From positions 62,001-126,000 of the forward strand of contig NZ_JAFIWC010000012.1 of assembly GCF_017163755.1 (NCBI RefSeq): DNA of 64,000 bases. Reading direction: 5' to 3'. Position 1 is the stretch's first letter, and the number at the start of each line of letters is the position of its first letter. The notes under the pieces were generated by a model. It saw nothing but the letters and a program-made list of their open reading frames with translations. It did no database searches and had not been told where the DNA came from. The DNA comes from Xanthomonas sp. Its GTDB lineage: Bacteria > Pseudomonadota > Gammaproteobacteria > Xanthomonadales > Xanthomonadaceae. The translations under genes were made by a program, and so were the position numbers. Below, piece by piece: positions 1-64,000 of the stretch.

Positions 1-1
1 C

Positions 2-394
2 ACCGGCGCGCAGCTGCACCTGATCGAGCCGCTAGGCTTCGACCTCAGCGACCGACAGCTCAAGCGCGCCGGCCTGGACTACCACGAGTACGCCCGCCTG
101 CAGGTTCACGCCTCGCTGGATGCGGCCCTGCATGCGATCGCACCGCCGCGCCTGTTCGCGCTGAGCACCCGCAGCGACACCCGCTACGACGCACCTGCCT
201 TTGCCGATGGCGATGCGTTTCTGTTCGGACCGGAGACTCGCGGCCTGCCCGCCGACGTGCTGGCGCAGGTCGCGCCCGGACACCGCCTGCGCCTGCCGAT
301 GCGCCCGGACAACCGCAGCCTCAACCTGTCCAACGCCGTCGCCGTGGTGGTGTTCGAAGCCTGGCGCCAGCTGGGATTCGCGGGCAGCCAGTAG
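2..394 (+). CDS. trmL: tRNA (cytidine(34)-2'-O)-methyltransferase TrmL, 3' part
   Basis: The reading frame is open from the window edge, so the start codon and first residues lie outside. The protein matches the SPOUT methyltransferase TrmL (YibK), which 2'-O-methylates the wobble base of tRNA-Leu isoacceptors in the cytoplasm. Visible family motifs are the early [12 protein letters not shown] segment, [11 protein letters not shown], and the knot-forming C-terminal stretch [20 protein letters not shown] that builds the SAM site. In E. coli trmL sits beside gpsA and secB. Here gpsA-secB are about 4 kb away on the other strand, with an AraC/SDR/Ax21 block between. Family assignment is strong. 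Confidence 0.9.
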
Positions 395-562
395 CGGCTC
401 AAACACGCAGCCGGCGATGTGTCGCCGGATTCGCGGGCGGCTCGGCCCCCGCGAGTTGCAGGGACCGCCAGGCAATGCCGCTGCGGGCCGCAAGCGCCCC
501 CTGATCCTGGGCCATGAACCGCCGGAATGTGACCGCCCTTTCCGGTGGCGCGTCAGCCGCGC

Positions 563-1456
563 TCAGGCCGTGGCATGGACCCTGGTCTTGGCGACCCGGA
601 TATCGCGCACCGGCGGGGCGCCGAACATCCGGCCGTACTCGCGGGTGAACTGCGGCACGCTCTCGTAGCCCACGGCATAGGCGGCACTGCTGGCCGAGGT
701 GCCTTCCGACAACATCATGCGCCGCGCTTCGATCAGGCGCAGCTGCTTCTGGAACTGCAGCGGCGAGAGCGTGGTGACGGCACGGAAGTGCTGGTGGAAC
801 GTCGAGGCGCTCATGCCCGCCGCCTCGGCCAGGCGTTCCACCCGCAGCGGCTGCGCGTAGTCGGACCGGATGATGGCCACCGCCCGCGCCACGCGCTGGG
901 CGCTGCCTTCGGCCATGCCCAGATTGCGGATCGCCGGGCCATGGCGTCCGGCCAGCAGCCAGAAGTGCATCTCGCGGATGAATTGCGCCTTCAGGACCGG
1001 CATGGCGGCCGGGCGATCGAGCAGGCGCAGCAGGCGCAGCGCGGCGTCGGCGACCTCGCTTTCGGTCGGTTCGACCCGTACCGGCGCGCCGATCTGTTCC
1101 TGCGCCACGTCCATCTCCAGCGCGAGCGCTTCGATCACCGCCGGGTCCAGGTCGAACACCAGCGAGTAGTACGGCGCGCCCGCATCGGCGCGGGTGATCT
1201 GGCTGACGGTGGGCACGTCGGCGGTGATGAGTAGGCAGTCGCCGGCGCCGAAGTCGAAGGTGCGGCTGCCCATCATCACGCGCTTGCTGCCTTGCACGAC
1301 CAGGGCGACCAGCGGACGCGAGATGGCGTACTGCAATTCGCTGGGCGTGGTGGCGCGGATCGTCGTCAACCCGGCGATCGGCGTGTCCGCGACGCCATGG
1401 GCGTCGGCATGGAAGTCCGCGTAGCCGCGGACGGCGGCGAGCAGGGTGTCGGCCAT
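563..1456 (-). CDS. AraC-family transcriptional regulator (AraC_N type)
   Basis: A 297-residue regulator with an N-terminal cupin-like AraC_N region (about residues 10-170) and a C-terminal pair of helix-turn-helix motifs, seen in VERLAEAAGMSASTFHQHFR and the following QKQLRLIEARRMML stretch. The ATG at 1456 (MADTLLAAVRGY) is preferred to the longer frame reaching 1534, because the longer frame would cover the operator-like sequence at 1508-1539. The gene is divergent from the PfpI-like gene at 1618. AraC_N regulators often control neighbouring oxidoreductase genes. The same operator-like sequence upstream of the SDR gene at 2399 suggests this protein controls both, which is inference. Confidence 0.9.
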   Translation of the reverse strand: MADTLLAAVRGYADFHADAHGVADTPIAGLTTIRATTPSELQYAISRPLVALVVQGSKRVMMGSRTFDFGAGDCLLITADVPTVSQITRADAGAPYYSLVFDLDPAVIEALALEMDVAQEQIGAPVRVEPTESEVADAALRLLRLLDRPAAMPVLKAQFIREMHFWLLAGRHGPAIRNLGMAEGSAQRVARAVAIIRSDYAQPLRVERLAEAAGMSASTFHQHFRAVTTLSPLQFQKQLRLIEARRMMLSEGTSASSAAYAVGYESVPQFTREYGRMFGAPPVRDIRVAKTRVHATA

Positions 1457-1507
1457 CGGCGAACGATAGTCCCGCCCGCGTGGAGAATGCAATCGCGCCG
1501 GAGCATC

Positions 1508-1539
1508 AGGCAAGAACGTGCGAGGTTCCGGCAACCGGC
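1508..1539 (+). promoter_or_regulatory. Candidate AraC operator, copy 1
   Basis: AGGCAAGAA (1508-1516), CGAGG (1521-1525) and CCGGCAACC (1528-1536) occur in the same order and spacing as at 2308-2339, upstream of the SDR gene. Each copy holds two direct GGCAA repeats starting 21 bp apart, about two helical turns, as expected for AraC-type binding. It lies about 80 bp before the PfpI-like start codon. Binding is inferred; the conservation is directly visible. Confidence 0.65.
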
Positions 1540-1617
1540 CCGGCCCGCTCGGGACCAGAGTGATCGTGCACCGGCGCCGGGCATTCCGCCCGGCCCGCTT
1601 CCCACCAGGAGACGCAC

Positions 1618-2166
1618 ATGACGCGCAAGACCCGTGTTCTGATGTTGGCCACCCATGGCTTCGAGGAAGCCGAACTGGCCCAGCCGCGCCAGGCCCTGCT
1701 CGATGCCGGCATCGAGGTCACGCTGGCCGCGCCCCATGCCCGGCCCATTCGCGGAGTGATCTACGACGAGGCCGCCGGCATCTCCAATCCTTCGGAGCGG
1801 ACCTTCACTCCCGACATGACCCTGGAGCAGGTCGATGCCGGCGCCTACGATGGCCTCGTGCTTCCCGGCGGCGTCACCAACCCCGACTCGCTGCGCATGT
1901 TCCCCAAGGCGATCGAGCTCATTCGCGCCGTGGCCGACGCCGGCAAGCCGGTGGCCTCGATCTGCCACGGTCCCTGGCTGCTGATCGAGGCGGACCTGGT
2001 CCGCGGCCGGCGCACCACCGGCTGGTACTCCATCCGCGTGGATCTGAAGAACGCCGGTTCGGAAGTGGTCGATGCCGAGGTCGTGGTCGACGGCAACATC
2101 ATCACCAGCCGCATGCCTTCCGACATTCCGGCCTTCAACCGCGCCATTCTCGACGCCCTGCGCTGA
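1618..2166 (+). CDS. DJ-1/PfpI family protein
   Basis: A 182-residue single-domain protein of the DJ-1/PfpI superfamily. The nucleophile elbow is ASICHGPWLL with Cys116-His117, and the acidic partner is in GFEEAEL (Glu16-Glu19 region). Relatives (YhbO, PfpI) act as stress proteins, proposed glyoxalases or deglycases, or peptidases; the substrate cannot be told from sequence. CACCAGGAGACGCACATG gives a clear ribosome site and start. The gene is divergent from the AraC regulator and followed after 232 bases by an SDR gene carrying the same candidate operator, suggesting a small aldehyde or electrophile stress regulon. It looks intact. Confidence 0.88.
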   Translation: MTRKTRVLMLATHGFEEAELAQPRQALLDAGIEVTLAAPHARPIRGVIYDEAAGISNPSERTFTPDMTLEQVDAGAYDGLVLPGGVTNPDSLRMFPKAIELIRAVADAGKPVASICHGPWLLIEADLVRGRRTTGWYSIRVDLKNAGSEVVDAEVVVDGNIITSRMPSDIPAFNRAILDALR

Positions 2167-2307
2167 GTGCGGAGCCCGATCGCTTCGAAGAAGGAAGCGA
2201 GCGGCGCCCAGCGCATTCCCAGGCATGCCGCCGGAGCGCGGCGGATGCAGGCGGTCGCCCCGCCGAGCGATCGCGGGCGCCGCTCGGCCCACGACGACCA
2301 TGGAAAT

Positions 2308-2339
2308 AGGCAAGAAGAGCCGAGGAACCGGCAACCCGC
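2308..2339 (+). promoter_or_regulatory. Candidate AraC operator, copy 2
   Basis: This second copy of the motif at 1508-1539 has identical AGGCAAGAA, CGAGG and CCGGCAACC blocks with identical gaps of 4 and 2 bases. It lies about 60 bp before the SDR start codon. The surrounding sequence is not alike, so the match is not a simple recent duplication of the whole intergenic region. Confidence 0.65.
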
Positions 2340-2398
2340 CCAGATGGCCCCGCCCGACATTGTTTCCGTCGCCTCGACACCACTGACAGGAGCCTCAG

Positions 2399-3154
2399 AT
2401 GTCCACGATTTCGCTCGTTACCGGCGCCAGCCGGGGCCTCGGCCGCAACACCGCATTGAGCATCGCCCGCCACGGCGGCGATGTGATCCTGACCTACCGC
2501 AGCGGCGAAGCCGCCGCGCGCGAGGTCGTCGGCCAGATCCAGGCGCTGGGCCGCAAGGCCGTCGCCCTGCAGCTGGACACGGGCGACGTGTCGACCTTCG
2601 CGCGCTTCACCCACAACGTTGCCGCGGCGCTGGCCGACACCTGGAGTCGCGATACGTTCGACCACCTGGTCAACAACGCCGGGCACGGCGACATGGCCGC
2701 CTTCGCCGAGACCACCGAAGCGCAGTTCGATGCGCTGTTCAACGTCCACGTCAAAGGGGTGTTCTTCCTCACCCAGGCGCTGCTGCCGCTGCTGGCCGAC
2801 GGCGGGCGCATCGTCAATCTGTCCTCGGGCCTGACCCGGGTGACGTACCCCGGCTTTTCCGCCTATTCCACGGCCAAGGGCGCGGTCGAGATCCTCAGCG
2901 TGTGCATGGCCAAGGAACTGGGCAGCCGCGGCATCACCGTCAACACGGTGGCGCCCGGCGCGATCGAAACCGACTTCCTCGGCGGTGCGGTGCGCGACAT
3001 GCCCGACCTGAACAAGCAGTTCGCCGACATGATCGCGCTGGGCCGGGTCGGCGTGCCCGACGACATCGGTCCGATGATCGCCAGCCTGCTGGGCCCGGAC
3101 AACCGCTGGATCACCGGCCAGCGCATCGAGGTCTCCGGCGGCCAGGCCATCTGA
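2399..3154 (+). CDS. SDR family NAD(P)-dependent oxidoreductase
   Basis: A 251-residue classical short-chain dehydrogenase/reductase. The nucleotide-binding TGASRGLG lies at residues 8-15, VNNAG at 91-95, the catalytic Ser at 142-143, and the YSTAK motif gives Tyr156 and Lys160. The C-terminal SGG end is typical of the FabG-like group. The substrate is unknown. The motif at 2308-2339 suggests control by the AraC regulator at 563-1456 together with the PfpI-like gene. The start follows AGGAGCCTCAG, a good ribosome site. Confidence 0.92.
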   Translation: MSTISLVTGASRGLGRNTALSIARHGGDVILTYRSGEAAAREVVGQIQALGRKAVALQLDTGDVSTFARFTHNVAAALADTWSRDTFDHLVNNAGHGDMAAFAETTEAQFDALFNVHVKGVFFLTQALLPLLADGGRIVNLSSGLTRVTYPGFSAYSTAKGAVEILSVCMAKELGSRGITVNTVAPGAIETDFLGGAVRDMPDLNKQFADMIALGRVGVPDDIGPMIASLLGPDNRWITGQRIEVSGGQAI

Positions 3155-3604
3155 GCTCGCGCCCCGGTTGGATGAGGATGCCGCAGCCATCGCCGCGGCA
3201 GCTGTCGCAAGTGCCGGCTTCGTCTTTGCGGCCGCAGCAGGAAGGCCTAGCCGGCGGCATCGCGCAACGGACGACCGAGCCTTCGCCTTGCCCCACCGAG
3301 TGGACCAGCAACGAGCGCCAGAATGGGCACCGCCGGGCCACGGCAGAGACCACGCATCGCTTGCGGAAGACGCCGTATCGGGCCGAATTTTCGAGCCGCC
3401 TCTTTGCCGTTTGTCCCCATCCCTAGGATGGAACGGGTTTGCAGTCCGATGTCACGTACAAAGTTCCGCATTTGGGCGGCTAATTTATGTACTGGTCAGT
3501 TTGATATTCAGGGCAGGTTCGAACGCATAACGGATAATTTACATATCGGCAGCGAACGGCTCACCGCCTCAGCGCCGACAAACCAATAACAAGGTATTCC
3601 GATT
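3155..3604. other. Intergenic region upstream of ax21
   Basis: No convincing gene is seen. The first 280 bases have the local high GC. From about 3430 the sequence becomes distinctly AT-richer, with runs such as GGCTAATTTATG and CGGATAATTT, as expected for the promoter and leader of the highly expressed-looking porin-like gene at 3605. A GATAAT at 3543-3548 could be a -10 element, but no matching -35 is clear. Confidence 0.5.
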
Positions 3605-4177
3605 ATGAAGACTTCCCTGCTTGCTCTCGGCCTCCTGGCCACCCTGCCGTTCGCTGCCTCTGCCGCCGAAGGGCTGTCCTACAACTACGCTGAAGCCGGC
3701 TACGTGAAGACCGACGCCGATGGCGGCGACGCCGATGGCTGGGCCATCAAGGGCTCGTACGCGATCAACCCCAACTTCAGCGTGTTCGGCGACTTCAACC
3801 GCCAGAAGACCGACTTTGGCGATGTCGATGTCGACCAGTGGCGCGTGGGCGTGGGCTACAACCACGAGATCGCCAACAGCACCGACCTGGTGACCCGCGT
3901 CGCCTACCAGCGCTTCGATCCCGAATTCGGCACCAAGTTCAACGGCTACAGCGTCGAAGCCGGCGTGCGCACCGCGTTCAACCCGTACTTCGAGGTCTAC
4001 GCGCTGGGCGGCTACGAGGACTACACCAAGAAGGACGGCATCAACCCGGATGGCGAGTTCTACGGCCGCCTCGGCGCCCAGGCCAAGCTCAACCAGAACT
4101 GGGGCCTGAGCGCGGACCTGAAGATGAACAACGACGGCGACAAGGAATGGTTCGTCGGCCCGCGCTTCAGCTGGTAA
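3605..4177 (+). CDS. ax21: Ax21-family outer membrane beta-barrel protein
   Basis: A 190-residue protein with a signal peptide cut after ...FAASA (residue 20). The mature start AEGLSYNY and the following GGDADGW segment are diagnostic of the Ax21 family of Xanthomonas and Stenotrophomonas. The rest alternates polar and aromatic residues as a small barrel of about eight strands and ends FVGPRFSW with a C-terminal aromatic residue, as outer-membrane proteins do. Ax21 was once reported as the ligand of the rice XA21 receptor, but those papers were retracted. It is now treated as a secreted or vesicle-associated outer-membrane protein. AACAAGGTATTCCGATTATG supplies the ribosome site. A strong terminator follows. 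Confidence 0.9.
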   Translation: MKTSLLALGLLATLPFAASAAEGLSYNYAEAGYVKTDADGGDADGWAIKGSYAINPNFSVFGDFNRQKTDFGDVDVDQWRVGVGYNHEIANSTDLVTRVAYQRFDPEFGTKFNGYSVEAGVRTAFNPYFEVYALGGYEDYTKKDGINPDGEFYGRLGAQAKLNQNWGLSADLKMNNDGDKEWFVGPRFSW

Positions 4178-4232
4178 GCCGTACCGCGTAACGCCGCGCG
4201 CAACGTCTCTCTCTCCCGCTGCGCGCGGTTGG

Positions 4233-4265
4233 AAGCCCGGTCTTGCGACCGGGCTTCTTCTTTTT
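4233..4265 (+). terminator. Rho-independent terminator after ax21
   Basis: A 10-bp perfect stem (4233-4242 with 4247-4256) encloses a TTGC loop and is followed by CTTCTTTTT. It lies 55 bases after the ax21 stop codon. Confidence 0.9.
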
Positions 4266-4314
4266 GCGGCTGCGCACGCGTTCGAACCCTCGGACGCATA
4301 GCGCGATGGAAGAA

Positions 4315-4342
4315 AAAAAGCCCGGCCGAAGCCGGGCTTTTT
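4315..4342 (-). terminator. Rho-independent terminator after gpsA (bidirectional)
   Basis: Twelve-base arms AAAAAGCCCGGC and GCCGGGCTTTTT flank a CGAA loop, with A-rich sequence on one side and T-rich on the other, so it can work in either direction. It sits 22 bases beyond the gpsA stop and also backs up the ax21 terminator. Confidence 0.9.
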
Positions 4343-4363
4343 CGTTTCGCGCTCGCCGACGGG

Positions 4364-5392
4364 TCAGCTGAACAGCGTTCGCGGGTACTCGGGCTTCTGC
4401 TCGCGCGCCAGCAACTGCTGCAGGCCGACCGCCGGGGTCAGCTCGCCGTGCAGCACCGCGCGCACCGCGTTGGAGATCGGCAGGTCGATGCCGTGGCGCT
4501 CGGCCTGGCGCATCACCTCGTCGGCGGTCTGCACCGATTCGACCACCTGGCCGATCGCGCGCACCGCCTCGTCCAGCGCCTGGCCGCGGCCCAGCGCCAG
4601 GCCCAGCCGGCGGTTGCGCGACAGGTCGCCGGTGCAGGTCAGCACCAGGTCGCCGAGCCCGGCCAGGCCCATCAGCGTCTCCGGCTTGCCGCCGATCGCC
4701 GCGGCCAGGCGCAGCATCTCGTTGAGCCCGCGGGTGATCAGCCCGGCGCGGGCGTTCAGGCCCAGACCCATGCCGTCGGCCACGCCGGTGGCCACCGCCA
4801 GCACGTTCTTCATCGCCCCGCCCAGTTCGGCACCGACCATGTCGTCGCCGGTGTAGGCGCGGAAGGTCGGGCCGTGCATCGCGTCGGCGACGCGCTGCGC
4901 GAACGCGGCGTCGTCGCCGTGCACGGTGACCGCGGTCGGCAGGTCCAGCGCCACTTCCTTGGCGAACGACGGGCCGGTGACCACCGCCAGCGGCACCGCG
5001 TCGCCGAAGATCTGCTGCGCCACCTCGTGCAGGAAACGCCCGGAGCCCGGCTCGAAGCCCTTGGTCGCCCACGCCACGCCGGCGTGCGGCGGGCGCAGCG
5101 GCGCCAGCTGGTGCAGGGTTTCGGTGAAGGCGTGCGACGGCACCACCACCAGGATCCAGCTGGCATCGCGCACCGCCTCGGCCAGGTCGGTGGTGGCCTG
5201 CAGCGTCGGCGGCAGCGCGATGTCCGGCAGGTAGCGCGGATTCTCGTGGCGCTGGCCGATGGCATCGGCCACGGCGGCGTCGCGCCCCCACAGCACGGTC
5301 GGGAACCCGTGCCGTGCGGTCAGCGCGGCCAGGGCGGTGCCCCAGGAGCCGGCGCCGAGAACGGCGATCTTGTTCGCTGGCTTATCGCTCAT
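4364..5392 (-). CDS. gpsA: Glycerol-3-phosphate dehydrogenase [NAD(P)+]
   Basis: A 342-residue cytoplasmic enzyme that reduces dihydroxyacetone phosphate to sn-glycerol-3-phosphate for phospholipid synthesis. The N-terminal Rossmann motif is [22 protein letters not shown] carries the family lysine region, and [17 protein letters not shown] is the substrate-domain signature. The length is normal. It begins 21 bases after secB on the same strand, so the two are probably co-transcribed, as in enteric bacteria. A hairpin terminator lies just downstream. Confidence 0.97.
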
Positions 5393-5413
5393 TGCGTGCG
5401 AACGGGCCGGCGC

Positions 5414-5932
5414 TCAGGCGTTGCCGGCCGGTTCCGAGTCGGCCAGCGACTGGTTCTCGCCCTGCTGCGCGCGCTGGCGCAGGGTCTCGGCGTACAGCGC
5501 TTCGAAGTTGATCGGCTGCAGGAAGAACGGCGGGAAGCCGCCGGCCTGGATCAGGTCGCTGACCAGCGAACGCACGTACGGGAACAGGATGTTCGGGCAC
5601 TGCGTGCCGAGCAGCACGTCGATCGCCTGCGGCTCCAGGCCGACCAGGCCGAACACGCCGGCCTGCTGCACTTCGGCCACGTACGCGGTCTTGCCGGCGG
5701 CGGTGCAGGTCAGGGTCACCGCGAGCACCACTTCGAAGGCCTGCTCGTTCAGGCGCTGCACGCGCTGGTTGAGGTTGAGCTGCAGTTCCGGCTGGGCGCT
5801 GTCGTTGAACACCGTCGGCGAGTTGGGCGATTCGAACGAAACGTCCTTGACGTAGATCTTCTCGATGGTGAACGCGGGGCCAGCAGCGGCTTCGGCCGGC
5901 GCCGCGGCGCCGTTGTTGGTGACGTCGGACAT
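5414..5932 (-). CDS. secB: Protein-export chaperone SecB
   Basis: A 172-residue cytosolic chaperone that keeps exported precursors unfolded and hands them to SecA. The family core is visible: [19 protein letters not shown] near the N terminus, the LNQRV strand, GLVGLEP and [10 protein letters not shown], then the [17 protein letters not shown] helix region. The first 20 residues and the last 15 are the usual variable, Ala/Glu-rich tails. It lies between the rhodanese gene and gpsA, the same order as yibN-(grxC)-secB-gpsA in E. coli, but no glutaredoxin gene is present here. Confidence 0.97.
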
Positions 5933-6021
5933 TTCTTGACTCCGGTGGATTCAGATAACAGAAAGAATCGGGATTATCACATGCGGAACCACGGCACCGT
6001 GGCCCGGCGGACGCGGGCGGA

Positions 6022-6456
6022 TCAGCGGCCCTTGACCAGCGGCAGTTCGGCCTGCTGCCAGGCGGCGATGCCGCCATCGAGCACGTAGACCTGTTCGAAG
6101 CCGGCCTTCTTCAGTTGCTTGGCCGCGCCGCTGGAGGCGGTGCCGGTGCGGCACACCAGCACCACCGGCGAGCTCTTGGCGTTGGCCACCTGCTTGCTTT
6201 CCGGGCCGAACTGGCTCGGCGCCACGTTGCGGCTGCCGGCGATGTGCCCCTTCTCGAAGTCCGCCGATGCCGACAGGTCGATCACCAGCGCGTTCTCGCT
6301 GTTGATCAGCCGGGTCAGTTCGGCCGGGCGCAACGACTTGAAGCCGCGGAACAGGCGCGCCACTTCGGTGACGATAAGGGCGATGGTCAGTCCGACCAGG
6401 GCCAGGGCCAGCATCGGGTTGCGGCCGGCGAAGGCCTGCAGTTCTTCGAGATTCAC
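6022..6456 (-). CDS. Membrane-anchored rhodanese-like sulfurtransferase (YibN type)
   Basis: A 144-residue protein with one N-terminal membrane helix (about residues 14-31) and a cytoplasmic rhodanese domain. The active-site loop is VLVCRTGTASSG with Cys102. The frame is open further upstream without a start that makes sense; the GTG at 6456 gives VNLEELQAFAGRNP, matching the family's usual beginning, so I chose it. The substrate is unknown. It is probably the first gene of an operon with secB and gpsA, as yibN is in E. coli. Confidence 0.88.
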   Translation of the reverse strand: MNLEELQAFAGRNPMLALALVGLTIALIVTEVARLFRGFKSLRPAELTRLINSENALVIDLSASADFEKGHIAGSRNVAPSQFGPESKQVANAKSSPVVLVCRTGTASSGAAKQLKKAGFEQVYVLDGGIAAWQQAELPLVKGR

Positions 6457-6523
6457 AGGAATGAGGGGCGGGAAACGGGCGCCGATTGTCGCACAGCTGG
6501 CCGCCGCCACGGCTGCCGCGGCG

Positions 6524-6946
6524 CTACTGCCCGTTCCACAGGTCCGGCAGCCCGTCCTGCAGCCACCAGGTCTTGGCCTGCGGGTCCCAGCGCCAGCGCT
6601 CGCGGTAGCGCACGGTGCGCTCGGCCTGGGTGTTGCGGTTGATCACGCCCAGTTCGATGTCGCGGGTGACCTCGCCGTCGGGCGTGCCGGCCACGCGCCC
6701 CACCTTGTACGAGGACACCTGCACCTGCCGGTAGCGCTCCAGTTCCAGTTCGGTCAGCGGATGCGCCAGGCGGTAGGCCGGATCCACCGCATCCCAGGCC
6801 GTCTCGAATTCGCTCCAGCGGATCGTCGCCGTGTATGCGGTCTGGACCTGCTCGAGCTTGTTGCGCTGGCTGCGGCTGGCGGCCAGGGCGTCGCCGGCCA
6901 CGGCCAACAGCAGCAGCAGCGCGGCGGCGCGGAACATCGGATGCAT
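6524..6946 (-). CDS. Hypothetical exported protein
   Basis: A 140-residue protein with a signal peptide (hydrophobic AAALLLLLAVAGDALA, likely cut after LAA). I do not recognise a family with certainty. The mature part is charged and rich in Trp/Tyr, with a WRWDPQAKTWWLQDG segment resembling the tail of NTF2-like or other small lipid- or wall-associated exported proteins. An ATG at 6937 (MFRAAAL) is an alternative start. It lies between the rhodanese and thioesterase genes on the same strand, 33 bases below the latter, so co-transcription is possible. Confidence 0.75.
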   Translation of the reverse strand: MHPMFRAAALLLLLAVAGDALAASRSQRNKLEQVQTAYTATIRWSEFETAWDAVDPAYRLAHPLTELELERYRQVQVSSYKVGRVAGTPDGEVTRDIELGVINRNTQAERTVRYRERWRWDPQAKTWWLQDGLPDLWNGQ

Positions 6947-6979
6947 GGCAACGAACCCCGGACGGACCCAGCGCGCATC

Positions 6980-7450
6980 CTACCCTTTCGCGATCGCCAC
7001 GAAGCGACCGCTCAGCGTCGCGCTGGCCGCGCCCTGCGCCGGCCCCACCTGCGCCTGGATGCCGATGCGTGCGCGGCCGCGCTGGCGCAAGGTCTGCACG
7101 AACACCTCCCAGTCCGCATCCGCGTCGGCGCCGGCCTGCGCGTGCAGGTCGTCGTACAGCGGCGCCAGATAGCGCACCTGGGTATCGGCGACATAGACGT
7201 CGGCCTGCAGTCCGGCGCGGTGCAGCTCGCAGTTGACCAGCGCCCAGCCGGCCAGGGTCATCACCGAACCCAGGCTGCCGCCGAACGCGTTGCCCTTGTC
7301 GTTGACGTTGGCCGCCAGCGGCGCGCTCACGCGCAGGCGCCGCGCCGCATAGCCCTGCACCGCGGCCTGCAGCGCCGCCACCGGCGGCATCGCATCGAAC
7401 TGGCCCTGCAGCTGGCGCAAGAATGCGTCGAAAGAAGGATCCGCTGCCAT
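6980..7450 (-). CDS. YiiD_C-type hotdog thioesterase domain protein
   Basis: A 156-residue protein matching the putative thioesterase domain found at the C terminus of YiiD. The NVNDKGNAFGGSLGSVMTLAGW segment contains the expected substrate-pocket motif, followed by hotdog strands through VYVADTQVRYLAPL. The likely reaction is hydrolysis of an acyl-CoA or acyl-ACP thioester, substrate unknown. The ATG at 7450 is chosen because the longer frame runs into hemD on the other strand. Divergent from hemD, with only 45 bases between the start codons. Confidence 0.82.
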   Translation of the reverse strand: MAADPSFDAFLRQLQGQFDAMPPVAALQAAVQGYAARRLRVSAPLAANVNDKGNAFGGSLGSVMTLAGWALVNCELHRAGLQADVYVADTQVRYLAPLYDDLHAQAGADADADWEVFVQTLRQRGRARIGIQAQVGPAQGAASATLSGRFVAIAKG

Positions 7451-7495
7451 CGCGTGCGATTGGTGCCGTGGTTCGGGGCTCGCATAATGCCTGGC

Positions 7496-8272
7496 ATGAG
7501 CGCGCATGCAACCCCGGCCCCCGGTCCCTGGCACCTGATCTCGCTGCGTCCGCAGGGCGAGCATGCGCCGCTGCGTCGCGCCGCCGCGCAGGTCGGCGCG
7601 GCGCTGCTCGCGGTGTCGCCATGGCGCCTGCAGGCGATCGACGACGACGACGCGCGCGACGCGCTGGATACGGCGCTGGCGGCGCCGCGGGTGGTGTTCA
7701 GCAGCCCGGCGGCGGTGCGCGCGGCGGCGGCGCTGCGCCCGCTGCGCGCGCAACCGGGCCAGCGCTGGCTGGCGGTGGGCGGCGGCACCGCACGCGCGCT
7801 GCGGCGCCACGGCATCGCCGAGGTCGCCGCGCCCGCACGGATGGACAGCGAGGGCCTGCTCGCGTTGCCGCAGCTGGCCGGCATCGACGGCGCGGTCGGG
7901 CTGGTGACCGCGCCCGGCGGCCGCGGCCTGCTCGCCGCGCAGCTGCAGGCGCGCGGCACCCCGCTGTACCGCGCCGATGTCTACCGCCGCGTGCCGCTGC
8001 CGCTGCAGGTGCGCACCCTGGCGCGGCTGCGCGCGGCGATCGGGCCCGGCGTGCTCGCGGTCAGCAGCGGCGAGGCGCTGCAGCGGGTGCTGGCGCAGCT
8101 GCCCGAGGACATCGCCGGGCAATGGCGCCGGCAGCCGCTGGTCGCGGCCAGCGCGCGGCTGGCCGACGCGGCCCGCGCACTGGGCTTCGTCCAGGTGGTG
8201 GAGGCCGACGGGCCGCGTCCACGGCAACTGGCCGCCGCCGCGCGCGCCGCGATAGGGGCGGCGCTTCGCTGA
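7496..8272 (+). CDS. hemD: Uroporphyrinogen-III synthase HemD
   Basis: A 258-residue enzyme of the HemD fold that closes and inverts ring D of hydroxymethylbilane to give uroporphyrinogen III. Family features seen are VFSSPAAVRAAA in the first domain and AVSSGEALQRVL in the second, with VTAPGGRGLLAAQL between. Assignment is strengthened by hemX and hemY downstream. A CATAAT at 7482-7487 could be a -10 box so close to the ATG that the mRNA may have almost no leader. An in-frame ATG at 7487 is an alternative start. There is no good Shine-Dalgarno sequence. Confidence 0.93.
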   Translation: MSAHATPAPGPWHLISLRPQGEHAPLRRAAAQVGAALLAVSPWRLQAIDDDDARDALDTALAAPRVVFSSPAAVRAAAALRPLRAQPGQRWLAVGGGTARALRRHGIAEVAAPARMDSEGLLALPQLAGIDGAVGLVTAPGGRGLLAAQLQARGTPLYRADVYRRVPLPLQVRTLARLRAAIGPGVLAVSSGEALQRVLAQLPEDIAGQWRRQPLVAASARLADAARALGFVQVVEADGPRPRQLAAAARAAIGAALR

Positions 8273-8372
8273 ACGCGGCCCGCAGGTGCGGCTTGCGGCA
8301 TGCGCGCCGCTCGCGCCATGCTTCGAAGGTGCCATCCTCCTGCCGTCGCCCTCGTCGCGACGGAGGTTGATC

Positions 8373-8402
8373 ATGGCCGACAAGGATGCTGATGATGAAT
8401 GA
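8373..8402 (+). CDS. Possible 9-codon leader ORF overlapping the hemX start
   Basis: GGAGG (8362-8366) sits 6 bases before an ATG that opens a nine-codon frame, MADKDADDE, ending in TGA at 8400-8402. The frame runs through the hemX start codon at 8395 in a different register, so its stop lies 5 bases past that start. This is the best ribosome site in the intergenic region. It may be a coupling leader peptide or chance. The reading frame is seen; function is inference. Confidence 0.3.
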   Translation: MADKDADDE

Positions 8403-9372
8403 AATCCCTGCCCCACCGCGTCGGTCCAGCCGCTGGATCTGGCTGCTGCTGGTCGTCGCCGTGCTGGCGGCACTGGCGTTGGCCGGCTGGCGCGGCTGGG
8501 AAGCGTGGCAGGCGCGCGCCGCGCGCGCGAGCGCCGTGCAGTCGGACCTGCAGCAGCAACTGCAGGCGCTGGAGCGCAACCTGGACGCCCTGCGCCGCGA
8601 CCAGCGCGCCACGGTCCAGCGGGTACAGGACGCGGCCAGCACCAACCGCGTGCTGCGCGACGAGATGCTCGGCCTGAGCCAGCGCAACGCGCTGCTCGAG
8701 GACAGCGTGGCCAGGCTCGCCGACCCGAACCGCCACGGCGCGCAGGCCTTGCGCCTGGACGAGGTCGAACTGCTGCTGAGCCAGGGCCAGCAGCGCCTGG
8801 CGATCGCCGGCGACGTGCAGGGCGCGCGGCGCGCCTACGCGCTGGCCGGCGGCGTGCTGGAAGGCGTGGACGATCCGACCTATCTCAACCTGCGCCAGGT
8901 GCTGCTGCAGGAGCGCACCGCGCTCGACGCGCTCGGCGACGGCCCGCAGGCGAGCCTGTCGGCGCGCCTGGACGCCTTCGCCGCCAGCCTGGACGCGTTG
9001 CCGGTCCAGCCCGCCGAACACGCGCAGCCGCCGCTGTGGCAGCGCCTGCTGGCGCCACTGGTCAAGATCCGCCCCACCCAGCCCGGCGTGCTCGTGGCCC
9101 GCTCCGAGCGGCTCGCCGCGCACGACGCGCTGCAGCTCGAATTGAGCCTGGCGCGCGCGGCGCTGGAGCGCGGCGACGGCAACGGCTACCGCGCCGCGCT
9201 GGACCGCGCCGCGACCTGGCTGCAGCGCCTGTGGCCGGATTCGGCGGCGCTGCGCGAGCGCCGCGCCACGCTCAAGGCCTTGCGCGACACCGCGCTGCGC
9301 CCGGCGATCGCCGAGCTGGGCACCACCTTGCAGCAACTGCGCAGCATGCGCGACGGGAGGACCGCACCATGA
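8395..9372 (+). CDS. hemX: HemX family protein (uroporphyrinogen-III C-methyltransferase-like)
   Basis: A 325-residue inner-membrane protein. A short cytoplasmic Pro/Arg-rich start is followed by one transmembrane helix (WIWLLLVVAVLAALALAG), then a long helical, coiled-coil-prone periplasmic region rich in Gln, Arg and Ala with a SVARLADPNRHGAQ segment. This is the usual HemX layout. HemX proteins are often labelled as methyltransferases but lack that fold; their role in haem synthesis is unclear. The ATG at 8395 has AAGGA eight bases upstream; two in-frame ATGs at 8386 and 8392 are alternatives. Its stop overlaps the hemY start (ATGA). Confidence 0.9.
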   Translation: MNEIPAPPRRSSRWIWLLLVVAVLAALALAGWRGWEAWQARAARASAVQSDLQQQLQALERNLDALRRDQRATVQRVQDAASTNRVLRDEMLGLSQRNALLEDSVARLADPNRHGAQALRLDEVELLLSQGQQRLAIAGDVQGARRAYALAGGVLEGVDDPTYLNLRQVLLQERTALDALGDGPQASLSARLDAFAASLDALPVQPAEHAQPPLWQRLLAPLVKIRPTQPGVLVARSERLAAHDALQLELSLARAALERGDGNGYRAALDRAATWLQRLWPDSAALRERRATLKALRDTALRPAIAELGTTLQQLRSMRDGRTAP

Positions 9373-10631
9373 AACCATTGCGCAGCGTGATCGTGCTGCT
9401 GATCGTGATCGCCCTGGGCGTGCTTGGCGCCCAGTTCCTGGCCCAGAACCACGTCCGCGACCTCGGCGAGGTCGTGGTCCGCGTCGGTGGCAACGACTAC
9501 ATCGCGCCGATGCCGCAGGCGGTATTGCTGCTGCTGATCGCGTTCCTGGTGCTGTGGCTGCTGTGCAGGCTGCTCGCGTTCCCGTTCCGCGCCTGGGGCC
9601 GGCACCGCCGCCAGCAGTCGCGCGCGCGCCTGATCGAGGGCCTGAGCGCGCTGCACAGCGGCCACTGGCAGCGCGCCGAGAAGCAGCTGAACGCGGCCGC
9701 CGACGACCCGCCGGTCAGCGCCATCGCGCTGGCCGCCGCGGTACGTGCCGCCGACGCGCGCGGCGATGCGGCCGCGGCGACGCAATACCTGCAGCGCCTG
9801 GCCGAGCGCGACGCCGGCGCGCATGCGCTGCTGCAGGCCGAGCGCCACCTGGCGCTGCAGCGTCCGGTCGATGCGATCAACGCGCTGGACGTGGCCGCGG
9901 CACAGCCGCTGCCGCCGCGCGGACTGTTGCTGCGCACCGAGGCGCTGACCCAGATCGGGCGCGCCGGCGAGGCCTACGGGCAGCTCGGCGCGCTCCGCCA
10001 GCAGCAGGCGCTGCCGCTGGACGCCAGCGCCGCGCTGGAATCGCGGCTGGCCGCGGCCGCGCTGCAGCAGGCCGCCGATGCCAACGAACTGGCCGAGCGC
10101 TGGGAAAGCCTGCCCAAGTCGCTGCGCAGCGAGCCGGCGGTGGTCGGCGCCTATGCCGTGCGCGCGGCGGCGCTGCGCTGGGACGAGGCGGCGCTGCGCA
10201 GCCTGGAGCAGGCGCTGGACACGCGCTGGGACGAATCGCTGGCCGCGCTGTACGGGCGCCTGCCGGTGGAGAAATACGACTCGCGCCGCGCCAGCGCGCA
10301 GCGCTGGCTGCAGGCGCATCCGCAGAGCCCGGCGCTGCTGGTGACCCTGGCGCGACTGGCGCGGCAGCAGCAGCAATGGCCGCTGGCCGAGGAGTTCCTG
10401 CACCGGGCGCTGGCGCAGGGCGCCGGCGCCGAGGCGTGGGAAGCGTTCGGCGACGGCTACGCCGAACATGGCGAAGCGGCGCTGGCGCAGCTGTGCTACG
10501 CGAACGCGCTGCGCGTGGGCCGCGGCGAGGCGCCGCTGCCATTGCCGCCACGCGCGCTGCGCGGCCAGATCCAGGACCTGGCGGTGGGCGAGGATCGCGA
10601 CGAGCACGGGCTGCCGCGGCTGCGCGAGTGA
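9369..10631 (+). CDS. hemY: Haem biosynthesis-associated TPR protein HemY
   Basis: A 420-residue membrane protein of the proteobacterial HemY family, not the Gram-positive protoporphyrinogen oxidase of the same name. Two transmembrane helices lie near residues 6-24 and 48-70, separated by a short loop, followed by a long cytoplasmic or periplasmic alpha-helical TPR-like region (LSALHSGHWQRAEKQLNAAA and later repeats). Its start overlaps the hemX stop by four bases, so translation is coupled. hemD, hemX and hemY form a probable operon, as in Pseudomonas and enterics. Confidence 0.92.
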   Translation: MKPLRSVIVLLIVIALGVLGAQFLAQNHVRDLGEVVVRVGGNDYIAPMPQAVLLLLIAFLVLWLLCRLLAFPFRAWGRHRRQQSRARLIEGLSALHSGHWQRAEKQLNAAADDPPVSAIALAAAVRAADARGDAAAATQYLQRLAERDAGAHALLQAERHLALQRPVDAINALDVAAAQPLPPRGLLLRTEALTQIGRAGEAYGQLGALRQQQALPLDASAALESRLAAAALQQAADANELAERWESLPKSLRSEPAVVGAYAVRAAALRWDEAALRSLEQALDTRWDESLAALYGRLPVEKYDSRRASAQRWLQAHPQSPALLVTLARLARQQQQWPLAEEFLHRALAQGAGAEAWEAFGDGYAEHGEAALAQLCYANALRVGRGEAPLPLPPRALRGQIQDLAVGEDRDEHGLPRLRE

Positions 10632-10786
10632 ACTGCGCGCGTGGATGAGTGGCCGACGCACGGCCCTGCGACGCGGCGCTGTGCGTGGCTCGGCGCCGCG
10701 CGTCGGCTGCGCGCAGGGGCGCGCGCCATCGCGATGGAGGATCGGCTGCGGCGCTGGCTACGTGGCGAGCCGGCGCCGGTCCGGCC

Positions 10787-11202
10787 TCAGCTGCGCAGGC
10801 CCGGCGGCAGCGGCGGCAAGCGGGCCAGGAACACATCGCACACACCGCGGTAGCGTGCATAGCCCTCGTCGATCCGCCGCGGGATCAGCAGCCGCGCGCC
10901 GTGGATGCCGACCACGAACATCGCCAGGAACAGCACGATGCCGACCACCACGCCGGCCTGCGCATCGATGACGCGGCCGATGGCATAGCCCAGCGCCGGC
11001 GGCAGCAGCACCCACCCGCCATCAGCAGCAGGAAGCCGTTGCGGCGGCGGCGGTGCGCCTGGCACAGCCCAAGCAGGTGCGCGCTGCGCTTGCGCACGAT
11101 CACCGCGACGATCGCGTAGATCAGCATGCTGACCAGCACCAGCAGCAACAGCCATGGCGTGTGCCAGTAGAACGTATGCGCGCTTTCGCGCCGTACCCTC
11201 AC
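10787..11202 (-). pseudogene. Frameshifted small membrane protein gene
   Basis: Two overlapping frames join into one protein. The upstream frame gives a membrane helix (TPWLLLLVLVSMLIYAIVAV) and RRRRNGFLLLMAGG. The downstream frame continues VLLPPALGYAIGRVIDAQAGV with another helix, then IPRRIDEGYARYRGVCDVF. The break lies at about 11010-11017. On the coding strand GGTGGGTGCTG would read through if the G run had one more base, so a single-base deletion (real or sequencing error) explains it. No ATG exists in the first frame. The GTG at 11202 lies inside a repeat element that abuts the 5' end, so the native start may be lost. Family unknown. Confidence 0.7.
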
Positions 11203-11299
11203 CCCAACCCCTCTCCCGGTGGGAGAGGGGCTTAAGCGCGCCGCGGCTGTTTCCTTCTCCCCTTGGGAGAAGGTGGCCCGCAGGGCCGGATGAGGGTGC
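11193..11299 (+). repeat. GTACCCTCA/TGAGGGTGC palindromic repeat, single copy
   Basis: A 107-base unit. The outer inverted repeat is GTACCCTCA ... TGAGGGTGC. Inside are two hairpins, CCCCTCTCCC/GGGAGAGGGG and CCTTCTCCC/GGGAGAAGG, plus GGCCCGCAGGGCC. The same unit is arrayed at 29496-30118 and occurs inverted at 62702-62804 and 62849-62973. Confidence 0.9.
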
Positions 11300-11569
11300 G
11301 GGCGGAGCCCCGTGCAGTCAGCTCAGCGAGACCTTACGCTCGTCCTAACACGCAGCGGCGGCGACGGCGTTGCCAAGCGCGGCTGCGCGGCGCGAATACG
11401 CCTGTGCCTGTGGGCTTGCGCCCGGCTTGCGCGCCGTGCCGCCGCGGCCCCCACCCACGCGACGGCAGGCGCTATCGGCCGGGCGCGGAAGCCGGCATAG
11501 CCGCGATCCGGAAGGCGGCAGCCTGCAGTGCGGAAAGGCCGGCCCTGCGCCGCCGGCGCCGTGGCGCCG

Positions 11570-12850
11570 TCAGCGCTCGACGATCGCCACCACGCCCATG
11601 CCGCCGGCGGTGCAGATCGAGATCAGGGCACGGCCGCCGCCGCGCTCCTGCAGCTGCTTGGCCACGGTGGCGACGATGCGCGCGCCGGTGGCGGCGAACG
11701 GATGCCCGGTGGCCAGCGACGAGCCCAGCGGATTGATCTTGGCCGGGTCGATCTGCCCCAGCGGCGCGTCCAGCCCGAGCCGGTTGCGGCAGTAGTCCTC
11801 GCTCTCCCAGGCGCGCAGCGTGCACAGCACCTGCGCGGCGAAGGCCTCGTGGATCTCGTAGATGTCGAAGTCCTGCAGGCTCAGGCCGTGGCGCTTGAGC
11901 ATGTCCGGCACGGCGATGGTCGGCGCCATCAGCAGGCCTTCGCCATGCACGAAGTCCACCGCCGCGACCTGCGCATCGCGCAGATAGGCCATCGGCACAT
12001 GCCCGTGCGCCTGCGCCCATTCCTCTGAGGCCAGCAGCACCGCAGCGGCGCCATCGGTCAGCGGCGTGGAGTTGGCGGCGGTCAGGGTGCCGCGGCCGCT
12101 GGTCTTGTCGAACGCCGGCTTCAGCGTGGCCAGCTTCTCCAGCGAGGTGTCGGCGCGCAGGATGTTGTCGCGCTCCACGCCGCGGAACGGGGCGATCAGG
12201 TCGGCGAAGAAGCCGCGCTCGTAGGCGGCGGCCAGCTTCTTGTGCGAGGACACCGCCCAGGCGTCCTGCGAGTCGCGCGCGATGTTCCACTGCTTGGCCA
12301 TGTCCTCGCAGTGGTCACCCATGCTCTTGCCGGTGCGCGGCTCGGCCACGCCGGGGAATTCGGGCTTGAGCTCGGCGAACTTGAAGCTGCGGGTCAGCGC
12401 GCGGATCTTGTCGCCGGTGGTCTTGGCGCGGTTGGCCGCCAGCAGCCTGGCGCGCAGCTTCTTGCCATAGACGATCGGCACCTCGGAGGTGGTGTCCGAG
12501 CCGCCGCCGATGCCCGAGTCGATCTGCCCCAGCGCGATCTTGTTGGCCACGGTGATGATGCTGTCCAGGCTGGTGCCGCAGGCGCGCTGCAGGGTGATGC
12601 CGGGCGTGAGCGGCGACAGGCCGGAGGACAGTGCCGCCTCGCGGCCCAGGTTCCAGTCGCTGGAGTGCTTGATCACCGCCCCCATCGCCACTTCGCCCAG
12701 CTGCTGGCCGTGCAGGCCGTAGCGTTCCACCAGCGCCCCGAGCGTCCGTACCGACATGCCGAGATTCCCCACATCCGCATATGCCGTGTTCTGCCGGCAA
12801 AACGGAATGCGGACGCCGCCGAGGATGGCGACGGGACGGGCTGCTGGCAT
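11570..12850 (-). CDS. Acetyl-CoA acetyltransferase / 3-ketoacyl-CoA thiolase (FadI-like)
   Basis: A 426-residue thiolase with all catalytic residues: nucleophile Cys91 in LQRACGTSLDS, His383 in GHPFAATGAR and Cys413 in CTAGGMG. It cleaves 3-ketoacyl-CoA or condenses acetyl-CoA. Length and the GIGGGSDTTSEVP loop resemble the FadI group of beta-oxidation thiolases, but no fadJ/fadB partner is adjacent, so the physiological direction is open. The ATG at 12850 has GAGGT six bases upstream and is preferred to the in-frame ATG at 12880. Divergent from the gene at 12952 with about 100 bases between. Confidence 0.93.
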   Translation of the reverse strand: MPAARPVAILGGVRIPFCRQNTAYADVGNLGMSVRTLGALVERYGLHGQQLGEVAMGAVIKHSSDWNLGREAALSSGLSPLTPGITLQRACGTSLDSIITVANKIALGQIDSGIGGGSDTTSEVPIVYGKKLRARLLAANRAKTTGDKIRALTRSFKFAELKPEFPGVAEPRTGKSMGDHCEDMAKQWNIARDSQDAWAVSSHKKLAAAYERGFFADLIAPFRGVERDNILRADTSLEKLATLKPAFDKTSGRGTLTAANSTPLTDGAAAVLLASEEWAQAHGHVPMAYLRDAQVAAVDFVHGEGLLMAPTIAVPDMLKRHGLSLQDFDIYEIHEAFAAQVLCTLRAWESEDYCRNRLGLDAPLGQIDPAKINPLGSSLATGHPFAATGARIVATVAKQLQERGGGRALISICTAGGMGVVAIVER

Positions 12851-12951
12851 GGGATTACCTCGCATGAGGGTCGGGGACATGACCTGCACGTTAGCGCAGG
12901 CATAATGAAGCGAGTGTAGCTTTGCGCCCGCGACGGGCCAACCGCCAAACG

Positions 12952-13836
12952 ATGAGCCAAGCCGATACCAGCACCAACGCCCGGGGCGTGATCGCCCTCG
13001 AACTCGCCGGAGGCGCGGCACCGGCGCACGCGGCCCTGCCGCATGCGCTGGCCGGCGAACTGGCCGAGAAGGTCGGCCGCGACCTGGCGCAACTGGTGCC
13101 GGCGGTGCGCGAACTGGAGCTGAGCCTGGCCGGCGCCCATTTCGACCCGGCGGAGGTGCTGCGCCCGGGCTGGCCGATGCACCGCCGCCTGGACGAGCTG
13201 CGCGCCCGCGCCCCCGGCCGCGATGCCGGCCCGCGCCTGCTGGCCTTCGGCGCCGACGCCGATGGCAGCGTGCCGCTGCCGTTCCAGGCCGACGCCGCGC
13301 TGCTCGGCGGCGCGCTGCGGGTGGTGCCATTCCTGCTCAGCGGCCCGGCCGAGACGGTGCGTCCGGTCGCCGACGCGCTGGAAGAGCGGCTGCTGGCGCA
13401 GGGCATGGCGCAGCCGGACACCGCGCTGCTCGCGCAGCAGGCGTTCGGCGCGCAGATCGAGCACGCGCGCTACCTGACCGGCAACGACCTGGCCGCGATG
13501 ATGTCGATGCAGTACGACAACCAGGGCCTGGCGCCGCTGTGGCCGCTGATCGAGACCGCGCTGCTGGCGCCGGACCAGGAAGAGTGGCTGGCCGCCCCGC
13601 CCGAGCCGCTGCTGCGCTACCGCGGCGGGGAGGTGCGCATGGCCCTGTTCGACCCAGCCAGCTGGTGCGCGCATTACGCCTACGACCGGCAGGACTGCGA
13701 GCGCCTGCAGCGCGTCTACGAACAATACCTGGCGCGCCAGCGGCAGCTGGCCGCGGTGCTGGAGGCGCACGGCGTGCCGGTGCTGTACGTGCACTGCGAG
13801 GCCGGGCAGGACGCGAGGCAGGCGCTGGCGGCCTGA
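12952..13836 (+). CDS. Conserved hypothetical protein
   Basis: A 294-residue soluble protein without signal peptide or membrane helices; I do not recognise its family. The N-terminal part is Ala/Leu-rich, with EKVGRDLAQLVPAVRELELS. The middle has RLLAFGADADGSVPLPFQAD, suggesting a compact alpha/beta domain. The C-terminal third is helical (CERLQRVYEQYLARQRQLAAVLE) and ends GVPVLYVHCEAGQDARQALAA. Its shared promoter region with the divergent thiolase suggests common regulation. A CATAAT at 12901-12906 is a possible -10 box. Confidence 0.8.
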   Translation: MSQADTSTNARGVIALELAGGAAPAHAALPHALAGELAEKVGRDLAQLVPAVRELELSLAGAHFDPAEVLRPGWPMHRRLDELRARAPGRDAGPRLLAFGADADGSVPLPFQADAALLGGALRVVPFLLSGPAETVRPVADALEERLLAQGMAQPDTALLAQQAFGAQIEHARYLTGNDLAAMMSMQYDNQGLAPLWPLIETALLAPDQEEWLAAPPEPLLRYRGGEVRMALFDPASWCAHYAYDRQDCERLQRVYEQYLARQRQLAAVLEAHGVPVLYVHCEAGQDARQALAA

Positions 13837-13927
13837 AGCGACGCCGGGAACCGCCGTTGTCGGTGGACGACCCCGTCCCTTCTTCGGAAAGCGCGTGCAC
13901 AAAGGGACCGGCCGGTTTTTAACTGCG

Positions 13928-13963
13928 ATAGCGGACGGGCGCCAGCGCGCGCCCGTCCGCTAT
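13928..13963. repeat. 15-bp perfect inverted repeat
   Basis: Arms at 13928-13942 and 13949-13963 (ATAGCGGACGGGCGC and its complement) surround a six-base loop. It lies between the convergent ends of the gene at 12952-13836 and sodC. There is no T-tract on either side, so if it is a terminator it is not a canonical one. Confidence 0.6.
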
Positions 13964-13985
13964 TGGAGCGGCTGCCGCCGCTCGC

Positions 13986-14645
13986 CTACTGTGCCGCAGC
14001 GCCCGCAGGTGCCGGCGTCGCAGCGCTGGCATTGCCCTTGATCACGCCGCAGGCCAGGCGGCCGCCGGCGTTGCCGGTGGGCTGGGTCTTGTAGTCGTCC
14101 GGATCGGCGTGGACGATCACCGCGTGGTTGAGGATGTCGAAGCCGTCGCCCTTGCCGATGTTGACGTTGTTGGACACCGGCGCGTCGATCGTGGCCTTGC
14201 CCTCGGCGTCGGCCTTCAGGTTGGGCATGTCGCCGCCGTGGTGCGGATCGGCGCCGACCTGGCCGTGGTCGGCCTTGGCCGGGTTGAAGTGGCCGCCGGC
14301 GCTGCTGCCGTCGGGCGCGCTGCAGTCGCCGAACTCGTGGATGTGGAAGCCGTGCTCGCTGTTGGGCTTGAGCCCGGTGACGGTGCCGGCGACGTGCACG
14401 GCGCCGTTGACCACGTTGAAGCTGACTTCGCCGGCGACCTGGTTGCCCTGGGTCGGGCTCAACGCGGCGGTGGCGCTGGCCGCCGCCTGGGCCGCGGGCG
14501 GGGTGGCCGGCGCCGGTTCGGCGGCGGGCGCGGCGGCAGGCGGCTGCGCCGCGCTCGCCGGGGCGTCGGCGGCGGGCTCTTCGCGTTTGCACGCGCCCAG
14601 GGCGAGGGTCGTGGCCAGGAACAGGGCGGTGGGCAGAATACGCAT
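13986..14645 (-). CDS. sodC: Cu/Zn superoxide dismutase lipoprotein
   Basis: A 219-residue periplasmic or outer-membrane lipoprotein. The signal peptide ends in a lipobox, LGAC, with Cys19. An Ala/Pro-rich linker follows to about residue 65, then a complete SodC domain. Metal ligands are in HGFHIHEFGDC, GGHFNP, HHGGDMPNL and VHADPDDY, and a disulfide Cys pair is in GDC and ACGVI. It converts superoxide to peroxide and oxygen outside the cytoplasm. AGGAG precedes the ATG at 14645. A second sodC lies 69 bases upstream on the same strand; the two domains are clearly related but well diverged. Confidence 0.95.
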   Translation of the reverse strand: MRILPTALFLATTLALGACKREEPAADAPASAAQPPAAAPAAEPAPATPPAAQAAASATAALSPTQGNQVAGEVSFNVVNGAVHVAGTVTGLKPNSEHGFHIHEFGDCSAPDGSSAGGHFNPAKADHGQVGADPHHGGDMPNLKADAEGKATIDAPVSNNVNIGKGDGFDILNHAVIVHADPDDYKTQPTGNAGGRLACGVIKGNASAATPAPAGAAAQ

Positions 14646-14714
14646 GGGAGGTTCTCCTTGCTGGGGGCCGCGGGATGCGACGGACATGCCGGGACCGGCC
14701 CGGCGGATGTTCGG

Positions 14715-15287
14715 TTAGCGGAGCACGCGGATCACGCCGCAGGCCACGCGCGCGCCGGCATTGCCGGCCGGCTGGCTGCGGTAGTCGTCCGGGTCGGCGT
14801 GCACGACCAGCGCGCGCCCGGCGATGTCGGTCGCCGCGCCGCCGCCGAGCACCACGCCGTGGAGCACCAGGTCCACCTGGGCCACGCCCTCGGCATTGGC
14901 GTTGAGGTTGTCCATGTCGCCGGCATGGTGCGGGCCATGGCCGGCGCGCCCGTGCGGCGTACCGAGCGGGTTGAAATGGCCGCCGGCGCTGCTGGCGTCG
15001 GCGGCGCTGCAGTCGCCGCGCTCGTGCACGTGGAAGGCGAACGCGCGGTTGCGCGGCAGGCCGCCGAGGGTACCGGTGATGCGCACGCCGTCGCCGGCCG
15101 GCACCAGCAGCACCTTGCCGCTGACCAGGCTGCCCGACGCCGACGCCAGTACCGCCTGCGCCTGTTGCGCGGTGCTCACCGGCGCCGGTGCCGGCGCGGC
15201 GGGCGGCGCGGGCGGCGCCGGTGGCGTGCTGCTGCAGGCGGCCAGCAGCAGCGCGCTTGCCATCGTCGAATACAGCCTGTAACGCAT
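14715..15287 (-). CDS. sodC: Second Cu/Zn superoxide dismutase lipoprotein
   Basis: A 190-residue lipoprotein with a lipobox LLAAC (Cys18), a short Pro/Ala linker and a full SodC domain. Ligand motifs FHVHERGDC, GGHFNPLGTPHG, HHAGDMDNL and VVHADPDDY and the closing disulfide VACGVI are intact. Compared with the downstream copy the linker is shorter and the metal-loop sequence differs, so this is an old duplication. AAGGAGG directly upstream is a near-perfect ribosome site for the ATG at 15287. It is probably co-transcribed with the next sodC. Confidence 0.95.
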   Translation of the reverse strand: MRYRLYSTMASALLLAACSSTPPAPPAPPAAPAPAPVSTAQQAQAVLASASGSLVSGKVLLVPAGDGVRITGTLGGLPRNRAFAFHVHERGDCSAADASSAGGHFNPLGTPHGRAGHGPHHAGDMDNLNANAEGVAQVDLVLHGVVLGGGAATDIAGRALVVHADPDDYRSQPAGNAGARVACGVIRVLR

Positions 15288-15445
15288 CGATGCCTCCTTG
15301 AATCGGGCAGAACCTAGAGAGATGGCCGTGCAAGCCCCATGAAGGTGCGCGCGCCAGGGCCGCAGTCTAACCGCACGGCCGGACGCGGCCGTTTGCTGCG
15401 ATGTGTCAAGCCTCGCGTCGGCGCTGCGCCTATAGTCCGGGCGCC

Positions 15446-15976
15446 ATGACCACCCGCAAACTACGTCCCCCGCTGGTGGCGAACGCATGGCCGGGCGGGT
15501 CGCTGACCGCGCTGTACCAGCGCTGCCGGCCGGCGCTGATGTCGTTCTTCCGCCGCCGCGTCGCCGATCCCAGCGAGGCCGAGGACCTGACCCACCAGCT
15601 GTTCGCCAACCTCGCCGCGTCCCCGGGCGCGGTGTGCGACGACGGCTACCTGTTCCGCAGCGCCGCCAACCTGCTGCGCGACCGCGCGCGCCGCGAGAAG
15701 GTGCGCGCGCTGCACCGGCAGCATGCGCCGGCCGAGCGCGGCGTGGAGACGCTGGACCCGCCGCGGGTGCTGGCCGGGCGCCAGGCGCTGGGCGAAGTCG
15801 CCGATGCGCTGGAGAAGCTGGCGCCGCGCACCCGGGCGATCTTCCTGCAGTTCCGCCTGGAGAACATGAGCCAGGCGCAGATCGCGCGGTGCTACGGCAT
15901 TTCGGTCAGCGCGGTGCAGAAGCACCTGCTGCGGGCGATGACCGAGCTGGCGGAATTGATGGAGCAGGCGCCATGA
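15446..15976 (+). CDS. ECF-type RNA polymerase sigma factor (FecI-like)
   Basis: A 176-residue sigma factor with the two ECF regions: sigma-2 (LYQRCRPALMSFFRRRVADPSEAEDLTHQLFANL) and sigma-4 (LEKLAPRTRAIFLQFRLENMSQAQIARCYGISVSAVQKHLLRAM). The size and the following fecR-like gene place it in the FecI group, which is switched on by ligand-loaded TonB receptors. Its stop overlaps the next start (ATGA). It probably drives its own cluster, including the receptor at 17046. Confidence 0.92.
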   Translation: MTTRKLRPPLVANAWPGGSLTALYQRCRPALMSFFRRRVADPSEAEDLTHQLFANLAASPGAVCDDGYLFRSAANLLRDRARREKVRALHRQHAPAERGVETLDPPRVLAGRQALGEVADALEKLAPRTRAIFLQFRLENMSQAQIARCYGISVSAVQKHLLRAMTELAELMEQAP

Positions 15977-16932
15977 GCGGCGAATCGGCCGCCCAGGCCG
16001 CCGCGCGCTGGTGCCTGCTGCTGGCCACGGGCGAACCGTCGTCCGCGCAGCGGCAGGCGCTGGACGCGTGGCTGCAGGCCGATCCCGAACACGCGCGCCT
16101 GCTGCAGCGCGCGCGCCGCGCCTGGGCGCTGACCGGCGCGGCGGCGCAGCACCCGCGCGTGCAGGCGCTGCGCGCCGCGGCGCGTGCCGATGCGCGGCGC
16201 GCGCCGCGTCCGCTGGCCTGGGCGGTCGCGGCCAGCGTGGCGCTGGCCGCGTTCGGCGCATGGTGGATGCTGGCGCCCGACGTCTACCGCACCGGCCTGG
16301 CCGAACAGCGCGAGGTGGTGCTGGACGACGGCTCGCGGATCGCGCTGGATGCCGACAGCCAAGTGGAGGTGCATTACCGCAGCCGGCTGCGCGAGCTGCG
16401 GCTGCGCCGCGGCCGCGCCGCGTTCACCGTGGCCAGGCAGCGCGAGCGCCCGTTCGTGGTCGAGGCCGGCGACAGCCGGGTGGTCGCCACCGGCACCGTG
16501 TTCAGCGTCGAGCGGGTCGGCACGCAGGTCCGGGTGGCGCTGTACGAAGGCAGCGTGGAGGTCCAGGCCGGCGGCCGCAGCGTGGCGCGGCAGGCGCCCG
16601 CGCCGCAGCCGCTGGCCGCCGGCCAGGCCTGGACCTCGCCCGCCGGCGACGCCGGCCGCGCGCGCATCGTCCGCGTCGATCCGGCGCAGGACCAGGCCTG
16701 GCGCAGCGGGCTGCTGCTGTTCGACGACGAGCCGCTGGCCGCGGCGGTGGCGCGGGTGAACCGCTACAGCCCGGTCCCGCTGGAGCTGAGCGAGGCCGCC
16801 GCCGCGCGGCCGCTGCGGGTCAGCGGCATGTTCAGGGCCGGCGACAGCGCCGCCTTCGTCTCCGGGGTGACCGCGGTGCTGCCGCTGCGCTCGCGGCCGC
16901 GCGGCGACGCGGTGGTGCTCGAGCCGCGCTGA
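15973..16932 (+). CDS. FecR-family anti-sigma factor / transmembrane sensor
   Basis: A 319-residue single-pass inner-membrane protein. The cytoplasmic DUF4880-like helix region (residues 1-75, AARWCLLLATGEPSS...ALDAWLQADPEHARL) binds the sigma factor. A membrane helix lies near residues 78-98, followed by the periplasmic FecR domain (REVVLDDGSRIALDADSQVEV) and a C-terminal STN-like tail. It transmits the signal from the TonB receptor to the sigma factor. Start and stop overlaps show translational coupling with the sigma gene. Confidence 0.93.
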   Translation: MSGESAAQAAARWCLLLATGEPSSAQRQALDAWLQADPEHARLLQRARRAWALTGAAAQHPRVQALRAAARADARRAPRPLAWAVAASVALAAFGAWWMLAPDVYRTGLAEQREVVLDDGSRIALDADSQVEVHYRSRLRELRLRRGRAAFTVARQRERPFVVEAGDSRVVATGTVFSVERVGTQVRVALYEGSVEVQAGGRSVARQAPAPQPLAAGQAWTSPAGDAGRARIVRVDPAQDQAWRSGLLLFDDEPLAAAVARVNRYSPVPLELSEAAAARPLRVSGMFRAGDSAAFVSGVTAVLPLRSRPRGDAVVLEPR

Positions 16933-17045
16933 CCCGCCGCGCCCGCGGCGCCGCAGGTGTGGGTTTGCCGCGCTCGTGCGTTGTCTTCTGGCGAGAGCGG
17001 TGGCGCACCCGTGCTGCCGTGCCTGCCATGAGGAGAGAGCCCGTC

Positions 17046-19811
17046 ATGCCACTGCCCGTCCGTTTGCTCCCCGCCGCCGTGCGCGCCTGCCTGCAGCTCG
17101 GCCTGACCCTGGCGCTGTCCGCCCCGGCATGGGCGCAGACCGCGCCGCCGCCGGCCGCCGCGCGCATCGCTTTCGACATTCCGGCGCAGGACCTGGCCAG
17201 CGCGCTGGTCGCGTTCGGACGCGCCTCCAACCAGCAGCTGGTGTACGACCGCGCGGTGGTCGCCGGCAAGCGCAGCGCGGCGCTCAGCGGCAGCTACGAG
17301 GCCGAGGAAGGACTGCGCCTGCTGTTGTCCGGCAGCGGGCTGAGCGTGCGCGCGACCGGCCATCACGTGCTGGTGATCGAGGCGCCGGCGGCGGCGTCCG
17401 ACGCCGGCGCGCAGACCCTGGACGCGGTGGTCGTCACCGGCACCACCGCCGCGCACCGCACCGTGCTGGAGTCGTCCTCGGCGATCACCGTGGCCGACCG
17501 CAAGGCGCTGGAGCGCAAGGCGCCGCGCAGCACCGCGCAGGCGCTGGAGATGATCCCGGGCATGTTCGTGGAGGCGTCCGGCGGCGAGATCTCCAACAAC
17601 TTCTCGGTGCGCGGCATGCCCGGCGGCAGCCAGCAGTTCGTGCAGCTGTCCGAGGACGGACTGCCGGTGTTCTACACCAACGCGCTGGCCGACACGATCC
17701 TCAAGCAGGAGCTCGGCATCGACCGGATGGAGGCGGTGCGCGGCGGCACCTCCGGCATCCTCACCGTCAACGGCGCCGGCGCCACGGTCAACTTCCTCAC
17801 CCGCAAGCCCGGCGCCGAGCCGGAAGGCACGCTGCGCCTGACCACCTCGGACTTCGGCACGCGTCGCATCGACCTGTGGCAGGGCGGGCCGATCAACCAG
17901 GACTGGCACTACAGCGTCGGCGGCTTCTACCGCGAGTCCGACGGGGTGCGCGACCCGGGCTTCACCGGCGACCACGGCGGCATCGTGCGCGCCACGATCG
18001 GGCGCATGTTCGAGCGCGGCGAGTTCGGCTTCAGCCTCAAGCTGGTCGACGACCACAACACCTTCCAGTTGCCGATCCCGCTGCAGGACGCCGGCGACCC
18101 GCGCGGCGTGCCCGGCCTGGACGCCAACACCGGCACCATGCTCAGCGGCGACAACGTGGTGATGCGGGTGCGCACCGCGCCGGCGTCGGGCAGCAGCTGG
18201 CAGCGGCACGACCTGCGCGACGGCGTGCACGTCACCGCGTTCGCGCCCGGCTACCACTTCGAATACGACATCCACGACGGGCTGACGTTCCGTTCCAAGG
18301 GCCGCTACACCGACTTCGAAAGCGACTTCAATTCGGTGTTCAGTTCCGACAACGCCTCGCTGGTGCCGGCCACCTACCGCCTGGACCGCGCCAACTTCGG
18401 CGACATCGGCGTGCTGCTGGACCGCTTCGCCGCGCAGGGCGCGGTGCAGGCCGGCCTGCGCCGGGTCAACAACGGCGAGGTGATCGCCGGCGCCGACGCG
18501 CTCAACGCGCTCAACGGCAACGGCCTGGTCACCCACAGCATCACCGGCAACAACCGCCGCGACGTGGAGGAGTTCGTCAACGACGCCAGCCTGACCTGGC
18601 AGGACGAGCGCAACAGCTTCACCGCCGGGCTGCTGTATTTCCACAGCCGGGTGCGCGATTCCAACATCGGCGCCTCGACCTTCGTCAGCGAGGTGCGCAA
18701 CCGCCCGGACCGCATGGACATCGTCGCCCTGGACGCCGCCGGCAACGTGGTCGGCGCGCTCACCGAGGACGGGCTGCTCAACTACAGCAACTGGGGCGAC
18801 AGCAACAACCGCTACAAGGCCGACTCGCTGTCGCTGTACCTCAACGACGAGTTCCAGGCCACCGAGCGGCTGCGCATCGACGGCGGCGTGCGCGTGGAGC
18901 ACTACGACATCGACTTCTACGAGGGCATCTCGCTGCCGATGCAGCCGGTCGAAGGCGCGTTCGACGCGAACGGCAACGACGTGGACGACATCATCGCCAA
19001 CAACTACCTGGCGCAGTTCGGCGGCGGCGCGTTCACCGGCCGCTACACCCGCTACGACAGCGGCTTCACCGAGACCGCCGCGACGCTGGGCGGCACCTAC
19101 CTGCTCAACGACAACTTCGCGCTGTACGCGCGCTATGCGCGCGGCTTCCAGGCCAACGGCCGCTTCGACCCGGTCAAGATCGATTTCGGCGAGGTCGGCC
19201 TGCGCTACCAGAACAAGAGCCTGACCGCGTCGCTGACCGGCTTCCGCACCGCCTACAAGGATTTCCTGTTCTCGCGGCTGCCGCCGGGCGCGGCGACCGA
19301 GGTGCGCTTCTACTCGGACATCGTCTCCAACGGCGTGGAGTTCGACGTGCTGTGGAAGCCGGCCGCGTATTTCCAGCTGCAGGCCACCGGCGTGGTGCAG
19401 CGCTCGGAGATCGAGGTCAACGACGATCAGGGCACCGGCTTTGCGCGGCTGTTCGACGGCAACAAGCCCGAACGCACGCCGCCGGTGAACGTCACCGTGA
19501 CCCCGAGCCTGCTGCTGCCCGACGGTCGCGGCGAGGTCTACGTGTCCTACCATTACGTGGACAAGATCTATTCGGACATCGCCAATACGCTGGAGCTGCC
19601 CAGCTATGGCGTGTGGAGCGCGGGGGTGATGTACCGGCTCACGCCGAAATGGCAGCTGCAGGCGAACCTGGACAACCTCACCGACGAGGTCGGCCTGACC
19701 GAGGGCAACCCGCGCTCGGGATTCGCCGAGAACAGCGGCGTGTCCGGCGCGTTCTACGCGCGGCCGATCCTGGGCCGCAACCTGCTGCTGAGCCTGACCT
19801 ACGATTTCTGA
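17046..19811 (+). CDS. TonB-dependent outer-membrane receptor with STN signalling domain
   Basis: A 921-residue receptor. Order: signal peptide (to ...PAWAQ); STN domain (about residues 40-115, FDIPAQDLASALVAFGRASNQQLVYD) that contacts FecR; TonB-box-like DAVVVTGT; plug domain with EMIPGMFVEASGG and VNGAGATVNFLTRKPG; and a 22-strand barrel ending in LLLSLTYDF. The STN domain makes it a transducer as well as a transporter. The ligand is unknown; the glycosidase 16 bases downstream suggests an oligosaccharide rather than a siderophore. AGGAGAG precedes the ATG at 17046. Confidence 0.93.
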   Translation: MPLPVRLLPAAVRACLQLGLTLALSAPAWAQTAPPPAAARIAFDIPAQDLASALVAFGRASNQQLVYDRAVVAGKRSAALSGSYEAEEGLRLLLSGSGLSVRATGHHVLVIEAPAAASDAGAQTLDAVVVTGTTAAHRTVLESSSAITVADRKALERKAPRSTAQALEMIPGMFVEASGGEISNNFSVRGMPGGSQQFVQLSEDGLPVFYTNALADTILKQELGIDRMEAVRGGTSGILTVNGAGATVNFLTRKPGAEPEGTLRLTTSDFGTRRIDLWQGGPINQDWHYSVGGFYRESDGVRDPGFTGDHGGIVRATIGRMFERGEFGFSLKLVDDHNTFQLPIPLQDAGDPRGVPGLDANTGTMLSGDNVVMRVRTAPASGSSWQRHDLRDGVHVTAFAPGYHFEYDIHDGLTFRSKGRYTDFESDFNSVFSSDNASLVPATYRLDRANFGDIGVLLDRFAAQGAVQAGLRRVNNGEVIAGADALNALNGNGLVTHSITGNNRRDVEEFVNDASLTWQDERNSFTAGLLYFHSRVRDSNIGASTFVSEVRNRPDRMDIVALDAAGNVVGALTEDGLLNYSNWGDSNNRYKADSLSLYLNDEFQATERLRIDGGVRVEHYDIDFYEGISLPMQPVEGAFDANGNDVDDIIANNYLAQFGGGAFTGRYTRYDSGFTETAATLGGTYLLNDNFALYARYARGFQANGRFDPVKIDFGEVGLRYQNKSLTASLTGFRTAYKDFLFSRLPPGAATEVRFYSDIVSNGVEFDVLWKPAAYFQLQATGVVQRSEIEVNDDQGTGFARLFDGNKPERTPPVNVTVTPSLLLPDGRGEVYVSYHYVDKIYSDIANTLELPSYGVWSAGVMYRLTPKWQLQANLDNLTDEVGLTEGNPRSGFAENSGVSGAFYARPILGRNLLLSLTYDF

Positions 19812-19827
19812 GCCGAGGAGCCGAGCG

Positions 19828-21948
19828 ATGCGCATGTTTTCCTGGCGCCGGCTGCCCGCCGGCGCGCTGCTGGCGCTGGCGTGCGGCTGGCTGCCGTCCC
19901 TGGCGCTGGCGCAGATGGCCGCGCGCGATGCCGGCGCGCAGGCCGCCGCATCCGCACCCGCCGATGGCGATGGCGATGGCGATGGCGAGACGCTGCGCTT
20001 CCGCATCCGCGAAGGCCGCAACGACAACCTGTTCTATCGCCATGGCCGGATCGCCGCGCACGCGTTGCTGACCGCGGGTACGCAGCCGCGCCTGCTGGCC
20101 GCCTTCCCCGCCGGCAACAGCGGCGCCGGGGTGTGGTTCCAGCCCACCCGGGCGCCGGTGCAGTGGCAGGCGCAGGGCGAGTTGCGTGGCGTGCAGCGCG
20201 AGGATGCGCGCGGACGCGCGCTGCGCGGGATCGCACTGGAGGCCAGCACCGACGCGCCGGCGCTGGCGGTGCGCGAGGCGGTGCTCGGCAGCGTCCGCGT
20301 GCTGCGCGACTACCAGGCCCTGGGCACGCGGCCGGACGCGGTGGCGACCGCGCCGACGCACCAGGGCCAGCGCCTGCGCTGGGCGCGCGACCGGCTCGAC
20401 GGCCAGGCCGGCTATGCGCTGGAGCTGGAGGTGCTCGACGGCCGCATCGATGCGCGCCCGGGCCAGCCGCTCGTGCTGCGCGCCGCGGCGGGCAAGCCGC
20501 TGCGCCTGCGCTTCACCGCGCTGACCGGCGAGGCGCCGCTGACCCCGCTGACCTCGGCGCAGCTGTTCACGCCGCAGGCGGGCAGCGATCCGCGCAGCCG
20601 CCAGGCCCTGGCGTTCCTGAGCTACGAGGAGAAGCTGCTGGCCGGTTCGTGGCGGTTCGACACCTACTTCGGTCGCGACACGCTGATGTCGCTGCGCCTG
20701 CTGCTGCCGGCGCTGGCGCCGGAGGCGGTGGAGGCCGGGCTGGGCTCGGTGCTGGCGCGGCTGGACGGTGCCGGCGAGGTCGCCCACGAGGAGGACATCG
20801 GCGAGTTCGCGGTACTGCGCCACCGCGCCGAGGGCCGGGCCGGCGACGCCACGCCGATCTACGACTACGCCATGGTCGACGACGACTTCATGCTGGCGCC
20901 GGTGGCCGCGGCGTGGCTGCTGGACAGCGAGCAGGGCCGCGCGCGCGGCGCCGCGTTCCTGGCCCGGACCACGCCCGGCGGGCAGACCTACGGCGCCGCG
21001 CTGGCGCGCAACCTGCTGTGGGTGGTGGAGCGTAGCGCCGGCTTCGCCGAGCAGCCGCGCTGGGACCGGCTGATCGCGCTGGGACCGGGGCGCGCCACCG
21101 GGCAATGGCGCGACAGCGAGCACGGCCTCGGTGGCGGCCGCTATGCGTACGACGTCAACGCGGTGTTCGTGCCGGCGGCGCTGGACGCGGTCGCGCGGCT
21201 GCAGGCGCAGGACCTGCTGCGGCCGTACCTGACGCCGGCGCAGGCGCGCCGGCTGCAGCGCGCGGCCGAATTCGGCGAACGCTGGCAGCGCCATGCGCCG
21301 GCGCTGTTCGCGCTGGAGCGCGAGCCGGCCCAGGCGCGGCGCGCGGTCGCCGCCTATGCCGAAACGGCCGGCGTGGATCCGGCACCGGCCTTGGCCGCGC
21401 TGCCGCGCGGGCCGCTGCGCTTCGACGCGCTGGCGCTGGACGGCGCCGGGCGACCGGTGCCGGTGCTGCATTCGGACGGCGGCTTTTCGCTGCTGTTCCT
21501 GCACCCGCCGCCGCCGGCGCTGGACCGGCTGGTGGACGGGTTGCTGCGCCCGTTCCCCGCCGGGCTGATGACCGACGTGGGCCTGCTGGTGGCCAATCCC
21601 GCCTACGCGCCGCCGGCGCTGCAGGCCCGGTTCGGCGCCGACGCCTATCACGGCACCGTGGTGTGGTCGTGGCAGCAGGCGGTGCTGGCGGCCGGGCTGG
21701 AGCGCCAGCTGCAGCGCGACGACCTGCCGGCGCCCACCCGCGCGCGCCTGCTGGCGGCGCGCAAGCGCCTGTGGACGGCGATCGACGCCGCGCCCGAGGT
21801 GCGCACCTCGGAGCTGTGGTCGTGGACCTACGCCGACGGCCGCTACGCGGTGCGCGCGTTCGGCCAGGCGCACGGCGACGCCGACGAGTCCAACGCCGCG
21901 CAGCTGTGGAGCACGGTGTTCCTGGCGCTGCGCCCGCCGGCGCCGTAG
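19828..21948 (+). CDS. Exported six-hairpin (alpha/alpha)6 glycosidase, GH133/debranching-like
   Basis: A 706-residue protein with a signal peptide (ending LPSLALAQ) and an Asp/Gly run at about residues 46-54. The N-terminal part resembles a beta-sandwich (to about residue 245). The C-terminal part has hallmarks of six-hairpin glycosidases, including FDTYFGRDTLMSL at about 277-289, like the WFGRDT motif of amylo-alpha-1,6-glucosidase domains, and AHEEDIGEF at about 319-327 supplying acidic candidates. Probably periplasmic, releasing sugars from the substrate imported by the upstream receptor. The exact glycosidase family and substrate are uncertain. The 16-base gap makes it the last gene of the sigma-FecR-receptor cluster. 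Confidence 0.8.
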   Translation: MRMFSWRRLPAGALLALACGWLPSLALAQMAARDAGAQAAASAPADGDGDGDGETLRFRIREGRNDNLFYRHGRIAAHALLTAGTQPRLLAAFPAGNSGAGVWFQPTRAPVQWQAQGELRGVQREDARGRALRGIALEASTDAPALAVREAVLGSVRVLRDYQALGTRPDAVATAPTHQGQRLRWARDRLDGQAGYALELEVLDGRIDARPGQPLVLRAAAGKPLRLRFTALTGEAPLTPLTSAQLFTPQAGSDPRSRQALAFLSYEEKLLAGSWRFDTYFGRDTLMSLRLLLPALAPEAVEAGLGSVLARLDGAGEVAHEEDIGEFAVLRHRAEGRAGDATPIYDYAMVDDDFMLAPVAAAWLLDSEQGRARGAAFLARTTPGGQTYGAALARNLLWVVERSAGFAEQPRWDRLIALGPGRATGQWRDSEHGLGGGRYAYDVNAVFVPAALDAVARLQAQDLLRPYLTPAQARRLQRAAEFGERWQRHAPALFALEREPAQARRAVAAYAETAGVDPAPALAALPRGPLRFDALALDGAGRPVPVLHSDGGFSLLFLHPPPPALDRLVDGLLRPFPAGLMTDVGLLVANPAYAPPALQARFGADAYHGTVVWSWQQAVLAAGLERQLQRDDLPAPTRARLLAARKRLWTAIDAAPEVRTSELWSWTYADGRYAVRAFGQAHGDADESNAAQLWSTVFLALRPPAP

Positions 21949-21953
21949 CGATC

Positions 21954-22113
21954 GGGACTCGGGACTCGGGACTCGGGACTCGCAAAAGAGTATCCGCGGC
22001 GCGCATCGCCGCAATGGCGTGTGAGGCCATGCCGCAGCATGGATCCTGCACTGGCCTGCACCTGCCCGCGCACAGGAAACCGCGCTGTCCCGAGTCCCGG
22101 GTCCCCAGTCCCG
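21954..22113. repeat. GGGACTC repeats forming a long inverted pair between convergent genes
   Basis: Four tandem copies of GGGACTC (21954-21981) face complementary GAGTCCC-rich sequence at 22087-22113 across about 105 bases. The pair lies exactly between the stops of the glycosidase gene and ntrC, so transcripts from either side would fold a long stem. Similar GAGTCCC copies occur at 35420-35447, next to another gene end. Confidence 0.7.
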
Positions 22114-22127
22114 ATTACAGCCAGGCG

Positions 22128-23547
<1,420 letters not shown>

Positions 23548-23555
<8 letters not shown>

Positions 23556-24603
23556 CGGAATGCTCCTGTTCGGGGTCCGCTGCGGCCTGCGGCAACAGCA
23601 GGGTGAAAACGGTATGGCCCGGGCGCGAGCGGAAGCTCAGCGCGCCGGCGTGTTCGCGCGCGACCTGCTGCGCCAGCGCCAGCCCCAGTCCGCTGCCTTC
23701 GGCGCGGCCGCTGACCAGCGGCAGGAACAGGTGTTCGGCCAGTTCCTCGGGCACGCCGCGGCCGTCGTCGACGATCTCCAGGCGCAGGCCGCGCGCGTGC
23801 ACGCGGTCGCCGATGCGCTGGCCGTGCTCGACCCGGGTGCGCAGGGTCACCTGCGCGGCGCCGGCCTGGATCGCGTTGCGCACCAGGTTCCACACCGCCT
23901 GGGTCAGGCGGTCGGCGTCGCCGAGGAACTCGGGGATGCTCGGGTCGTAGTCGCGCTGCAGCCGCACCGACCAGCCGCCCTCGTTCTCGGCCAGGCGCAG
24001 CACCCGCTCCAGCACCGCGTGGATGTTGAGCATGGCGTGCGGGCGCGCCGGGGACGGCGACAGCAGCTGGTCGAGCAAGGTATTCAGGCGCTCGATCTCC
24101 GCGCCGATCAGCTCGATCAGTTCGCGCTCGTCCTCGTCGCGGTGCACCGCGCGCCGCGCCAGCAGTTGCGCGGCGCCCTTCAGCCCGGCCAGCGGGTTGC
24201 GCAGCTCGTGGGCCAGGCCCTTGAGCGCGGCGCTGAGCGCGTTGGGCAGCGCCTGGGTCGGATCCAGGGTGGGAAATTCGTCGACCGGATGCGCCTCGAG
24301 CAGCCAGCCGCCGTCGTCCAGCCGCGACAGCCAGCCCTCGGCGAAGCGCGGCGTCTCGCCCGGCACCGCCAGCGCCATGCGGTGCAGGCGCAGCACGTCG
24401 CGCTCATCGTTGAGCAGGAACCGCGCCAGCGCGTCGCCCTGCACTTCCAGCGAGGCCAGCGGCTGGTCGAGCAGGCGCCGCACGCTGACGCCCAGCCAGC
24501 GCGCGAACGCGGGATTGGCGCCGAGCAGGCGGCCGCCGGCATCGGCCCAGACCACGGGCGTGCCAAGGGCGTCGAGAGAGGGCGGAAGCGGGATCGCAGT
24601 CAT
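23548..24603 (-). CDS. ntrB: Nitrogen regulation sensor histidine kinase NtrB (GlnL)
   Basis: A 351-residue cytoplasmic kinase without membrane helices. It has an N-terminal PAS domain (ADAGGRLLGANPAFARWLG), an H-box with the phosphorylated His in GLAHELRNPLAGLKGAAQLL, an N-box VWNLVRNAIQAGA and G-boxes DDGRGVP and GSGLGLALAQQ. It phosphorylates or dephosphorylates NtrC under control of the PII protein GlnB (gene at 26400). The ATG at 24603 overlaps an NtrC-type palindrome (24603-24621), implying autoregulation. The gene is 337 bases below amtB on the same strand. Confidence 0.96.
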
Positions 24604-24621
24604 TGCACCAATGTAGTGCAA
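24603..24621 (-). promoter_or_regulatory. NtrC-binding site at the ntrB start codon
   Basis: TTGCACC-N5-GTGCAA is palindromic: GCACC, five bases, AGTGC, with outer TT/AA. It matches the enteric NtrC consensus GCACC-N5-GGTGC at all but one base and overlaps the first base of the ntrB ATG. Placement over the start suggests repression of ntrBC by NtrC, as known for the enteric ntrBC promoter. Binding is inferred. Confidence 0.6.
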
Positions 24622-24940
24622 AGGGCGCCGGACGGCGCTGAACGCCTGGCAGCGCGGGGCATCGGCCCGGACCGGCCGACAGCGGGGACCGCCGCCGCGA
24701 CGGGGCCGGTCGCCGCCACCGCCGCCGGCGGACACCAGGCACCGCGGGCAACGGAGAAGGGAAGAGCGAGGCTAGCGGCCACGCGGAATACCTCGATCGC
24801 TGAGAAAACTGCCGTCGTTCCGCCCCATGGAGCGCCGGCGATGGCCTCTGGCCGCCCGGACCGGCCCATGCCGGCCGCAGGCGGGATTGCCGCAGCGGCC
24901 CGCGACCGAGGTCGCGGGCCGGTCGTACTCGTTACCCGGC
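24604..24940. other. amtB-ntrB intergenic region
   Basis: No gene is seen. Besides the NtrC-type site at its lower end, it holds a GC-rich hairpin just beyond the amtB stop (24897-24920, 11-base arms around a two-base loop) without a T-tract. This may end or attenuate amtB transcripts. No sigma-54 promoter for ntrB was found in this stretch. Confidence 0.5.
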
Positions 24941-26380
24941 TCAGGACTCGTACGCGGATTCGCCGTGCGAGGTGATGTCCAGGCCTTCGCGCTCGGCCTC
25001 TTCCGGTACGCGCAGGCCGAACACCAGCTTGGCGATCAGGAAGCCCACCACCGACACCAGGCCGATCCACACCAGGGTGATCAGCACGCCCTCGGCCTGG
25101 ATCAGCACCTGGCGGCCGATGCTGTAGTCGTCGCCCTTGACCCCGCCCAGCGACGCGGCGGAGAACACGCCGGTCAGGATCGCGCCGATGATGCCGCCCA
25201 GGCCATGCACGCCGAACACGTCCAGGCTGTCGTCGGCGCCGAGCAGCTTCTTCAGCCCGGTGACGCCCCACACGCACAGCACGCCGGCGGCCAGGCCGAT
25301 GGCGATCGCGCCGAACGGACCGACGGTGCCGCAGGCCGGGGTGATGCCGACCAGGCCAGCGACCATGCCCGAGGCCACGCCCAGCGCCGAGGACTTGCCC
25401 TTGATCACCTTCTCGGTCAGCGACCAGCCCAGCACCGCCGCGGCGGTGGCCAGCAGCGTGTTGAGGAAGGCCAGCGCGGCGCCGGCGTTGGCTTCCAGGT
25501 TGGAGCCGGCGTTGAAGCCGAACCAGCCCACCCACAGCAGCGAGGCGCCGACGAAGGTCAGGGTCACGTTGTGCGGCTTGATCGCCTCGCGGCCGAAGCC
25601 GGTGCGCTTGCCGACGAAGTAGGCGCCGACCAGGCCGGCGATACCGGCGTTGATGTGCACCACGGTGCCGCCGGCGAAATCCAGCGCGCCCTTGTCGAAC
25701 AGGTAGCCGCCGGTGGCCCAGACCATGTGCGCCAGCGGCAGGTAGCCGAAGGTGAACCAGATCACCGAGAACAGCAGCACCGCGGCGAACTTCACCCGTT
25801 CGGCGAACGCGCCGACGATCAGCGCGCCGGTGATGCCGGCGAAGGTCAGCTGGAAACCGACGAACACGTACTCGGGCAGGCTCACGCCCTTGGTGAAGGT
25901 CGCCGCCAGGGTCTCGACGGTCACGCCCTTGAGCAGGGCCTTGTCGAGGTTGCCGATCCACGGGCCTTCGCCGGAGAACGCCAGGCTGTAGCCGTACACC
26001 ACCCACAGCACCGCGATCAGCGAGAACACCACCGCGACCTGGATCAGCACCGACAGCACGTTCTTGGCGCGGACCATGCCGCCGTAGAACAGCGCCAGGC
26101 CCGGCACCACCATCAGCAGCACCAGCAGCGTGGAGGTGAGCATCCAGGCGACGTCGCCCTTGTCCACGGTCGGCGCGGCGTCGGCCGCCGCCTCCGCGGC
26201 GGGCGCGGCGGCGGCCGGCGGGGTGAGTTGCTCGGTGGTCACGTCCGGTGTCGGCACCGGGGTGACTTCCGCCTGGGCGAAGGCCGTGCCCGGCACGCCC
26301 ATCGCCAACGCGCTGATCACCATCAGCATGCATACCGCATAGAACCGGGCCTTCCACCCGGCCAGTAGACGTGTCTTCAT
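24941..26380 (-). CDS. amtB: Ammonium transporter AmtB
   Basis: A 479-residue inner-membrane channel. The signal peptide (to AFAQA) is followed by a Pro/Ala/Thr-rich periplasmic stretch of about 45 residues that is longer than in E. coli, then eleven membrane helices. The pore twin histidines are in LPLAHMVWATGG and DVFGVHGLGG. The FYGGMVRAKN and WFGFNAGS family signatures are present. It conducts NH4+/NH3 and is gated by the PII protein encoded 19 bases upstream, the classic glnK/glnB-amtB pair. GGAG precedes the ATG at 26380. Confidence 0.96.
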   Translation of the reverse strand: MKTRLLAGWKARFYAVCMLMVISALAMGVPGTAFAQAEVTPVPTPDVTTEQLTPPAAAAPAAEAAADAAPTVDKGDVAWMLTSTLLVLLMVVPGLALFYGGMVRAKNVLSVLIQVAVVFSLIAVLWVVYGYSLAFSGEGPWIGNLDKALLKGVTVETLAATFTKGVSLPEYVFVGFQLTFAGITGALIVGAFAERVKFAAVLLFSVIWFTFGYLPLAHMVWATGGYLFDKGALDFAGGTVVHINAGIAGLVGAYFVGKRTGFGREAIKPHNVTLTFVGASLLWVGWFGFNAGSNLEANAGAALAFLNTLLATAAAVLGWSLTEKVIKGKSSALGVASGMVAGLVGITPACGTVGPFGAIAIGLAAGVLCVWGVTGLKKLLGADDSLDVFGVHGLGGIIGAILTGVFSAASLGGVKGDDYSIGRQVLIQAEGVLITLVWIGLVSVVGFLIAKLVFGLRVPEEAEREGLDITSHGESAYES

Positions 26381-26399
26381 GAAGGGCTCCGAGTAGGGG

Positions 26400-28464
<2,065 letters not shown>

Positions 28465-28503
28465 CGATGAAACCTCGGGTTGGTAAAAGACTTGCCATGT
28501 GAC

Positions 28504-28519
28504 AGCAATCGCCGTGCCA
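28504..28519 (-). promoter_or_regulatory. Sigma-54 promoter of glnA
   Basis: On the minus strand the sequence reads TGGCACG-N4-TTGCT, a perfect match to the -24/-12 consensus. Transcription should start near 28492, giving a leader of about 28 bases with the GAGG ribosome site. Sigma-54 promoters need an activator; NtrC sites lie upstream at 28583-28628. Confidence 0.85.
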
Positions 28520-28582
28520 ACTGCATCCCATTCACAAGTCCTTGATTTTGGTGAAGGACGCACGAAGAAGGGCTGAGCGCGA

Positions 28583-28628
28583 TGCGCCATTTTGGTGCTT
28601 TATGCGTGCGGCGCACTGAAATGGTGCT
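28583..28628 (-). promoter_or_regulatory. Two NtrC-type enhancer sites upstream of glnA
   Basis: Site one (28583-28599) reads GCGCC-N5-GGTGC and site two (28613-28627) GCACT-N5-GGTGC, both near the GCACC-N5-GGTGC consensus. Their centres are about 29 bases apart, close to three helical turns. They lie about 99 and 128 bases upstream of the predicted start, much like the paired enhancers of E. coli glnA at about -108 and -140. The divergent uppP begins at 28683. Confidence 0.75.
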
Positions 28629-28682
28629 TTCGGCAATGTTCTATCCTTGGCGCCGCTCCCTCCCCCATGAGCCGCACGTCCC

Positions 28683-29474
28683 ATGACCGACCTGTTCTCC
28701 GCCCTGTTGCTGGGCATCCTCGAAGGCCTGACCGAATTCCTGCCGATCTCCAGCACCGGCCACCTGCTGATCGCCGAGCAATGGCTGGGCCGGCGCTCGG
28801 ACTTCTTCAACATCGTGATCCAGGCCGGCGCGATCCTGGCCATCAGCCTGGCGTTGCGGCAGCGGCTGTGGTCGCTGGCCACCGGGCTGGGCGATCGCGC
28901 CAACCGCGACTACGTGCTCAAGCTCGGGGTGTCGTTCCTGGTCACCGCGGTGGTCGGCCTGGCGGTGCGCAAGGCCGGCTGGGAACTGCCCGAAACGGTG
29001 CAGCCGATCGCCTGGGCGCTGGTGATCGGCGGGGTGTGGATGCTGGTGGCCGAGCACTTCGCCGGCAAGCTGCCCGACCGCGACGCGGTGACCTGGAAGG
29101 TGGCGATCGCGGTCGGCCTGGCGCAGGTGGTGGCCGGCGTGTTCCCGGGCACCTCGCGCTCGGCCTCGGCGATCTTCCTGGCGATGCTGCTGGGCCTGAG
29201 CCGGCGTTCGGCCGCGGCCGAATTCGTGTTCCTGGTCGGGATCCCGACCATGTTCGCCGCCAGCGGCTACGCGTTCCTGGAGCTGTACAAGGAAGGCGCG
29301 ATCGGCAGCGAGAACTGGACCGACGTGGCGGTGGCCTTCGCCGCGGCGGTGGTCACCGGCTTTGCGGTGGTCCGCTGGCTGCTGGGCTACATCAAGTCGC
29401 ACCGGTTCACCGCGTTCGCGGTGTACCGCATCGTGCTCGGCACGGCGCTGCTGCTGTGGCTGCCGGCGGCCTGA
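28683..29474 (+). CDS. uppP: Undecaprenyl-diphosphatase UppP (BacA)
   Basis: A 263-residue polytopic inner-membrane protein that dephosphorylates undecaprenyl diphosphate to recycle the cell-wall lipid carrier. Both family motifs are intact: LGILEGLTEFLPISSTGHL near the N terminus and VFPGTSRSASAIF around residue 155-168. About seven to eight hydrophobic helices are visible. Divergent from glnA. Five tandem palindromic repeat units follow immediately. Confidence 0.96.
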   Translation: MTDLFSALLLGILEGLTEFLPISSTGHLLIAEQWLGRRSDFFNIVIQAGAILAISLALRQRLWSLATGLGDRANRDYVLKLGVSFLVTAVVGLAVRKAGWELPETVQPIAWALVIGGVWMLVAEHFAGKLPDRDAVTWKVAIAVGLAQVVAGVFPGTSRSASAIFLAMLLGLSRRSAAAEFVFLVGIPTMFAASGYAFLELYKEGAIGSENWTDVAVAFAAAVVTGFAVVRWLLGYIKSHRFTAFAVYRIVLGTALLLWLPAA

Positions 29475-29495
29475 GGACGGCCTCTGCGCGTGTCA

Positions 29496-30118
29496 TACCC
29501 TCACCCCAACCCCTCTCCCGATGGGAGAGGGGCTAAGGCGGTGCTGTTCCTTCTCCCACCGGGAGAAGGTGGCCCGAAGGGCCGGATGAGGGTACGGGCG
29601 AAGCCTGGTGCGCCCCGCCTGGCCCCAGACCCTGGCCGCCGTACCCTCACCCCAACCCATCTCCCGATGGGAGAGGGGCTAAGGCGCGGCTGTTCCCTTC
29701 TCCCACCGGGAGAAGGTGGCCCGAAGGGCCGGATGAGGGTACGGGCGGAGCCTGGTGCGCCCCGCCTGGCCCAGGACCCTGGCCGCCGTACCCTCACCCC
29801 AACCCCTCTCCCGATGGGAGAGGGGCTAAGGCGGCTGTTCCCTTCTCCCACCGGGAGAAGGTGGCCCGAAGGGCCGGATGAGGGTGCGGGCGACGCCTGG
29901 TGCGCCCAGCCCGGCCCAGGACCCTGGCCGACGTACCCTCACCCCAACCCCTCTCCCGATGGGAGAGGGGCTAAGGCGGCTGCTCCCTTCTCCCACCGGG
30001 AGAAGGTGGCCCGAAGGGCCGGATGAGGGTGCGGGCGACGCCTGCTGCGCCCAGCCCGGCCCAGGACCCTGGCCGCCGTACCCTCACCCCAACCCCTCTC
30101 CCGATGGGAGAGGGGCTC
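29496..30118 (+). repeat. Tandem array of five GTACCCTCA/TGAGGGTAC palindromic units
   Basis: Units start near 29496, 29641, 29788, 29933 and 30078, a period of 145-147 bases. The first four are complete (about 100 bases plus a 44-50 base spacer that is also repeated, rich in CCTGGCC and CCAGACCCTGG). The fifth is cut at the stop of the downstream gene. Each complete unit has an outer inverted repeat of 9 bases, an inner CCCCTCTCCC-GATG-GGGAGAGGGG hairpin, a CCTTCTCCC/GGGAGAAGG hairpin and GGCCCGAAGGGCC. Units differ by only a few bases, so the array is recent. It separates convergent uppP and the YbhB-like gene. Confidence 0.95.
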
Positions 30119-30131
30119 AGGACGCAGGGCC

Positions 30132-30743
30132 TCAGGCCAGCGCGCGATTCAGGCTGTAGGTGCCGTACAGGCTGGCCTCGGCCAGCACGTGGCCCTGCAT
30201 CGCGCGCAGCGCGTCGGCGGCGGTGAAGCGCGGCGGCAGGTCCAGCGTGGCCACGTCCAGCGCGAACAGGCGGAAGAAGTAACGGTGCACGCGCAGGTCG
30301 TTGAACGGTGGATACGGGCCGTCGTAGCCGTAGTAGTCGCCGCCCATGTCCGGATCGCCGGCGAACCAGTCGGTATAGCTGTTCAGGCCCTGCCGCGCGC
30401 CCTCCAGGCCGGGCGGTTGCTGCTTGCCCCTGACGGTGACGCCGTCGCTGGCGCTGCCTTCGGCGATCTCGCGCACCGCGGCCGGAATCCCAACGACAGC
30501 CCAATGCACGAAATCGGTGCGTGGCTGTTCGACCGGGATCTGCAGATCCTCGCGGCCGACCGTTTCCGGCACCGTCGGCACGTCCGGGTCGATGCACAGC
30601 AGCGCAAACGAGGCGGTGCCGTCCGGCACCTCGTCCCAGGCCAGGTGCGGGTTGCGGTTGCCGCCGAAGCCGGTGGCCGCGCCCATCGCAAAGGTCGCGG
30701 CGATCGGCTGGCCGGGCTGGATGCTGTCACTGCGCAGACGCAT
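30132..30743 (-). CDS. YbhB/YbcL family Raf-kinase-inhibitor-like (PEBP) protein
   Basis: A 203-residue PEBP-fold protein. The ligand-pocket motifs are HLAWDEVPDGTASFALLCIDPD, DFVHWAVVGIP and the YYGYDGPYPPFNDLRVHRYFFRLFALD region with the typical GP-PP and HRY elements. Bacterial members are cytoplasmic or exported and their role is unclear. No signal peptide is present from the ATG at 30743, which has a perfect GGAGG seven bases upstream. The longer open frame upstream overlaps the next gene and is not coding. The repeat array starts 13 bases beyond its stop. Confidence 0.92.
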   Translation of the reverse strand: MRLRSDSIQPGQPIAATFAMGAATGFGGNRNPHLAWDEVPDGTASFALLCIDPDVPTVPETVGREDLQIPVEQPRTDFVHWAVVGIPAAVREIAEGSASDGVTVRGKQQPPGLEGARQGLNSYTDWFAGDPDMGGDYYGYDGPYPPFNDLRVHRYFFRLFALDVATLDLPPRFTAADALRAMQGHVLAEASLYGTYSLNRALA

Positions 30744-30765
30744 GGAATCCTCCGTGGGGAACAGG

Positions 30766-32835
30766 TCAGGCTTCAGGATAGCCAAGCCGCACCGCCACCG
30801 GGGTGAGCAGGGCGAAGGCCGCGCCCAGCTCGCCGGCATAGGCGCGCCAGCGGCCGGCGGGCAGGCGCGCCGCGCCGAGCGTGGGCAGGGTCGGGAACGG
30901 CACGCCGAAGGCGTCCTGCAGCGCCGCCGCCAGCGCGGCCGGATCGGCATCGATGCCGTCCAGGCGCAACAGCCGGTGCGGATACAGGTCCTGCTCGTGC
31001 AGCTGCGCGACCTGCGCCAGCACCGCCGCCAGCCAGCGCGCGCCGTCCTGCGGCGAGGCCAGTCCCAGCGGCGCCGGCGAGCCGTAGGCCAACCAGTCCA
31101 GCAGCATGTCGCGCGGATCGCGCAGCGCGACCAGCAACCGCCCTTCCGGCAGCTGCGGGCGCAGCGCGAGCAGCAGCACGTTGTCCCACCACAGCAGCCA
31201 GTCGACGATATTGCCCTCGTCGATGCCGCGCGCCGGCAGCTGCGCGCGCCATTCGGCGACCAGCGTGGCGGCGTCCAGGTCGCCGGCCGCCAGCTCGGCG
31301 ATGGTCCGGTAGCGCTGGAACGCGTCGACCGGCGGCTGCGTGCCGAAGCGGTCGCCGCGCAGCACGCGGCTGGCCGCGCCCATCACCGCGACCACCCGCT
31401 CCACGCCGCTACCCGGCGCGCCCCAGACGAACAGCGGCCGCGCCCGGACCTGCGGGTCCACCGCCGCCAGCGCCGGCCACTGGGTCAGAGTCGGCCCCGG
31501 CGGCGGCAGCGGCAGCCGGTGCGGCAGCTGTTCCTGCTGGAACTGGATCCAGGTCGCCAGCGCGTCGGACGTGCGCCCGGCGCGATCCTGCACCGACGCC
31601 AGCCACGGCCGCAAGGTGGTGCGCTCGGCCTCGGGCAGGCGCGCGATCAGGCCCTGCACGTGCGCGATGGCCGCGTCGGCATCGCGCGCCAGCAGCGCCT
31701 CGACGATGCGCTGCTCGGCGCTGCTGCGGCCCGGTTCCAGCGCCACGATGCGCCGCGCCACCGCCTCGGCCTGCGCATCCTCGCCGGCCATCTCGTGCAC
31801 CCGCAGCTGCGCCTCCAGCGCCGGCACGTGCGCCGGCATCGCCGCCTGCCAGCGCTCGATCAGCGCGCGCGCCTCGGCGCCGCCGACCGGCTCCACCGCC
31901 AGCCGCGCCAGCCACAGGTCGTGCTCGCCCGGCGCGGTGGCCAGCGCCGCTTCCAGCGTGGCGCGGGCATCGTCGACCGCGCCGAGCCGTTCCCAGGCGA
32001 TCAGCGCGGCGTGCAGCGTGCGCCGGTCGGCCGGCCAGGCGCCGAGGGCGCGGCGCAGGTGCGGCAGCGCGTCGGCCGGGCGCCCGGCCTGCAGTTCGTA
32101 TTCGCCGGCCAGGCGGCGCATGCCGGGGGTATCGCCGGCCGGATCGGCCAGCACCGCCGCCAGCGCCGCGATCGCGTCGTCGAGCCGGCCCTGGCGCTGC
32201 GCCAGCTGCGCGATCAGCGCGTGCAGCGCGCTCGCGCCCGGCGTCAGCTCGGTGACCCGGCGCAATGCGGTTTCGGCGAAGGCCAGATGCCCCTTCTCCA
32301 GATAGGCGAAGCCCAGCGCATACAGCAGCCGCGGATCGTCCGGCAGGCGCTTGCTGGCGTGCGAGAGCAGGCTCAGCGCGCGGTCGGCGTCGCCACGGCG
32401 CAATGCCAGCATGCCGTCGAGCGCGAGCAGCTGCGGGTGTTCGGGCGCCAGCCGCGCGGCGGTGCGGCTGAGCCGTTCGGCCTCGTCCAGGTCGCCGCGG
32501 CCCAGCGCCAGCTGGCCGCGCATCACGTAGGCCAGGAATTGGTTGGGATCGAGCTGCGCGCTGCGCGCCAGCGCGTCCTCGGCCTGGGCCAGGTCGCGGC
32601 CGCCGAGCAGCATGCCGGCGCGCAGCAGGTGCAGGCTGGCGTCTTCCGGCGCCAGCGCAATCGCCTGTTCGATGCTGCGCAGCGCGGCATCGCCGTCTCC
32701 GCGCTGCTGCTGCGCCAGCGCCAGCCAGCGCTGCGCCTGCGGGTCGTCGGCGGCCTGCGCCACCCAGGCCTGCGCCAGGCTCAGGGCTTCATCGTTCGCC
32801 TGGCGGCGCAGCGCATCGAGGATTGGGGCTTGCAT
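30766..32835 (-). CDS. Tetratricopeptide-repeat sulfotransferase family protein
   Basis: A 689-residue protein. The first 440 residues are TPR helices (repeats such as DEALSLAQAWVAQAADDPQAQRWLALAQ and DEAERLSRTAARLAPEHPQLLALDGM). The C-terminal part resembles the PAPS-dependent sulfotransferase domain seen in TPR fusion proteins: RPLFVWGAPGSGVERVVAVM corresponds to the 5'-phosphosulfate loop and RLLVALRDPRDMLLDWL to the 3'-phosphate motif. The loop is degenerate relative to the usual PRSGTT, so activity is uncertain. It lies 22 bases above the YbhB-like gene on the same strand. Confidence 0.85.
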   Translation of the reverse strand: MQAPILDALRRQANDEALSLAQAWVAQAADDPQAQRWLALAQQQRGDGDAALRSIEQAIALAPEDASLHLLRAGMLLGGRDLAQAEDALARSAQLDPNQFLAYVMRGQLALGRGDLDEAERLSRTAARLAPEHPQLLALDGMLALRRGDADRALSLLSHASKRLPDDPRLLYALGFAYLEKGHLAFAETALRRVTELTPGASALHALIAQLAQRQGRLDDAIAALAAVLADPAGDTPGMRRLAGEYELQAGRPADALPHLRRALGAWPADRRTLHAALIAWERLGAVDDARATLEAALATAPGEHDLWLARLAVEPVGGAEARALIERWQAAMPAHVPALEAQLRVHEMAGEDAQAEAVARRIVALEPGRSSAEQRIVEALLARDADAAIAHVQGLIARLPEAERTTLRPWLASVQDRAGRTSDALATWIQFQQEQLPHRLPLPPPGPTLTQWPALAAVDPQVRARPLFVWGAPGSGVERVVAVMGAASRVLRGDRFGTQPPVDAFQRYRTIAELAAGDLDAATLVAEWRAQLPARGIDEGNIVDWLLWWDNVLLLALRPQLPEGRLLVALRDPRDMLLDWLAYGSPAPLGLASPQDGARWLAAVLAQVAQLHEQDLYPHRLLRLDGIDADPAALAAALQDAFGVPFPTLPTLGAARLPAGRWRAYAGELGAAFALLTPVAVRLGYPEA

Positions 32836-32878
32836 GGAGGGTCCGGCTCTGGGCAAACCGGCATTGTAGCGGGCCGGC

Positions 32879-33877
32879 TCAGGCGGGCAGCACGCCGCTC
32901 AGCCGCTCGGCCACCCAGCGTTCGGCGAAGCCGTCGCCGCGCGCGTTCTCGATGAAGCCGCAGTGCCCGCCCCAGCGCGCGATGTCCAGCCGCGCCTGCG
33001 CCGGCAGCTCCCAGGCGCGGAAGTCCTCCAGCGGGATCACCGGGTCGTCCTCGGCCATCAGGATGTCGGCCGGCACCGCCAGCTCGCGCAGCCGCGCGCC
33101 GGCGATCGAGTAGCTGTCGAAGTACGCATCGAGGCTGGCGAAACCGGCGTGGCGCTCGGCCAACCAGGCCATCAGCCCGCGCATGTCCAGCGCCAGGGTG
33201 GCGTCGTCGTAGCCGTGCCGCTCGGGGAACAGCTCGCGCTTGCGCAGCAGCGACTCGCGCCACTTGCGGCGGAAATACCAGTCGTAGAACTGCGGGCCGT
33301 TCTCGATCCGCTGCATCGTGGTGGCCGGGTCCAGCAGCGGGCACACCGCGGCCACGCGCTGCAGCGGCAGCCCGGCGGCGGGCGCGCGCAGGGCCAGGCG
33401 CAGGGCGAAGTTGCCGCCGAGCGAATAGCCGGCGGCCAGCAGCACCGGTGCCGGGAAGCGCCGCCACAGGTCGCAGGCGGCGTTGACCACCTCGTCCAAG
33501 CGCTCGGAATGGAACAGGTCCACGTTGAGGTGGTGAGTGCCGCCGTGGTCGCGGAAATTGAGCCGGAACACCTGATAGCCGCGCGCCAGCAGCTGCGCCG
33601 CGGTCAGCCGCATGTAGCCCGAATCGGAGCTGCCTTCCCAGCCGTGCAGCAGCAGCACGGTGCCGCGCGGGGCGGCGCCGGCCGGCACGCTGAGCCAGCC
33701 CTGCAGGCGCACGCCGTCGCCGCCGTCGAGGATGTGTTCGCTGGTGGCCGCGCCGCTGGCGGCGAGCAACTGCTCGCCGCGGCGGCGGCGCAGCGCGCTG
33801 GACCCGATCACCGACTGTACGTGCGGATTGCGCAGCCAACGCGGGGGGAGGTAGTCGGCGGCCATCATCATCGGCAT
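32879..33877 (-). CDS. YheT-family alpha/beta hydrolase
   Basis: A 332-residue serine hydrolase of the YheT/ABHD1-3 group. LPPRWLRNPHVQSVIGS is the characteristic N-terminal motif. LLLHGWEGSSDSGY forms the oxyanion region, GYSLGGNFALRL has the nucleophile Ser, and the catalytic Asp is in MAEDDPVIP and His in WGGHCGFIE. The substrate is unknown; family members act on lipid esters. Several ATGs cluster at 33865-33877; the first is used. A plsC-like acyltransferase gene lies 61 bases upstream on the same strand, suggesting a lipid context. Confidence 0.92.
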   Translation of the reverse strand: MPMMMAADYLPPRWLRNPHVQSVIGSSALRRRRGEQLLAASGAATSEHILDGGDGVRLQGWLSVPAGAAPRGTVLLLHGWEGSSDSGYMRLTAAQLLARGYQVFRLNFRDHGGTHHLNVDLFHSERLDEVVNAACDLWRRFPAPVLLAAGYSLGGNFALRLALRAPAAGLPLQRVAAVCPLLDPATTMQRIENGPQFYDWYFRRKWRESLLRKRELFPERHGYDDATLALDMRGLMAWLAERHAGFASLDAYFDSYSIAGARLRELAVPADILMAEDDPVIPLEDFRAWELPAQARLDIARWGGHCGFIENARGDGFAERWVAERLSGVLPA

Positions 33878-33938
33878 GGAGCTTGCGCCGCGCGATTGGA
33901 GCAATACTTCAAATCGCCTGGGCCGCAGTGTTCCACGT

Positions 33939-34733
33939 TCAGCGTTGCGCCATCGCCGCGACGATGCGCGCACGCGAGATCTCGGCGATGCGCCGGCGCC
34001 CTTCCACGTCCTGCAGCCGGATCGGCTCCAGGAAGTGCACCTCGGCCACGCGTCCCGGCTCGCCGAGCAGGCGCAGGAAATTGGCGAAGAAGCTCTCGCC
34101 CGGGCCGAACGCGACCACGGCCTGCGCCGAGCCGCCGGCGCCGTAGCGCAGCGCCACCGGCTGCACCGCGACCTCGGCCTCCACCGCGGCCTGGAAGATG
34201 CGCGCATGGAACGGGCCGACCTCGCGGCCGCCGCGGGTGCGCCCTTCCGGGAACACGCCGACCGAGCGGCCGGCGCGCAGCCGCTCCACCATCGCCTGCA
34301 GCACCCCGCCCAGCGACTCGGTGCTGCCGCGCTGGTGGAAGATGGTCTGCCCGCGCGCGGCCAGCCAGCCGACCAGCGGCCAGCCAGCGATCTCGCGCTT
34401 GGCGACGAAACCCATCATGCGCTGGCTGTGCAGCAGGGTGATGTCGATCCAGCTGACGTGGTTGGCGACGAACAGCACCGGGTTGGGCAGCGGCGTGCCG
34501 ACGCGGCGCACGCGGAAGCCGAAGATGCGCACCAGCCAGGTCGACCACCAGCACACGGTGCGGTCGCCGAACGACTCGGCGCCGGCGCGGCCCGGCGACA
34601 GCGCCATGCACGCCAGCAGGACAGGCAGCGCCACGAACACGTGCAGCGCCAGCAGCGGAAGGCGATAGCCGTAACGCACCCAGCGCAGCGCCCCGCCGCT
34701 GGGGCGCGTGGCGGGTGGGGAGAACTCGCTCAT
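33939..34733 (-). CDS. 1-acyl-sn-glycerol-3-phosphate acyltransferase family protein
   Basis: A 264-residue PlsC-domain membrane protein. An N-terminal hydrophobic helix (residues 28-50) anchors it. The catalytic HX4D motif is FVANHVSWIDI, followed by the FPEGRTRGG substrate motif and the VQPVALRYG strand. It transfers an acyl chain to a lysophospholipid, lysophosphatidate or possibly an aminolipid. Together with the hydrolase downstream it suggests local membrane-lipid metabolism. The start at 34733 is preferred over the longer frame because upstream sequence overlaps the thioesterase gene. Confidence 0.93.
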   Translation of the reverse strand: MSEFSPPATRPSGGALRWVRYGYRLPLLALHVFVALPVLLACMALSPGRAGAESFGDRTVCWWSTWLVRIFGFRVRRVGTPLPNPVLFVANHVSWIDITLLHSQRMMGFVAKREIAGWPLVGWLAARGQTIFHQRGSTESLGGVLQAMVERLRAGRSVGVFPEGRTRGGREVGPFHARIFQAAVEAEVAVQPVALRYGAGGSAQAVVAFGPGESFFANFLRLLGEPGRVAEVHFLEPIRLQDVEGRRRIAEISRARIVAAMAQR

Positions 34734-34798
34734 GCGGACAAGGTACCGAAGCCGGGGACGGAAGCTGCCTATTGTGTCAGTCCCAAGACGGTTGTGGC

Positions 34799-35218
34799 TC
34801 AGCTGCGCGCGATCACCGCCAGGGTCAGCCGCGACACGCACACCGGCTTGCCGGCGGCATCGTCGATCCGGATCTCCCAGACCTGGGTGGTGCGGCCCAC
34901 ATGCAGCGGGCGCGCGGTACCGGTGACGCTGCCCTCGCGCACGGCGCGCAGGTGGTTGGCGTTGATCTCCAGGCCCACGCAGACCAGGCCCGGCGCCACG
35001 GACAGGTTGCCGGCGCTGCTGCCCAGGGTCTCGGCCAGCGCCACCGACGCGCCGCCGTGCAGCAGGCCGTAGGGCTGGAGCGTGCGCGCATCGACCGGCA
35101 TGGTCGCGCGCAGCCAGTCCGGCCCGGCCTCGGTGAAGACGATGCCCAGCTGCTCGATCAGGGTGCCGCGCGCGGCGGCGTTGAGGGCGGCAAGATCGAC
35201 GGGTTCGCGGAAGGCCAT
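34799..35218 (-). CDS. Hotdog-fold acyl-CoA thioesterase (PaaI/YdiI-like)
   Basis: A 139-residue protein of the 4HBT hotdog family. QPYGLLHGGASVALAETLGS carries the active-site signature (HGG then the catalytic Glu), followed by LVCVGLEINANHLR. This resembles YdiI/MenI and EntH, which hydrolyse aromatic acyl-CoA or acyl-carrier thioesters. The substrate here is not evident. Single gene, 65 bases upstream of the acyltransferase on the same strand. Confidence 0.92.
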   Translation of the reverse strand: MAFREPVDLAALNAAARGTLIEQLGIVFTEAGPDWLRATMPVDARTLQPYGLLHGGASVALAETLGSSAGNLSVAPGLVCVGLEINANHLRAVREGSVTGTARPLHVGRTTQVWEIRIDDAAGKPVCVSRLTLAVIARS

Positions 35219-35419
35219 GGCGCAGGGTCCGTGCAGGAAGAAGGCGCCAGCCTAGCGGCAAACCCCGCAGCGGGCGACGCAACGGGCCGTGGCGGCGCTA
35301 CCGCCCTTCTGGCATCGCGCCGCGCCGCAGAACGTCCCGAACGCCAGCTTCAGCGGCTGGCCTGCATCCAGCATCCGCGTTTGCACCGACAGTCCCGTGC
35401 ACGCGCCGCCGCCTTTCCG

Positions 35420-35447
35420 GGTCCCGAGTCCCGGTCCCGAGTCCCGC
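35420..35447. repeat. GAGTCCC repeat next to a gene end
   Basis: Two GAGTCCC copies (35426-35432, 35439-35445) lie just beyond the 3' end of the phospholipase D-family gene. The same heptamer is repeated between the glycosidase gene and ntrC (21954-22113). Probably a dispersed short repeat or a remnant of one. Confidence 0.5.
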
Positions 35448-35453
35448 CCACTT

Positions 35454-37457
35454 TTAAAGAATCGGCACCAGCCCGGAGCCGAACGCCGTCAGCATCCGCA
35501 CCAGCAGCCATTTCGGGCCGACGTTGACCTCGGGGAAGTCGCCGACCGCGCTGTAGCAGCGGTGGAAGCCGGGATCGCGCCGGGTCAGCGGCGCCGGGCA
35601 GTCCGGACCAGGCTGGAATTCGTAGTTGGTGGCATAGCGCCATGGCCAGAAATCCAGCACCGGCAACGCCTCCGACGCCTTGCCCAGGCTGTAGTTCAAC
35701 CCCGACAGCACCGGCGGCTTGGTCCGCGGCGCCACCGTCCACGAGTTGGACGGCTCGATGTCGCGCAGGATACTGGCGGCCAGTACCTGCGCGAACGCCG
35801 GGTCGTCGATGATCACCGCGCCTTCGGTGTTGTAGTTCTCGCTGCGCGGATCGAAGTTGTGGGTGCCGATCACCGCGATGCGCCGGTCCACCACCAGCGA
35901 CTTGGCATGCAGGCCCATGCGCGCGCCCTCGCGGGTCACCGGCAACGGGCGGTTGGCCGCCTGGCGGCTGAGGAACGACGGGCGCGTCTCCGTGCGCAGC
36001 ACGCGGCGGTCGACCTGGCTGCCGTCGTTGCGCCGCCCGCTGCCGCTGGGACCGCCGCTGTTGCCGCTGCCGCTGCCGAGCATGCTGGAACGGCCGGCGG
36101 CGCTGCCGCCGATCAGCGGGTTGCGGCCGCCGTCGTCGACACCGGCGTCGGGATCCATTTGCAACGGCGACGGCAGCAGGTTGGCGTAGTCCACCGGCGC
36201 GTCCAGCGGAAACGGCTTGTATTCGTAGATGTCGAAGCCCAGTTCGCGCAGGTTGCGCCGCTTGTACTTGTACGACAGCGCATACACCACCGGGTTGTCG
36301 GTGGAGGCCAGGCTGTTGGTGGCGACGATGATCGTCGGCGGCGTCGGCCGCTTGCGCAGTTCGCGGAACAGCGCCTGCGCCGGGTCCGACAGCACCAGGT
36401 ACGGCGTCTGCAGGATGATCTCGCGCTGCGCGCCGGTGATCAGGCTGACCCGCTTGGGCACGATCGCCGCCACCGCTTCCTTGGACGGCGCATCGCGCCG
36501 GTGCTTCTGCGGCGGATCGGCGGCGTAGCTGACGTTGCGCACCGGCAACGCCGGGCGCACGAAGGCGTCTTCGACAAAGGCCGGATCGGAGGCTTCGGCG
36601 CTGACCCGCTGCACGCGCTCCGGGCGCTGGAAGCGCGCCGGCGGCATCGGCGGCACGCCCTCGCGCAGCAGCAGCTTGCCCACGTCGTTGAGCCGCGCCA
36701 CCGGCACGCTGCGCCGCGCCGTCCAGTAGGCATCGAAGCTGGCCGCCATCTCGCGCGCCACCGGACCGGCGACCAGCACGTCGCGGTCGCGGAAGTTGTA
36801 CTCGGCATCCCAATCGTAATAGTCGTCCTGGTAGTTGCGCCCGCCGACCACGCCCAGCGCGTCGTCCACCACCAGCATCTTGTTGTGCATGCGCTGGTTG
36901 AAGCGGCGGAAACAGCACACCACGCTGGCGGCGTAATGGAAATAATTGGGCTTGGCCAGGCCGAAGGTGGGGTTGTAGACGCGCAACGAGAAGTTCTGGT
37001 GCGCGCCGGCCAGCGCGCCGAGGATCTGCAGGTCCGGGATCGCCGACAGCTGGTCGATCAGCACCCGCACCTTGACCCCGCGCCGCGCCGCGGCGAGCAG
37101 TTCGTCGATCACCAGCCGCGCGCTGTCGTCCTTGTCGAAGATGTAGGTCTGCAGGTCGATGCTGCGGCTGGCGCTGCGGATCAGGTTCAGCCGCGCCACC
37201 AGCGCTTCCTCGCCGTGGTCGAGGATGGTCGCGTAGTGCTGCGGCGCCGCTGCGCTCGACTGGCCGAACGCCTGCCCGCCCAGCGCGCGCAACGGCGAAT
37301 CCAGCGCGCAGTTGTCGCGCTGGCTGCATTCGACCCGGGTCTCGCGCGCCGCTTCGGCGACCGCGACCGCGCGGCCCTTGTCGGCCTGCGACAGGCTCGC
37401 GCAGCCGCTGCCCAGCAACACCGTTGCCAGCGCCAGGAAACGCCATAGGAATGTCAC
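35454..37457 (-). CDS. Phospholipase D / cardiolipin synthase-like lipoprotein
   Basis: A 667-residue protein resembling ClsC-type enzymes. Signal peptide with lipobox GSGC (Cys19). HKD motif one is NQRMHNKMLVVDDALGVVGG and motif two is GLHAKSLVVDRRIAVIGTHN, so both catalytic halves are intact. Likely a periplasm-facing phosphatidyltransferase or phosphodiesterase. A Gly/Ser/Asn-rich low-complexity insertion (MLGSGSGNSGGPSGSG) sits between the motifs. The start is the GTG at 37457, which overlaps the yceI stop in GTGA. The gene is the last of a four-gene overlapping operon. Confidence 0.9.
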   Translation of the reverse strand: MTFLWRFLALATVLLGSGCASLSQADKGRAVAVAEAARETRVECSQRDNCALDSPLRALGGQAFGQSSAAAPQHYATILDHGEEALVARLNLIRSASRSIDLQTYIFDKDDSARLVIDELLAAARRGVKVRVLIDQLSAIPDLQILGALAGAHQNFSLRVYNPTFGLAKPNYFHYAASVVCCFRRFNQRMHNKMLVVDDALGVVGGRNYQDDYYDWDAEYNFRDRDVLVAGPVAREMAASFDAYWTARRSVPVARLNDVGKLLLREGVPPMPPARFQRPERVQRVSAEASDPAFVEDAFVRPALPVRNVSYAADPPQKHRRDAPSKEAVAAIVPKRVSLITGAQREIILQTPYLVLSDPAQALFRELRKRPTPPTIIVATNSLASTDNPVVYALSYKYKRRNLRELGFDIYEYKPFPLDAPVDYANLLPSPLQMDPDAGVDDGGRNPLIGGSAAGRSSMLGSGSGNSGGPSGSGRRNDGSQVDRRVLRTETRPSFLSRQAANRPLPVTREGARMGLHAKSLVVDRRIAVIGTHNFDPRSENYNTEGAVIIDDPAFAQVLAASILRDIEPSNSWTVAPRTKPPVLSGLNYSLGKASEALPVLDFWPWRYATNYEFQPGPDCPAPLTRRDPGFHRCYSAVGDFPEVNVGPKWLLVRMLTAFGSGLVPIL

Positions 37458-38068
37458 GGAGCGGCAGCTCCGGTGAGGCGTGCGCGCAGCACGAAGGTGA
37501 CCCGATCGCTCAAGGCCAGATCCCACTTGTCCATTCCATACCGTCCACGCAGTACCGTACCGCGGCTGATCGCGTCGCAATCATAGCCTGCGCGCGCGCA
37601 TCCCGCCGGCATCAGGGTCAGCGTTTCCTGGTGGCTGATACCGCGGATGTTCAGGGTGCCGACCACCGCGCCGCCGCTGTTGAGCACGCCCGGCGCGAAC
37701 GGCTGCGAGTCGAAGCTGAGCTCGGGATAGCGCGCGACATCGAAGAAGTCCTCGCCGCGCATCCACGCGGTGTAGCGCGGTTTGCCGGGGATCTCCACGT
37801 AGGCGCTGAACACCCGCAGATGCACCTGGTGGCGTCCGTCCGGCAGGATCTCCACGCTGCCTTCGAAGCGCGGAAAGAAGCCCTCGATGCGCTGCCCGAA
37901 GCGGGTGCGTATCTCGAAGCCGAAGCGCGACTGCGCCGGGTCGAACAGGTGCTCCACGCGCGGCGCGGGCGCCGCGGCCTGGGCGCCGGCGGTGGACGCC
38001 GGCAGCAGCAGGAACAGCATCCAGGCGCACAGCGCCTGGTGCCGGTGCGTTCGGCGCGGGCCGATCAA
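37454..38068 (-). CDS. YceI-family periplasmic lipid-binding protein
   Basis: A 204-residue exported protein with a YceI lipocalin-like barrel (FDPAQSRFGFEIRTRFGQRIEG, then VGTLNIRGISHQETLTLMP, ending WDLALSDRVTFVLRARL). YceI proteins bind polyisoprenoid or similar lipids. The start is uncertain: a TTG at 38068 overlaps the sixA stop in TTGA and gives a textbook signal peptide (RRTHRHQ, hydrophobic LCAWMLFLLLPA, STAGAQA). The ATG at 38020 would leave a much shorter one. Its own stop overlaps the phospholipase D-family start. Confidence 0.87.
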   Translation of the reverse strand: MIGPRRTHRHQALCAWMLFLLLPASTAGAQAAAPAPRVEHLFDPAQSRFGFEIRTRFGQRIEGFFPRFEGSVEILPDGRHQVHLRVFSAYVEIPGKPRYTAWMRGEDFFDVARYPELSFDSQPFAPGVLNSGGAVVGTLNIRGISHQETLTLMPAGCARAGYDCDAISRGTVLRGRYGMDKWDLALSDRVTFVLRARLTGAAAP

Positions 38069-38553
38069 GGCCACCAGAAGGCGGTCAGGCGCGCGATGCC
38101 CGGTTCGATCGCGGCCTCCTGCGGCAGCGCGAGCACCACCACGCTGGCGGTGGGCATGCCGCGGTAGTCGCCGGACTGGCCGCTGTGCATCAGCGCCGCC
38201 AGCCGCTCCAGGCCTGGATTGTGGCCGACCAGCAGCAGGCGCTCGACCTCGCGGTGGCTGTCGAGCAGGTCGGCCAGGGTGCCGGAGGTGGCCTCGTAGA
38301 TCCGCGGCTCCAGCCGCTGTTCGACGTAGCCGGTCGAGCCGAGCACCGCCTCCAGGGTCTCGCGCGAGCGCCGCGCCGGCGAGCACAGCACGCGGTCGGG
38401 CACCAGCCTGTGCTCGAGCAGCCAGCGCCCGGCGGCCTCGGCCTCGGCCAGCCCGTGCGGCGACAGCGGCCGGTCGAAATCGGCCTGGCCGGTCGCGGCC
38501 GGCTCGGCGTGGGCGTGGCGCAGCAGGATCAGTTCACGGACAGGAGTGGTCAT
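38065..38553 (-). CDS. sixA: SixA-type phosphohistidine phosphatase
   Basis: A 162-residue histidine phosphatase. LILLRHAHAE carries the RH signature, LCSPARRSRETLEA holds the conserved Arg, and LLLVGHNPGLERLA supplies the second catalytic His. SixA removes phosphate from His-containing phosphocarrier proteins such as NPr or ArcB Hpt domains; the target here is unknown. Start at 38553, with AGAAGG seven bases before it; another ATG one codon upstream overlaps the parA stop in TGATG. Confidence 0.9.
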   Translation of the reverse strand: MTTPVRELILLRHAHAEPAATGQADFDRPLSPHGLAEAEAAGRWLLEHRLVPDRVLCSPARRSRETLEAVLGSTGYVEQRLEPRIYEATSGTLADLLDSHREVERLLLVGHNPGLERLAALMHSGQSGDYRGMPTASVVVLALPQEAAIEPGIARLTAFWWP

Positions 38554-38555
38554 CA

Positions 38556-39188
38556 TCAAGCCTTCTTCAGCCATTTCAGCAGCGGTTCCCAGTCTTGCTG
38601 GTGGTCGCGGATCTGCGCGGAGCGGTAGTCGAACAGGCTGCGTCCCAGCCCCACCAGCACCACGTAGGCCTGGGTGTCGCGCAGCTGCGCCAGCACCGGG
38701 TACGGCCAGGCGCCGAGCATCTCCACCGCCTGCTGGGTGGCATGGGTCCATGGCTTGCTGCGATTGATCACCAGGCCCACCGGCAGCTTGCGCTGGTGCA
38801 CCCGCGGCACCTTGGCCAGGGTATTGAGGAAGCCGACCGTGGCCTCGATGTCCAGCGCCGAGGGCATCACCGGCACCACCACCGCATCGGCGTGGTCCAG
38901 GAACAGGGCCAGGTCCTCGGCCATCGCGCCGGCCGCCGCGTCGACGATCACCCGCTGGGTGTCGTCGGGCAGGGTGGCGCGCCAGTTGCGTTTGCGGCTG
39001 GCGTCGATCGGCAGCACCGCGCTTTCCAGGCCGGCGCGGCGTTCGGCCCAGCGGGTGGACGACCCCTGCGGATCGGCATCGGCCAGCACCGTGCGCTTGC
39101 CCGCCAGCGCGTAGTACGCGGCCAGGTGCGTGGCTACCGTGGTCTTGCCGACGCCGCCTTTGGAGCCGGCTACCAGGATCGTCTTCAT
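38556..39188 (-). CDS. ParA/MinD-family ATPase
   Basis: A 210-residue single-domain ATPase. The deviant Walker A is [16 protein letters not shown] at residues 8-23, followed by [15 protein letters not shown], and Walker A' -linked [16 protein letters not shown]. No ParB partner or centromere-like repeats are adjacent, so it is probably an orphan positioning or regulatory ATPase rather than a chromosome-partition protein. It opens the overlapping parA-sixA-yceI-phospholipase operon and is divergent from the AAA ATPase at 39312. The ATG at 39188 begins [12 protein letters not shown], a normal family start. Confidence 0.92.
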
Positions 39189-39311
39189 GCGCGCCTCGCT
39201 TCCGGGGAAGAGGCCGCAGCGTACACCGCCCCCTGGCCGGCCGGTAGTCAATGCGTAGTCAAGCGACCGGGCGCATTGCTATCGTGGCGTCCCCACGGCA
39301 ACGGACCGCCC

Positions 39312-40808
39312 ATGAGCGAGCTGCAGGACCTGACCGCGCTGATCCGCGCCAACACGCCGCTGATCGTCATCGAGACGCAGGAAGAGGCGCGCATCGTCGA
39401 GCTGTTCAAGCAGGCGCTGACCCAGGTCTGGCGCGCGCTGCACCGCTGGTCGATCACCGAGGGCCTGCGCCGCATCGACCTGGACCGCGAGGACGAGCCG
39501 TTCGGCCCGCCCGACGCCAGCGCGGTGCTGCAGGCGATCAAGCAGGCCGAGCAGCGCGGCATCTACCTGCTGCTGGACGTGGTGCCGTACCTGGGCTACG
39601 CCAGCCACCAGCGCCTGCTGCGCGACATCATCGAGCGCCGCCACTGCCAGCCGCACGTGCTGGTGGTGATCGGCGCCAAGGTCGAACTGCCGCCGGAGCT
39701 GGAAGCGCTGGCCACGCGCTTCAACCCGCAGCTGCCCAACGCCAACGCGCTGCTGAAGATGGTGCAGGAGGAAGCGGCCGGGTATGCGCGCGAGTTCGGC
39801 GGGCGCCGGGTCGAGGTGGACGGCGAGGCGGTCAAGCAGATCCTGCGCAACCTGCAGGGGCTGAGCCTGATCGACGCGCGGCGCATCGCCCGCCAGCTGA
39901 TCTACGCCGACGGCGCGCTCAGCACCGCCGACCTGCCGCAGCTGGCCAAGCTCAAGTTCGAGCTGCTCAACCGCAGCGGCCACCTGCACTACGAATACGA
40001 CAGCGCGCGCTTCGGCGACGTGGCCGGCGCGCGCCGGCTCAAGCGTTGGATCGAGCAGCGCCGCGCGGTGTTCGTCGCCGGCACCGCGCCGCCCGGGCTG
40101 GATCCGCCCAAGGGCGTGCTGCTGCTGGGCGTGCAGGGCTGCGGCAAGTCGATGCTGGCCAAGGCCACCGCGGCCGGTTTCGGCGTGCCGCTGCTGCGCC
40201 TGGACTTCGGCGCGCTGTACGCCAAGTACCACGGCGAGACCGAGCACAACCTGCGCGGCGCGCTGGCCTCGGCCGAGCAGCTGGCGCCGTGCGTGCTGTG
40301 GATCGACGAGATCGAGAAGGGCCTGGCCAGCGGCGGCGAGGACGGCGGCGTGTCGCGGCGGGTGCTCGGCTACCTGCTGACCTGGATGGCCGAGCGCAAG
40401 GCGCCGGCCGGCTCCGGCGGCGTGTTCATCGTCGCCACCGCCAACCAGGTGCACGAGCTGCCGGCCGAGCTGCTGCGCAAGGGCCGCTTCGACGAGATCT
40501 TCTTCGTCGACCTGCCCGACCCGGACACCCGGGTGGAACTGCTGCGCCTGCACCTGGCCCGGCGCCAGCTGCGCGCCGAGGACTTCGCGCTGCCGGCGCT
40601 GGCCGCGGCGGCCGACGGGTTTTCCGGCGCGGAGATCGAACAGGCCATCGTCTCCGGCCTGTACGCCGCGCACGCCGAGGGCCGGCCGCTGGATACCGAC
40701 CTGCTGATGCAGGAGATCCGCGGCACCCGCCCGCTGTCGGTGGTGATGGCCGAGCAGGTCCAGGCCCTGCGCGAATGGGCGCGCGAGCGCACGGTGCCGG
40801 CGGACTGA
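39312..40808 (+). CDS. AAA-family ATPase, Ycf46-like
   Basis: A 498-residue cytoplasmic protein. The N-terminal half (residues 1-230, LTALIRANTPLIVIETQEEARI) is typical of the Ycf46 group. The C-terminal AAA module has Walker A LLLGVQGCGKSMLAKA, Walker B CVLWIDEIEKGL, sensor-1 FIVATANQV and arginine-finger region LRKGRFDEIFFVDLPDPD. Ycf46-like proteins are widespread and of unclear function, reported in CO2 and photosynthesis regulation in cyanobacteria. It is divergent from the ParA-like gene and stands alone. Confidence 0.92.
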   Translation: MSELQDLTALIRANTPLIVIETQEEARIVELFKQALTQVWRALHRWSITEGLRRIDLDREDEPFGPPDASAVLQAIKQAEQRGIYLLLDVVPYLGYASHQRLLRDIIERRHCQPHVLVVIGAKVELPPELEALATRFNPQLPNANALLKMVQEEAAGYAREFGGRRVEVDGEAVKQILRNLQGLSLIDARRIARQLIYADGALSTADLPQLAKLKFELLNRSGHLHYEYDSARFGDVAGARRLKRWIEQRRAVFVAGTAPPGLDPPKGVLLLGVQGCGKSMLAKATAAGFGVPLLRLDFGALYAKYHGETEHNLRGALASAEQLAPCVLWIDEIEKGLASGGEDGGVSRRVLGYLLTWMAERKAPAGSGGVFIVATANQVHELPAELLRKGRFDEIFFVDLPDPDTRVELLRLHLARRQLRAEDFALPALAAAADGFSGAEIEQAIVSGLYAAHAEGRPLDTDLLMQEIRGTRPLSVVMAEQVQALREWARERTVPAD

Positions 40809-40973
40809 GCGCGCGCGTTTGGTTTGCAGGACCGTGGCGCGCGAAAGAGCGCCAGGGGCGGCCGGATCCTTCGCCATCGCTCGTGCGGCATCGCTCCCTC
40901 AGCGGTGGACGGCCGGTCCGGCGCCGGCGTACGGCGCGCCGCAGGGGCCCACGGCTTGCCGCACTGCAGCGCG

Positions 40974-41888
40974 CTATCCCATCGCCCCCAGCAGCCACGC
41001 CCACGCCGGCAGCGACACCAGCGAGATCAGGATGCCGTAGCCGACCAGCGCCGCGGCCAGGCGCGGGGCCAGGCCGTGCGACATCGCCAGCACCGCGGCG
41101 CTGATCATCGTCGGCATCGCCGACTCGAGCACGTTGGCCTGCAGCATCTGCCCGCGCAGGCCCAGCGCCCACGACAGCGGCCAGGCCAGCGCCGGCAACA
41201 GCAGCAGCTTCAGCAGCAGGCCGGCGAGCAGCGGCTTGAGTTCCTCGCGCGGCAGCCGCAGCTGGATCGAGAAGCCCACCGCCAGCATCACCAGCGGCAG
41301 CATCGCGTCGGCCAGGTGCTGCAGGCCCGACGCGATCCAGGCCGGCGGTTGCGCGGGCATCAGCGTCAGCGCCGCCAGCAGCGCCCACAGCGCCGGGAAC
41401 TTCGCCATGCGCAGCAGAATCTGCCGTGGCGACGGCGGTGCGTCGCCGCTGTAGCGCGCCAGCACGTACAGGCCGAACGTGGACAGCAGCACGAAGGTGC
41501 CGAACTGGTCGTAGACCACCGCGTACGGCAGCGCCGCCTCGCCGAGCAGGGCACGCACCATCGGATAGCCGATGAAGCTGGAATTGCCCAGCGCCACGCA
41601 CAGCAGCAGCACCGCGTATTCGTCGCGGCGCAGGCGCAGCGGCCGGCGCAGCGCCAGCACCGCCAGCACGGTGACGCCGGTGAGCAGCCACGGGGTCAGC
41701 ATCACCCCCAGCAGCGCCGGGTCCAGGTGCAGGCGCGGCACGTAGGTCAGCACCGACGCCGGCAGGCACAGGTACAGCACCACCGCGTTCAGCACTTCGG
41801 TGGCGTTGCCCGGCAGCACGCGCAGGCGGGCGAACAGCTTGCCGATCGCCAGCATCGCCAGCATCAGCGCAAACGCATCGAAAGCCAT
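40974..41888 (-). CDS. AEC-family transporter (auxin efflux carrier type)
   Basis: A 304-residue inner-membrane protein with ten hydrophobic helices in the 5+5 layout of the AEC family (ALMLAMLAIGKLFARLRVLP at the start, NAVVLYLCLPASVL, LCVALGNSSFIGYPMVRALLG). Bacterial members export or import organic acids such as malate and malonate. The substrate cannot be told. Transcribed away from its upstream neighbour at 41965; the 76 bases between suggest a separate or weakly linked unit. Confidence 0.92.
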   Translation of the reverse strand: MAFDAFALMLAMLAIGKLFARLRVLPGNATEVLNAVVLYLCLPASVLTYVPRLHLDPALLGVMLTPWLLTGVTVLAVLALRRPLRLRRDEYAVLLLCVALGNSSFIGYPMVRALLGEAALPYAVVYDQFGTFVLLSTFGLYVLARYSGDAPPSPRQILLRMAKFPALWALLAALTLMPAQPPAWIASGLQHLADAMLPLVMLAVGFSIQLRLPREELKPLLAGLLLKLLLLPALAWPLSWALGLRGQMLQANVLESAMPTMISAAVLAMSHGLAPRLAAALVGYGILISLVSLPAWAWLLGAMG

Positions 41889-41964
41889 CGGTCAGATCGG
41901 GCGCGGGCCGTTCAGCATCGCATGCAGGCGGGCGCGGGCGCGTCAACGCGCACGCCCCGGCGGT

Positions 41965-42606
41965 TCACGGCCAGGCCGGCGGGTTGGCCTGCCATGCGGC
42001 CTGCACCTCGGCCAGCAGCGCGCGTTCGTCGTCGCGCCAGGTGGGCAGCAGCGCGTCGAAATTGGCGCCGCTGCCCCAGCGGTCGGGCCAGGTGCGCGCC
42101 GCGGCGGCGTACCACTTCACCGCCTCGTCCTTGCGGCTCAGCCGCCACAGCACCAGCGCCAGCGTCGGCGGCACCCAGTCCGGCGCCGCCGGGCGCCCGG
42201 GCAGCAGCGCGGCCCATTGCGCCAGCGCGCGCTCGGGCTCGCCGATGCGGTACAGGTCCCAGGCGTAGTTCCACTCGATGTTGCGCCGGTGCTGCGCACT
42301 GCCGCCCAGCGGACGCAGCGCCGCCTGGTACAGCTCTTCGCCCAGCTCGCGGCGGCCGCCAGCCATCGCCAGTGCCGCCAGCTGCGCGCGCGCCTCGCTT
42401 GCGTTCTGGTCGCGCTGCACCATCGTGGCCAGGCGATCGACCAAGGCGTCGCCTTCGCCCTGGGCCGCCACCACCGGACGGGTGGTGCTGCGGTCCTCGT
42501 CGAAATAGAACTCTTTGGGCGCCGGCAAGGTCTGCGCTGCTGCGCCGAACGCCGCCAAGCCAACCCAGGCCACCATCGCGGCCAGCGTGTATCGGTATGC
42601 CTTCAC
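41965..42606 (-). CDS. Exported TPR-like hypothetical protein
   Basis: A 213-residue protein with a signal peptide (TLAAMVAWVGLAAFGAAAQ) from a GTG start at 42606. The mature part is helical and resembles degenerate tetratricopeptide repeats (GRRELGEELYQAALRPLGGS, EPERALAQWAALLPGRPAAP, RKDEAVKWYAAAARTWPDRW). Probably periplasmic; function unknown. The start is chosen because the signal peptide begins there (VKAYRYTLAAM); an AGGGG lies 11 bases upstream. Confidence 0.75.
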   Translation of the reverse strand: MKAYRYTLAAMVAWVGLAAFGAAAQTLPAPKEFYFDEDRSTTRPVVAAQGEGDALVDRLATMVQRDQNASEARAQLAALAMAGGRRELGEELYQAALRPLGGSAQHRRNIEWNYAWDLYRIGEPERALAQWAALLPGRPAAPDWVPPTLALVLWRLSRKDEAVKWYAAAARTWPDRWGSGANFDALLPTWRDDERALLAEVQAAWQANPPAWP

Positions 42607-42770
42607 TGCTAACGATCCCCTGGAGGTTTTCCCCTCCCCCGTCGGCATCCTAACCGCTGCGGCCCGGCCGGGCGAGTACCCGGGGCGCAAAAGTGCCGCT
42701 GATACAATCGGCGCGCCGTTGCGGAGCCGCGTTCCGCGGACGTCGCCAGCCGCCCAGACCCAGGCACGCC

Positions 42771-45700
42771 ATGACCAGTACCGCCGAACTCAGCTCGCCG
42801 TCCTCCGCCGACACCCCGCCCGCCGCGCGCCTGGACGCCGATTACACGCTCGAGCACAAGTACACCCGCACCGACGGACGCATCTACCTGTCCGGGGTGC
42901 AGGCGCTGGTACGCCTGCCGCTGATGCAGCAGCTGCGCGACCGCGCCGCCGGCCTGAACACCGGCGGCTTCGTCAGCGGCTACCGCGGCAGCCCGCTGGG
43001 CGGCTTCGACCTGGAGCTGTGGCGTGCGCGCAAGCACCTGGACGCGGCCAACGTGAAATTCCAGCCCGGCCTCAACGAGGACCTGGGCGCGACGATGGTG
43101 TGGGGCACGCAGCAGACCACGCTGTTCCCGGGCGCGCGCGTGGATGGCGTGTACGCGATGTGGTACGGCAAGGGCCCGGGCGTGGACCGCTGCGGCGACG
43201 TGTTCAAGCACGCCAACGCCGCCGGCACCTCGCGCCACGGCGGCGTGCTGGCGCTGGCCGCCGACGACCATGCCTGCCGCAGTTCGACCCTGCCGCACGG
43301 CTCGGAGGACGAGTTCGTCAGCGCGATGATGCCGGTGCTGAACCCGGCCGGGGTGCAGGACATCCTCGACCTGGGCCTGCTCGGCTGGGCGATGAGCCGC
43401 TATACCGGGCGCTGGGTCGGCTTCAAGACCATCGCCGAGACGGTGGAGTCGTCGGCGTCGGTGCAGGTGGATCCGTTCGCGCGGCATATCGTGCTGCCCG
43501 AGGATTTCGCGCTGCCGCCGGGCGGGCTCAACATCCGCTGGCCGGACCCGCCGCTGGACCAGGAGATGCGCCTGCACCGCTACGCGGTGCGCGCCGCGCA
43601 GGCGTTCGCGCGCGCCAACGGCATCGACCGCGTGGTGATGGATTCGCCGCGCGCGCGGCTGGGCATCGTCACCACCGGCAAGAGCTACCTGGACGTGCTG
43701 CAGGCGCTGGAGTACCTGGGCCTGGACGCGCGCGCCTGCGCCGACATCGGCATCCGCGTGTACAAGGTGGGCATGACCTGGCCGCTGGAGCCGCAGGGCA
43801 TCGCCGCGTTCGCGCAGGGCCTGGAGGACATCGTGGTGGTGGAGGAGAAGCGCGCCTTCATCGAGCGGCAGATGAAGGAGCAGTTCTACAACTGGCCGGC
43901 GCAGGCCGGGCCGCGTCCGTCGATCGTCGGCAAGTACGACGAGGCCGGCGAGTGGATCCTGCCGAGCACCGGCGAGCTGACGCCGGCGACCATCGCCGGG
44001 GTGATCGGGCGCCGCATCCAGCGCCTGTTGCAATCCAGTGCGATCAGCACCGAGTCGATCGAGCAGCGGCTGCGCTGGATGGACGAGAAGGAAGCGGAGA
44101 TGGCCCGTCCTCGTGCCATGTTTCCGCGCGTGCCGCACTACTGCAGCGGCTGCCCGCACAACACCTCCACGGTGGTGCCCGATGGCTCGCGGGCGATGGC
44201 CGGCATCGGCTGCCACTACATGGTCACCTGGATGGACCGGTCCACCGACACCTTCACCCACATGGGCGGCGAAGGCGTGACCTGGTCCGGGCAGGCGCCG
44301 TTCACCGACACCCCGCACGTGTTCCAGAACCTTGGCGACGGCACCTACTTCCACAGCGGCTCGCTGGCGATCCGCCAGTCGGTGGCCACCGGCGTCAACA
44401 TCACCTACAAGATCCTCTACAACGATGCGGTGGCGATGACCGGCGGCCAGCCGGTGGACGGCAGCCTGACCGTGCCCGACATCGCCCGGCAGATGCGCGC
44501 CGAGGGCGTGCACACGATCGTGCTGGTCAGCGACGACATCGGCAAGTGGAAGCGGCGCCGCGAGCAGTTCCCGGCGGACGTGGAGTTCCACGACCGCGGT
44601 GAACTGGATGACGTGCAGCGGCGCCTGCGCGAGGTCAAGGGCACCAGCATCCTGATCTACGACCAGACCTGCGCCACCGAAAAGCGCCGCCGCCGCAAGC
44701 GCGGCAAGCTGCCCGATCCGGCCAAGCGGGTGCTGGTCAACTCGCTGGTCTGCGAAGGTTGCGGCGACTGCGGCGAGAAGAGCTTCTGCGTGTCGGTGCT
44801 GCCCAAGGAGACCGAGTTCGGGCGCAAGCGCCAGATCGACCAGTCCAACTGCAACAAGGACTATTCCTGCGTGTCCGGCTTCTGCCCCAGCTTCGTCACC
44901 GTGCACGGCGGGCAGCCGCGCAAGGGCCGCAGGGTCGACGCGGCCGCGCTGCTGCAGGACCTGCCGGCACCGACGCCGCGCAGCGACCTGGCGCGGCCCT
45001 GGAACATCCTGATCACCGGCGTCGGCGGCACCGGCGTGGTCACCATCGGCGCGCTGCTGGGCATGGCCGGGCACCTGGAAGGCAAGGGCGCCAGCGTGCT
45101 CGACCAGACCGGGCTGGCGCAGAAGGGCGGCGCGGTCACCACCCACATCCGCATCGCGCGCACGCCCGAGGACATCCATGCGGTGCGCATCGCCGCCGGC
45201 GAAGCCGACCTGGTGCTCGGCTGCGACATGGTCGTGGTCAACGACTACTGGGCGCTGTCGAAGGTGCGCGGCGACCGCTCGCAGGTGGTGCTGAACACCT
45301 ACGAGGCGATGCCCGGCACCTTCACCACGCACCCGGACATGCAGTTCCCCGCCGCGCAGATCATCGCCGGGGTGACGCTGGCGTTGGGCGGCCGCGAGCC
45401 GTTGCTGCTCGACGCCACCCAACTGGCCACCGCGCTGCTCGGCGACGCCATCGCCAGCAACCTGTTCATGCTCGGCTATGCGTGGCAGCAGGGCCTGGTG
45501 CCGCTGTCGCACGCGGCGCTGATGCGCGCGATCGAGCTCAACGGCGCCGCGGTGGCGATGAACCAGCAGGCCTTCGCCTGGGGCCGCCTGGCCGCGATCG
45601 ACCTGGCCGCGGTGCAGCGCGCCGCCGGGGTGACGGCGGATCCGGCCGGCGGCGCCGGGCCCGCGCCGGCGCCGGCGACGATGCGGCAACTGCCGCCGGG

Positions 45701-46499
45701 CGACTGGGAAGGCAACGAAGGCGGCGCCAGCGTCGCGCCGCGCAATCCGGACAATGCCCGCGAAGCGCGCGGCCTGCCCGCCGCCGGCGACGATGCCCAG
45801 CTGCACTATCTGCCGCTGGACGACGCGCGCCTGTCGCGCTCGCTGGACGAACTGGTCGACCGCCGCCGCGCCTTCCTCACCGACTACCAGGACGCGGCCT
45901 ACGCCGCGCGCTACACCGCGCTGGTGCAGCGCGTGCGCGCGGCCGAATCGCGCGTGGCGCCGGGCGCGTCCGCGCTGGCCGAAGCGGTGGCGCGCTACCA
46001 CTTCAAGCTGATGGCGTACAAGGACGAATACGAAGTAGCGCGGCTGTACACCAGCGGCGACTTCCAGCGCCAGGTGCAGCAGCAGTTCGACGGCGCCTAT
46101 ACGCTGCGCTTCCACCTGGCGCCGCCGCTGCTGGCCAGGAAGGACGCGCAGGGCCGGCTGCGCAAGCGCGAGTACGGGCCGTGGATGTTCACCGCGTTCA
46201 AGTGGCTGGCCCGGTTGCGCGTACTGCGCGGCGGCAGGTTCGACGTCTTCGGCTACAGCGCCGAACGCCGGCAGGAGCGGCGCCTGATCGCCGACTACGA
46301 GCGCACCGTCGGCGAGTTGCTCGAAGGCCTGCGCGCGGACAACCTGGCGCTGGCGGCGGAGATCGCCAGCGTGCCGGAGCACATCCGCGGCTACGGCCAC
46401 GTCAAGGAAGCGCACCTGCACGAGGCCAAGCAGCGCGAAGCGCGGCTGCTGGCGACCTGGCGCAACCCGAAGGCGCTGCATATCGTGCAGGCCGCCTGA
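42771..46499 (+). CDS. Indolepyruvate ferredoxin oxidoreductase family protein (fused IorA-IorB)
   Basis: A 1242-residue fused 2-oxoacid:ferredoxin oxidoreductase. The N-terminal pyrimidine domain has FVSGYRGSPLGGFD and NEDLGATMVWGTQQ. The TPP domain carries HYCSGCPHNTS (first Cys458). CEGCGDCGEK and CNKDYSCVSGFCPS supply Fe-S cluster cysteines. The gamma (IorB-like) domain begins at ITGVGGTGVVTIGALLGMAG. The C-terminal DUF6537-type tail runs RLYTSGDFQRQVQQQFDGAYTLRF. It decarboxylates aryl pyruvates or branched 2-oxoacids to acyl-CoA. The length is normal for single-chain proteobacterial forms. No ferredoxin gene is adjacent. Confidence 0.95.
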   Translation: MTSTAELSSPSSADTPPAARLDADYTLEHKYTRTDGRIYLSGVQALVRLPLMQQLRDRAAGLNTGGFVSGYRGSPLGGFDLELWRARKHLDAANVKFQPGLNEDLGATMVWGTQQTTLFPGARVDGVYAMWYGKGPGVDRCGDVFKHANAAGTSRHGGVLALAADDHACRSSTLPHGSEDEFVSAMMPVLNPAGVQDILDLGLLGWAMSRYTGRWVGFKTIAETVESSASVQVDPFARHIVLPEDFALPPGGLNIRWPDPPLDQEMRLHRYAVRAAQAFARANGIDRVVMDSPRARLGIVTTGKSYLDVLQALEYLGLDARACADIGIRVYKVGMTWPLEPQGIAAFAQGLEDIVVVEEKRAFIERQMKEQFYNWPAQAGPRPSIVGKYDEAGEWILPSTGELTPATIAGVIGRRIQRLLQSSAISTESIEQRLRWMDEKEAEMARPRAMFPRVPHYCSGCPHNTSTVVPDGSRAMAGIGCHYMVTWMDRSTDTFTHMGGEGVTWSGQAPFTDTPHVFQNLGDGTYFHSGSLAIRQSVATGVNITYKILYNDAVAMTGGQPVDGSLTVPDIARQMRAEGVHTIVLVSDDIGKWKRRREQFPADVEFHDRGELDDVQRRLREVKGTSILIYDQTCATEKRRRRKRGKLPDPAKRVLVNSLVCEGCGDCGEKSFCVSVLPKETEFGRKRQIDQSNCNKDYSCVSGFCPSFVTVHGGQPRKGRRVDAAALLQDLPAPTPRSDLARPWNILITGVGGTGVVTIGALLGMAGHLEGKGASVLDQTGLAQKGGAVTTHIRIARTPEDIHAVRIAAGEADLVLGCDMVVVNDYWALSKVRGDRSQVVLNTYEAMPGTFTTHPDMQFPAAQIIAGVTLALGGREPLLLDATQLATALLGDAIASNLFMLGYAWQQGLVPLSHAALMRAIELNGAAVAMNQQAFAWGRLAAIDLAAVQRAAGVTADPAGGAGPAPAPATMRQLPPGDWEGNEGGASVAPRNPDNAREARGLPAAGDDAQLHYLPLDDARLSRSLDELVDRRRAFLTDYQDAAYAARYTALVQRVRAAESRVAPGASALAEAVARYHFKLMAYKDEYEVARLYTSGDFQRQVQQQFDGAYTLRFHLAPPLLARKDAQGRLRKREYGPWMFTAFKWLARLRVLRGGRFDVFGYSAERRQERRLIADYERTVGELLEGLRADNLALAAEIASVPEHIRGYGHVKEAHLHEAKQREARLLATWRNPKALHIVQAA

Positions 46500-47029
46500 G
46501 CCGGCATCGCCGCGCGAGAAACGGCCGGGCTCAAGCCCGGCGCTCATCGGCGCCGAAGCCCCGCCCTTGTAGGAGCGGCTTCAGCCGCGACCATGACGCC
46601 GGCGGCAAGTCGCTGCAGGCATCGCTGCACTGCAATGCAGCGATGCCTGCAAAAAGCCCAAGACGCATGCCGGCAACACCTCGCCGTCATCGCCGAAGCG
46701 ACACGCCGCGACAGACCATCGAACGGCTTGCCGCTAGCGGGCGGATGGCGTTCCTGTGGGCGCGGCCTTCAGCCGCAATGCGTGCAGCGACCATTCGATG
46801 CGCGTACCCGCTCCAAACGTCTCCTCGCCACCGATACTGCGCGACCGCATACGAACGCCGTCGACCCGGGAGGTGTCGACGGCGCATTCGATTCATCCAT
46901 CAGCGATGCACCGGGCCGGCGCGTGCGCGCTTCAGCGAAGGTGGTCCCAACATCAGGTCACAGCGCCGCAGCGCCGCCCGGACCTTTAATACCTGGCCGA
47001 CCGGGGTCGGACGACGTATCGGCTCGCGA
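46500..47029. other. Non-coding stretch with REP-like sequence and hairpins
   Basis: No gene is supported. It contains a small GCCGGGC/GCCCGGC hairpin just after the previous stop (46524-46541); a REP-like TAGGAGCGGCTTCAGCCGCG at about 46570-46590, a dispersed motif common in Xanthomonas and Pseudomonas; a perfect 16-bp hairpin at 46614-46651; and a degenerate second GCGGCCTTCAGCCGC at about 46762. Confidence 0.6.
46614..46651. repeat. Perfect 16-bp inverted repeat
   Basis: Arms TGCAGGCATCGCTGCA (46614-46629) and its exact complement (46636-46651) flank a CTGCAA loop. The arms contain the internal palindrome TGCA. It lies 24 bases after a REP-like sequence and may form part of the same repeat module. 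There is no T-tract on the + strand. Confidence 0.7.
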
Positions 47030-47812
47030 TCACACCCGCGGATCCGGCGGATTGCCCTGGCCAGGACGATCGTAACGGTCCGAATCGAAGGCTTCGCGCA
47101 CCGCCGCCTTGGCCTGCGCCCAGGTCAGCCGCGAACGGTCCTTGACCCGCTCCCAGCCGCTTTCCAGGTCCGATTCCAGGCGATCGTCCCAGCTGCGGTT
47201 GCCATAGCGGCTGCGCGCCTGGATGCCGTAGCGGTAGGCCGGACGGTAGTCGTCGTAGCTGGCGTCGGTGTCGCGGTAGGCGGCGCTGTCGAAGCGGCCG
47301 GCATAGTAGCGGTCGCTGTCCTCGTAGGTGCGGTAGGTGGTGTCGGCGCGGTGCCAGGAATCGCGCGCCGCCAGGCGTGCGTCGTCCCACTCCAGGCGCG
47401 ATTCGCCGCGCCGGGTGCCCCAGTCGTGGGACAGTTCGCGCTCGGTTTCGTCCCAGCTGCGGCTCGGATACTGCTCGCGCGCCTGCAGGCCCAGCCCGTA
47501 GGCGGCGGCATAGTCGCGGTCGTAGTCGTAGTCGGCTTTCACGTAGTCGCGATTGCGGTATTCCTCGCGCCAGTATTCGGCTTCGCCGGTCGGATCGATG
47601 CGCTCGGCCACGCCCTTGCCGGCCGCGGCGCCAGCGACCACGCCGATCGCCGCGCCGACCAAGGTGCCGATCGGGCCGAACACGGTGCCCGCCAATGCGC
47701 CCGCCGCCACGCCGCCGGCCGCGCCCCCGACGCCTACGCCGACCGGATGCGAACCCGGCGCGCCGGAAATGGGATCGCGATTGAGATCGCGCGCTTCGTC
47801 GTTGCTGCTCAT
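47030..47812 (-). CDS. Glycine-zipper protein with two tandem aromatic-acidic repeats
   Basis: A 260-residue protein. The first 25 residues are polar (NDEARDLNRDPIS). A glycine-zipper hydrophobic hairpin follows at residues 25-68 (VGVGVGGAAGGVAAGALAG, TLVGAAIGVVAGAAAGKG). The C-terminal part has two related units of about 55 residues: YGLGLQAREQYPSRSWDETE and YRYGIQARSRYGNRSWDDRL, each followed by a SRL-W-D/AQA-ARLAARDSW-like helix. Similar proteins occur as stress-linked surface proteins, function unknown. GGAG precedes the ATG at 47812. Confidence 0.82.
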   Translation of the reverse strand: MSSNDEARDLNRDPISGAPGSHPVGVGVGGAAGGVAAGALAGTVFGPIGTLVGAAIGVVAGAAAGKGVAERIDPTGEAEYWREEYRNRDYVKADYDYDRDYAAAYGLGLQAREQYPSRSWDETERELSHDWGTRRGESRLEWDDARLAARDSWHRADTTYRTYEDSDRYYAGRFDSAAYRDTDASYDDYRPAYRYGIQARSRYGNRSWDDRLESDLESGWERVKDRSRLTWAQAKAAVREAFDSDRYDRPGQGNPPDPRV

Positions 47813-48169
47813 GGGAATGCTCCGTTGGCAGTGAAGGGAATCACCGGCCTGCGTGCGGACGGCCCGTGGTGGCCGCACAGTGGCAAGCCTCCGGTTAACC
47901 CCTTGTGCCATCAAGGTGATCGCGTCATAACGCAAACAGCGGCTGCCGTCACACACACCCAACATACGAGTGGGCAGCAATCCTAGAGGCGACCTCGCTC
48001 GTCCGTCCTGCCGGTCTGCTGATGGGCAGGTTGAGCAGTTGATCCCAGAACCAGATTGTCCCGCTGCGCAAGATCGCCAGCCCCCGGCGAACCAGTGATG
48101 GACATCTCTTCTTCGCCAGTACGATCTGGCAGCATCGCCTCACAGGGGAACCATCAACGAGGATCAGTC
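47813..48169. other. Divergent intergenic region
   Basis: No gene is seen. The sequence is markedly lower in GC than its surroundings from about 47900 onward. It must hold the promoters of the glycine-zipper gene (minus strand) and the small exported protein (plus strand), but no clear -35/-10 pair was identified. Confidence 0.45.
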
Positions 48170-48514
48170 ATGAACAAGGCCGTTTCGACTATCGCCGTCC
48201 TGCTTTTTTCCGCTATTGCCTCAATGGGCATATCGCCGTCGGCTCGAGCCCAGAGCGTCACGCTCGACTGTGCCGGCAGTGACCTTTGTTACGCGGACGT
48301 CAGCCCGCCAGGCACGTACAACTACGCGTGGACGTTCAATTCCAATGGGCTGTTCGTCATTTATCCTGGCAACTGCACAAATCAAGTTTATTGCAGCTTC
48401 TATTGCCCTCGGGCCAGTGGCTATATCACGGCCAATGTCCTTGTCACAGATGCAAACAATCAGTTCGTGGGTTCAGCCAGCACCCGCGCGCTTTGCACGC
48501 CAGAGCCGATATAA
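48170..48514 (+). CDS. Small Cys-rich exported protein, unknown family
   Basis: A 114-residue protein with a signal peptide (VSTIAVLLFSAIASMG, likely cut after ARAQ at residue 28). The mature 86 residues hold six cysteines (34, 40, 69, 75, 79, 109), enough for three disulfides, and many aromatic and Asn/Thr residues, suggesting a beta-rich folded secreted domain. I do not recognise a family. GAGGA lies upstream of the ATG. Codon use is less GC-biased than neighbours (codons such as TTT, ATT, CAA), a sign of transfer or weak selection. It is monocistronic. Confidence 0.72.
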   Translation: MNKAVSTIAVLLFSAIASMGISPSARAQSVTLDCAGSDLCYADVSPPGTYNYAWTFNSNGLFVIYPGNCTNQVYCSFYCPRASGYITANVLVTDANNQFVGSASTRALCTPEPI

Positions 48515-48748
48515 GCGCATTAAGTAGCGGCCGGTGCGCTTGGTCGCGACCAGCGCACCTCGCCACTGGTTTTCTGTCCGGTTGGTCTACTTATGCTCCA
48601 GCCACCGACGCAAGCCGCTCATCGGCTTCGTGCCGCTACAGGCGAGGTGCGGACCTTCGCCTCAGACATCGGTGACGACTGACTTCCTTCAACGCCGCGC
48701 AGTAGCCCTGGTACAGATTCGCCGCCGGCAGTTGGCCTTGCGCATGCA

Positions 48749-49442
48749 TCAGCGGTGCAGCGCCGGCAGCCGGTAGAACGGCACCCGCACGTACTGGTGG
48801 CGCTCAATGTGGTGGTGGATGGCGCGCGGCCCGCAGAAGAAGGTCTGCCAGTTGCGCGGGACGATGGGTGCGCGCATTGCGGCGCTGGTCGTCGCAGGCG
48901 CGATGGCCGGCATCCTCGGTGATGGCGCGGATGCGCGAACAGCTGCAGGAAGGTCAGCGCCGGCAGCAGCCACAGGCCCACGTACAGCCAGGCATGCCCA
49001 AGCGCGGCGAGCGTGCCCAGCAACGCGCCATTGCTGACCAGGATCGAGCCCAGCACCCGCGGCAGGTGGCCGGCCGGCGCAGGCGCTGCGGGTCCGGCGC
49101 CACGCGGCCGGCGCCGCCGCAGCGCATTGCGCACGGCGAGCACGTAACCGATGCCGGTGACGTCGCGCAGCAACCGTCCCAGCAGGCGCCTCCGCGTGAC
49201 CGGATAGTCGGCGATGCCGAACACGATCGCCACCGGATCGTCGGCCACCATCGGCGCGCGGTGGTGCTGCAGGTGCCGCTGGCGATAGGCGAACAGCGAC
49301 AGCAGCAGCGGTCCGGCCGCGAACAGTTGCGCCAGCACGTCGTTGCGCGCCCTCGTGCATCATCACCGCCAGCGCCCGCTGGGTGCTGGCGACGATCACC
49401 GTCGCCAGCGGGAACCGCCACGCGCGTTGCGCGATGGCGCGT
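48749..49442 (-). pseudogene. Fatty acid desaturase, broken by three frameshifts
   Basis: Pieces of one desaturase are spread over three frames. All three histidine boxes survive: MMHEGA (upstream frame), RQRHLQHHR (second frame) and AIHHHIERHQY (third), with membrane segments GALLGTLAALGHAWLYVGLWLL between. Breaks lie near 49355 (after HEGA), 48925 (after LQLFA, continuing as RIRAITEDAG) and 48875 (before IVPRNWQTFF). The upstream frame ends at a stop with no ATG, so the N terminus is missing too. Three independent shifts argue for a true pseudogene, not sequencing error. Confidence 0.8.
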
Positions 49443-49469
49443 GCGCCGCCGCGCTAGCGGCGCGCGCCG

Positions 49470-50078
49470 TCAGCGGCGCCGCCACACCAGGCAGCGGTTG
49501 TTGGCCGGCATGGCCACGTCGTCCAGCAGCGCCAGCCCCTGTGCGCGCGCCAGCGCGTCCACCGCCTCGAAATCGCGCACGCCGCTGGCCGCGTCGCGCG
49601 CCTTCAGCCAGGCATCGAACGCGCGGTTGCTGGCGCTGTTGAACTGGCCGCCGTAGTTGAACGGTCCGTACACCGCCACGGTGCCGGCGCCGGACGCGTC
49701 GGCGCCCAGCAGCCGGCCGGCGCCGGCGAAGAAGGCCTGCACCGACGGCCAGTCCATGATGTGCAGCGTGTTGGCGCTGAACACCGCGTCGTAGCCGGCC
49801 GCCGGCCACGGGCCGTCGCGCACGTCCAGCGCCAGCGGCGGCGGCGTGTTCGGCAACGCCGCCTCATGCAGCCATAACCCGATGCCGGGCAGGTGCTCGG
49901 CGCGTTCGCTGCACTGCCAGGTCAGATGCGGCAGCGCCGCGGCGAAATGCACCGCGTGCTGGCCGGTGCCGCTGCCGATCTCGAGCACCCGCCGGCTGTG
50001 CGCGAAGCAGCGCCGCAGCACCTGCAGGATCGGTTCGCGATTGCGTTCGCACGACGGCGCGTAGGGCTTTTCGTTCAT
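49470..50078 (-). CDS. DUF938 SAM-dependent methyltransferase-like protein
   Basis: A 202-residue Rossmann methyltransferase of the DUF938 family. RRVLEIGSGTGQHAVHFA is the SAM-binding motif I, followed by ALDVRDGPWP, FSANTLHIMDWPSV and VYGPFNYGGQFNSASN, all characteristic of the family. The substrate is unknown. The ATG at 50078 (MNEKPYAPSCERNREPIL) is the standard family start. A fatty acid desaturase pseudogene lies just downstream. Confidence 0.92.
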   Translation of the reverse strand: MNEKPYAPSCERNREPILQVLRRCFAHSRRVLEIGSGTGQHAVHFAAALPHLTWQCSERAEHLPGIGLWLHEAALPNTPPPLALDVRDGPWPAAGYDAVFSANTLHIMDWPSVQAFFAGAGRLLGADASGAGTVAVYGPFNYGGQFNSASNRAFDAWLKARDAASGVRDFEAVDALARAQGLALLDDVAMPANNRCLVWRRR

Positions 50079-50433
50079 TCGGGTTCTTTCAGCTCACCGA
50101 TGCGGCGCGGCCTCCGATACCCGCGCCACCGCGTGCCGTCGAACGGATCCGCGCCGGACAATGCCCCCACTTCGCACAGGCCGTGCCGGTATGCGCGCAC
50201 TCGCCTCGAGTGGACCGGGCGCCGGCACGGTGACGCACACCGGACCGGCCGGGCGCGCGGATCCGCGGGGAAACTTCGCCGACCGCGCTGATGCGAGTGC
50301 GGCGCTCGACGGCGCGATCGCGCTGTGGAGGCCCTCCGTCCCAGCGGATTCCACGGGATGGTTTTGGGCTTCGTGCCGGAGACGAGGCTTCGCCAGGATC
50401 GCCGACCACATTCGCCGCGGCGCCGCCATGCGC
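50079..50433. other. Intergenic stretch without recognisable gene
   Basis: Open frames here are long only because of high GC and show no family motif, signal peptide or ribosome site. The stretch separates the DUF938 gene and the NYN-domain gene, both on the minus strand. No hairpin with a T-tract was noticed. Confidence 0.5.
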
Positions 50434-51312
50434 TCAGCTGCGCGAACGCACGAAGATGCGCTTGCCGCCGCCTTCGTTGCCGCGCTCCTCGATCTCGAAC
50501 TGCGCCGACAGCCGCCGCAACAGGTCGCTGAGCTTCTTGTGCCCGTACAGGCGCGGATCGAAGTCCGGCCGCACCTTGTTCAGATAGCTTCCGACGCTGC
50601 CGAGGCCGGCCCAGCCCTGGTCGTCGGAGGCCTCCTCGATGGCCTGGCGCAACAGCTTCAGCGGCGCCGACAGCGGCGCCGGCTTGGCGTCCGTGCCCGC
50701 CGCGGCGGGAGGCGCGGCCGCAGGCACCACTGGTGCCTCCGGCTTGGCGGCGGCCGCGGACTGCGGTTTCTTGCCGCCCTTGTTCGCCGCGGCCTTGGCC
50801 GGCGCCGGCGCGGCCACGGCCGGCTTGGACGGCTCGGCGCTGGCCGCCTCGCTGCGCAGCACCTCGGTGTAGATGAACTTGTCGCAGGCCTGCACGAACG
50901 CGTCCGGCGTCTTGCGCTCGCCGAAGCCGTACACGGTCGGCCCTTCCTCGCGCAGGCGCTGCGCCAGGCGGGTGAAGTCGCTGTCGCTGGAGACCAGGCA
51001 GAACCCGTCGAAGCGCCCGGTGTACAGCAGGTCCATCGCGTCGATGATCAGCGAGCTGTCGGTGGCGTTCTTGCCGCTGGTGTAGGCGAACTGCTGCACC
51101 GGGCTGATCGAATGCTTCAGCAGCGCCTGCTTCCACTGGGTCATGCGCGTGCTGGTGAAGTCGCCGTAGATGCGCTTGACGCTGGCCACGCCGTACTTGG
51201 CCACTTCGGCCAGCAACCCTTCGATCACCGAAGGCTGCGCGTTGTCGGCGTCGATCAGCACGGCCAGGCGCGGCTGGTCGTCGTCGGCGTCGGATCTGGA
51301 ACGGGTTTTCAT
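50434..51312 (-). CDS. NYN-domain ribonuclease-like protein with C-terminal OST-HTH/LOTUS domain
   Basis: A 292-residue protein. The N-terminal NYN/LabA-like domain (residues 12-160) has acidic residues of the PIN-like active site in LAVLIDADNAQPS and FCLVSSDSDFTRLAQRLRE. An Ala/Pro/Lys-rich linker (about 165-220) follows, then an OST-HTH (LOTUS) domain, LKLLRQAIEEASDDQGWAGL...LRRLSAQFEIEE. The family is thought to cut or bind RNA; LOTUS domains bind RNA, including G-quadruplexes. Starts at the ATG at 51312. Single gene. Confidence 0.9.
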   Translation of the reverse strand: MKTRSRSDADDDQPRLAVLIDADNAQPSVIEGLLAEVAKYGVASVKRIYGDFTSTRMTQWKQALLKHSISPVQQFAYTSGKNATDSSLIIDAMDLLYTGRFDGFCLVSSDSDFTRLAQRLREEGPTVYGFGERKTPDAFVQACDKFIYTEVLRSEAASAEPSKPAVAAPAPAKAAANKGGKKPQSAAAAKPEAPVVPAAAPPAAAGTDAKPAPLSAPLKLLRQAIEEASDDQGWAGLGSVGSYLNKVRPDFDPRLYGHKKLSDLLRRLSAQFEIEERGNEGGGKRIFVRSRS

Positions 51313-51588
51313 TGCGGCGGTCCTGCGCGAAAACGAAAGCGGCGGCCCGGAGCGCAGCGCGGTGGCGCCGGCACGCCCAGGCGCCAGGCACCACTGTGCC
51401 ATTCCCGGCCAACCGGGGCCAGCGCCGGCGAACGGCGCCACGTCCCTGTCTCCGCATGCGATGGAGGCGAAAGGATACTGGCGCCGCGTGGCCGGCTTTG
51501 CGCGATCCGCCGAACGCGGGACCGGCGCGACGCAGGCCGCGCGCGGCGGCACCTGCCAGCGGGGCGCAGCAACACTGGCGTCACCGCG

Positions 51589-52419
51589 TCACGCGGCATC
51601 CATTTCCGTGGACAGCGCGATCGCCCGCTGCGCTTCCAGTTCGGCCAGGCGCGACTGCAGCGCCGTGCGCACGTGCGCGTACGCCTGCGCGCCGAGCAGC
51701 AGGCGTCGCGGCGCCGGGGACACGTCGAACGATGCGAGCATCTGGCGCACCATCTTGTGCGGGTCGCCGAACACGAAGCTGCCTTCTTCCAGCGCGCGGC
51801 GCAGCGCCTGCACCGGGGTGTCCGCATAGGTCGGGCTGGGCGCGGTGCGGTCCAGGCCGCGGCCGAAGTCGGTCGCCGCCGGGCCGGGCTCGACCAGGGT
51901 GAACTCGATGCCGAACGGCGCCACTTCCTGCGCCACCGCCTCGACGAAACCCTCGATGCCCCACTTGCTGGCGTGGTACAGGCTGAAACCCGGATAGGCG
52001 ATCTGCCCGCCTTCCGAGGACACCTGCACGATGCGTCCGCCGCCCTGCGCGCGCAGGTGCGGCAGCACCGCGCGGATCAGCTGGATCGAGCCGACCAGGT
52101 TGGTTTCCAGTTGCCGGCGCAGCTGCGCGTCGCTGGCTTCCTCGGCGGCGCCGAACACCGCGTAGCCGGCGTTGCTGACCACCACGTCGATGCGTCCGAG
52201 TTCGGCGAAGGCGCGGCCGGTCACCGCGCGCAGCGCCGCGTCGTCGGTCACGTCCAGCGCCGCCACCCACAGTCGCGGGCCGTATTCGGCCTTCAGGTCG
52301 TCCAGCGCCTCGGGCCGGCGCGCGGTGGCGGCGACGCGATCGCCGCGTGCCAGCAGCCGCTCGGTCAGCAGGCGGCCGAAGCCGGACGAGGTTCCGGTGA
52401 TGAAATAGGTGCGATTCAT
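51589..52419 (-). CDS. SDR family oxidoreductase
   Basis: A 276-residue short-chain dehydrogenase/reductase. TGTSSGFGRLLTERLL is the cofactor motif near residues 7-22, VSNAGYAVFG follows, and catalytic Ser is in VQVSSEGGQ and Tyr-Lys in YHASKWG. The extended C terminus is typical of the group with VEPGPAATDF. The substrate is unknown. Divergent from a LysR regulator at 52532 with 112 bases between, so it is a likely target of that regulator. Confidence 0.92.
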   Translation of the reverse strand: MNRTYFITGTSSGFGRLLTERLLARGDRVAATARRPEALDDLKAEYGPRLWVAALDVTDDAALRAVTGRAFAELGRIDVVVSNAGYAVFGAAEEASDAQLRRQLETNLVGSIQLIRAVLPHLRAQGGGRIVQVSSEGGQIAYPGFSLYHASKWGIEGFVEAVAQEVAPFGIEFTLVEPGPAATDFGRGLDRTAPSPTYADTPVQALRRALEEGSFVFGDPHKMVRQMLASFDVSPAPRRLLLGAQAYAHVRTALQSRLAELEAQRAIALSTEMDAA

Positions 52420-52531
52420 GGGCTTGCCTCGCGCAGGGGCCACGGGAGCGTGGCGGGTCGGGTTCCAGACTAGGCGCGCTCCACCGCTGTTACTATCCGT
52501 CCAATCCCGCATGCGCCAGTGAAAATCACCC

Positions 52532-53425
52532 ATGAATCAGCGGCCCGCCCTGACCGACCTCAGCGCCTTCGCCGCGATCGTGGCCCACCGCAGCTTTCGC
52601 AAGGCCGCCGACGAGCTCGGGCTGTCGCCGTCCACGCTCAGCCACATGATGCGTACGCTGGAAGCGCGCATGGGCGTGCGCCTGCTGCACCGGACCACGC
52701 GCAGCGTGGCGCCCACCGAAGCCGGCGCGCGGCTGGTCGCGCGGCTGCAGCCGCTGCTGCGCGAGCTGGACCTGGCGCTGGACGACGCGGGCAGCTTCGC
52801 CCGCGGTCCCAGCGGCACGTTGCGCATCAACGCCAACGAGACCGCCGCGCGCCTGCTGCTGCAACGCGTGGTGCCGGCGTTCCTGCAGCGCTACCCGGCG
52901 ATGGCGCTGGACCTGGTCAGCGAGGGCCGCCTGGTCGACATCGTCGCCGCCGGCTTCGACGCCGGCGTGCGCCTGGGCGAAGCGCTGCCGCAGGACATGA
53001 TCGCGGTGCCGTTCGGCGGCCCGCAGCGCTTCATCGCCGCCGCCTCGCCGGCGTACCTGGCACGGCATCCGCCGCCGCGCACGCCCGACGAACTCGCCCA
53101 GCACACCTGCATCGGCTTCCGCCTGCCCAGCGGCAAGCCGTATCGCTGGGAGTTCGCGCGCCACGACCAGGAGCTGGCGGTGGAGGTCGGCGGCCCGCTC
53201 ACCCTGGACCACATGGGGCTGATGGCCGACGCCGCGGTCGCCGGCATGGGCATCGCCTACCTGTCGGAGGTCGCGGTGCAGGCGCAGCTGGACAGCGGTG
53301 CGCTAGTACGCGTGCTGGACGAGTGGTGCCCGCCGCTGCCGGGGCTGTTCCTGTACTACCCGGGCCACCGCCACGTGCCGGCGGGGCTGCAGGCGTTCAT
53401 CGGGGTGCTGCGGGAACTGGGGTAG
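52532..53425 (+). CDS. LysR-family transcriptional regulator
   Basis: A 297-residue regulator. The N-terminal winged helix-turn-helix is FAAIVAHRSFRKAADELGLSPSTLSHMMRTLEARMGVRLLHRTTRSV (about residues 11-57). The C-terminal periplasmic-binding-like effector domain has VSEGRLVDIVAAGFDAGVRLGE and VRVLDEWCPPLPGLFLYYPG, typical of the DsdC/GltC-like CrgA subgroup that often regulates a divergent SDR gene. Its own ATG at 52532 is in a short divergent region shared with the SDR gene at 51589-52419. Confidence 0.93.
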   Translation: MNQRPALTDLSAFAAIVAHRSFRKAADELGLSPSTLSHMMRTLEARMGVRLLHRTTRSVAPTEAGARLVARLQPLLRELDLALDDAGSFARGPSGTLRINANETAARLLLQRVVPAFLQRYPAMALDLVSEGRLVDIVAAGFDAGVRLGEALPQDMIAVPFGGPQRFIAAASPAYLARHPPPRTPDELAQHTCIGFRLPSGKPYRWEFARHDQELAVEVGGPLTLDHMGLMADAAVAGMGIAYLSEVAVQAQLDSGALVRVLDEWCPPLPGLFLYYPGHRHVPAGLQAFIGVLRELG

Positions 53426-53528
53426 GCGCAGCCGAACCGGCGCGGTGCGCGCGAACGCGCACGGAGCCGGCGCCGGGTCCGCTCACACGTGCCAGGTCGC
53501 ATCCACCACCGCCGCGCACCGCGCGCCG

Positions 53529-54344
53529 TCACTGCGCCGCCGGCAACGCCTCGTAGGCCTGGCGCACCGCGGCCTCGCCGTACTGCCGCTCCAGCCGGCG
53601 GATGATGAAATGGCCGCGCGCCATCGCCTGGAAATGCGCGATGAACAGCGTATTGAGCGCCGCGCCGCTGGCCGCGCCGACCAGCGGCACCGCCTGCGCC
53701 GCCAGCTTCTCGCTGACCGTCACCGAGAACTTCGCCGCGATCCGCGCCACCATCGACACCAGCGCCGGCGCGCCCTTGCTGCCCAGCCCATGCGCGGCGA
53801 TGTACTGCGCCGCCGCGCTGAGCTGCTGCGCCATCGCCGTGCGCACCGCGAAATAGCCCGACTCGCTGCCGTCGTCGCGGCGGCTGCGCCCGCCGTGCGC
53901 GAGCACTTCCAGGCACGCCAGCGCGGTGGCCGGGTCCTCCAGCCGCTCGCCCTCGGCGCGGGCGATGTCGGCGATGGAGCGCAGCATCAGCGTGGTGGTC
54001 AGCGGCAGCTCCACCGCCAACCCGGCCAGGCCGAAGAAGCCGCCGGCCGCCCCGGTCGCCGCCACCGCCAGCCCGTGCAGGCGCGGACGCGCCTTGCCCG
54101 GCGCGTCCTTGCGCAGGGTCAGCAGCGCCGAGCGCAGCGCCACGTTCAGCGCGTGGCGGCTGATCGCGTCGATACGCGAGGTCACGAAGCGGGGCAGCCG
54201 CCGGCTCAGCAGGTGCTCGATCGGCGCGCCGACCGCATTGGCCACCTGCGCCGCCAGCCCGGGATGCTCGAGCAGGGCATGCGCCTGCGCCAGTTCGCGC
54301 TGGTGGGCCGCGTCCATCACCAGGACGGGAAACTGATCGGTCAT
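53529..54344 (-). CDS. EcsC-family protein
   Basis: A 271-residue protein of the EcsC family. Motifs seen are RISRHALNVALRSAL, the Gly/Ala-rich hydrophobic segment AVAATGAAGGFFGLAGLAVELPLTTTLMLRSIADIARAEGE, and the C-terminal VPLVGAASGAALNTLFIAHFQAMARGHFIIRRLE, all characteristic. EcsC function is unknown; members are membrane-associated. The ATG at 54344 is preferred over an upstream in-frame start without a ribosome site. It lies downstream of the thioredoxin-like gene on the same strand. Confidence 0.9.
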   Translation of the reverse strand: MTDQFPVLVMDAAHQRELAQAHALLEHPGLAAQVANAVGAPIEHLLSRRLPRFVTSRIDAISRHALNVALRSALLTLRKDAPGKARPRLHGLAVAATGAAGGFFGLAGLAVELPLTTTLMLRSIADIARAEGERLEDPATALACLEVLAHGGRSRRDDGSESGYFAVRTAMAQQLSAAAQYIAAHGLGSKGAPALVSMVARIAAKFSVTVSEKLAAQAVPLVGAASGAALNTLFIAHFQAMARGHFIIRRLERQYGEAAVRQAYEALPAAQ

Positions 54345-54435
54345 TGCGGCTCCTGGTTGCGTCGCGGCCGGCGCCACGGGCTCCGCCAATGCGGGGTGCA
54401 GAGCGCCAGCCTAAACGCCGCCGATGGCGGCCAGG

Positions 54436-54771
54436 TTAAGCGTCCGCCTGCGCCAGCACGTTGAGCAACGGCAGCAGGTCCTCGCGCTCGCGCGGCCGCA
54501 CCGCGCGCGCCACCTCCTCGCCGTCGCGCAGCAGCACCACGGTCGGCCACAGCTTCACCGCGAAGGCGCGGCCCAGCGGCCGGCCCTTGCCGTCCTCGAC
54601 CTTGTGGTACGGGACCTGTTCGAACGGCCCCAGCAGCTTCTGCAGCAACGGCTGCGCGGCCTGGCAATGGCCGCACCAGCCGGTGCCGAATTCCAGCAGC
54701 TGCAGCCCCGGCTGCGAGCGCACCTGCGCCGCCGCCGGCGCCTCGGCGCTGTATTCGCGCGGAAAGGCCAT
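54436..54771 (-). CDS. Thioredoxin-family protein
   Basis: A 111-residue thioredoxin fold with the active site TGWCGHCQAAQPLL (CGHC) and the cis-Pro in LWPTVVLL. No signal peptide is visible, so probably cytoplasmic. The CGHC motif is as in DsbA-like or unusual thioredoxins rather than the usual CGPC. It is 8 bases after the host-attachment-like gene and reads in the same direction, so the two are probably co-transcribed. Confidence 0.9.
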   Translation of the reverse strand: MAFPREYSAEAPAAAQVRSQPGLQLLEFGTGWCGHCQAAQPLLQKLLGPFEQVPYHKVEDGKGRPLGRAFAVKLWPTVVLLRDGEEVARAVRPREREDLLPLLNVLAQADA

Positions 54772-54779
54772 CGCGGCAG

Positions 54780-55178
54780 TCAGGACAGCGCGCGCTGGAT
54801 GTCTTCCAGCGGCAGGTTGGTCAGGTCCTTGGCCACGTCGCCGACCAGGCGCTGCTGCGTCTCCTTGTGCAACAACGGTCGGATGCGACCCAGCGTGGTC
54901 GGGTCCGCCACCAGCACCAGATGCTCGTAGCGCTGCTTCAGCGCGCCCTCGTTGAGCGCCTGCGCCACCTGCTTGGCGAAGGTGGACTCGTCCAGTTCCG
55001 CCTCCGTGGTGCGCTGCGGCATCTTGCCGGCCGGCCCTTCGTCGTCCACGTTCTGCACGTCGGTACGCGCATGCTGGCGCAACACCACGCCATCGCGGCC
55101 GCCGACGTTGACGAACCAGCGCGCCTCGCCGCCGTCGACCACCACCACCAGTGCGTTCTCGGGAATCTGTAACGACAT
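54780..55178 (-). CDS. Host attachment protein-like (baeRF family)
   Basis: A 132-residue protein of the host-attachment family (bacterial release-factor-like, baeRF_family). VVVVDGGEARWFVNVGG and HLVLVADPTTLGRIRPLLHK are characteristic. The name comes from early work in plant-associated bacteria; the biochemical role is unsettled and ribosome-associated functions have been suggested for related families. GGAGAG precedes the ATG at 55178. A thioredoxin gene follows. Confidence 0.9.
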   Translation of the reverse strand: MSLQIPENALVVVVDGGEARWFVNVGGRDGVVLRQHARTDVQNVDDEGPAGKMPQRTTEAELDESTFAKQVAQALNEGALKQRYEHLVLVADPTTLGRIRPLLHKETQQRLVGDVAKDLTNLPLEDIQRALS

Positions 55179-55299
55179 CGCTCGCTCTCCTCACCTGCCT
55201 GCCGATGCGGCACGCAACCACCGTAGGCCACGCGATGTAAGCGCCGCGGCAAGGCGAGGGATGCGCCGCGTCAGTTCCGTGGCGCCATGGCCGGCGGCG

Positions 55300-56199
55300 T
55301 CAACGCACGAACAGCACGTCCAGGTCCTGGCGCGGCACGAAGTCCTTCTGCTGGAACTGGAAGGTGAGCGGGTCGATGCGCTCGAGGTCGCCATCGAAGC
55401 ACAGGCTGAGCAGGTCGGTAGGCTCGCGCTTCCTGATCGTGAGCTGGAAGTCCTGGATCGGCCCCTTCCAGTTGTTGCCGGTCAGCAGCACGTAGCGCAG
55501 GTTGGCCCAGCCCACGCCGTAGGCCTTTTCGCGCCGGCGGATGCCCTGCTGGGCGGCGGCGTCCAGGCAACTGCTCCTGGCGTAGGTCTGGATGAGGGTG
55601 GCGGCCGGGATCGGCACGCCGCTGGACACGCTGGGCGTGTAGCGGTGGCGGATCGACACCGGCTTGCCGGCCGGGAAGCGCTGCTGCCAGGTGAAGTACT
55701 CGCTGAGGGTGAAGCGCGGCTGCCCGTCCGGGTCGAACCAGCGCGCCGGTAGCGGCTTCCTGCCCTTGGGCAGCGTGCCGGATTCGACGAAGCCGGCCAG
55801 CTCGTCCACGCGCCAGCCGCTGGCCGCCCACTCGCGCGAGACGTCGGCGTCGCCGAGCCTGGCCACCAGCTTGCGCTCGGTACGGACCGGCGTGCCGTCG
55901 ACCCACAGCGCGAACTCGGTGAGCTCGCTGTGGTCGGCCGGGCCGAAGTACATCGGCGGCATCGGGAACGCGATCGGCACCCGCAGTTCGCGCGCGCTGG
56001 TGTTGGTGAACACGTAGTCCACCCGCACCTCGTCCTCGCTGATGAACAAGGCTTCCTTGCTCATGCGGATGTCCGGCTGCTCGAGCAGGCGGATGCTGCC
56101 GTTGTCGTCGCCGAAGCTGCTGTCGTTGGCGTGGGCGACGGTGGCCAGCCACGGCGCGATGGCGAGCAGCGCGCGGGCCAGAAGCGGTGGGGTGGTCAT
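55300..56199 (-). CDS. DUF4424 domain exported protein
   Basis: A 299-residue protein with a signal peptide (LLARALLAIAPWLATVAHA). The mature start NDSSFGDDNGSIRLLEQPDIRM and the VDYVFTNTSARELRVPIAFPMPP segment are diagnostic of the DUF4424 family. The rest is beta-rich (RHRYTPSVSSGVPIPAATL). Periplasmic; function unknown. The ATG at 56199 lies immediately before this signal peptide. Confidence 0.9.
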   Translation of the reverse strand: MTTPPLLARALLAIAPWLATVAHANDSSFGDDNGSIRLLEQPDIRMSKEALFISEDEVRVDYVFTNTSARELRVPIAFPMPPMYFGPADHSELTEFALWVDGTPVRTERKLVARLGDADVSREWAASGWRVDELAGFVESGTLPKGRKPLPARWFDPDGQPRFTLSEYFTWQQRFPAGKPVSIRHRYTPSVSSGVPIPAATLIQTYARSSCLDAAAQQGIRRREKAYGVGWANLRYVLLTGNNWKGPIQDFQLTIRKREPTDLLSLCFDGDLERIDPLTFQFQQKDFVPRQDLDVLFVR

Positions 56200-56393
56200 G
56201 GATCGGCCGGAAGGAAGACAAGGGTGGCGATGCGCGGCGACAGCGCATCGCCGGGCCAAGTTTAATCCGACCCGCCGCATCGGAGCGCGCGCCCCTCGTC
56301 GCCGTGGCGTGCGCGGCTCACGCTCGCAAGACTTCTTCGGCTTCGCACTCGTCCCGCACCGCGCCCGGCGTTTCCGCTGGGCGCCCTGCATCC
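56200..56393. other. Intergenic stretch
   Basis: No gene is seen in this part of the 425-base gap. It borders the SDR tail fragment at 56394-56519 and may hold more decayed remains of that gene in other frames, but no recognisable motif was found. Confidence 0.4.
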
Positions 56394-56519
56394 TCAGCCG
56401 ACGAAGCAGCCGGCGCGGTCCAGGTCCGCCAGCAGGCCCGGAGGGCCCGGCTGCCACGCCAGCTGCGCGCGGCTCCAGGCGCGGGAGGCCGCCACGTCGT
56501 GGCTGGCGAAGCGGCCCAT
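56394..56519 (-). pseudogene. C-terminal fragment of an NAD(P)-dependent SDR/epimerase-like gene
   Basis: A 41-codon remnant whose translation FASHDVAASRAWSRAQLAW, then QPGPPGLLADLDRAGCFVG and a stop resembles the closing residues of extended SDR (NAD-dependent epimerase/dehydratase-like) proteins, which typically end with an ASSRAR...LGW...PGLLADLE-type segment. No Rossmann half is found upstream, so the rest of the gene is gone or shifted. It lies between the DUF4424 gene and the dienelactone hydrolase gene. Assignment rests on pattern recall only. Confidence 0.45.
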
Positions 56520-56624
56520 GCCCATGCGGGGCCGCTCCCACGCGTCCCGAATGCACGCAGCAGGTCAGCAAGCGCCTCCGATCGATTGCGCCACCGCGCC
56601 TGGCCAGTCGATGGCCGCGCAGGT

Positions 56625-57512
56625 TCAGGCCAGGTATTTCCTGAACCACGCGATGGTGCGGTCCCAGGCCAGCGTCGCCGCCGCCGCGTCGTAGCGCGGC
56701 GTGGAGTCGTTGTGGAAACCGTGGTGGGTGCCGGGGTAGACGTAGGCCTCGTAGGCCTTGTGGTTGGCCTTCAGCGCGGCCTCGTAGGCGGCCCAGCCGG
56801 CATTGATGCGCTCGTCCGTTTCGGCGTAGTGGATCAGCAGCGGCGCCTTGATCGCCGGAACCTCTTCCGCGCGCGGCTGGCGGCCGTAGAACGGCACCGC
56901 CGCCGCCAGTTCCGGATACGCCGCCGCCGCGGCGTTGGACACGCCGCCGCCGTAGCAGAAGCCGGTGATGCCGACCCTGCCGGTGCTGCGGCCTTCGGCC
57001 AGCAGGTATTCGATGGCGGCGAAGAAGTCGTTCATCAGCTTCTCCGGATCCACCTTGGCCTGCAGCTCGCGGCCCTTGTCGTCGTTGCCCGGGTAGCCGC
57101 CGACCGAGCTCAGCCCGTCCGGCGCCAGCGCCACGAACCCGGCCTTGGCCACGCGCCGGGCCACGTCCTCGATGTAGGGATTGAGCCCGCGATTCTCGTG
57201 CACCACCACCACGCCCGGTACCGCCGCCTTGGCCGCCGCCGGCCGCACCAGATAGCCGCGCACCTGCCCATGGCCCTTGGGCGAGGGATAGCGGATGTAC
57301 TCGGCGACGATGTCCGGGTCGGTGAACTCCACCTGCGTGGCCATCGCGTAGTCCGGACCCAGCGACGCCAGGATCGCCGACGCCGACAACCCGGCCACCG
57401 CGAAGGCGGCGGCGCCGTCCAGGAACTGGCGCCGGCTGATCTTGCCGTGCACGTAGCCGTCGTACAGCTCCAGCAACTCGGGGGCGAAGTCCTTGGCGGT
57501 CAGGCGGGGCAT
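56625..57512 (-). CDS. Dienelactone hydrolase family protein, Tat-exported
   Basis: A 295-residue hydrolase. The N terminus carries a twin-arginine motif (KISRRQFLDGAAAFAVAGLSASAILA). The DLH fold has the nucleophile in GITGFCYGGGVS (Cys, as in dienelactone hydrolases), the catalytic Asp near AETDERINAG and His in GTHHGFHND. Family members hydrolyse dienelactone or other small esters in ring-cleavage pathways; the substrate here is unknown. AGGAG precedes the ATG at 57512. Confidence 0.92.
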   Translation of the reverse strand: MPRLTAKDFAPELLELYDGYVHGKISRRQFLDGAAAFAVAGLSASAILASLGPDYAMATQVEFTDPDIVAEYIRYPSPKGHGQVRGYLVRPAAAKAAVPGVVVVHENRGLNPYIEDVARRVAKAGFVALAPDGLSSVGGYPGNDDKGRELQAKVDPEKLMNDFFAAIEYLLAEGRSTGRVGITGFCYGGGVSNAAAAAYPELAAAVPFYGRQPRAEEVPAIKAPLLIHYAETDERINAGWAAYEAALKANHKAYEAYVYPGTHHGFHNDSTPRYDAAAATLAWDRTIAWFRKYLA

Positions 57513-57667
57513 GGCGGGCTCCTGCGGAGATCGGGACGCCGAACATAGCAAGCCGCCATGGCCGCGTCAGCGCCGGCGTTGCCCGCGACCGGTGCCGGTC
57601 CTGCGGGGCTGAGTCCGCCGTGCTTGCCTTCCCCAGCGTTCGCCACAGGAGAGCCGGTGGCCCCAGC

Positions 57668-58333
57668 TCACCCCGCCAGCGGCGGCGGCCGCACGCACAG
57701 CCAGATGGCGCACCAGTGCGACAGCGCGCCGCCCAGCACGTGCGCGTGCCAGATGGCGCGGTTGTAGACCATCGACTTGCGCACGTAGAAGCCCACGCCC
57801 ACGGTGTAGAACGCGCCGCCGGCGGCGATGAGCCAGAGCACCGCGCTGTCCAGGCCGGCCATGATCGGCTTGATCGCCACGATGCCGGCCCAGCCCAGCA
57901 GCAGGTAGATCGCGACCCAGAAGCCCTTGCTGATGCCGGGCAGGAACAGCTTGGCGAACACCCCGAACAGCGCCACGCTCCACACCGCCAGGGTCATCGA
58001 CCAGACCCAGGCGCCGGACAGCGTCAACAGGAGGAACGGGGTGTAGGAGCCGGCGATCATCACGAAGATGCCGGCGTGGTCCAGCTTGCGCAGCGTCGGC
58101 TGGCGCTGCGGCGGGGCGAAGTTGTAGGCGGCCGAGCAGGCGAACATCACCAGCAGTCCCAGCGCGTAGATGCAGGTGGCCAGGATCAGCGCCTGATTGG
58201 CCGACGCGCGCCAGATCAGCAACGCGCCACCGACGATGGCCAGGCACAGCCCCGCCGCGTGCACGACCAGGTCGGCGCGGCGGGCGGCGGCGGTCTGGTA
58301 GTGCGCGGCGCTGGCATCGGGGGGCGTGGGCAA
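57668..58333 (-). CDS. Hemolysin III (HlyIII/TrhA) family membrane protein
   Basis: A 221-residue inner-membrane protein of the HlyIII/progestin-receptor-like family with seven hydrophobic helices. LDHAGIFVMIAGSYTPFLL and YNRAIWHAHVLGGALSHWCA carry the conserved His residues of the metal site. TrhA-type members affect membrane energetics and unsaturated-fatty-acid regulation in some bacteria. The start is uncertain: no ATG exists at the usual place; a TTG at 58333 gives LPTPPDASAAHYQ, and a GTG at 58396 gives a longer form. Confidence 0.88.
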   Translation of the reverse strand: MPTPPDASAAHYQTAAARRADLVVHAAGLCLAIVGGALLIWRASANQALILATCIYALGLLVMFACSAAYNFAPPQRQPTLRKLDHAGIFVMIAGSYTPFLLLTLSGAWVWSMTLAVWSVALFGVFAKLFLPGISKGFWVAIYLLLGWAGIVAIKPIMAGLDSAVLWLIAAGGAFYTVGVGFYVRKSMVYNRAIWHAHVLGGALSHWCAIWLCVRPPPLAG

Positions 58334-58680
58334 GGCGGTTCTTCGGCGCGTGGGGGAACCATGCGCGCGGCGGTGCCGGTGCGCGATGGGGCGCACAGGA
58401 TACCCGCTGGCTTGGGCGCCCGTGCCGGCTTTCCCGTATACAGCGCGCGCCGCCCGGGTCGGCGGCGACCACGATGGATTGGCCGGCGCCCGCGCTGCGT
58501 TCGATCTTCTCCGGCCGCGCGCCCGGCGACCACGCGGCCGCCATCACGCGGCGGATCGCGCGCATCATGCCTCTCGCGCGGGTTCTGAACGCGGTCAGTC
58601 GGTCCATTCGTGCCGGCCGTGCCGTGTCTCATATCCTGAGACGCTTTTCCGCTTCCCTGTCCGCTTTGAGAGCCGTACCG

Positions 58681-61179
58681 ATGCCCGCCCACGCCCTAGC
58701 CCGCCGCACCGAGGACGCCGAACGCGCCCTGTCCACCACTGGCGGCGAGCCTTCGCGCGACGGCGCGCTGCTGACCGAGCGGCTGGAGCGGCGCTACCAC
58801 GACCGCATCACCGGCAGCTTCATGATCCCCGGCCGCGAGGGCCGCTACGCGCCGATCCCGGACGACGTGCCGGCGGCGCTGGTCGCGGCGCTGAAGGCGC
58901 GCGGCATCGAGCAGCTCTACAGCCACCAGGCCGAAGCCTGGGATGCGGCGCAGCGCGGCGAGCACGTGGCCATCGTCACCCCCACCGCGTCGGGCAAGTC
59001 GCTGTGCTACACGCTGCCGGTGGTGGCCGCGGCGATGACCGCGCAGGCAAAGGCGCTGTACCTGTTCCCGACCAAGGCGCTGGCGCAGGACCAGGTGGCC
59101 GAGCTGCTGGAGCTCAACCGCGCCGGCGAACTGGGAGTGAAGGCCTTCACCTTCGACGGCGACACCCCGGGCGATGCGCGTCAGGCGATCCGCCTGCACG
59201 GCGACATCGTGGTCAGCAACCCGGACATGCTGCACCAGGCGATCCTGCCGCACCACACCAAGTGGGCGCAGTTCTTCGAGAACCTGCGCTACGTGGTGAT
59301 CGACGAGATCCATACCTACCGCGGCGTGTTCGGCAGCCACGTCACCAACGTGCTGCGCCGGCTCAAGCGCATCTGCGCGTTCTACGGGGTGAAGCCGCAG
59401 TTCATCCTGTGCTCGGCGACGATCGGCAACCCGCGCGCGCATGCCGAGGCGTTGATCGAGCAGCGCGTGCATGCGATCACCGAATCCGGCGCGCCGTCGG
59501 GCGACAAGCACGTGCTGCTGTGGAACCCGCCGGTGGTCAACGCCGACCTGGGCCTGCGCGCGTCGGCGCGCTCGCAGAGCAACCGCATCGCGCGCATCGC
59601 GATCAAGAGCGGGCTGAAGACCCTGGTGTTCGCGCAGACCCGGCTGATGGTGGAAGTGCTGACCAAGTACCTCAAGGACATCTTCGACCACGACCCGCGC
59701 AAGCCGCCGCGCATCCGCGCCTACCGCGGCGGCTACCTGCCCACCGAGCGCCGCGAGGCCGAGCGCGCGATGCGCGCCGGCAGCATCGACGGCATCGTCT
59801 CCACCTCGGCGCTGGAACTGGGCGTGGACATCGGCTCGCTGGACGTGGTGGTGCTCAACGGCTACCCCGGCAGCGTGGCCGCGACCTGGCAGCGCTTCGG
59901 CCGCGCCGGCCGCCGCCAGCAGCCCTCGCTCGGCGTGCTGGTGGCCAGCTCGCAGCCGCTGGACCAGTACGTGGTGCGGCATCCGGACTTCTTCGCCGAC
60001 GCCTCGCCCGAGCACGCGCGCACCGCGCCGGACCAGCCGCTGATCCTGTTCGACCACATCCGCTGCGCCGCGTTCGAGCTGACCTTCGTCGCCGGCGAGG
60101 CGTTCGGCCCGGTGGACCCGGAGGTGTTCCTGCAGGCGCTGGCCGAAAGCGAGGTGGTGCACCAGGAGGGCGATCGCTGGGAGTGGATCGCCGACAGCTA
60201 CCCGGCCAACGCGGTGAGCCTGCGCTCGGTGGCCGACGGCAACTTCGTGGTGGTCGACAAGACCGATGGCAAGCAGCAGATCATCGCCGAGGTGGACTAT
60301 TCCGCTGCCGCGCTCACCCTGTACGAAGGCGCGATCCACATGGTGCAGAGCACCCCGTACCAGGTGGAGAAGCTGGACTGGGAAGGGCGCAAGGCCTACG
60401 TCACCCGCACCCACGTGGACTACTACACCGACAGCATCGACTTCACCAAGCTCAAGGTGCTGGACCGCTTCGACGGCGGCGCGGCCGGGCGCGGCGACAG
60501 CCACCACGGCGAGGTGCACGTGGTGCGGCGCGTGGCCGGCTACAAGAAGATCCGCTACTACACCCACGAGAACATCGGCTACGGTCCGGTCAACCTGCCC
60601 GACCAGGAGCTGCACACCACCGCGGTGTGGTGGCAGCTGCCGCAGGCCACGCTGCTGAAGGCCTTCGCCTCCAAGCAGGATGCGCTGGACGGCTTCCTCG
60701 GCGCGGCCTACGCGCTGCACGTGGTGGCCACGGTGGCGGTGATGGCCGACGCGCGCGACCTGCAGAAGGCGGTGGGCGACGGCGACGGCGCCTGGTTCGC
60801 GATGGCCGACGCCAAGGGCCGCGGCCAGCTGCGCGGCGGCGACAACGGCGAGCCGGTGGCGGTGGAGCTGCAGCAGTTCGTGCCCACCGTGTACCTGTAC
60901 GACAACTTCCCCGGCGGCGTGGGCCTGAGCGAGCCGCTGTGGCAGCGCCAGGCCGAACTGGTGCAGCGCGCGCGCGAACTGGTGCAGCGCTGCGACTGCG
61001 TGGCCGGCTGCCCGGCCTGCGTCGGCCCGGTGCTGGCCGCGCAGGAGCAGAGCGCGACCACGCCCAAGGCGCTGGCGCTGCACGTGCTGCGCCTGCTGCT
61101 GGACGGCGCGGCGCTGGACGAGGACGCGACGACCGCGATCGACAGCGGGCTGGATGCGCTGCCGGAGTGGAGTGCATGA
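58681..61179 (+). CDS. DEAD/DEAH-box helicase with MZB/DUF1998 domain (MrfA/YprA-like)
   Basis: An 832-residue superfamily-2 helicase. Walker A is TPTASGKSLCY, the Walker B DEIH box is VVIDEIHTYRG, motif III is CSATIGN and motif VI is QRFGRAGRRQQ. The C-terminal MZB domain has the zinc cysteines C771, C773, C777 and C780 (CDCVAGCPACVGP). This architecture is that of MrfA (YprA), which with the exonuclease MrfB removes mitomycin-type DNA adducts in Bacillus subtilis. The YprB-like gene downstream supports the same pairing. The stop overlaps a following mini-ORF (ATGA). Confidence 0.92.
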   Translation: MPAHALARRTEDAERALSTTGGEPSRDGALLTERLERRYHDRITGSFMIPGREGRYAPIPDDVPAALVAALKARGIEQLYSHQAEAWDAAQRGEHVAIVTPTASGKSLCYTLPVVAAAMTAQAKALYLFPTKALAQDQVAELLELNRAGELGVKAFTFDGDTPGDARQAIRLHGDIVVSNPDMLHQAILPHHTKWAQFFENLRYVVIDEIHTYRGVFGSHVTNVLRRLKRICAFYGVKPQFILCSATIGNPRAHAEALIEQRVHAITESGAPSGDKHVLLWNPPVVNADLGLRASARSQSNRIARIAIKSGLKTLVFAQTRLMVEVLTKYLKDIFDHDPRKPPRIRAYRGGYLPTERREAERAMRAGSIDGIVSTSALELGVDIGSLDVVVLNGYPGSVAATWQRFGRAGRRQQPSLGVLVASSQPLDQYVVRHPDFFADASPEHARTAPDQPLILFDHIRCAAFELTFVAGEAFGPVDPEVFLQALAESEVVHQEGDRWEWIADSYPANAVSLRSVADGNFVVVDKTDGKQQIIAEVDYSAAALTLYEGAIHMVQSTPYQVEKLDWEGRKAYVTRTHVDYYTDSIDFTKLKVLDRFDGGAAGRGDSHHGEVHVVRRVAGYKKIRYYTHENIGYGPVNLPDQELHTTAVWWQLPQATLLKAFASKQDALDGFLGAAYALHVVATVAVMADARDLQKAVGDGDGAWFAMADAKGRGQLRGGDNGEPVAVELQQFVPTVYLYDNFPGGVGLSEPLWQRQAELVQRARELVQRCDCVAGCPACVGPVLAAQEQSATTPKALALHVLRLLLDGAALDEDATTAIDSGLDALPEWSA

Positions 61180-61295
61180 GCTTCGGCTTCAAACAACCGT
61201 GGACGTTGCACCGGCTGTCGCAAGGCGTGGTGCTGGATGGCGCGTCGAACGCAGTCGATGTCGATCTCCACACGCTGCCGGAGCGCAGCGCATGA
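61176..61295 (+). CDS. Mini-ORF 1 of the helicase-exonuclease linker
   Basis: A 39-codon frame overlapping the helicase stop (ATGA at 61176) and ending in ATGA at 61292. It starts MSFG, has LDGAS at residues 20-24 and closes TLPERSA. The closing part resembles the helicase's own C terminus, which reads LDGAA and ends ALPEWSA. Related in layout to mini-ORFs 2 and 3. Translation is plausible only by coupling; no ribosome site is seen. Confidence 0.45.
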   Translation: MSFGFKQPWTLHRLSQGVVLDGASNAVDVDLHTLPERSA

Positions 61296-61408
61296 GCGTC
61301 GGCCTCGGATATCCGTGCAGGGTGCGCTTGCTGCCGGAACGATCGGTGCGCGACAACGCATCGAATCGATCCACCGATCCCACCGCGTTGCCGAGGTCGC
61401 GCGTATGA
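61292..61408 (+). CDS. Mini-ORF 2 of the helicase-exonuclease linker
   Basis: A 38-codon frame that overlaps mini-ORF 1 by ATGA (61292-61295) and ends in ATGA at 61405. It begins MSVGL, carries RDNAS at residues 20-24 aligned with LDGAS and LDYAS of its neighbours, and closes ALPRSRV. The unit start-to-start distance is 113 bases. Confidence 0.4.
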   Translation: MSVGLGYPCRVRLLPERSVRDNASNRSTDPTALPRSRV

Positions 61409-61524
61409 GCGGCAGCCTGGAGCGTCGGTGCGCATCGCGTTTTCTGCTGGAACGGGAGGTGCTGGACTACGCATCGACCGCGGTCCATGCCGGTTCCGCA
61501 GCCTTGCCGGTGTCGCGCGCATGA
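61405..61524 (+). CDS. Mini-ORF 3 of the helicase-exonuclease linker
   Basis: A 39-codon frame from 61405 to 61524, overlapping the exonuclease start by ATGA (61521-61524). It begins MSGSLERR, resembling the exonuclease start MSINLERL. It has LDYAS at residues 20-24 and ends ALPVSRA. The unit start-to-start distance is 116 bases. Together the three frames look like repeated copies of the junction between the two large genes. Confidence 0.4.
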   Translation: MSGSLERRCASRFLLEREVLDYASTAVHAGSAALPVSRA

Positions 61525-62636
61525 GCATCAACCTCGAACGCCTGCGCGCGTTGCGCAAGCAGGCCGGCGCTGCGACCGTGGACGCGCCGCGTCCGTCGGC
61601 ACCGGGCGCGCGGCCAAACAGCACTGCCGGCGCCGTAGCTGCCAAAGCGTCGGTACCCGTGCCTGCAAGGGCAGCCGCGCCCGCTGGCCGGCCCGCGCTG
61701 CTGCGCAAGCCACCACGCGTCACCGACGCGGCGCCCATCCCGCCCGCGTCGCGCCCACCGATGCCCGCGCGTACCGGCGACACCGCCGTCGCCGTGGCAC
61801 CGCCGATCGCGATCGAACCGTTCGACCGGCGCGGCGCCGACGTCGCCTCGCTGCGGCGCCTGCTCGGCATGCGCGAACGCGCGGTGGCGCCGGCCGTGGC
61901 GCCGCGCAAGCCGCAGGCAGCCGACCGCCACCTGCCCGGACGCGAGATCGCGCCCGGCCTGCACCTGATCGAAGCGTTCCTGCCGCAGCCGATCCCCACC
62001 GCCGCGCTGTCGCTTGCCTTCGCCAAGCGCCAGGACGCGGTGCATCCGTCGGACGTGCTGTTCTTCGACACCGAGACCACCGGCCTGGCCGGCGGCACCG
62101 GCACCCGCGCGTTCATGATCGGCGCGGCCGACTGGTACCTGCACCCGCTGGAGGGCACCGGCCTGCGCATCCGCCAGCTGATGATGTCGACGATGGGCGC
62201 GGAGAAGGCGATGCTCGAAGCGTTCCGCGAATGGCTGGCGCCGGGCACGGTGCTGTCCAGCTACAACGGCCGCTGCTACGACGCGCCGCTGCTGAAGACC
62301 CGCTACCGGCTGGCGCGCTGCGCCGACCCGCTGTCGGCGCTGGACCACGTGGACCTGCTGCATCCCACCCGCCGCCGCTACCGCGGCACCTGGGAGAACT
62401 GCAAGCTGGCCACCATCGAACGCCAGCTGCTGCGCATCGTGCGCGAGGACGACCTGCCCGGTTCCGAAGCGCCGGCGGCGTGGCTGAGCTACCTGCGCGG
62501 CGGCAGCGCGCGCAACCTGCGCCGCGTGGCCGCGCACAACCACCAGGATGTGGTGACGCTGGCGCTGCTGATGCAGCGGCTGGTGGCGGCCGAAGCGGAG
62601 GATCGCGACGTGGTGCCGTTCGTGGAAGCGCCGTAG
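61521..62636 (+). CDS. RNase H-fold exonuclease (YprB/MrfB-like)
   Basis: A 371-residue protein. The first 120 residues are Ala/Pro/Arg-rich and low-complexity. From about residue 170 the RNase H-like exonuclease core begins: VLFFDTETTGLAGGTGTRAF (ExoI motif with DxE), LSSYNGRCYDAPLL (ExoII), LDHVDLLHPTRRRYRGTWENCKLATIE, and the final HNHQDVVTL motif with the metal Asp. This matches the YprB/MrfB family, partner of the MrfA helicase. Its start overlaps the third mini-ORF by ATGA, and the chain continues back to the helicase. Confidence 0.92.
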   Translation: MSINLERLRALRKQAGAATVDAPRPSAPGARPNSTAGAVAAKASVPVPARAAAPAGRPALLRKPPRVTDAAPIPPASRPPMPARTGDTAVAVAPPIAIEPFDRRGADVASLRRLLGMRERAVAPAVAPRKPQAADRHLPGREIAPGLHLIEAFLPQPIPTAALSLAFAKRQDAVHPSDVLFFDTETTGLAGGTGTRAFMIGAADWYLHPLEGTGLRIRQLMMSTMGAEKAMLEAFREWLAPGTVLSSYNGRCYDAPLLKTRYRLARCADPLSALDHVDLLHPTRRRYRGTWENCKLATIERQLLRIVREDDLPGSEAPAAWLSYLRGGSARNLRRVAAHNHQDVVTLALLMQRLVAAEAEDRDVVPFVEAP

Positions 62637-62701
62637 CGCAGACGTTCTTGCGCTGGCGCCGCCTTGTGGCGCTGCGTGAGTTGGATGCCGAGGCTTCGCC
62701 C

Positions 62702-62804
62702 GTACCCTCATCCGGCCCTGCGGGCCACCTTCTCCCGATGGGAAAGGGAACAGCGCGGCGTCAAAGCCCCTCTCCCACCGGGAGAGGGGTTGGGGTGAGG
62801 GTAC
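62702..62804 (-). repeat. GTACCCTCA palindromic repeat, inverted copy A
   Basis: GTACCCTCA ... TGAGGGTAC with inner GGCCCTGCGGGCC and CCCCTCTCCC-ACC-GGGAGAGGGG, reading opposite to the array at 29496. It lies just beyond the exonuclease stop. Confidence 0.9.
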
Positions 62805-62848
62805 GGCGCGAAAGCGTCTCGCTGGGCTGAGTGCACGAGGCTCCGCCC

Positions 62849-62973
62849 GTACCCTCATCCGGCCCTGCGGGCCACCTTCCCCCAAAAGGGGGCCATGGTC
62901 CCGATGGGAGAAGGAACAGCCGCGGCGTGCCTTAGCCCCTCTCCCACCGGGAGAGGGGTTGGGGTGAGGGCCC
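62849..62973 (-). repeat. GTACCCTCA palindromic repeat, inverted copy B
   Basis: A second copy in the same orientation as copy A, with one outer arm changed to TGAGGGCCC and about 20 extra bases near the middle (CCCAAAAGGGGGCCATGG). Reading frames that cross these copies end SPQPLSRWERG, a false protein tail common near such repeats. Confidence 0.85.
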
Positions 62974-63120
62974 GGCAGCCAGGCGCCCAGCCTTAGCCGA
63001 CATGCCGCCCACAGCTCCCTGCCGAAAACGGTCGAACCAGCGCCAGGCGCGTATCAGCGACGACGCCAGCATCGGCGGCGGCATGCCGGCCGCCTGCCGC
63101 CGCGCGAACGCAGCAGCAGC

Positions 63121-64000
63121 TCAGCCGTCGACCGGTTCGGCCAGGCCCTGGCGAATGATCTGCTGCATCAGGCGCTCGGCTTCGGCGCGTGCGCGGGTGC
63201 TGGCTTCGGCCTGCTTGGCGGCCAGGTCGCTCTGCTGCATCGCCAGGTCCGCTTGCTGCTTGGCCAGCGCCTGGATCTTGCGCTGCAGGCCCTGCCGGCG
63301 CGCATCGGCCGCGGCCCGTTGCGCCGCCTCGCGCGAAGCGGCGGCGTCGACCTGGGCCTGGACCCCCGCGCGCTGGACCTCTCCGAGCGCGGCATGCGCG
63401 TGTTCGGACGCGGCCTCGGCCAACTGCACGCTCAGCTCGGCGATCTGATCGCCCAATTCGCCCTGGCGCCCACCCAGCTCGCCCTGGCGATCGCCCAGTT
63501 CGCCCTGCGCCTCGGCCAGGCGCAGGCTCTGCTCGTGCAGTGCCTGGAATTGCGCCAGCACGTCCGGATCGCGGACCACGTAGCGCCGGCCGTCGCGGCG
63601 GAACCACAGCACCTCGCCGTCGGCACCGGCCAGGCGGTTGGCTTCGCGCAGGTCCTCGAGCGAGGCGTCCATCAGGTTGTGGCCCTCGTGCACCAGCACA
63701 TAGCCGTCCCGGCCGCGACCGGACGACAGCTCGATGCGCCCGTGGGTGACCAGGCTCGGATCGCTCGGCGCCGCGGGTGTCGCAGGTGCCGCGGGCGCGG
63801 CAGGAGCAGCGGGGGCGGCCAACGGCGCAGGCGGTGCGGGCGGCGCCGGCACGGCGGGCATGGCAGGCGCGGCAGGCGCGTCCAGCACGCCGGCCAGGAT
63901 CGATGCCGGGGGCGCGGCCGGCGCCGCGGAGGCGGCGGATTGCGCGCCCGGTGCCGGCGTCGCGGCCGTCTCGGTCGCGGCCACCTCGGTGGTGCGCGCG
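63121..64000 (-). CDS. C-terminal part of a large protein with Ala/Pro linker and Gln-Gly-Glu-Leu coiled coil (possible M56/BlaR1-like)
   Basis: The frame is open to the window edge, so the start is outside; a GTG at 63984 is unlikely to be the true start. Order: a long Ala/Pro-rich linker, a folded segment ELSSGRGRDGYVLVHEGHNLM and LWFRRDGRRYVVRDPDVLAQ, then a coiled coil with QGELGDR-type heptads repeated three times, and an Ala/Gln/Arg-rich helix ending GLAEPVDG. I recall similar tails on M56-family metallopeptidases of Xanthomonas, but no catalytic domain is in this window, so the identity is tentative. Confidence 0.6.
   Translation of the reverse strand, partial: ARTTEVAATETAATPAPGAQSAASAAPAAPPASILAGVLDAPAAPAMPAVPAPPAPPAPLAAPAAPAAPAAPATPAAPSDPSLVTHGRIELSSGRGRDGYVLVHEGHNLMDASLEDLREANRLAGADGEVLWFRRDGRRYVVRDPDVLAQFQALHEQSLRLAEAQGELGDRQGELGGRQGELGDQIAELSVQLAEAASEHAHAALGEVQRAGVQAQVDAAASREAAQRAAADARRQGLQRKIQALAKQQADLAMQQSDLAAKQAEASTRARAEAERLMQQIIRQGLAEPVDG

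What the first reader, a model, noticed from the sequence alone, without database searches (positions are those of the whole stretch)
61176..61524. Chain of three repeat-derived mini-ORFs linking helicase and exonuclease by four ATGA overlaps
Between the MrfA-like helicase and the MrfB-like exonuclease lie three frames of 39, 38 and 39 codons. Each starts ATGAGC, overlaps its neighbour by four bases, and repeats at intervals of 116, 113 and 116 bases. Residues 21, 23 and 24 (D, A, S) are identical in all three, and each closes with an LP-containing tail like the helicase's own ALPEWSA. Starts resemble the exonuclease start (MSINLERL / MSGSLERR). The simplest reading is tandem duplication of the junction, helicase tail plus exonuclease head, with the stop/start coupling kept in every copy. 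This would turn a two-gene overlap into a five-cistron relay that could tune exonuclease output.
Basis: partly seen in the sequence, partly recalled or inferred. Interest (0 to 1): 0.75.

Follow-up and report, generated by a model that had tools for sequence, protein, structure and literature searches.

The report
Spacer mini-genes relaying ribosomes between genes
Between two DNA-repair genes of a Xanthomonas-type bacterium sit three tiny back-to-back reading frames, descended from duplicated copies of the gene boundary itself, whose protein sequence seems not to matter but whose frame looks preserved so that ribosomes can be handed from the first gene to the second.

Summary
Three frames (39, 38, 39 codons) link an MrfA-like helicase to an MrfB-like exonuclease by four ATGA overlaps. 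Each unit resembles the exonuclease's first 36 nt plus the helicase's last 84 nt. Of 19 genus genomes with the locus (own included), 11 have no unit (direct ATGA overlap); 8 carry one to three units, some fused, all with an unbroken relay. Unit peptides drift neutrally (dN/dS 0.64-1.41) while frame and overlaps persist. Across the family I parsed 136 junctions: 102 direct, 32 with a spacer. In 31 of the 32, reading frames bridge helicase to exonuclease; 27 do so strictly by 4-nt overlaps (6.3 expected by shuffling). In the window's genome 6 of 95 other spaced pairs do, or 6 of 28 whose upstream gene ends in NTGA. One 1.1-kb spacer is not bridged. Best explanation: termination-reinitiation coupling is selected, so inserted or duplicated DNA is mostly kept as translated linker cistrons. 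Closest precedent: mycobacterial MIRUs (senX3-regX3). Differences: origin from the junction itself, and repeated capture of other DNA at one junction. Tuning of exonuclease output is untested; no expression data were available.

The parts
58474..61179 (+). MrfA-like DEAD/H helicase; its last 84 nt are the inferred source of the unit tails
61176..61295 (+). linker mini-ORF 1 (39 aa)
   Evidence: 83% identical to L021 unit 1 and 74% to L014 unit 1
61292..61408 (+). linker mini-ORF 2 (38 aa; one codon shorter)
   Evidence: 89% identical to L021 unit 2
61405..61524 (+). linker mini-ORF 3 (39 aa)
   Evidence: 91% identical to L021 unit 3
61521..62636 (+). MrfB-like RNase-H-fold exonuclease; its first 36 nt are the inferred source of the unit heads
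61164..61167 (+). GGAG, Shine-Dalgarno-like, 8 nt before the mini-ORF 1 start (-6.2 kcal/mol to anti-SD)
61280..61283 (+). GGAG before the mini-ORF 2 start (-5.8)
61393..61396 (+). GAGG before the mini-ORF 3 start (-6.6)
61509..61512 (+). GGTG before the exonuclease start: weak (-3.0)
61086..61092 (+). GCTGCGC in the helicase gene, inferred left breakpoint repeat of the duplication
   Evidence: exact partner 116 nt away seen in L015 and L020
61550..61556 (+). GTTGCGC in the exonuclease gene, inferred partner of the breakpoint repeat (one base different in the window)

Best explanation
The helicase and exonuclease are coupled by termination-reinitiation at a 4-nt ATGA overlap: a ribosome ending the helicase restarts at once on the overlapping start. 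In an ancestor of one clade of the genus, slippage or recombination between two short GCTGCGC repeats duplicated about 116 nt across this junction, making a mini-cistron of exonuclease head plus helicase tail that carries its own start, Shine-Dalgarno-like motif and ATGA exit. Later copies gave up to three. Because reinitiation fails across long untranslated gaps, DNA between the genes tends to be kept only while it forms an unbroken chain of reading frames into the exonuclease start. The peptides are by-products; the translated path is what is conserved. Elsewhere in the family the same rule keeps other inserts, some with REP-like repeats, as linker cistrons. Shown: anatomy, homology, copy-number variation, near-neutral peptide drift, kept frames and overlaps, excess over null and control. 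Inferred: that ribosomes really use the relay, and that coupling is what is selected.
For: Genus: 11 of 19 loci direct, 8 with units; the 8 lie with 3 zero-unit species in one clade (99/99). Unit = exonuclease head + helicase tail; 7-nt repeat at 116 nt in L015 and L020. Strict chains intact in 8 of 8 unit-bearing genomes although nine unit comparisons show pN 0.17-0.33 and dN/dS 0.64-1.41 (same species pairs: helicase pN 0.01-0.04, exonuclease pN 0.04-0.08); simulated substitution at 17% leaves the strict chain of six two- or three-unit arrays in 13-39% of runs. Frame changes in L021 and L022 fused neighbouring units but still exit at the exonuclease ATGA. SD energy -5.6 or better at 23 of 25 starts in these 8 genomes (background median -2.4, best tenth -5.7). 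Family: 136 parsed junctions, 32 with a spacer of 10 nt or more; of the 31 up to 439 nt, 27 have strict relays (6.3 expected), 30 with overlaps of 1-20 nt allowed (9.8 expected); the 31st (L054) enters an N-terminally extended exonuclease frame by 4-nt overlaps. By 16 sequence clusters: 14 strict, 4.05 expected, P=8.5e-8. Own-genome control: 6 of 95 other spaced pairs, Fisher 1.2e-17, by clusters 2e-11; among control pairs whose upstream gene ends in ATGA, GTGA or TTGA, 6 of 28, Fisher 3.4e-7, by clusters 2.8e-5. Literature: a 38-nt gap cut reinitiation by 80-90% in two E. coli pairs and abolished it in a third; [quoted passage not shown]
Against: No expression or ribosome data. L103 (1129-nt spacer of repeats) has no chain, strict or relaxed, so coupling is not indispensable everywhere; L106 has an 8-nt gap after a TAG stop. 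The fair control (upstream NTGA stop) has relays in 6 of 28 strict and 13 of 28 relaxed, far more than the plain 6 of 95, though it allowed about 8 start codons per pair. At another ATGA pair, scpB-rluB, 3 of 3 spacers have no relay. The window's exonuclease start has a weak SD (-3.0), L021's weaker still (-1.7), and outside the genus SD motifs are uneven (for instance exonuclease starts of L060 +0.6 and L092 +1.3). A review cites a study with coupling over +50 to +350 nt in E. coli (PMC12548453), which would relax the need for a translated path. With relaxed overlaps, 22-56% of the six simulated arrays stay bridged. Spacers in related species are not independent. Gene calls in the control were crude. 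Three spacers (L101, L123, L138) had their exonuclease start set from the chain, which is partly circular.
Confidence: 0.8

Rival explanations
1. The mini-ORFs encode small functional proteins, and the spacing is incidental.
For: All are open frames with start and SD-like motifs, and position orthologues exist across species.
Against: dN/dS 0.64-1.41 in nine unit comparisons; no Pfam or NCBIfam hit; copy number 0-3; frame changes fuse units; other genera hold other sequences of 5-148 codons.
Confidence: 0.05
2. The spacer carries an internal promoter or RNA element driving the exonuclease separately, as reported for the MIRU-bearing senX3-regX3 interval; open frames are a by-product of duplicating coding DNA.
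For: PMC4213456 passages report promoter activity in the MIRU interval.
Against: No sigma-70-like promoter or terminator found at 60900-61800; one sub-threshold Rfam match only, on the other strand; it would not explain kept frames in other spacers. Consensus promoter scans are weak evidence.
Confidence: 0.08
3. Selectively neutral: tandem duplication of coding sequence in a high-GC genome stays open by chance, and overlaps are inherited.
For: Units start as coding DNA, so an intact first copy is automatic when its length is 2 mod 3; with relaxed overlaps many simulated arrays stay bridged; 6 of 28 NTGA-ended control pairs are relays.
Against: 8 of 8 arrays keep strict chains, where simulation keeps 13-39% for the six two- or three-unit arrays (59% and 82% for the two single-ORF ones); in other genera inserts not made from the junction are relays too: 14 of 16 clusters strict against 4 expected.
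Confidence: 0.1

Closest known systems
MIRU (mycobacterial interspersed repetitive units), senX3-regX3 interval
   Same: Short repeats between two operon genes, with an ORF coupled at -4 nt spacing; three 77-bp copies in H37Rv, two of 77 and one of 53 bp in CDC1551 (PMC12548453 section 11; PMC4213456 passages).
   Different: MIRUs are described as mobile and interspersed; these units come from the very junction they occupy, and no other copy was found in the window's genome. Sequences were not compared.
4-nt overlapping gene pairs with termination-reinitiation (Huber et al. 2023)
   Same: Short overlap, strong distance dependence, short native flanks suffice (PMC10666635: abstract and two sections; the 2019 paper PMC6728339 seen only in search listings).
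   Different: Two-gene coupling; no chains of linker cistrons in the parts I read.
Ribosome-delivering short upstream ORFs (uORFs)
   Same: Short ORF whose proposed role is to bring a ribosome to the next start (PMC12548453 section 11).
   Different: Here the short ORFs lie inside an operon after a full gene, in series.
Bacillus subtilis mrfAB DNA-repair pair
   Same: Helicase with MrfA Zn-binding domain beside an RNase-H-fold exonuclease (PMC11194089 passages).
   Different: Function not tested here; the passages seen say nothing of translational coupling.

Membership tests
MIRU | Mini-ORF joined to the neighbouring gene at -4 nt spacing | tested here: met
MIRU | Dispersed copies in the genome | tested here: not met
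   one match only in the own genome for the 461-nt query at E <= 0.001
MIRU | Sequence homology to mycobacterial MIRUs | not tested
   no MIRU sequence was fetched
Termination-reinitiation coupled pair | Stop/start overlap of 1-4 nt | tested here: met
   four ATGA overlaps; 102 of 136 junctions direct, nearly all by 4-nt overlap
Termination-reinitiation coupled pair | Downstream translation depends on upstream translation | not testable with these tools
   needs reporter or ribosome profiling
MrfA (helicase) | DEAD and Helicase_C domains with the MZB Zn-binding domain | tested here: met
   (PF00270, PF00271, PF09369 above cut-off)
MrfB (DEDDh exonuclease) | RNase-H-like exonuclease domain | tested here: met
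   PF13482 4.3e-41
MrfB (DEDDh exonuclease) | Catalytic DEDDh residues | not tested
   residues not mapped
MrfB (DEDDh exonuclease) | C-terminal TPR domain | tested here: inconclusive
   no TPR model among the hits at E <= 0.001; no structure predicted

The most novel reading that the evidence does not exclude
At the mrfA-mrfB junction of the Lysobacteraceae, natural selection preserves translatability and not sequence: almost any DNA that enters (self-duplications, REP-like elements, other pieces) is retained in the form of linker cistrons that keep a ribosome relay unbroken. This would define a class of sequence-free, frame-only genes, and their number (0-3) could set the MrfB:MrfA ratio.
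Probability: 0.6. Interest if true: 0.75.

Novelty: new variant of a known kind. Interest (0 to 1): 0.6.

Why it matters
It offers a natural comparative experiment on translational coupling: one gene pair, many spacers, one rule. If true it shows that coupling is important enough to constrain otherwise non-functional DNA at the level of reading frame alone, gives a route by which mini-ORFs arise and persist without coding for anything, and warns annotators that conserved small ORFs need not be proteins. It also makes the disputed question of how far a post-termination ribosome can travel testable with natural variants.

Tried and rejected
Query slip: searches used a stretch (60282-61178) that is out of frame with the helicase; the other frame is open in this G+C-rich DNA, so the right loci were still found, and they were re-identified with in-frame proteins. 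Automatic classing (96 direct, 29 relay, 10 other, of 135) was corrected by reading the sequence: L152, L156 (8-nt overlap), L050, L051 (10-nt overlap) and L087 (frame confusion) are direct; L065 is a relay (Ns in the exonuclease upset the frame test); L057, L088 and L089 relay by longer helicase-side overlaps. L087 and L152 were therefore taken out of the spacer set before the count. One locus counted as direct, L149, has CTGA at the overlap, so its start is probably the ATG 2 nt beyond the stop. L045 and L091 had no helicase match and L115 was parsed wrongly, so they are not counted as junctions of any class. One family genome (G034) had been overlooked; fetched at the end, it is direct.

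Generality at other ATGA pairs (98, 97 and 99 of 99 genomes matched; the 30 best loci of each were analysed, where 'direct' means a start from 25 nt before to 8 nt after the stop): lptF-lptG 29 of 30 direct, 1 spacer (13 nt) with a strict 6-codon relay; scpB-rluB 27 of 30 direct, 3 spacers (9, 10, 80 nt) with no relay, so relays are not universal; tatB-tatC failed: 14 direct, and its 16 'spacers' seem artefacts, the low-complexity TatB query hitting TatA, and are not used. The names of these three pairs are my reading of the proteins, not from a call. Promoter, terminator and Rfam scans gave nothing usable. Paper searches for linker-cistron relays (and 21, where 20 of 101 papers were listed) showed no title or abstract start on such chains; the MIRU precedent came from a review.

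Full report
What is there. The window holds an MrfA-like helicase (58474-61179) and an MrfB-like exonuclease (61521-62636) on the + strand, with three mini-ORFs of 39, 38 and 39 codons between them, all joined by ATGA.

Origin. The locus was found in 19 of 20 genus genomes, own included. Eleven have the direct overlap, the helicase ending ...LPEWSA and the exonuclease starting MSISLERLRALR or similar. Eight carry spacers: three units in L013 (own), L014 and L017; two in L016 and L023; one in L018; L021 has three of which the last two are fused in one frame; L022 has one 97-codon ORF made of a first unit in a shifted frame, extra DNA and a second unit. Scored separately, unit heads resemble the exonuclease head (53-75% identity) and unit tails the helicase tail (60-75%); of the 17 ORFs, 15 heads and 16 tails reach p<=0.005 by codon shuffling, the exceptions being the heads of L016 u1 (0.073) and L023 u2 (0.047) and the tail of L022 (0.061).

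Of the six zero-unit genus members examined (of eleven), L015 and L020 have the 7-mer GCTGCGC on both sides of the junction exactly 116 nt apart; L019 shows CTGCGC at 119 nt, L024 and L027 have similar repeats at 143 and 134 nt, and L031 shows none. One tandem duplication through short homology would explain the unit. Units at the same position match best between species (L013/L021 83, 89, 91%; L016/L023 80, 77%), so the arrays are older than these species. The zero-unit species inside the clade (L015, L019, L020) may then be losses or replacements by recombination; the tree, with 7 of 16 inner forks open, leaves this unsettled.

What is conserved. In nine unit comparisons dN/dS is 0.64-1.41; for the same species pairs pN is 0.01-0.04 in the helicase and 0.04-0.08 in the exonuclease. 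Two of the nine (L014 u2/L013 u2, L017 u3/L016 u2) are doubtful as orthologues. All 8 arrays keep an unbroken strict chain from helicase stop to exonuclease start. Distances between starts are 116, 113, 107, 98, 227 and 290, all 2 modulo 3, as the overlap requires. Randomly substituting 17% of sites leaves the strict chain in 13-39% of runs for the six two- and three-unit arrays and in 59% and 82% for the two single-ORF ones; with overlaps of 1-20 nt allowed, 22-56% for those six (substitutions only, no indels). Anti-SD energy is -5.6 or better at 23 of 25 starts, against a background median of -2.4 and best tenth of -5.7; the LPE of the tail is encoded CCGGAG, the SD-like motif itself. The two exceptions are the exonuclease starts of the window and of L021. 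Outside the genus SD motifs are uneven.

Family survey. A search with the exonuclease core matched 130 of 198 family genomes. I examined 127 of them, 8 already held as genus members; G108, G134 and G155 were left out because the match lies at a contig edge or is split. With the 19 genus loci this gave 138 loci, of which 136 gave both genes. By with the corrections: 102 direct overlaps, 31 spacers of 10-439 nt, L103 with 1129 nt, L106 with an 8-nt gap, and L115 unusable. The exonuclease start was taken from its conserved N-terminal motif in 28 of the 31 and from the chain in three (L101, L123, L138), where the test is partly circular.

Strict chains (4-nt overlaps only) join 27 of 31 spacers against 6.3 expected from dinucleotide shuffles with random phase; with overlaps of 1-20 nt, 30 of 31 against 9.8. 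L054, the last, enters the exonuclease frame through a GTGA start that extends its N-terminus. Grouping by sequence similarity leaves 16 clusters, one holding the 8 genus arrays and one 9 spacers that share short repeats: 14 strict against 4.05 expected, P=8.5e-8; 15 relaxed against 5.5, P=1e-6. Of the sequences read, several contain palindromic repeats (REP-like is my label), with stops in other frames. L103 is a real exception: no chain.

Control. In 464 kb of the window's own genome, crude gene calls gave 96 same-strand pairs with a 10-450-nt spacer; 7 had strict chains and 15 relaxed ones, this locus among both, although any in-frame start was allowed. 27 of 31 against 6 of 95 gives Fisher P=1.2e-17, 14 of 16 clusters 2e-11; relaxed 3.4e-17 and 7.9e-10. 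Many control genes end in CTGA, which cannot start a chain. Among the 28 control pairs ending in ATGA, GTGA or TTGA, 6 were strict and 13 relaxed, with about 8 candidate starts each: Fisher 3.4e-7, by clusters 2.8e-5. Two other ATGA pairs, 30 relatives each, were nearly always direct; of their 4 spacers 1 was a relay. Spacers seem frequent at mrfAB (32 of 136), and whether the relay rule is general is open.

Mechanism. In E. [quoted passage not shown] A review reports most efficient coupling at -4 to +3 nt, but also a study with coupling over +50 to +350 nt (PMC12548453). Most spacers here exceed the short range, so a translated path is the simplest way to keep coupling. MrfA and MrfB may work as a complex (speculation in PMC11194089, passages), a class of proteins in which overlaps are enriched (PMC10666635 abstract).

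Comparison. MIRUs in mycobacteria are the nearest precedent: repeats with an ORF coupled at -4 nt, three 77-bp copies between senX3 and regX3 in H37Rv. The present units work like them but are not dispersed and come from the junction itself. I file this as a new variant of a known kind.

Noticed in passing
window 62640-63000: Repeat-like DNA after the exonuclease, translating to PSPTGRG / PHPNPSPGGRG / REKVARRAG-type strings; similar strings occur inside the relay spacer of L138.
   Followed up: no
L054, L057, L060, L062, L065, L068, L071, L073, L089: Nine mrfAB spacers share short repeats, REP-like palindromes where read; a bridging frame runs through each.
   Followed up: partly
L103: 1129-nt spacer packed with ATGCCCGCG..GGCGGGCATCCA-type repeats between helicase and exonuclease, with no relay: natural negative case.
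   Followed up: partly
L040-L044, L046, L047 (exonuclease ORF): In genus g17 the exonuclease ORF is 500-610 aa, longer than the 371 aa of the window's.
   Followed up: no
L231: Pair read as lptF-lptG with a 13-nt spacer bridged by a 6-codon ORF with 4-nt overlaps, a possible second case of the rule.
   Followed up: no
G013 (genus member): The one genus genome of 20 without the locus is small (3.5 Mb).
   Followed up: no
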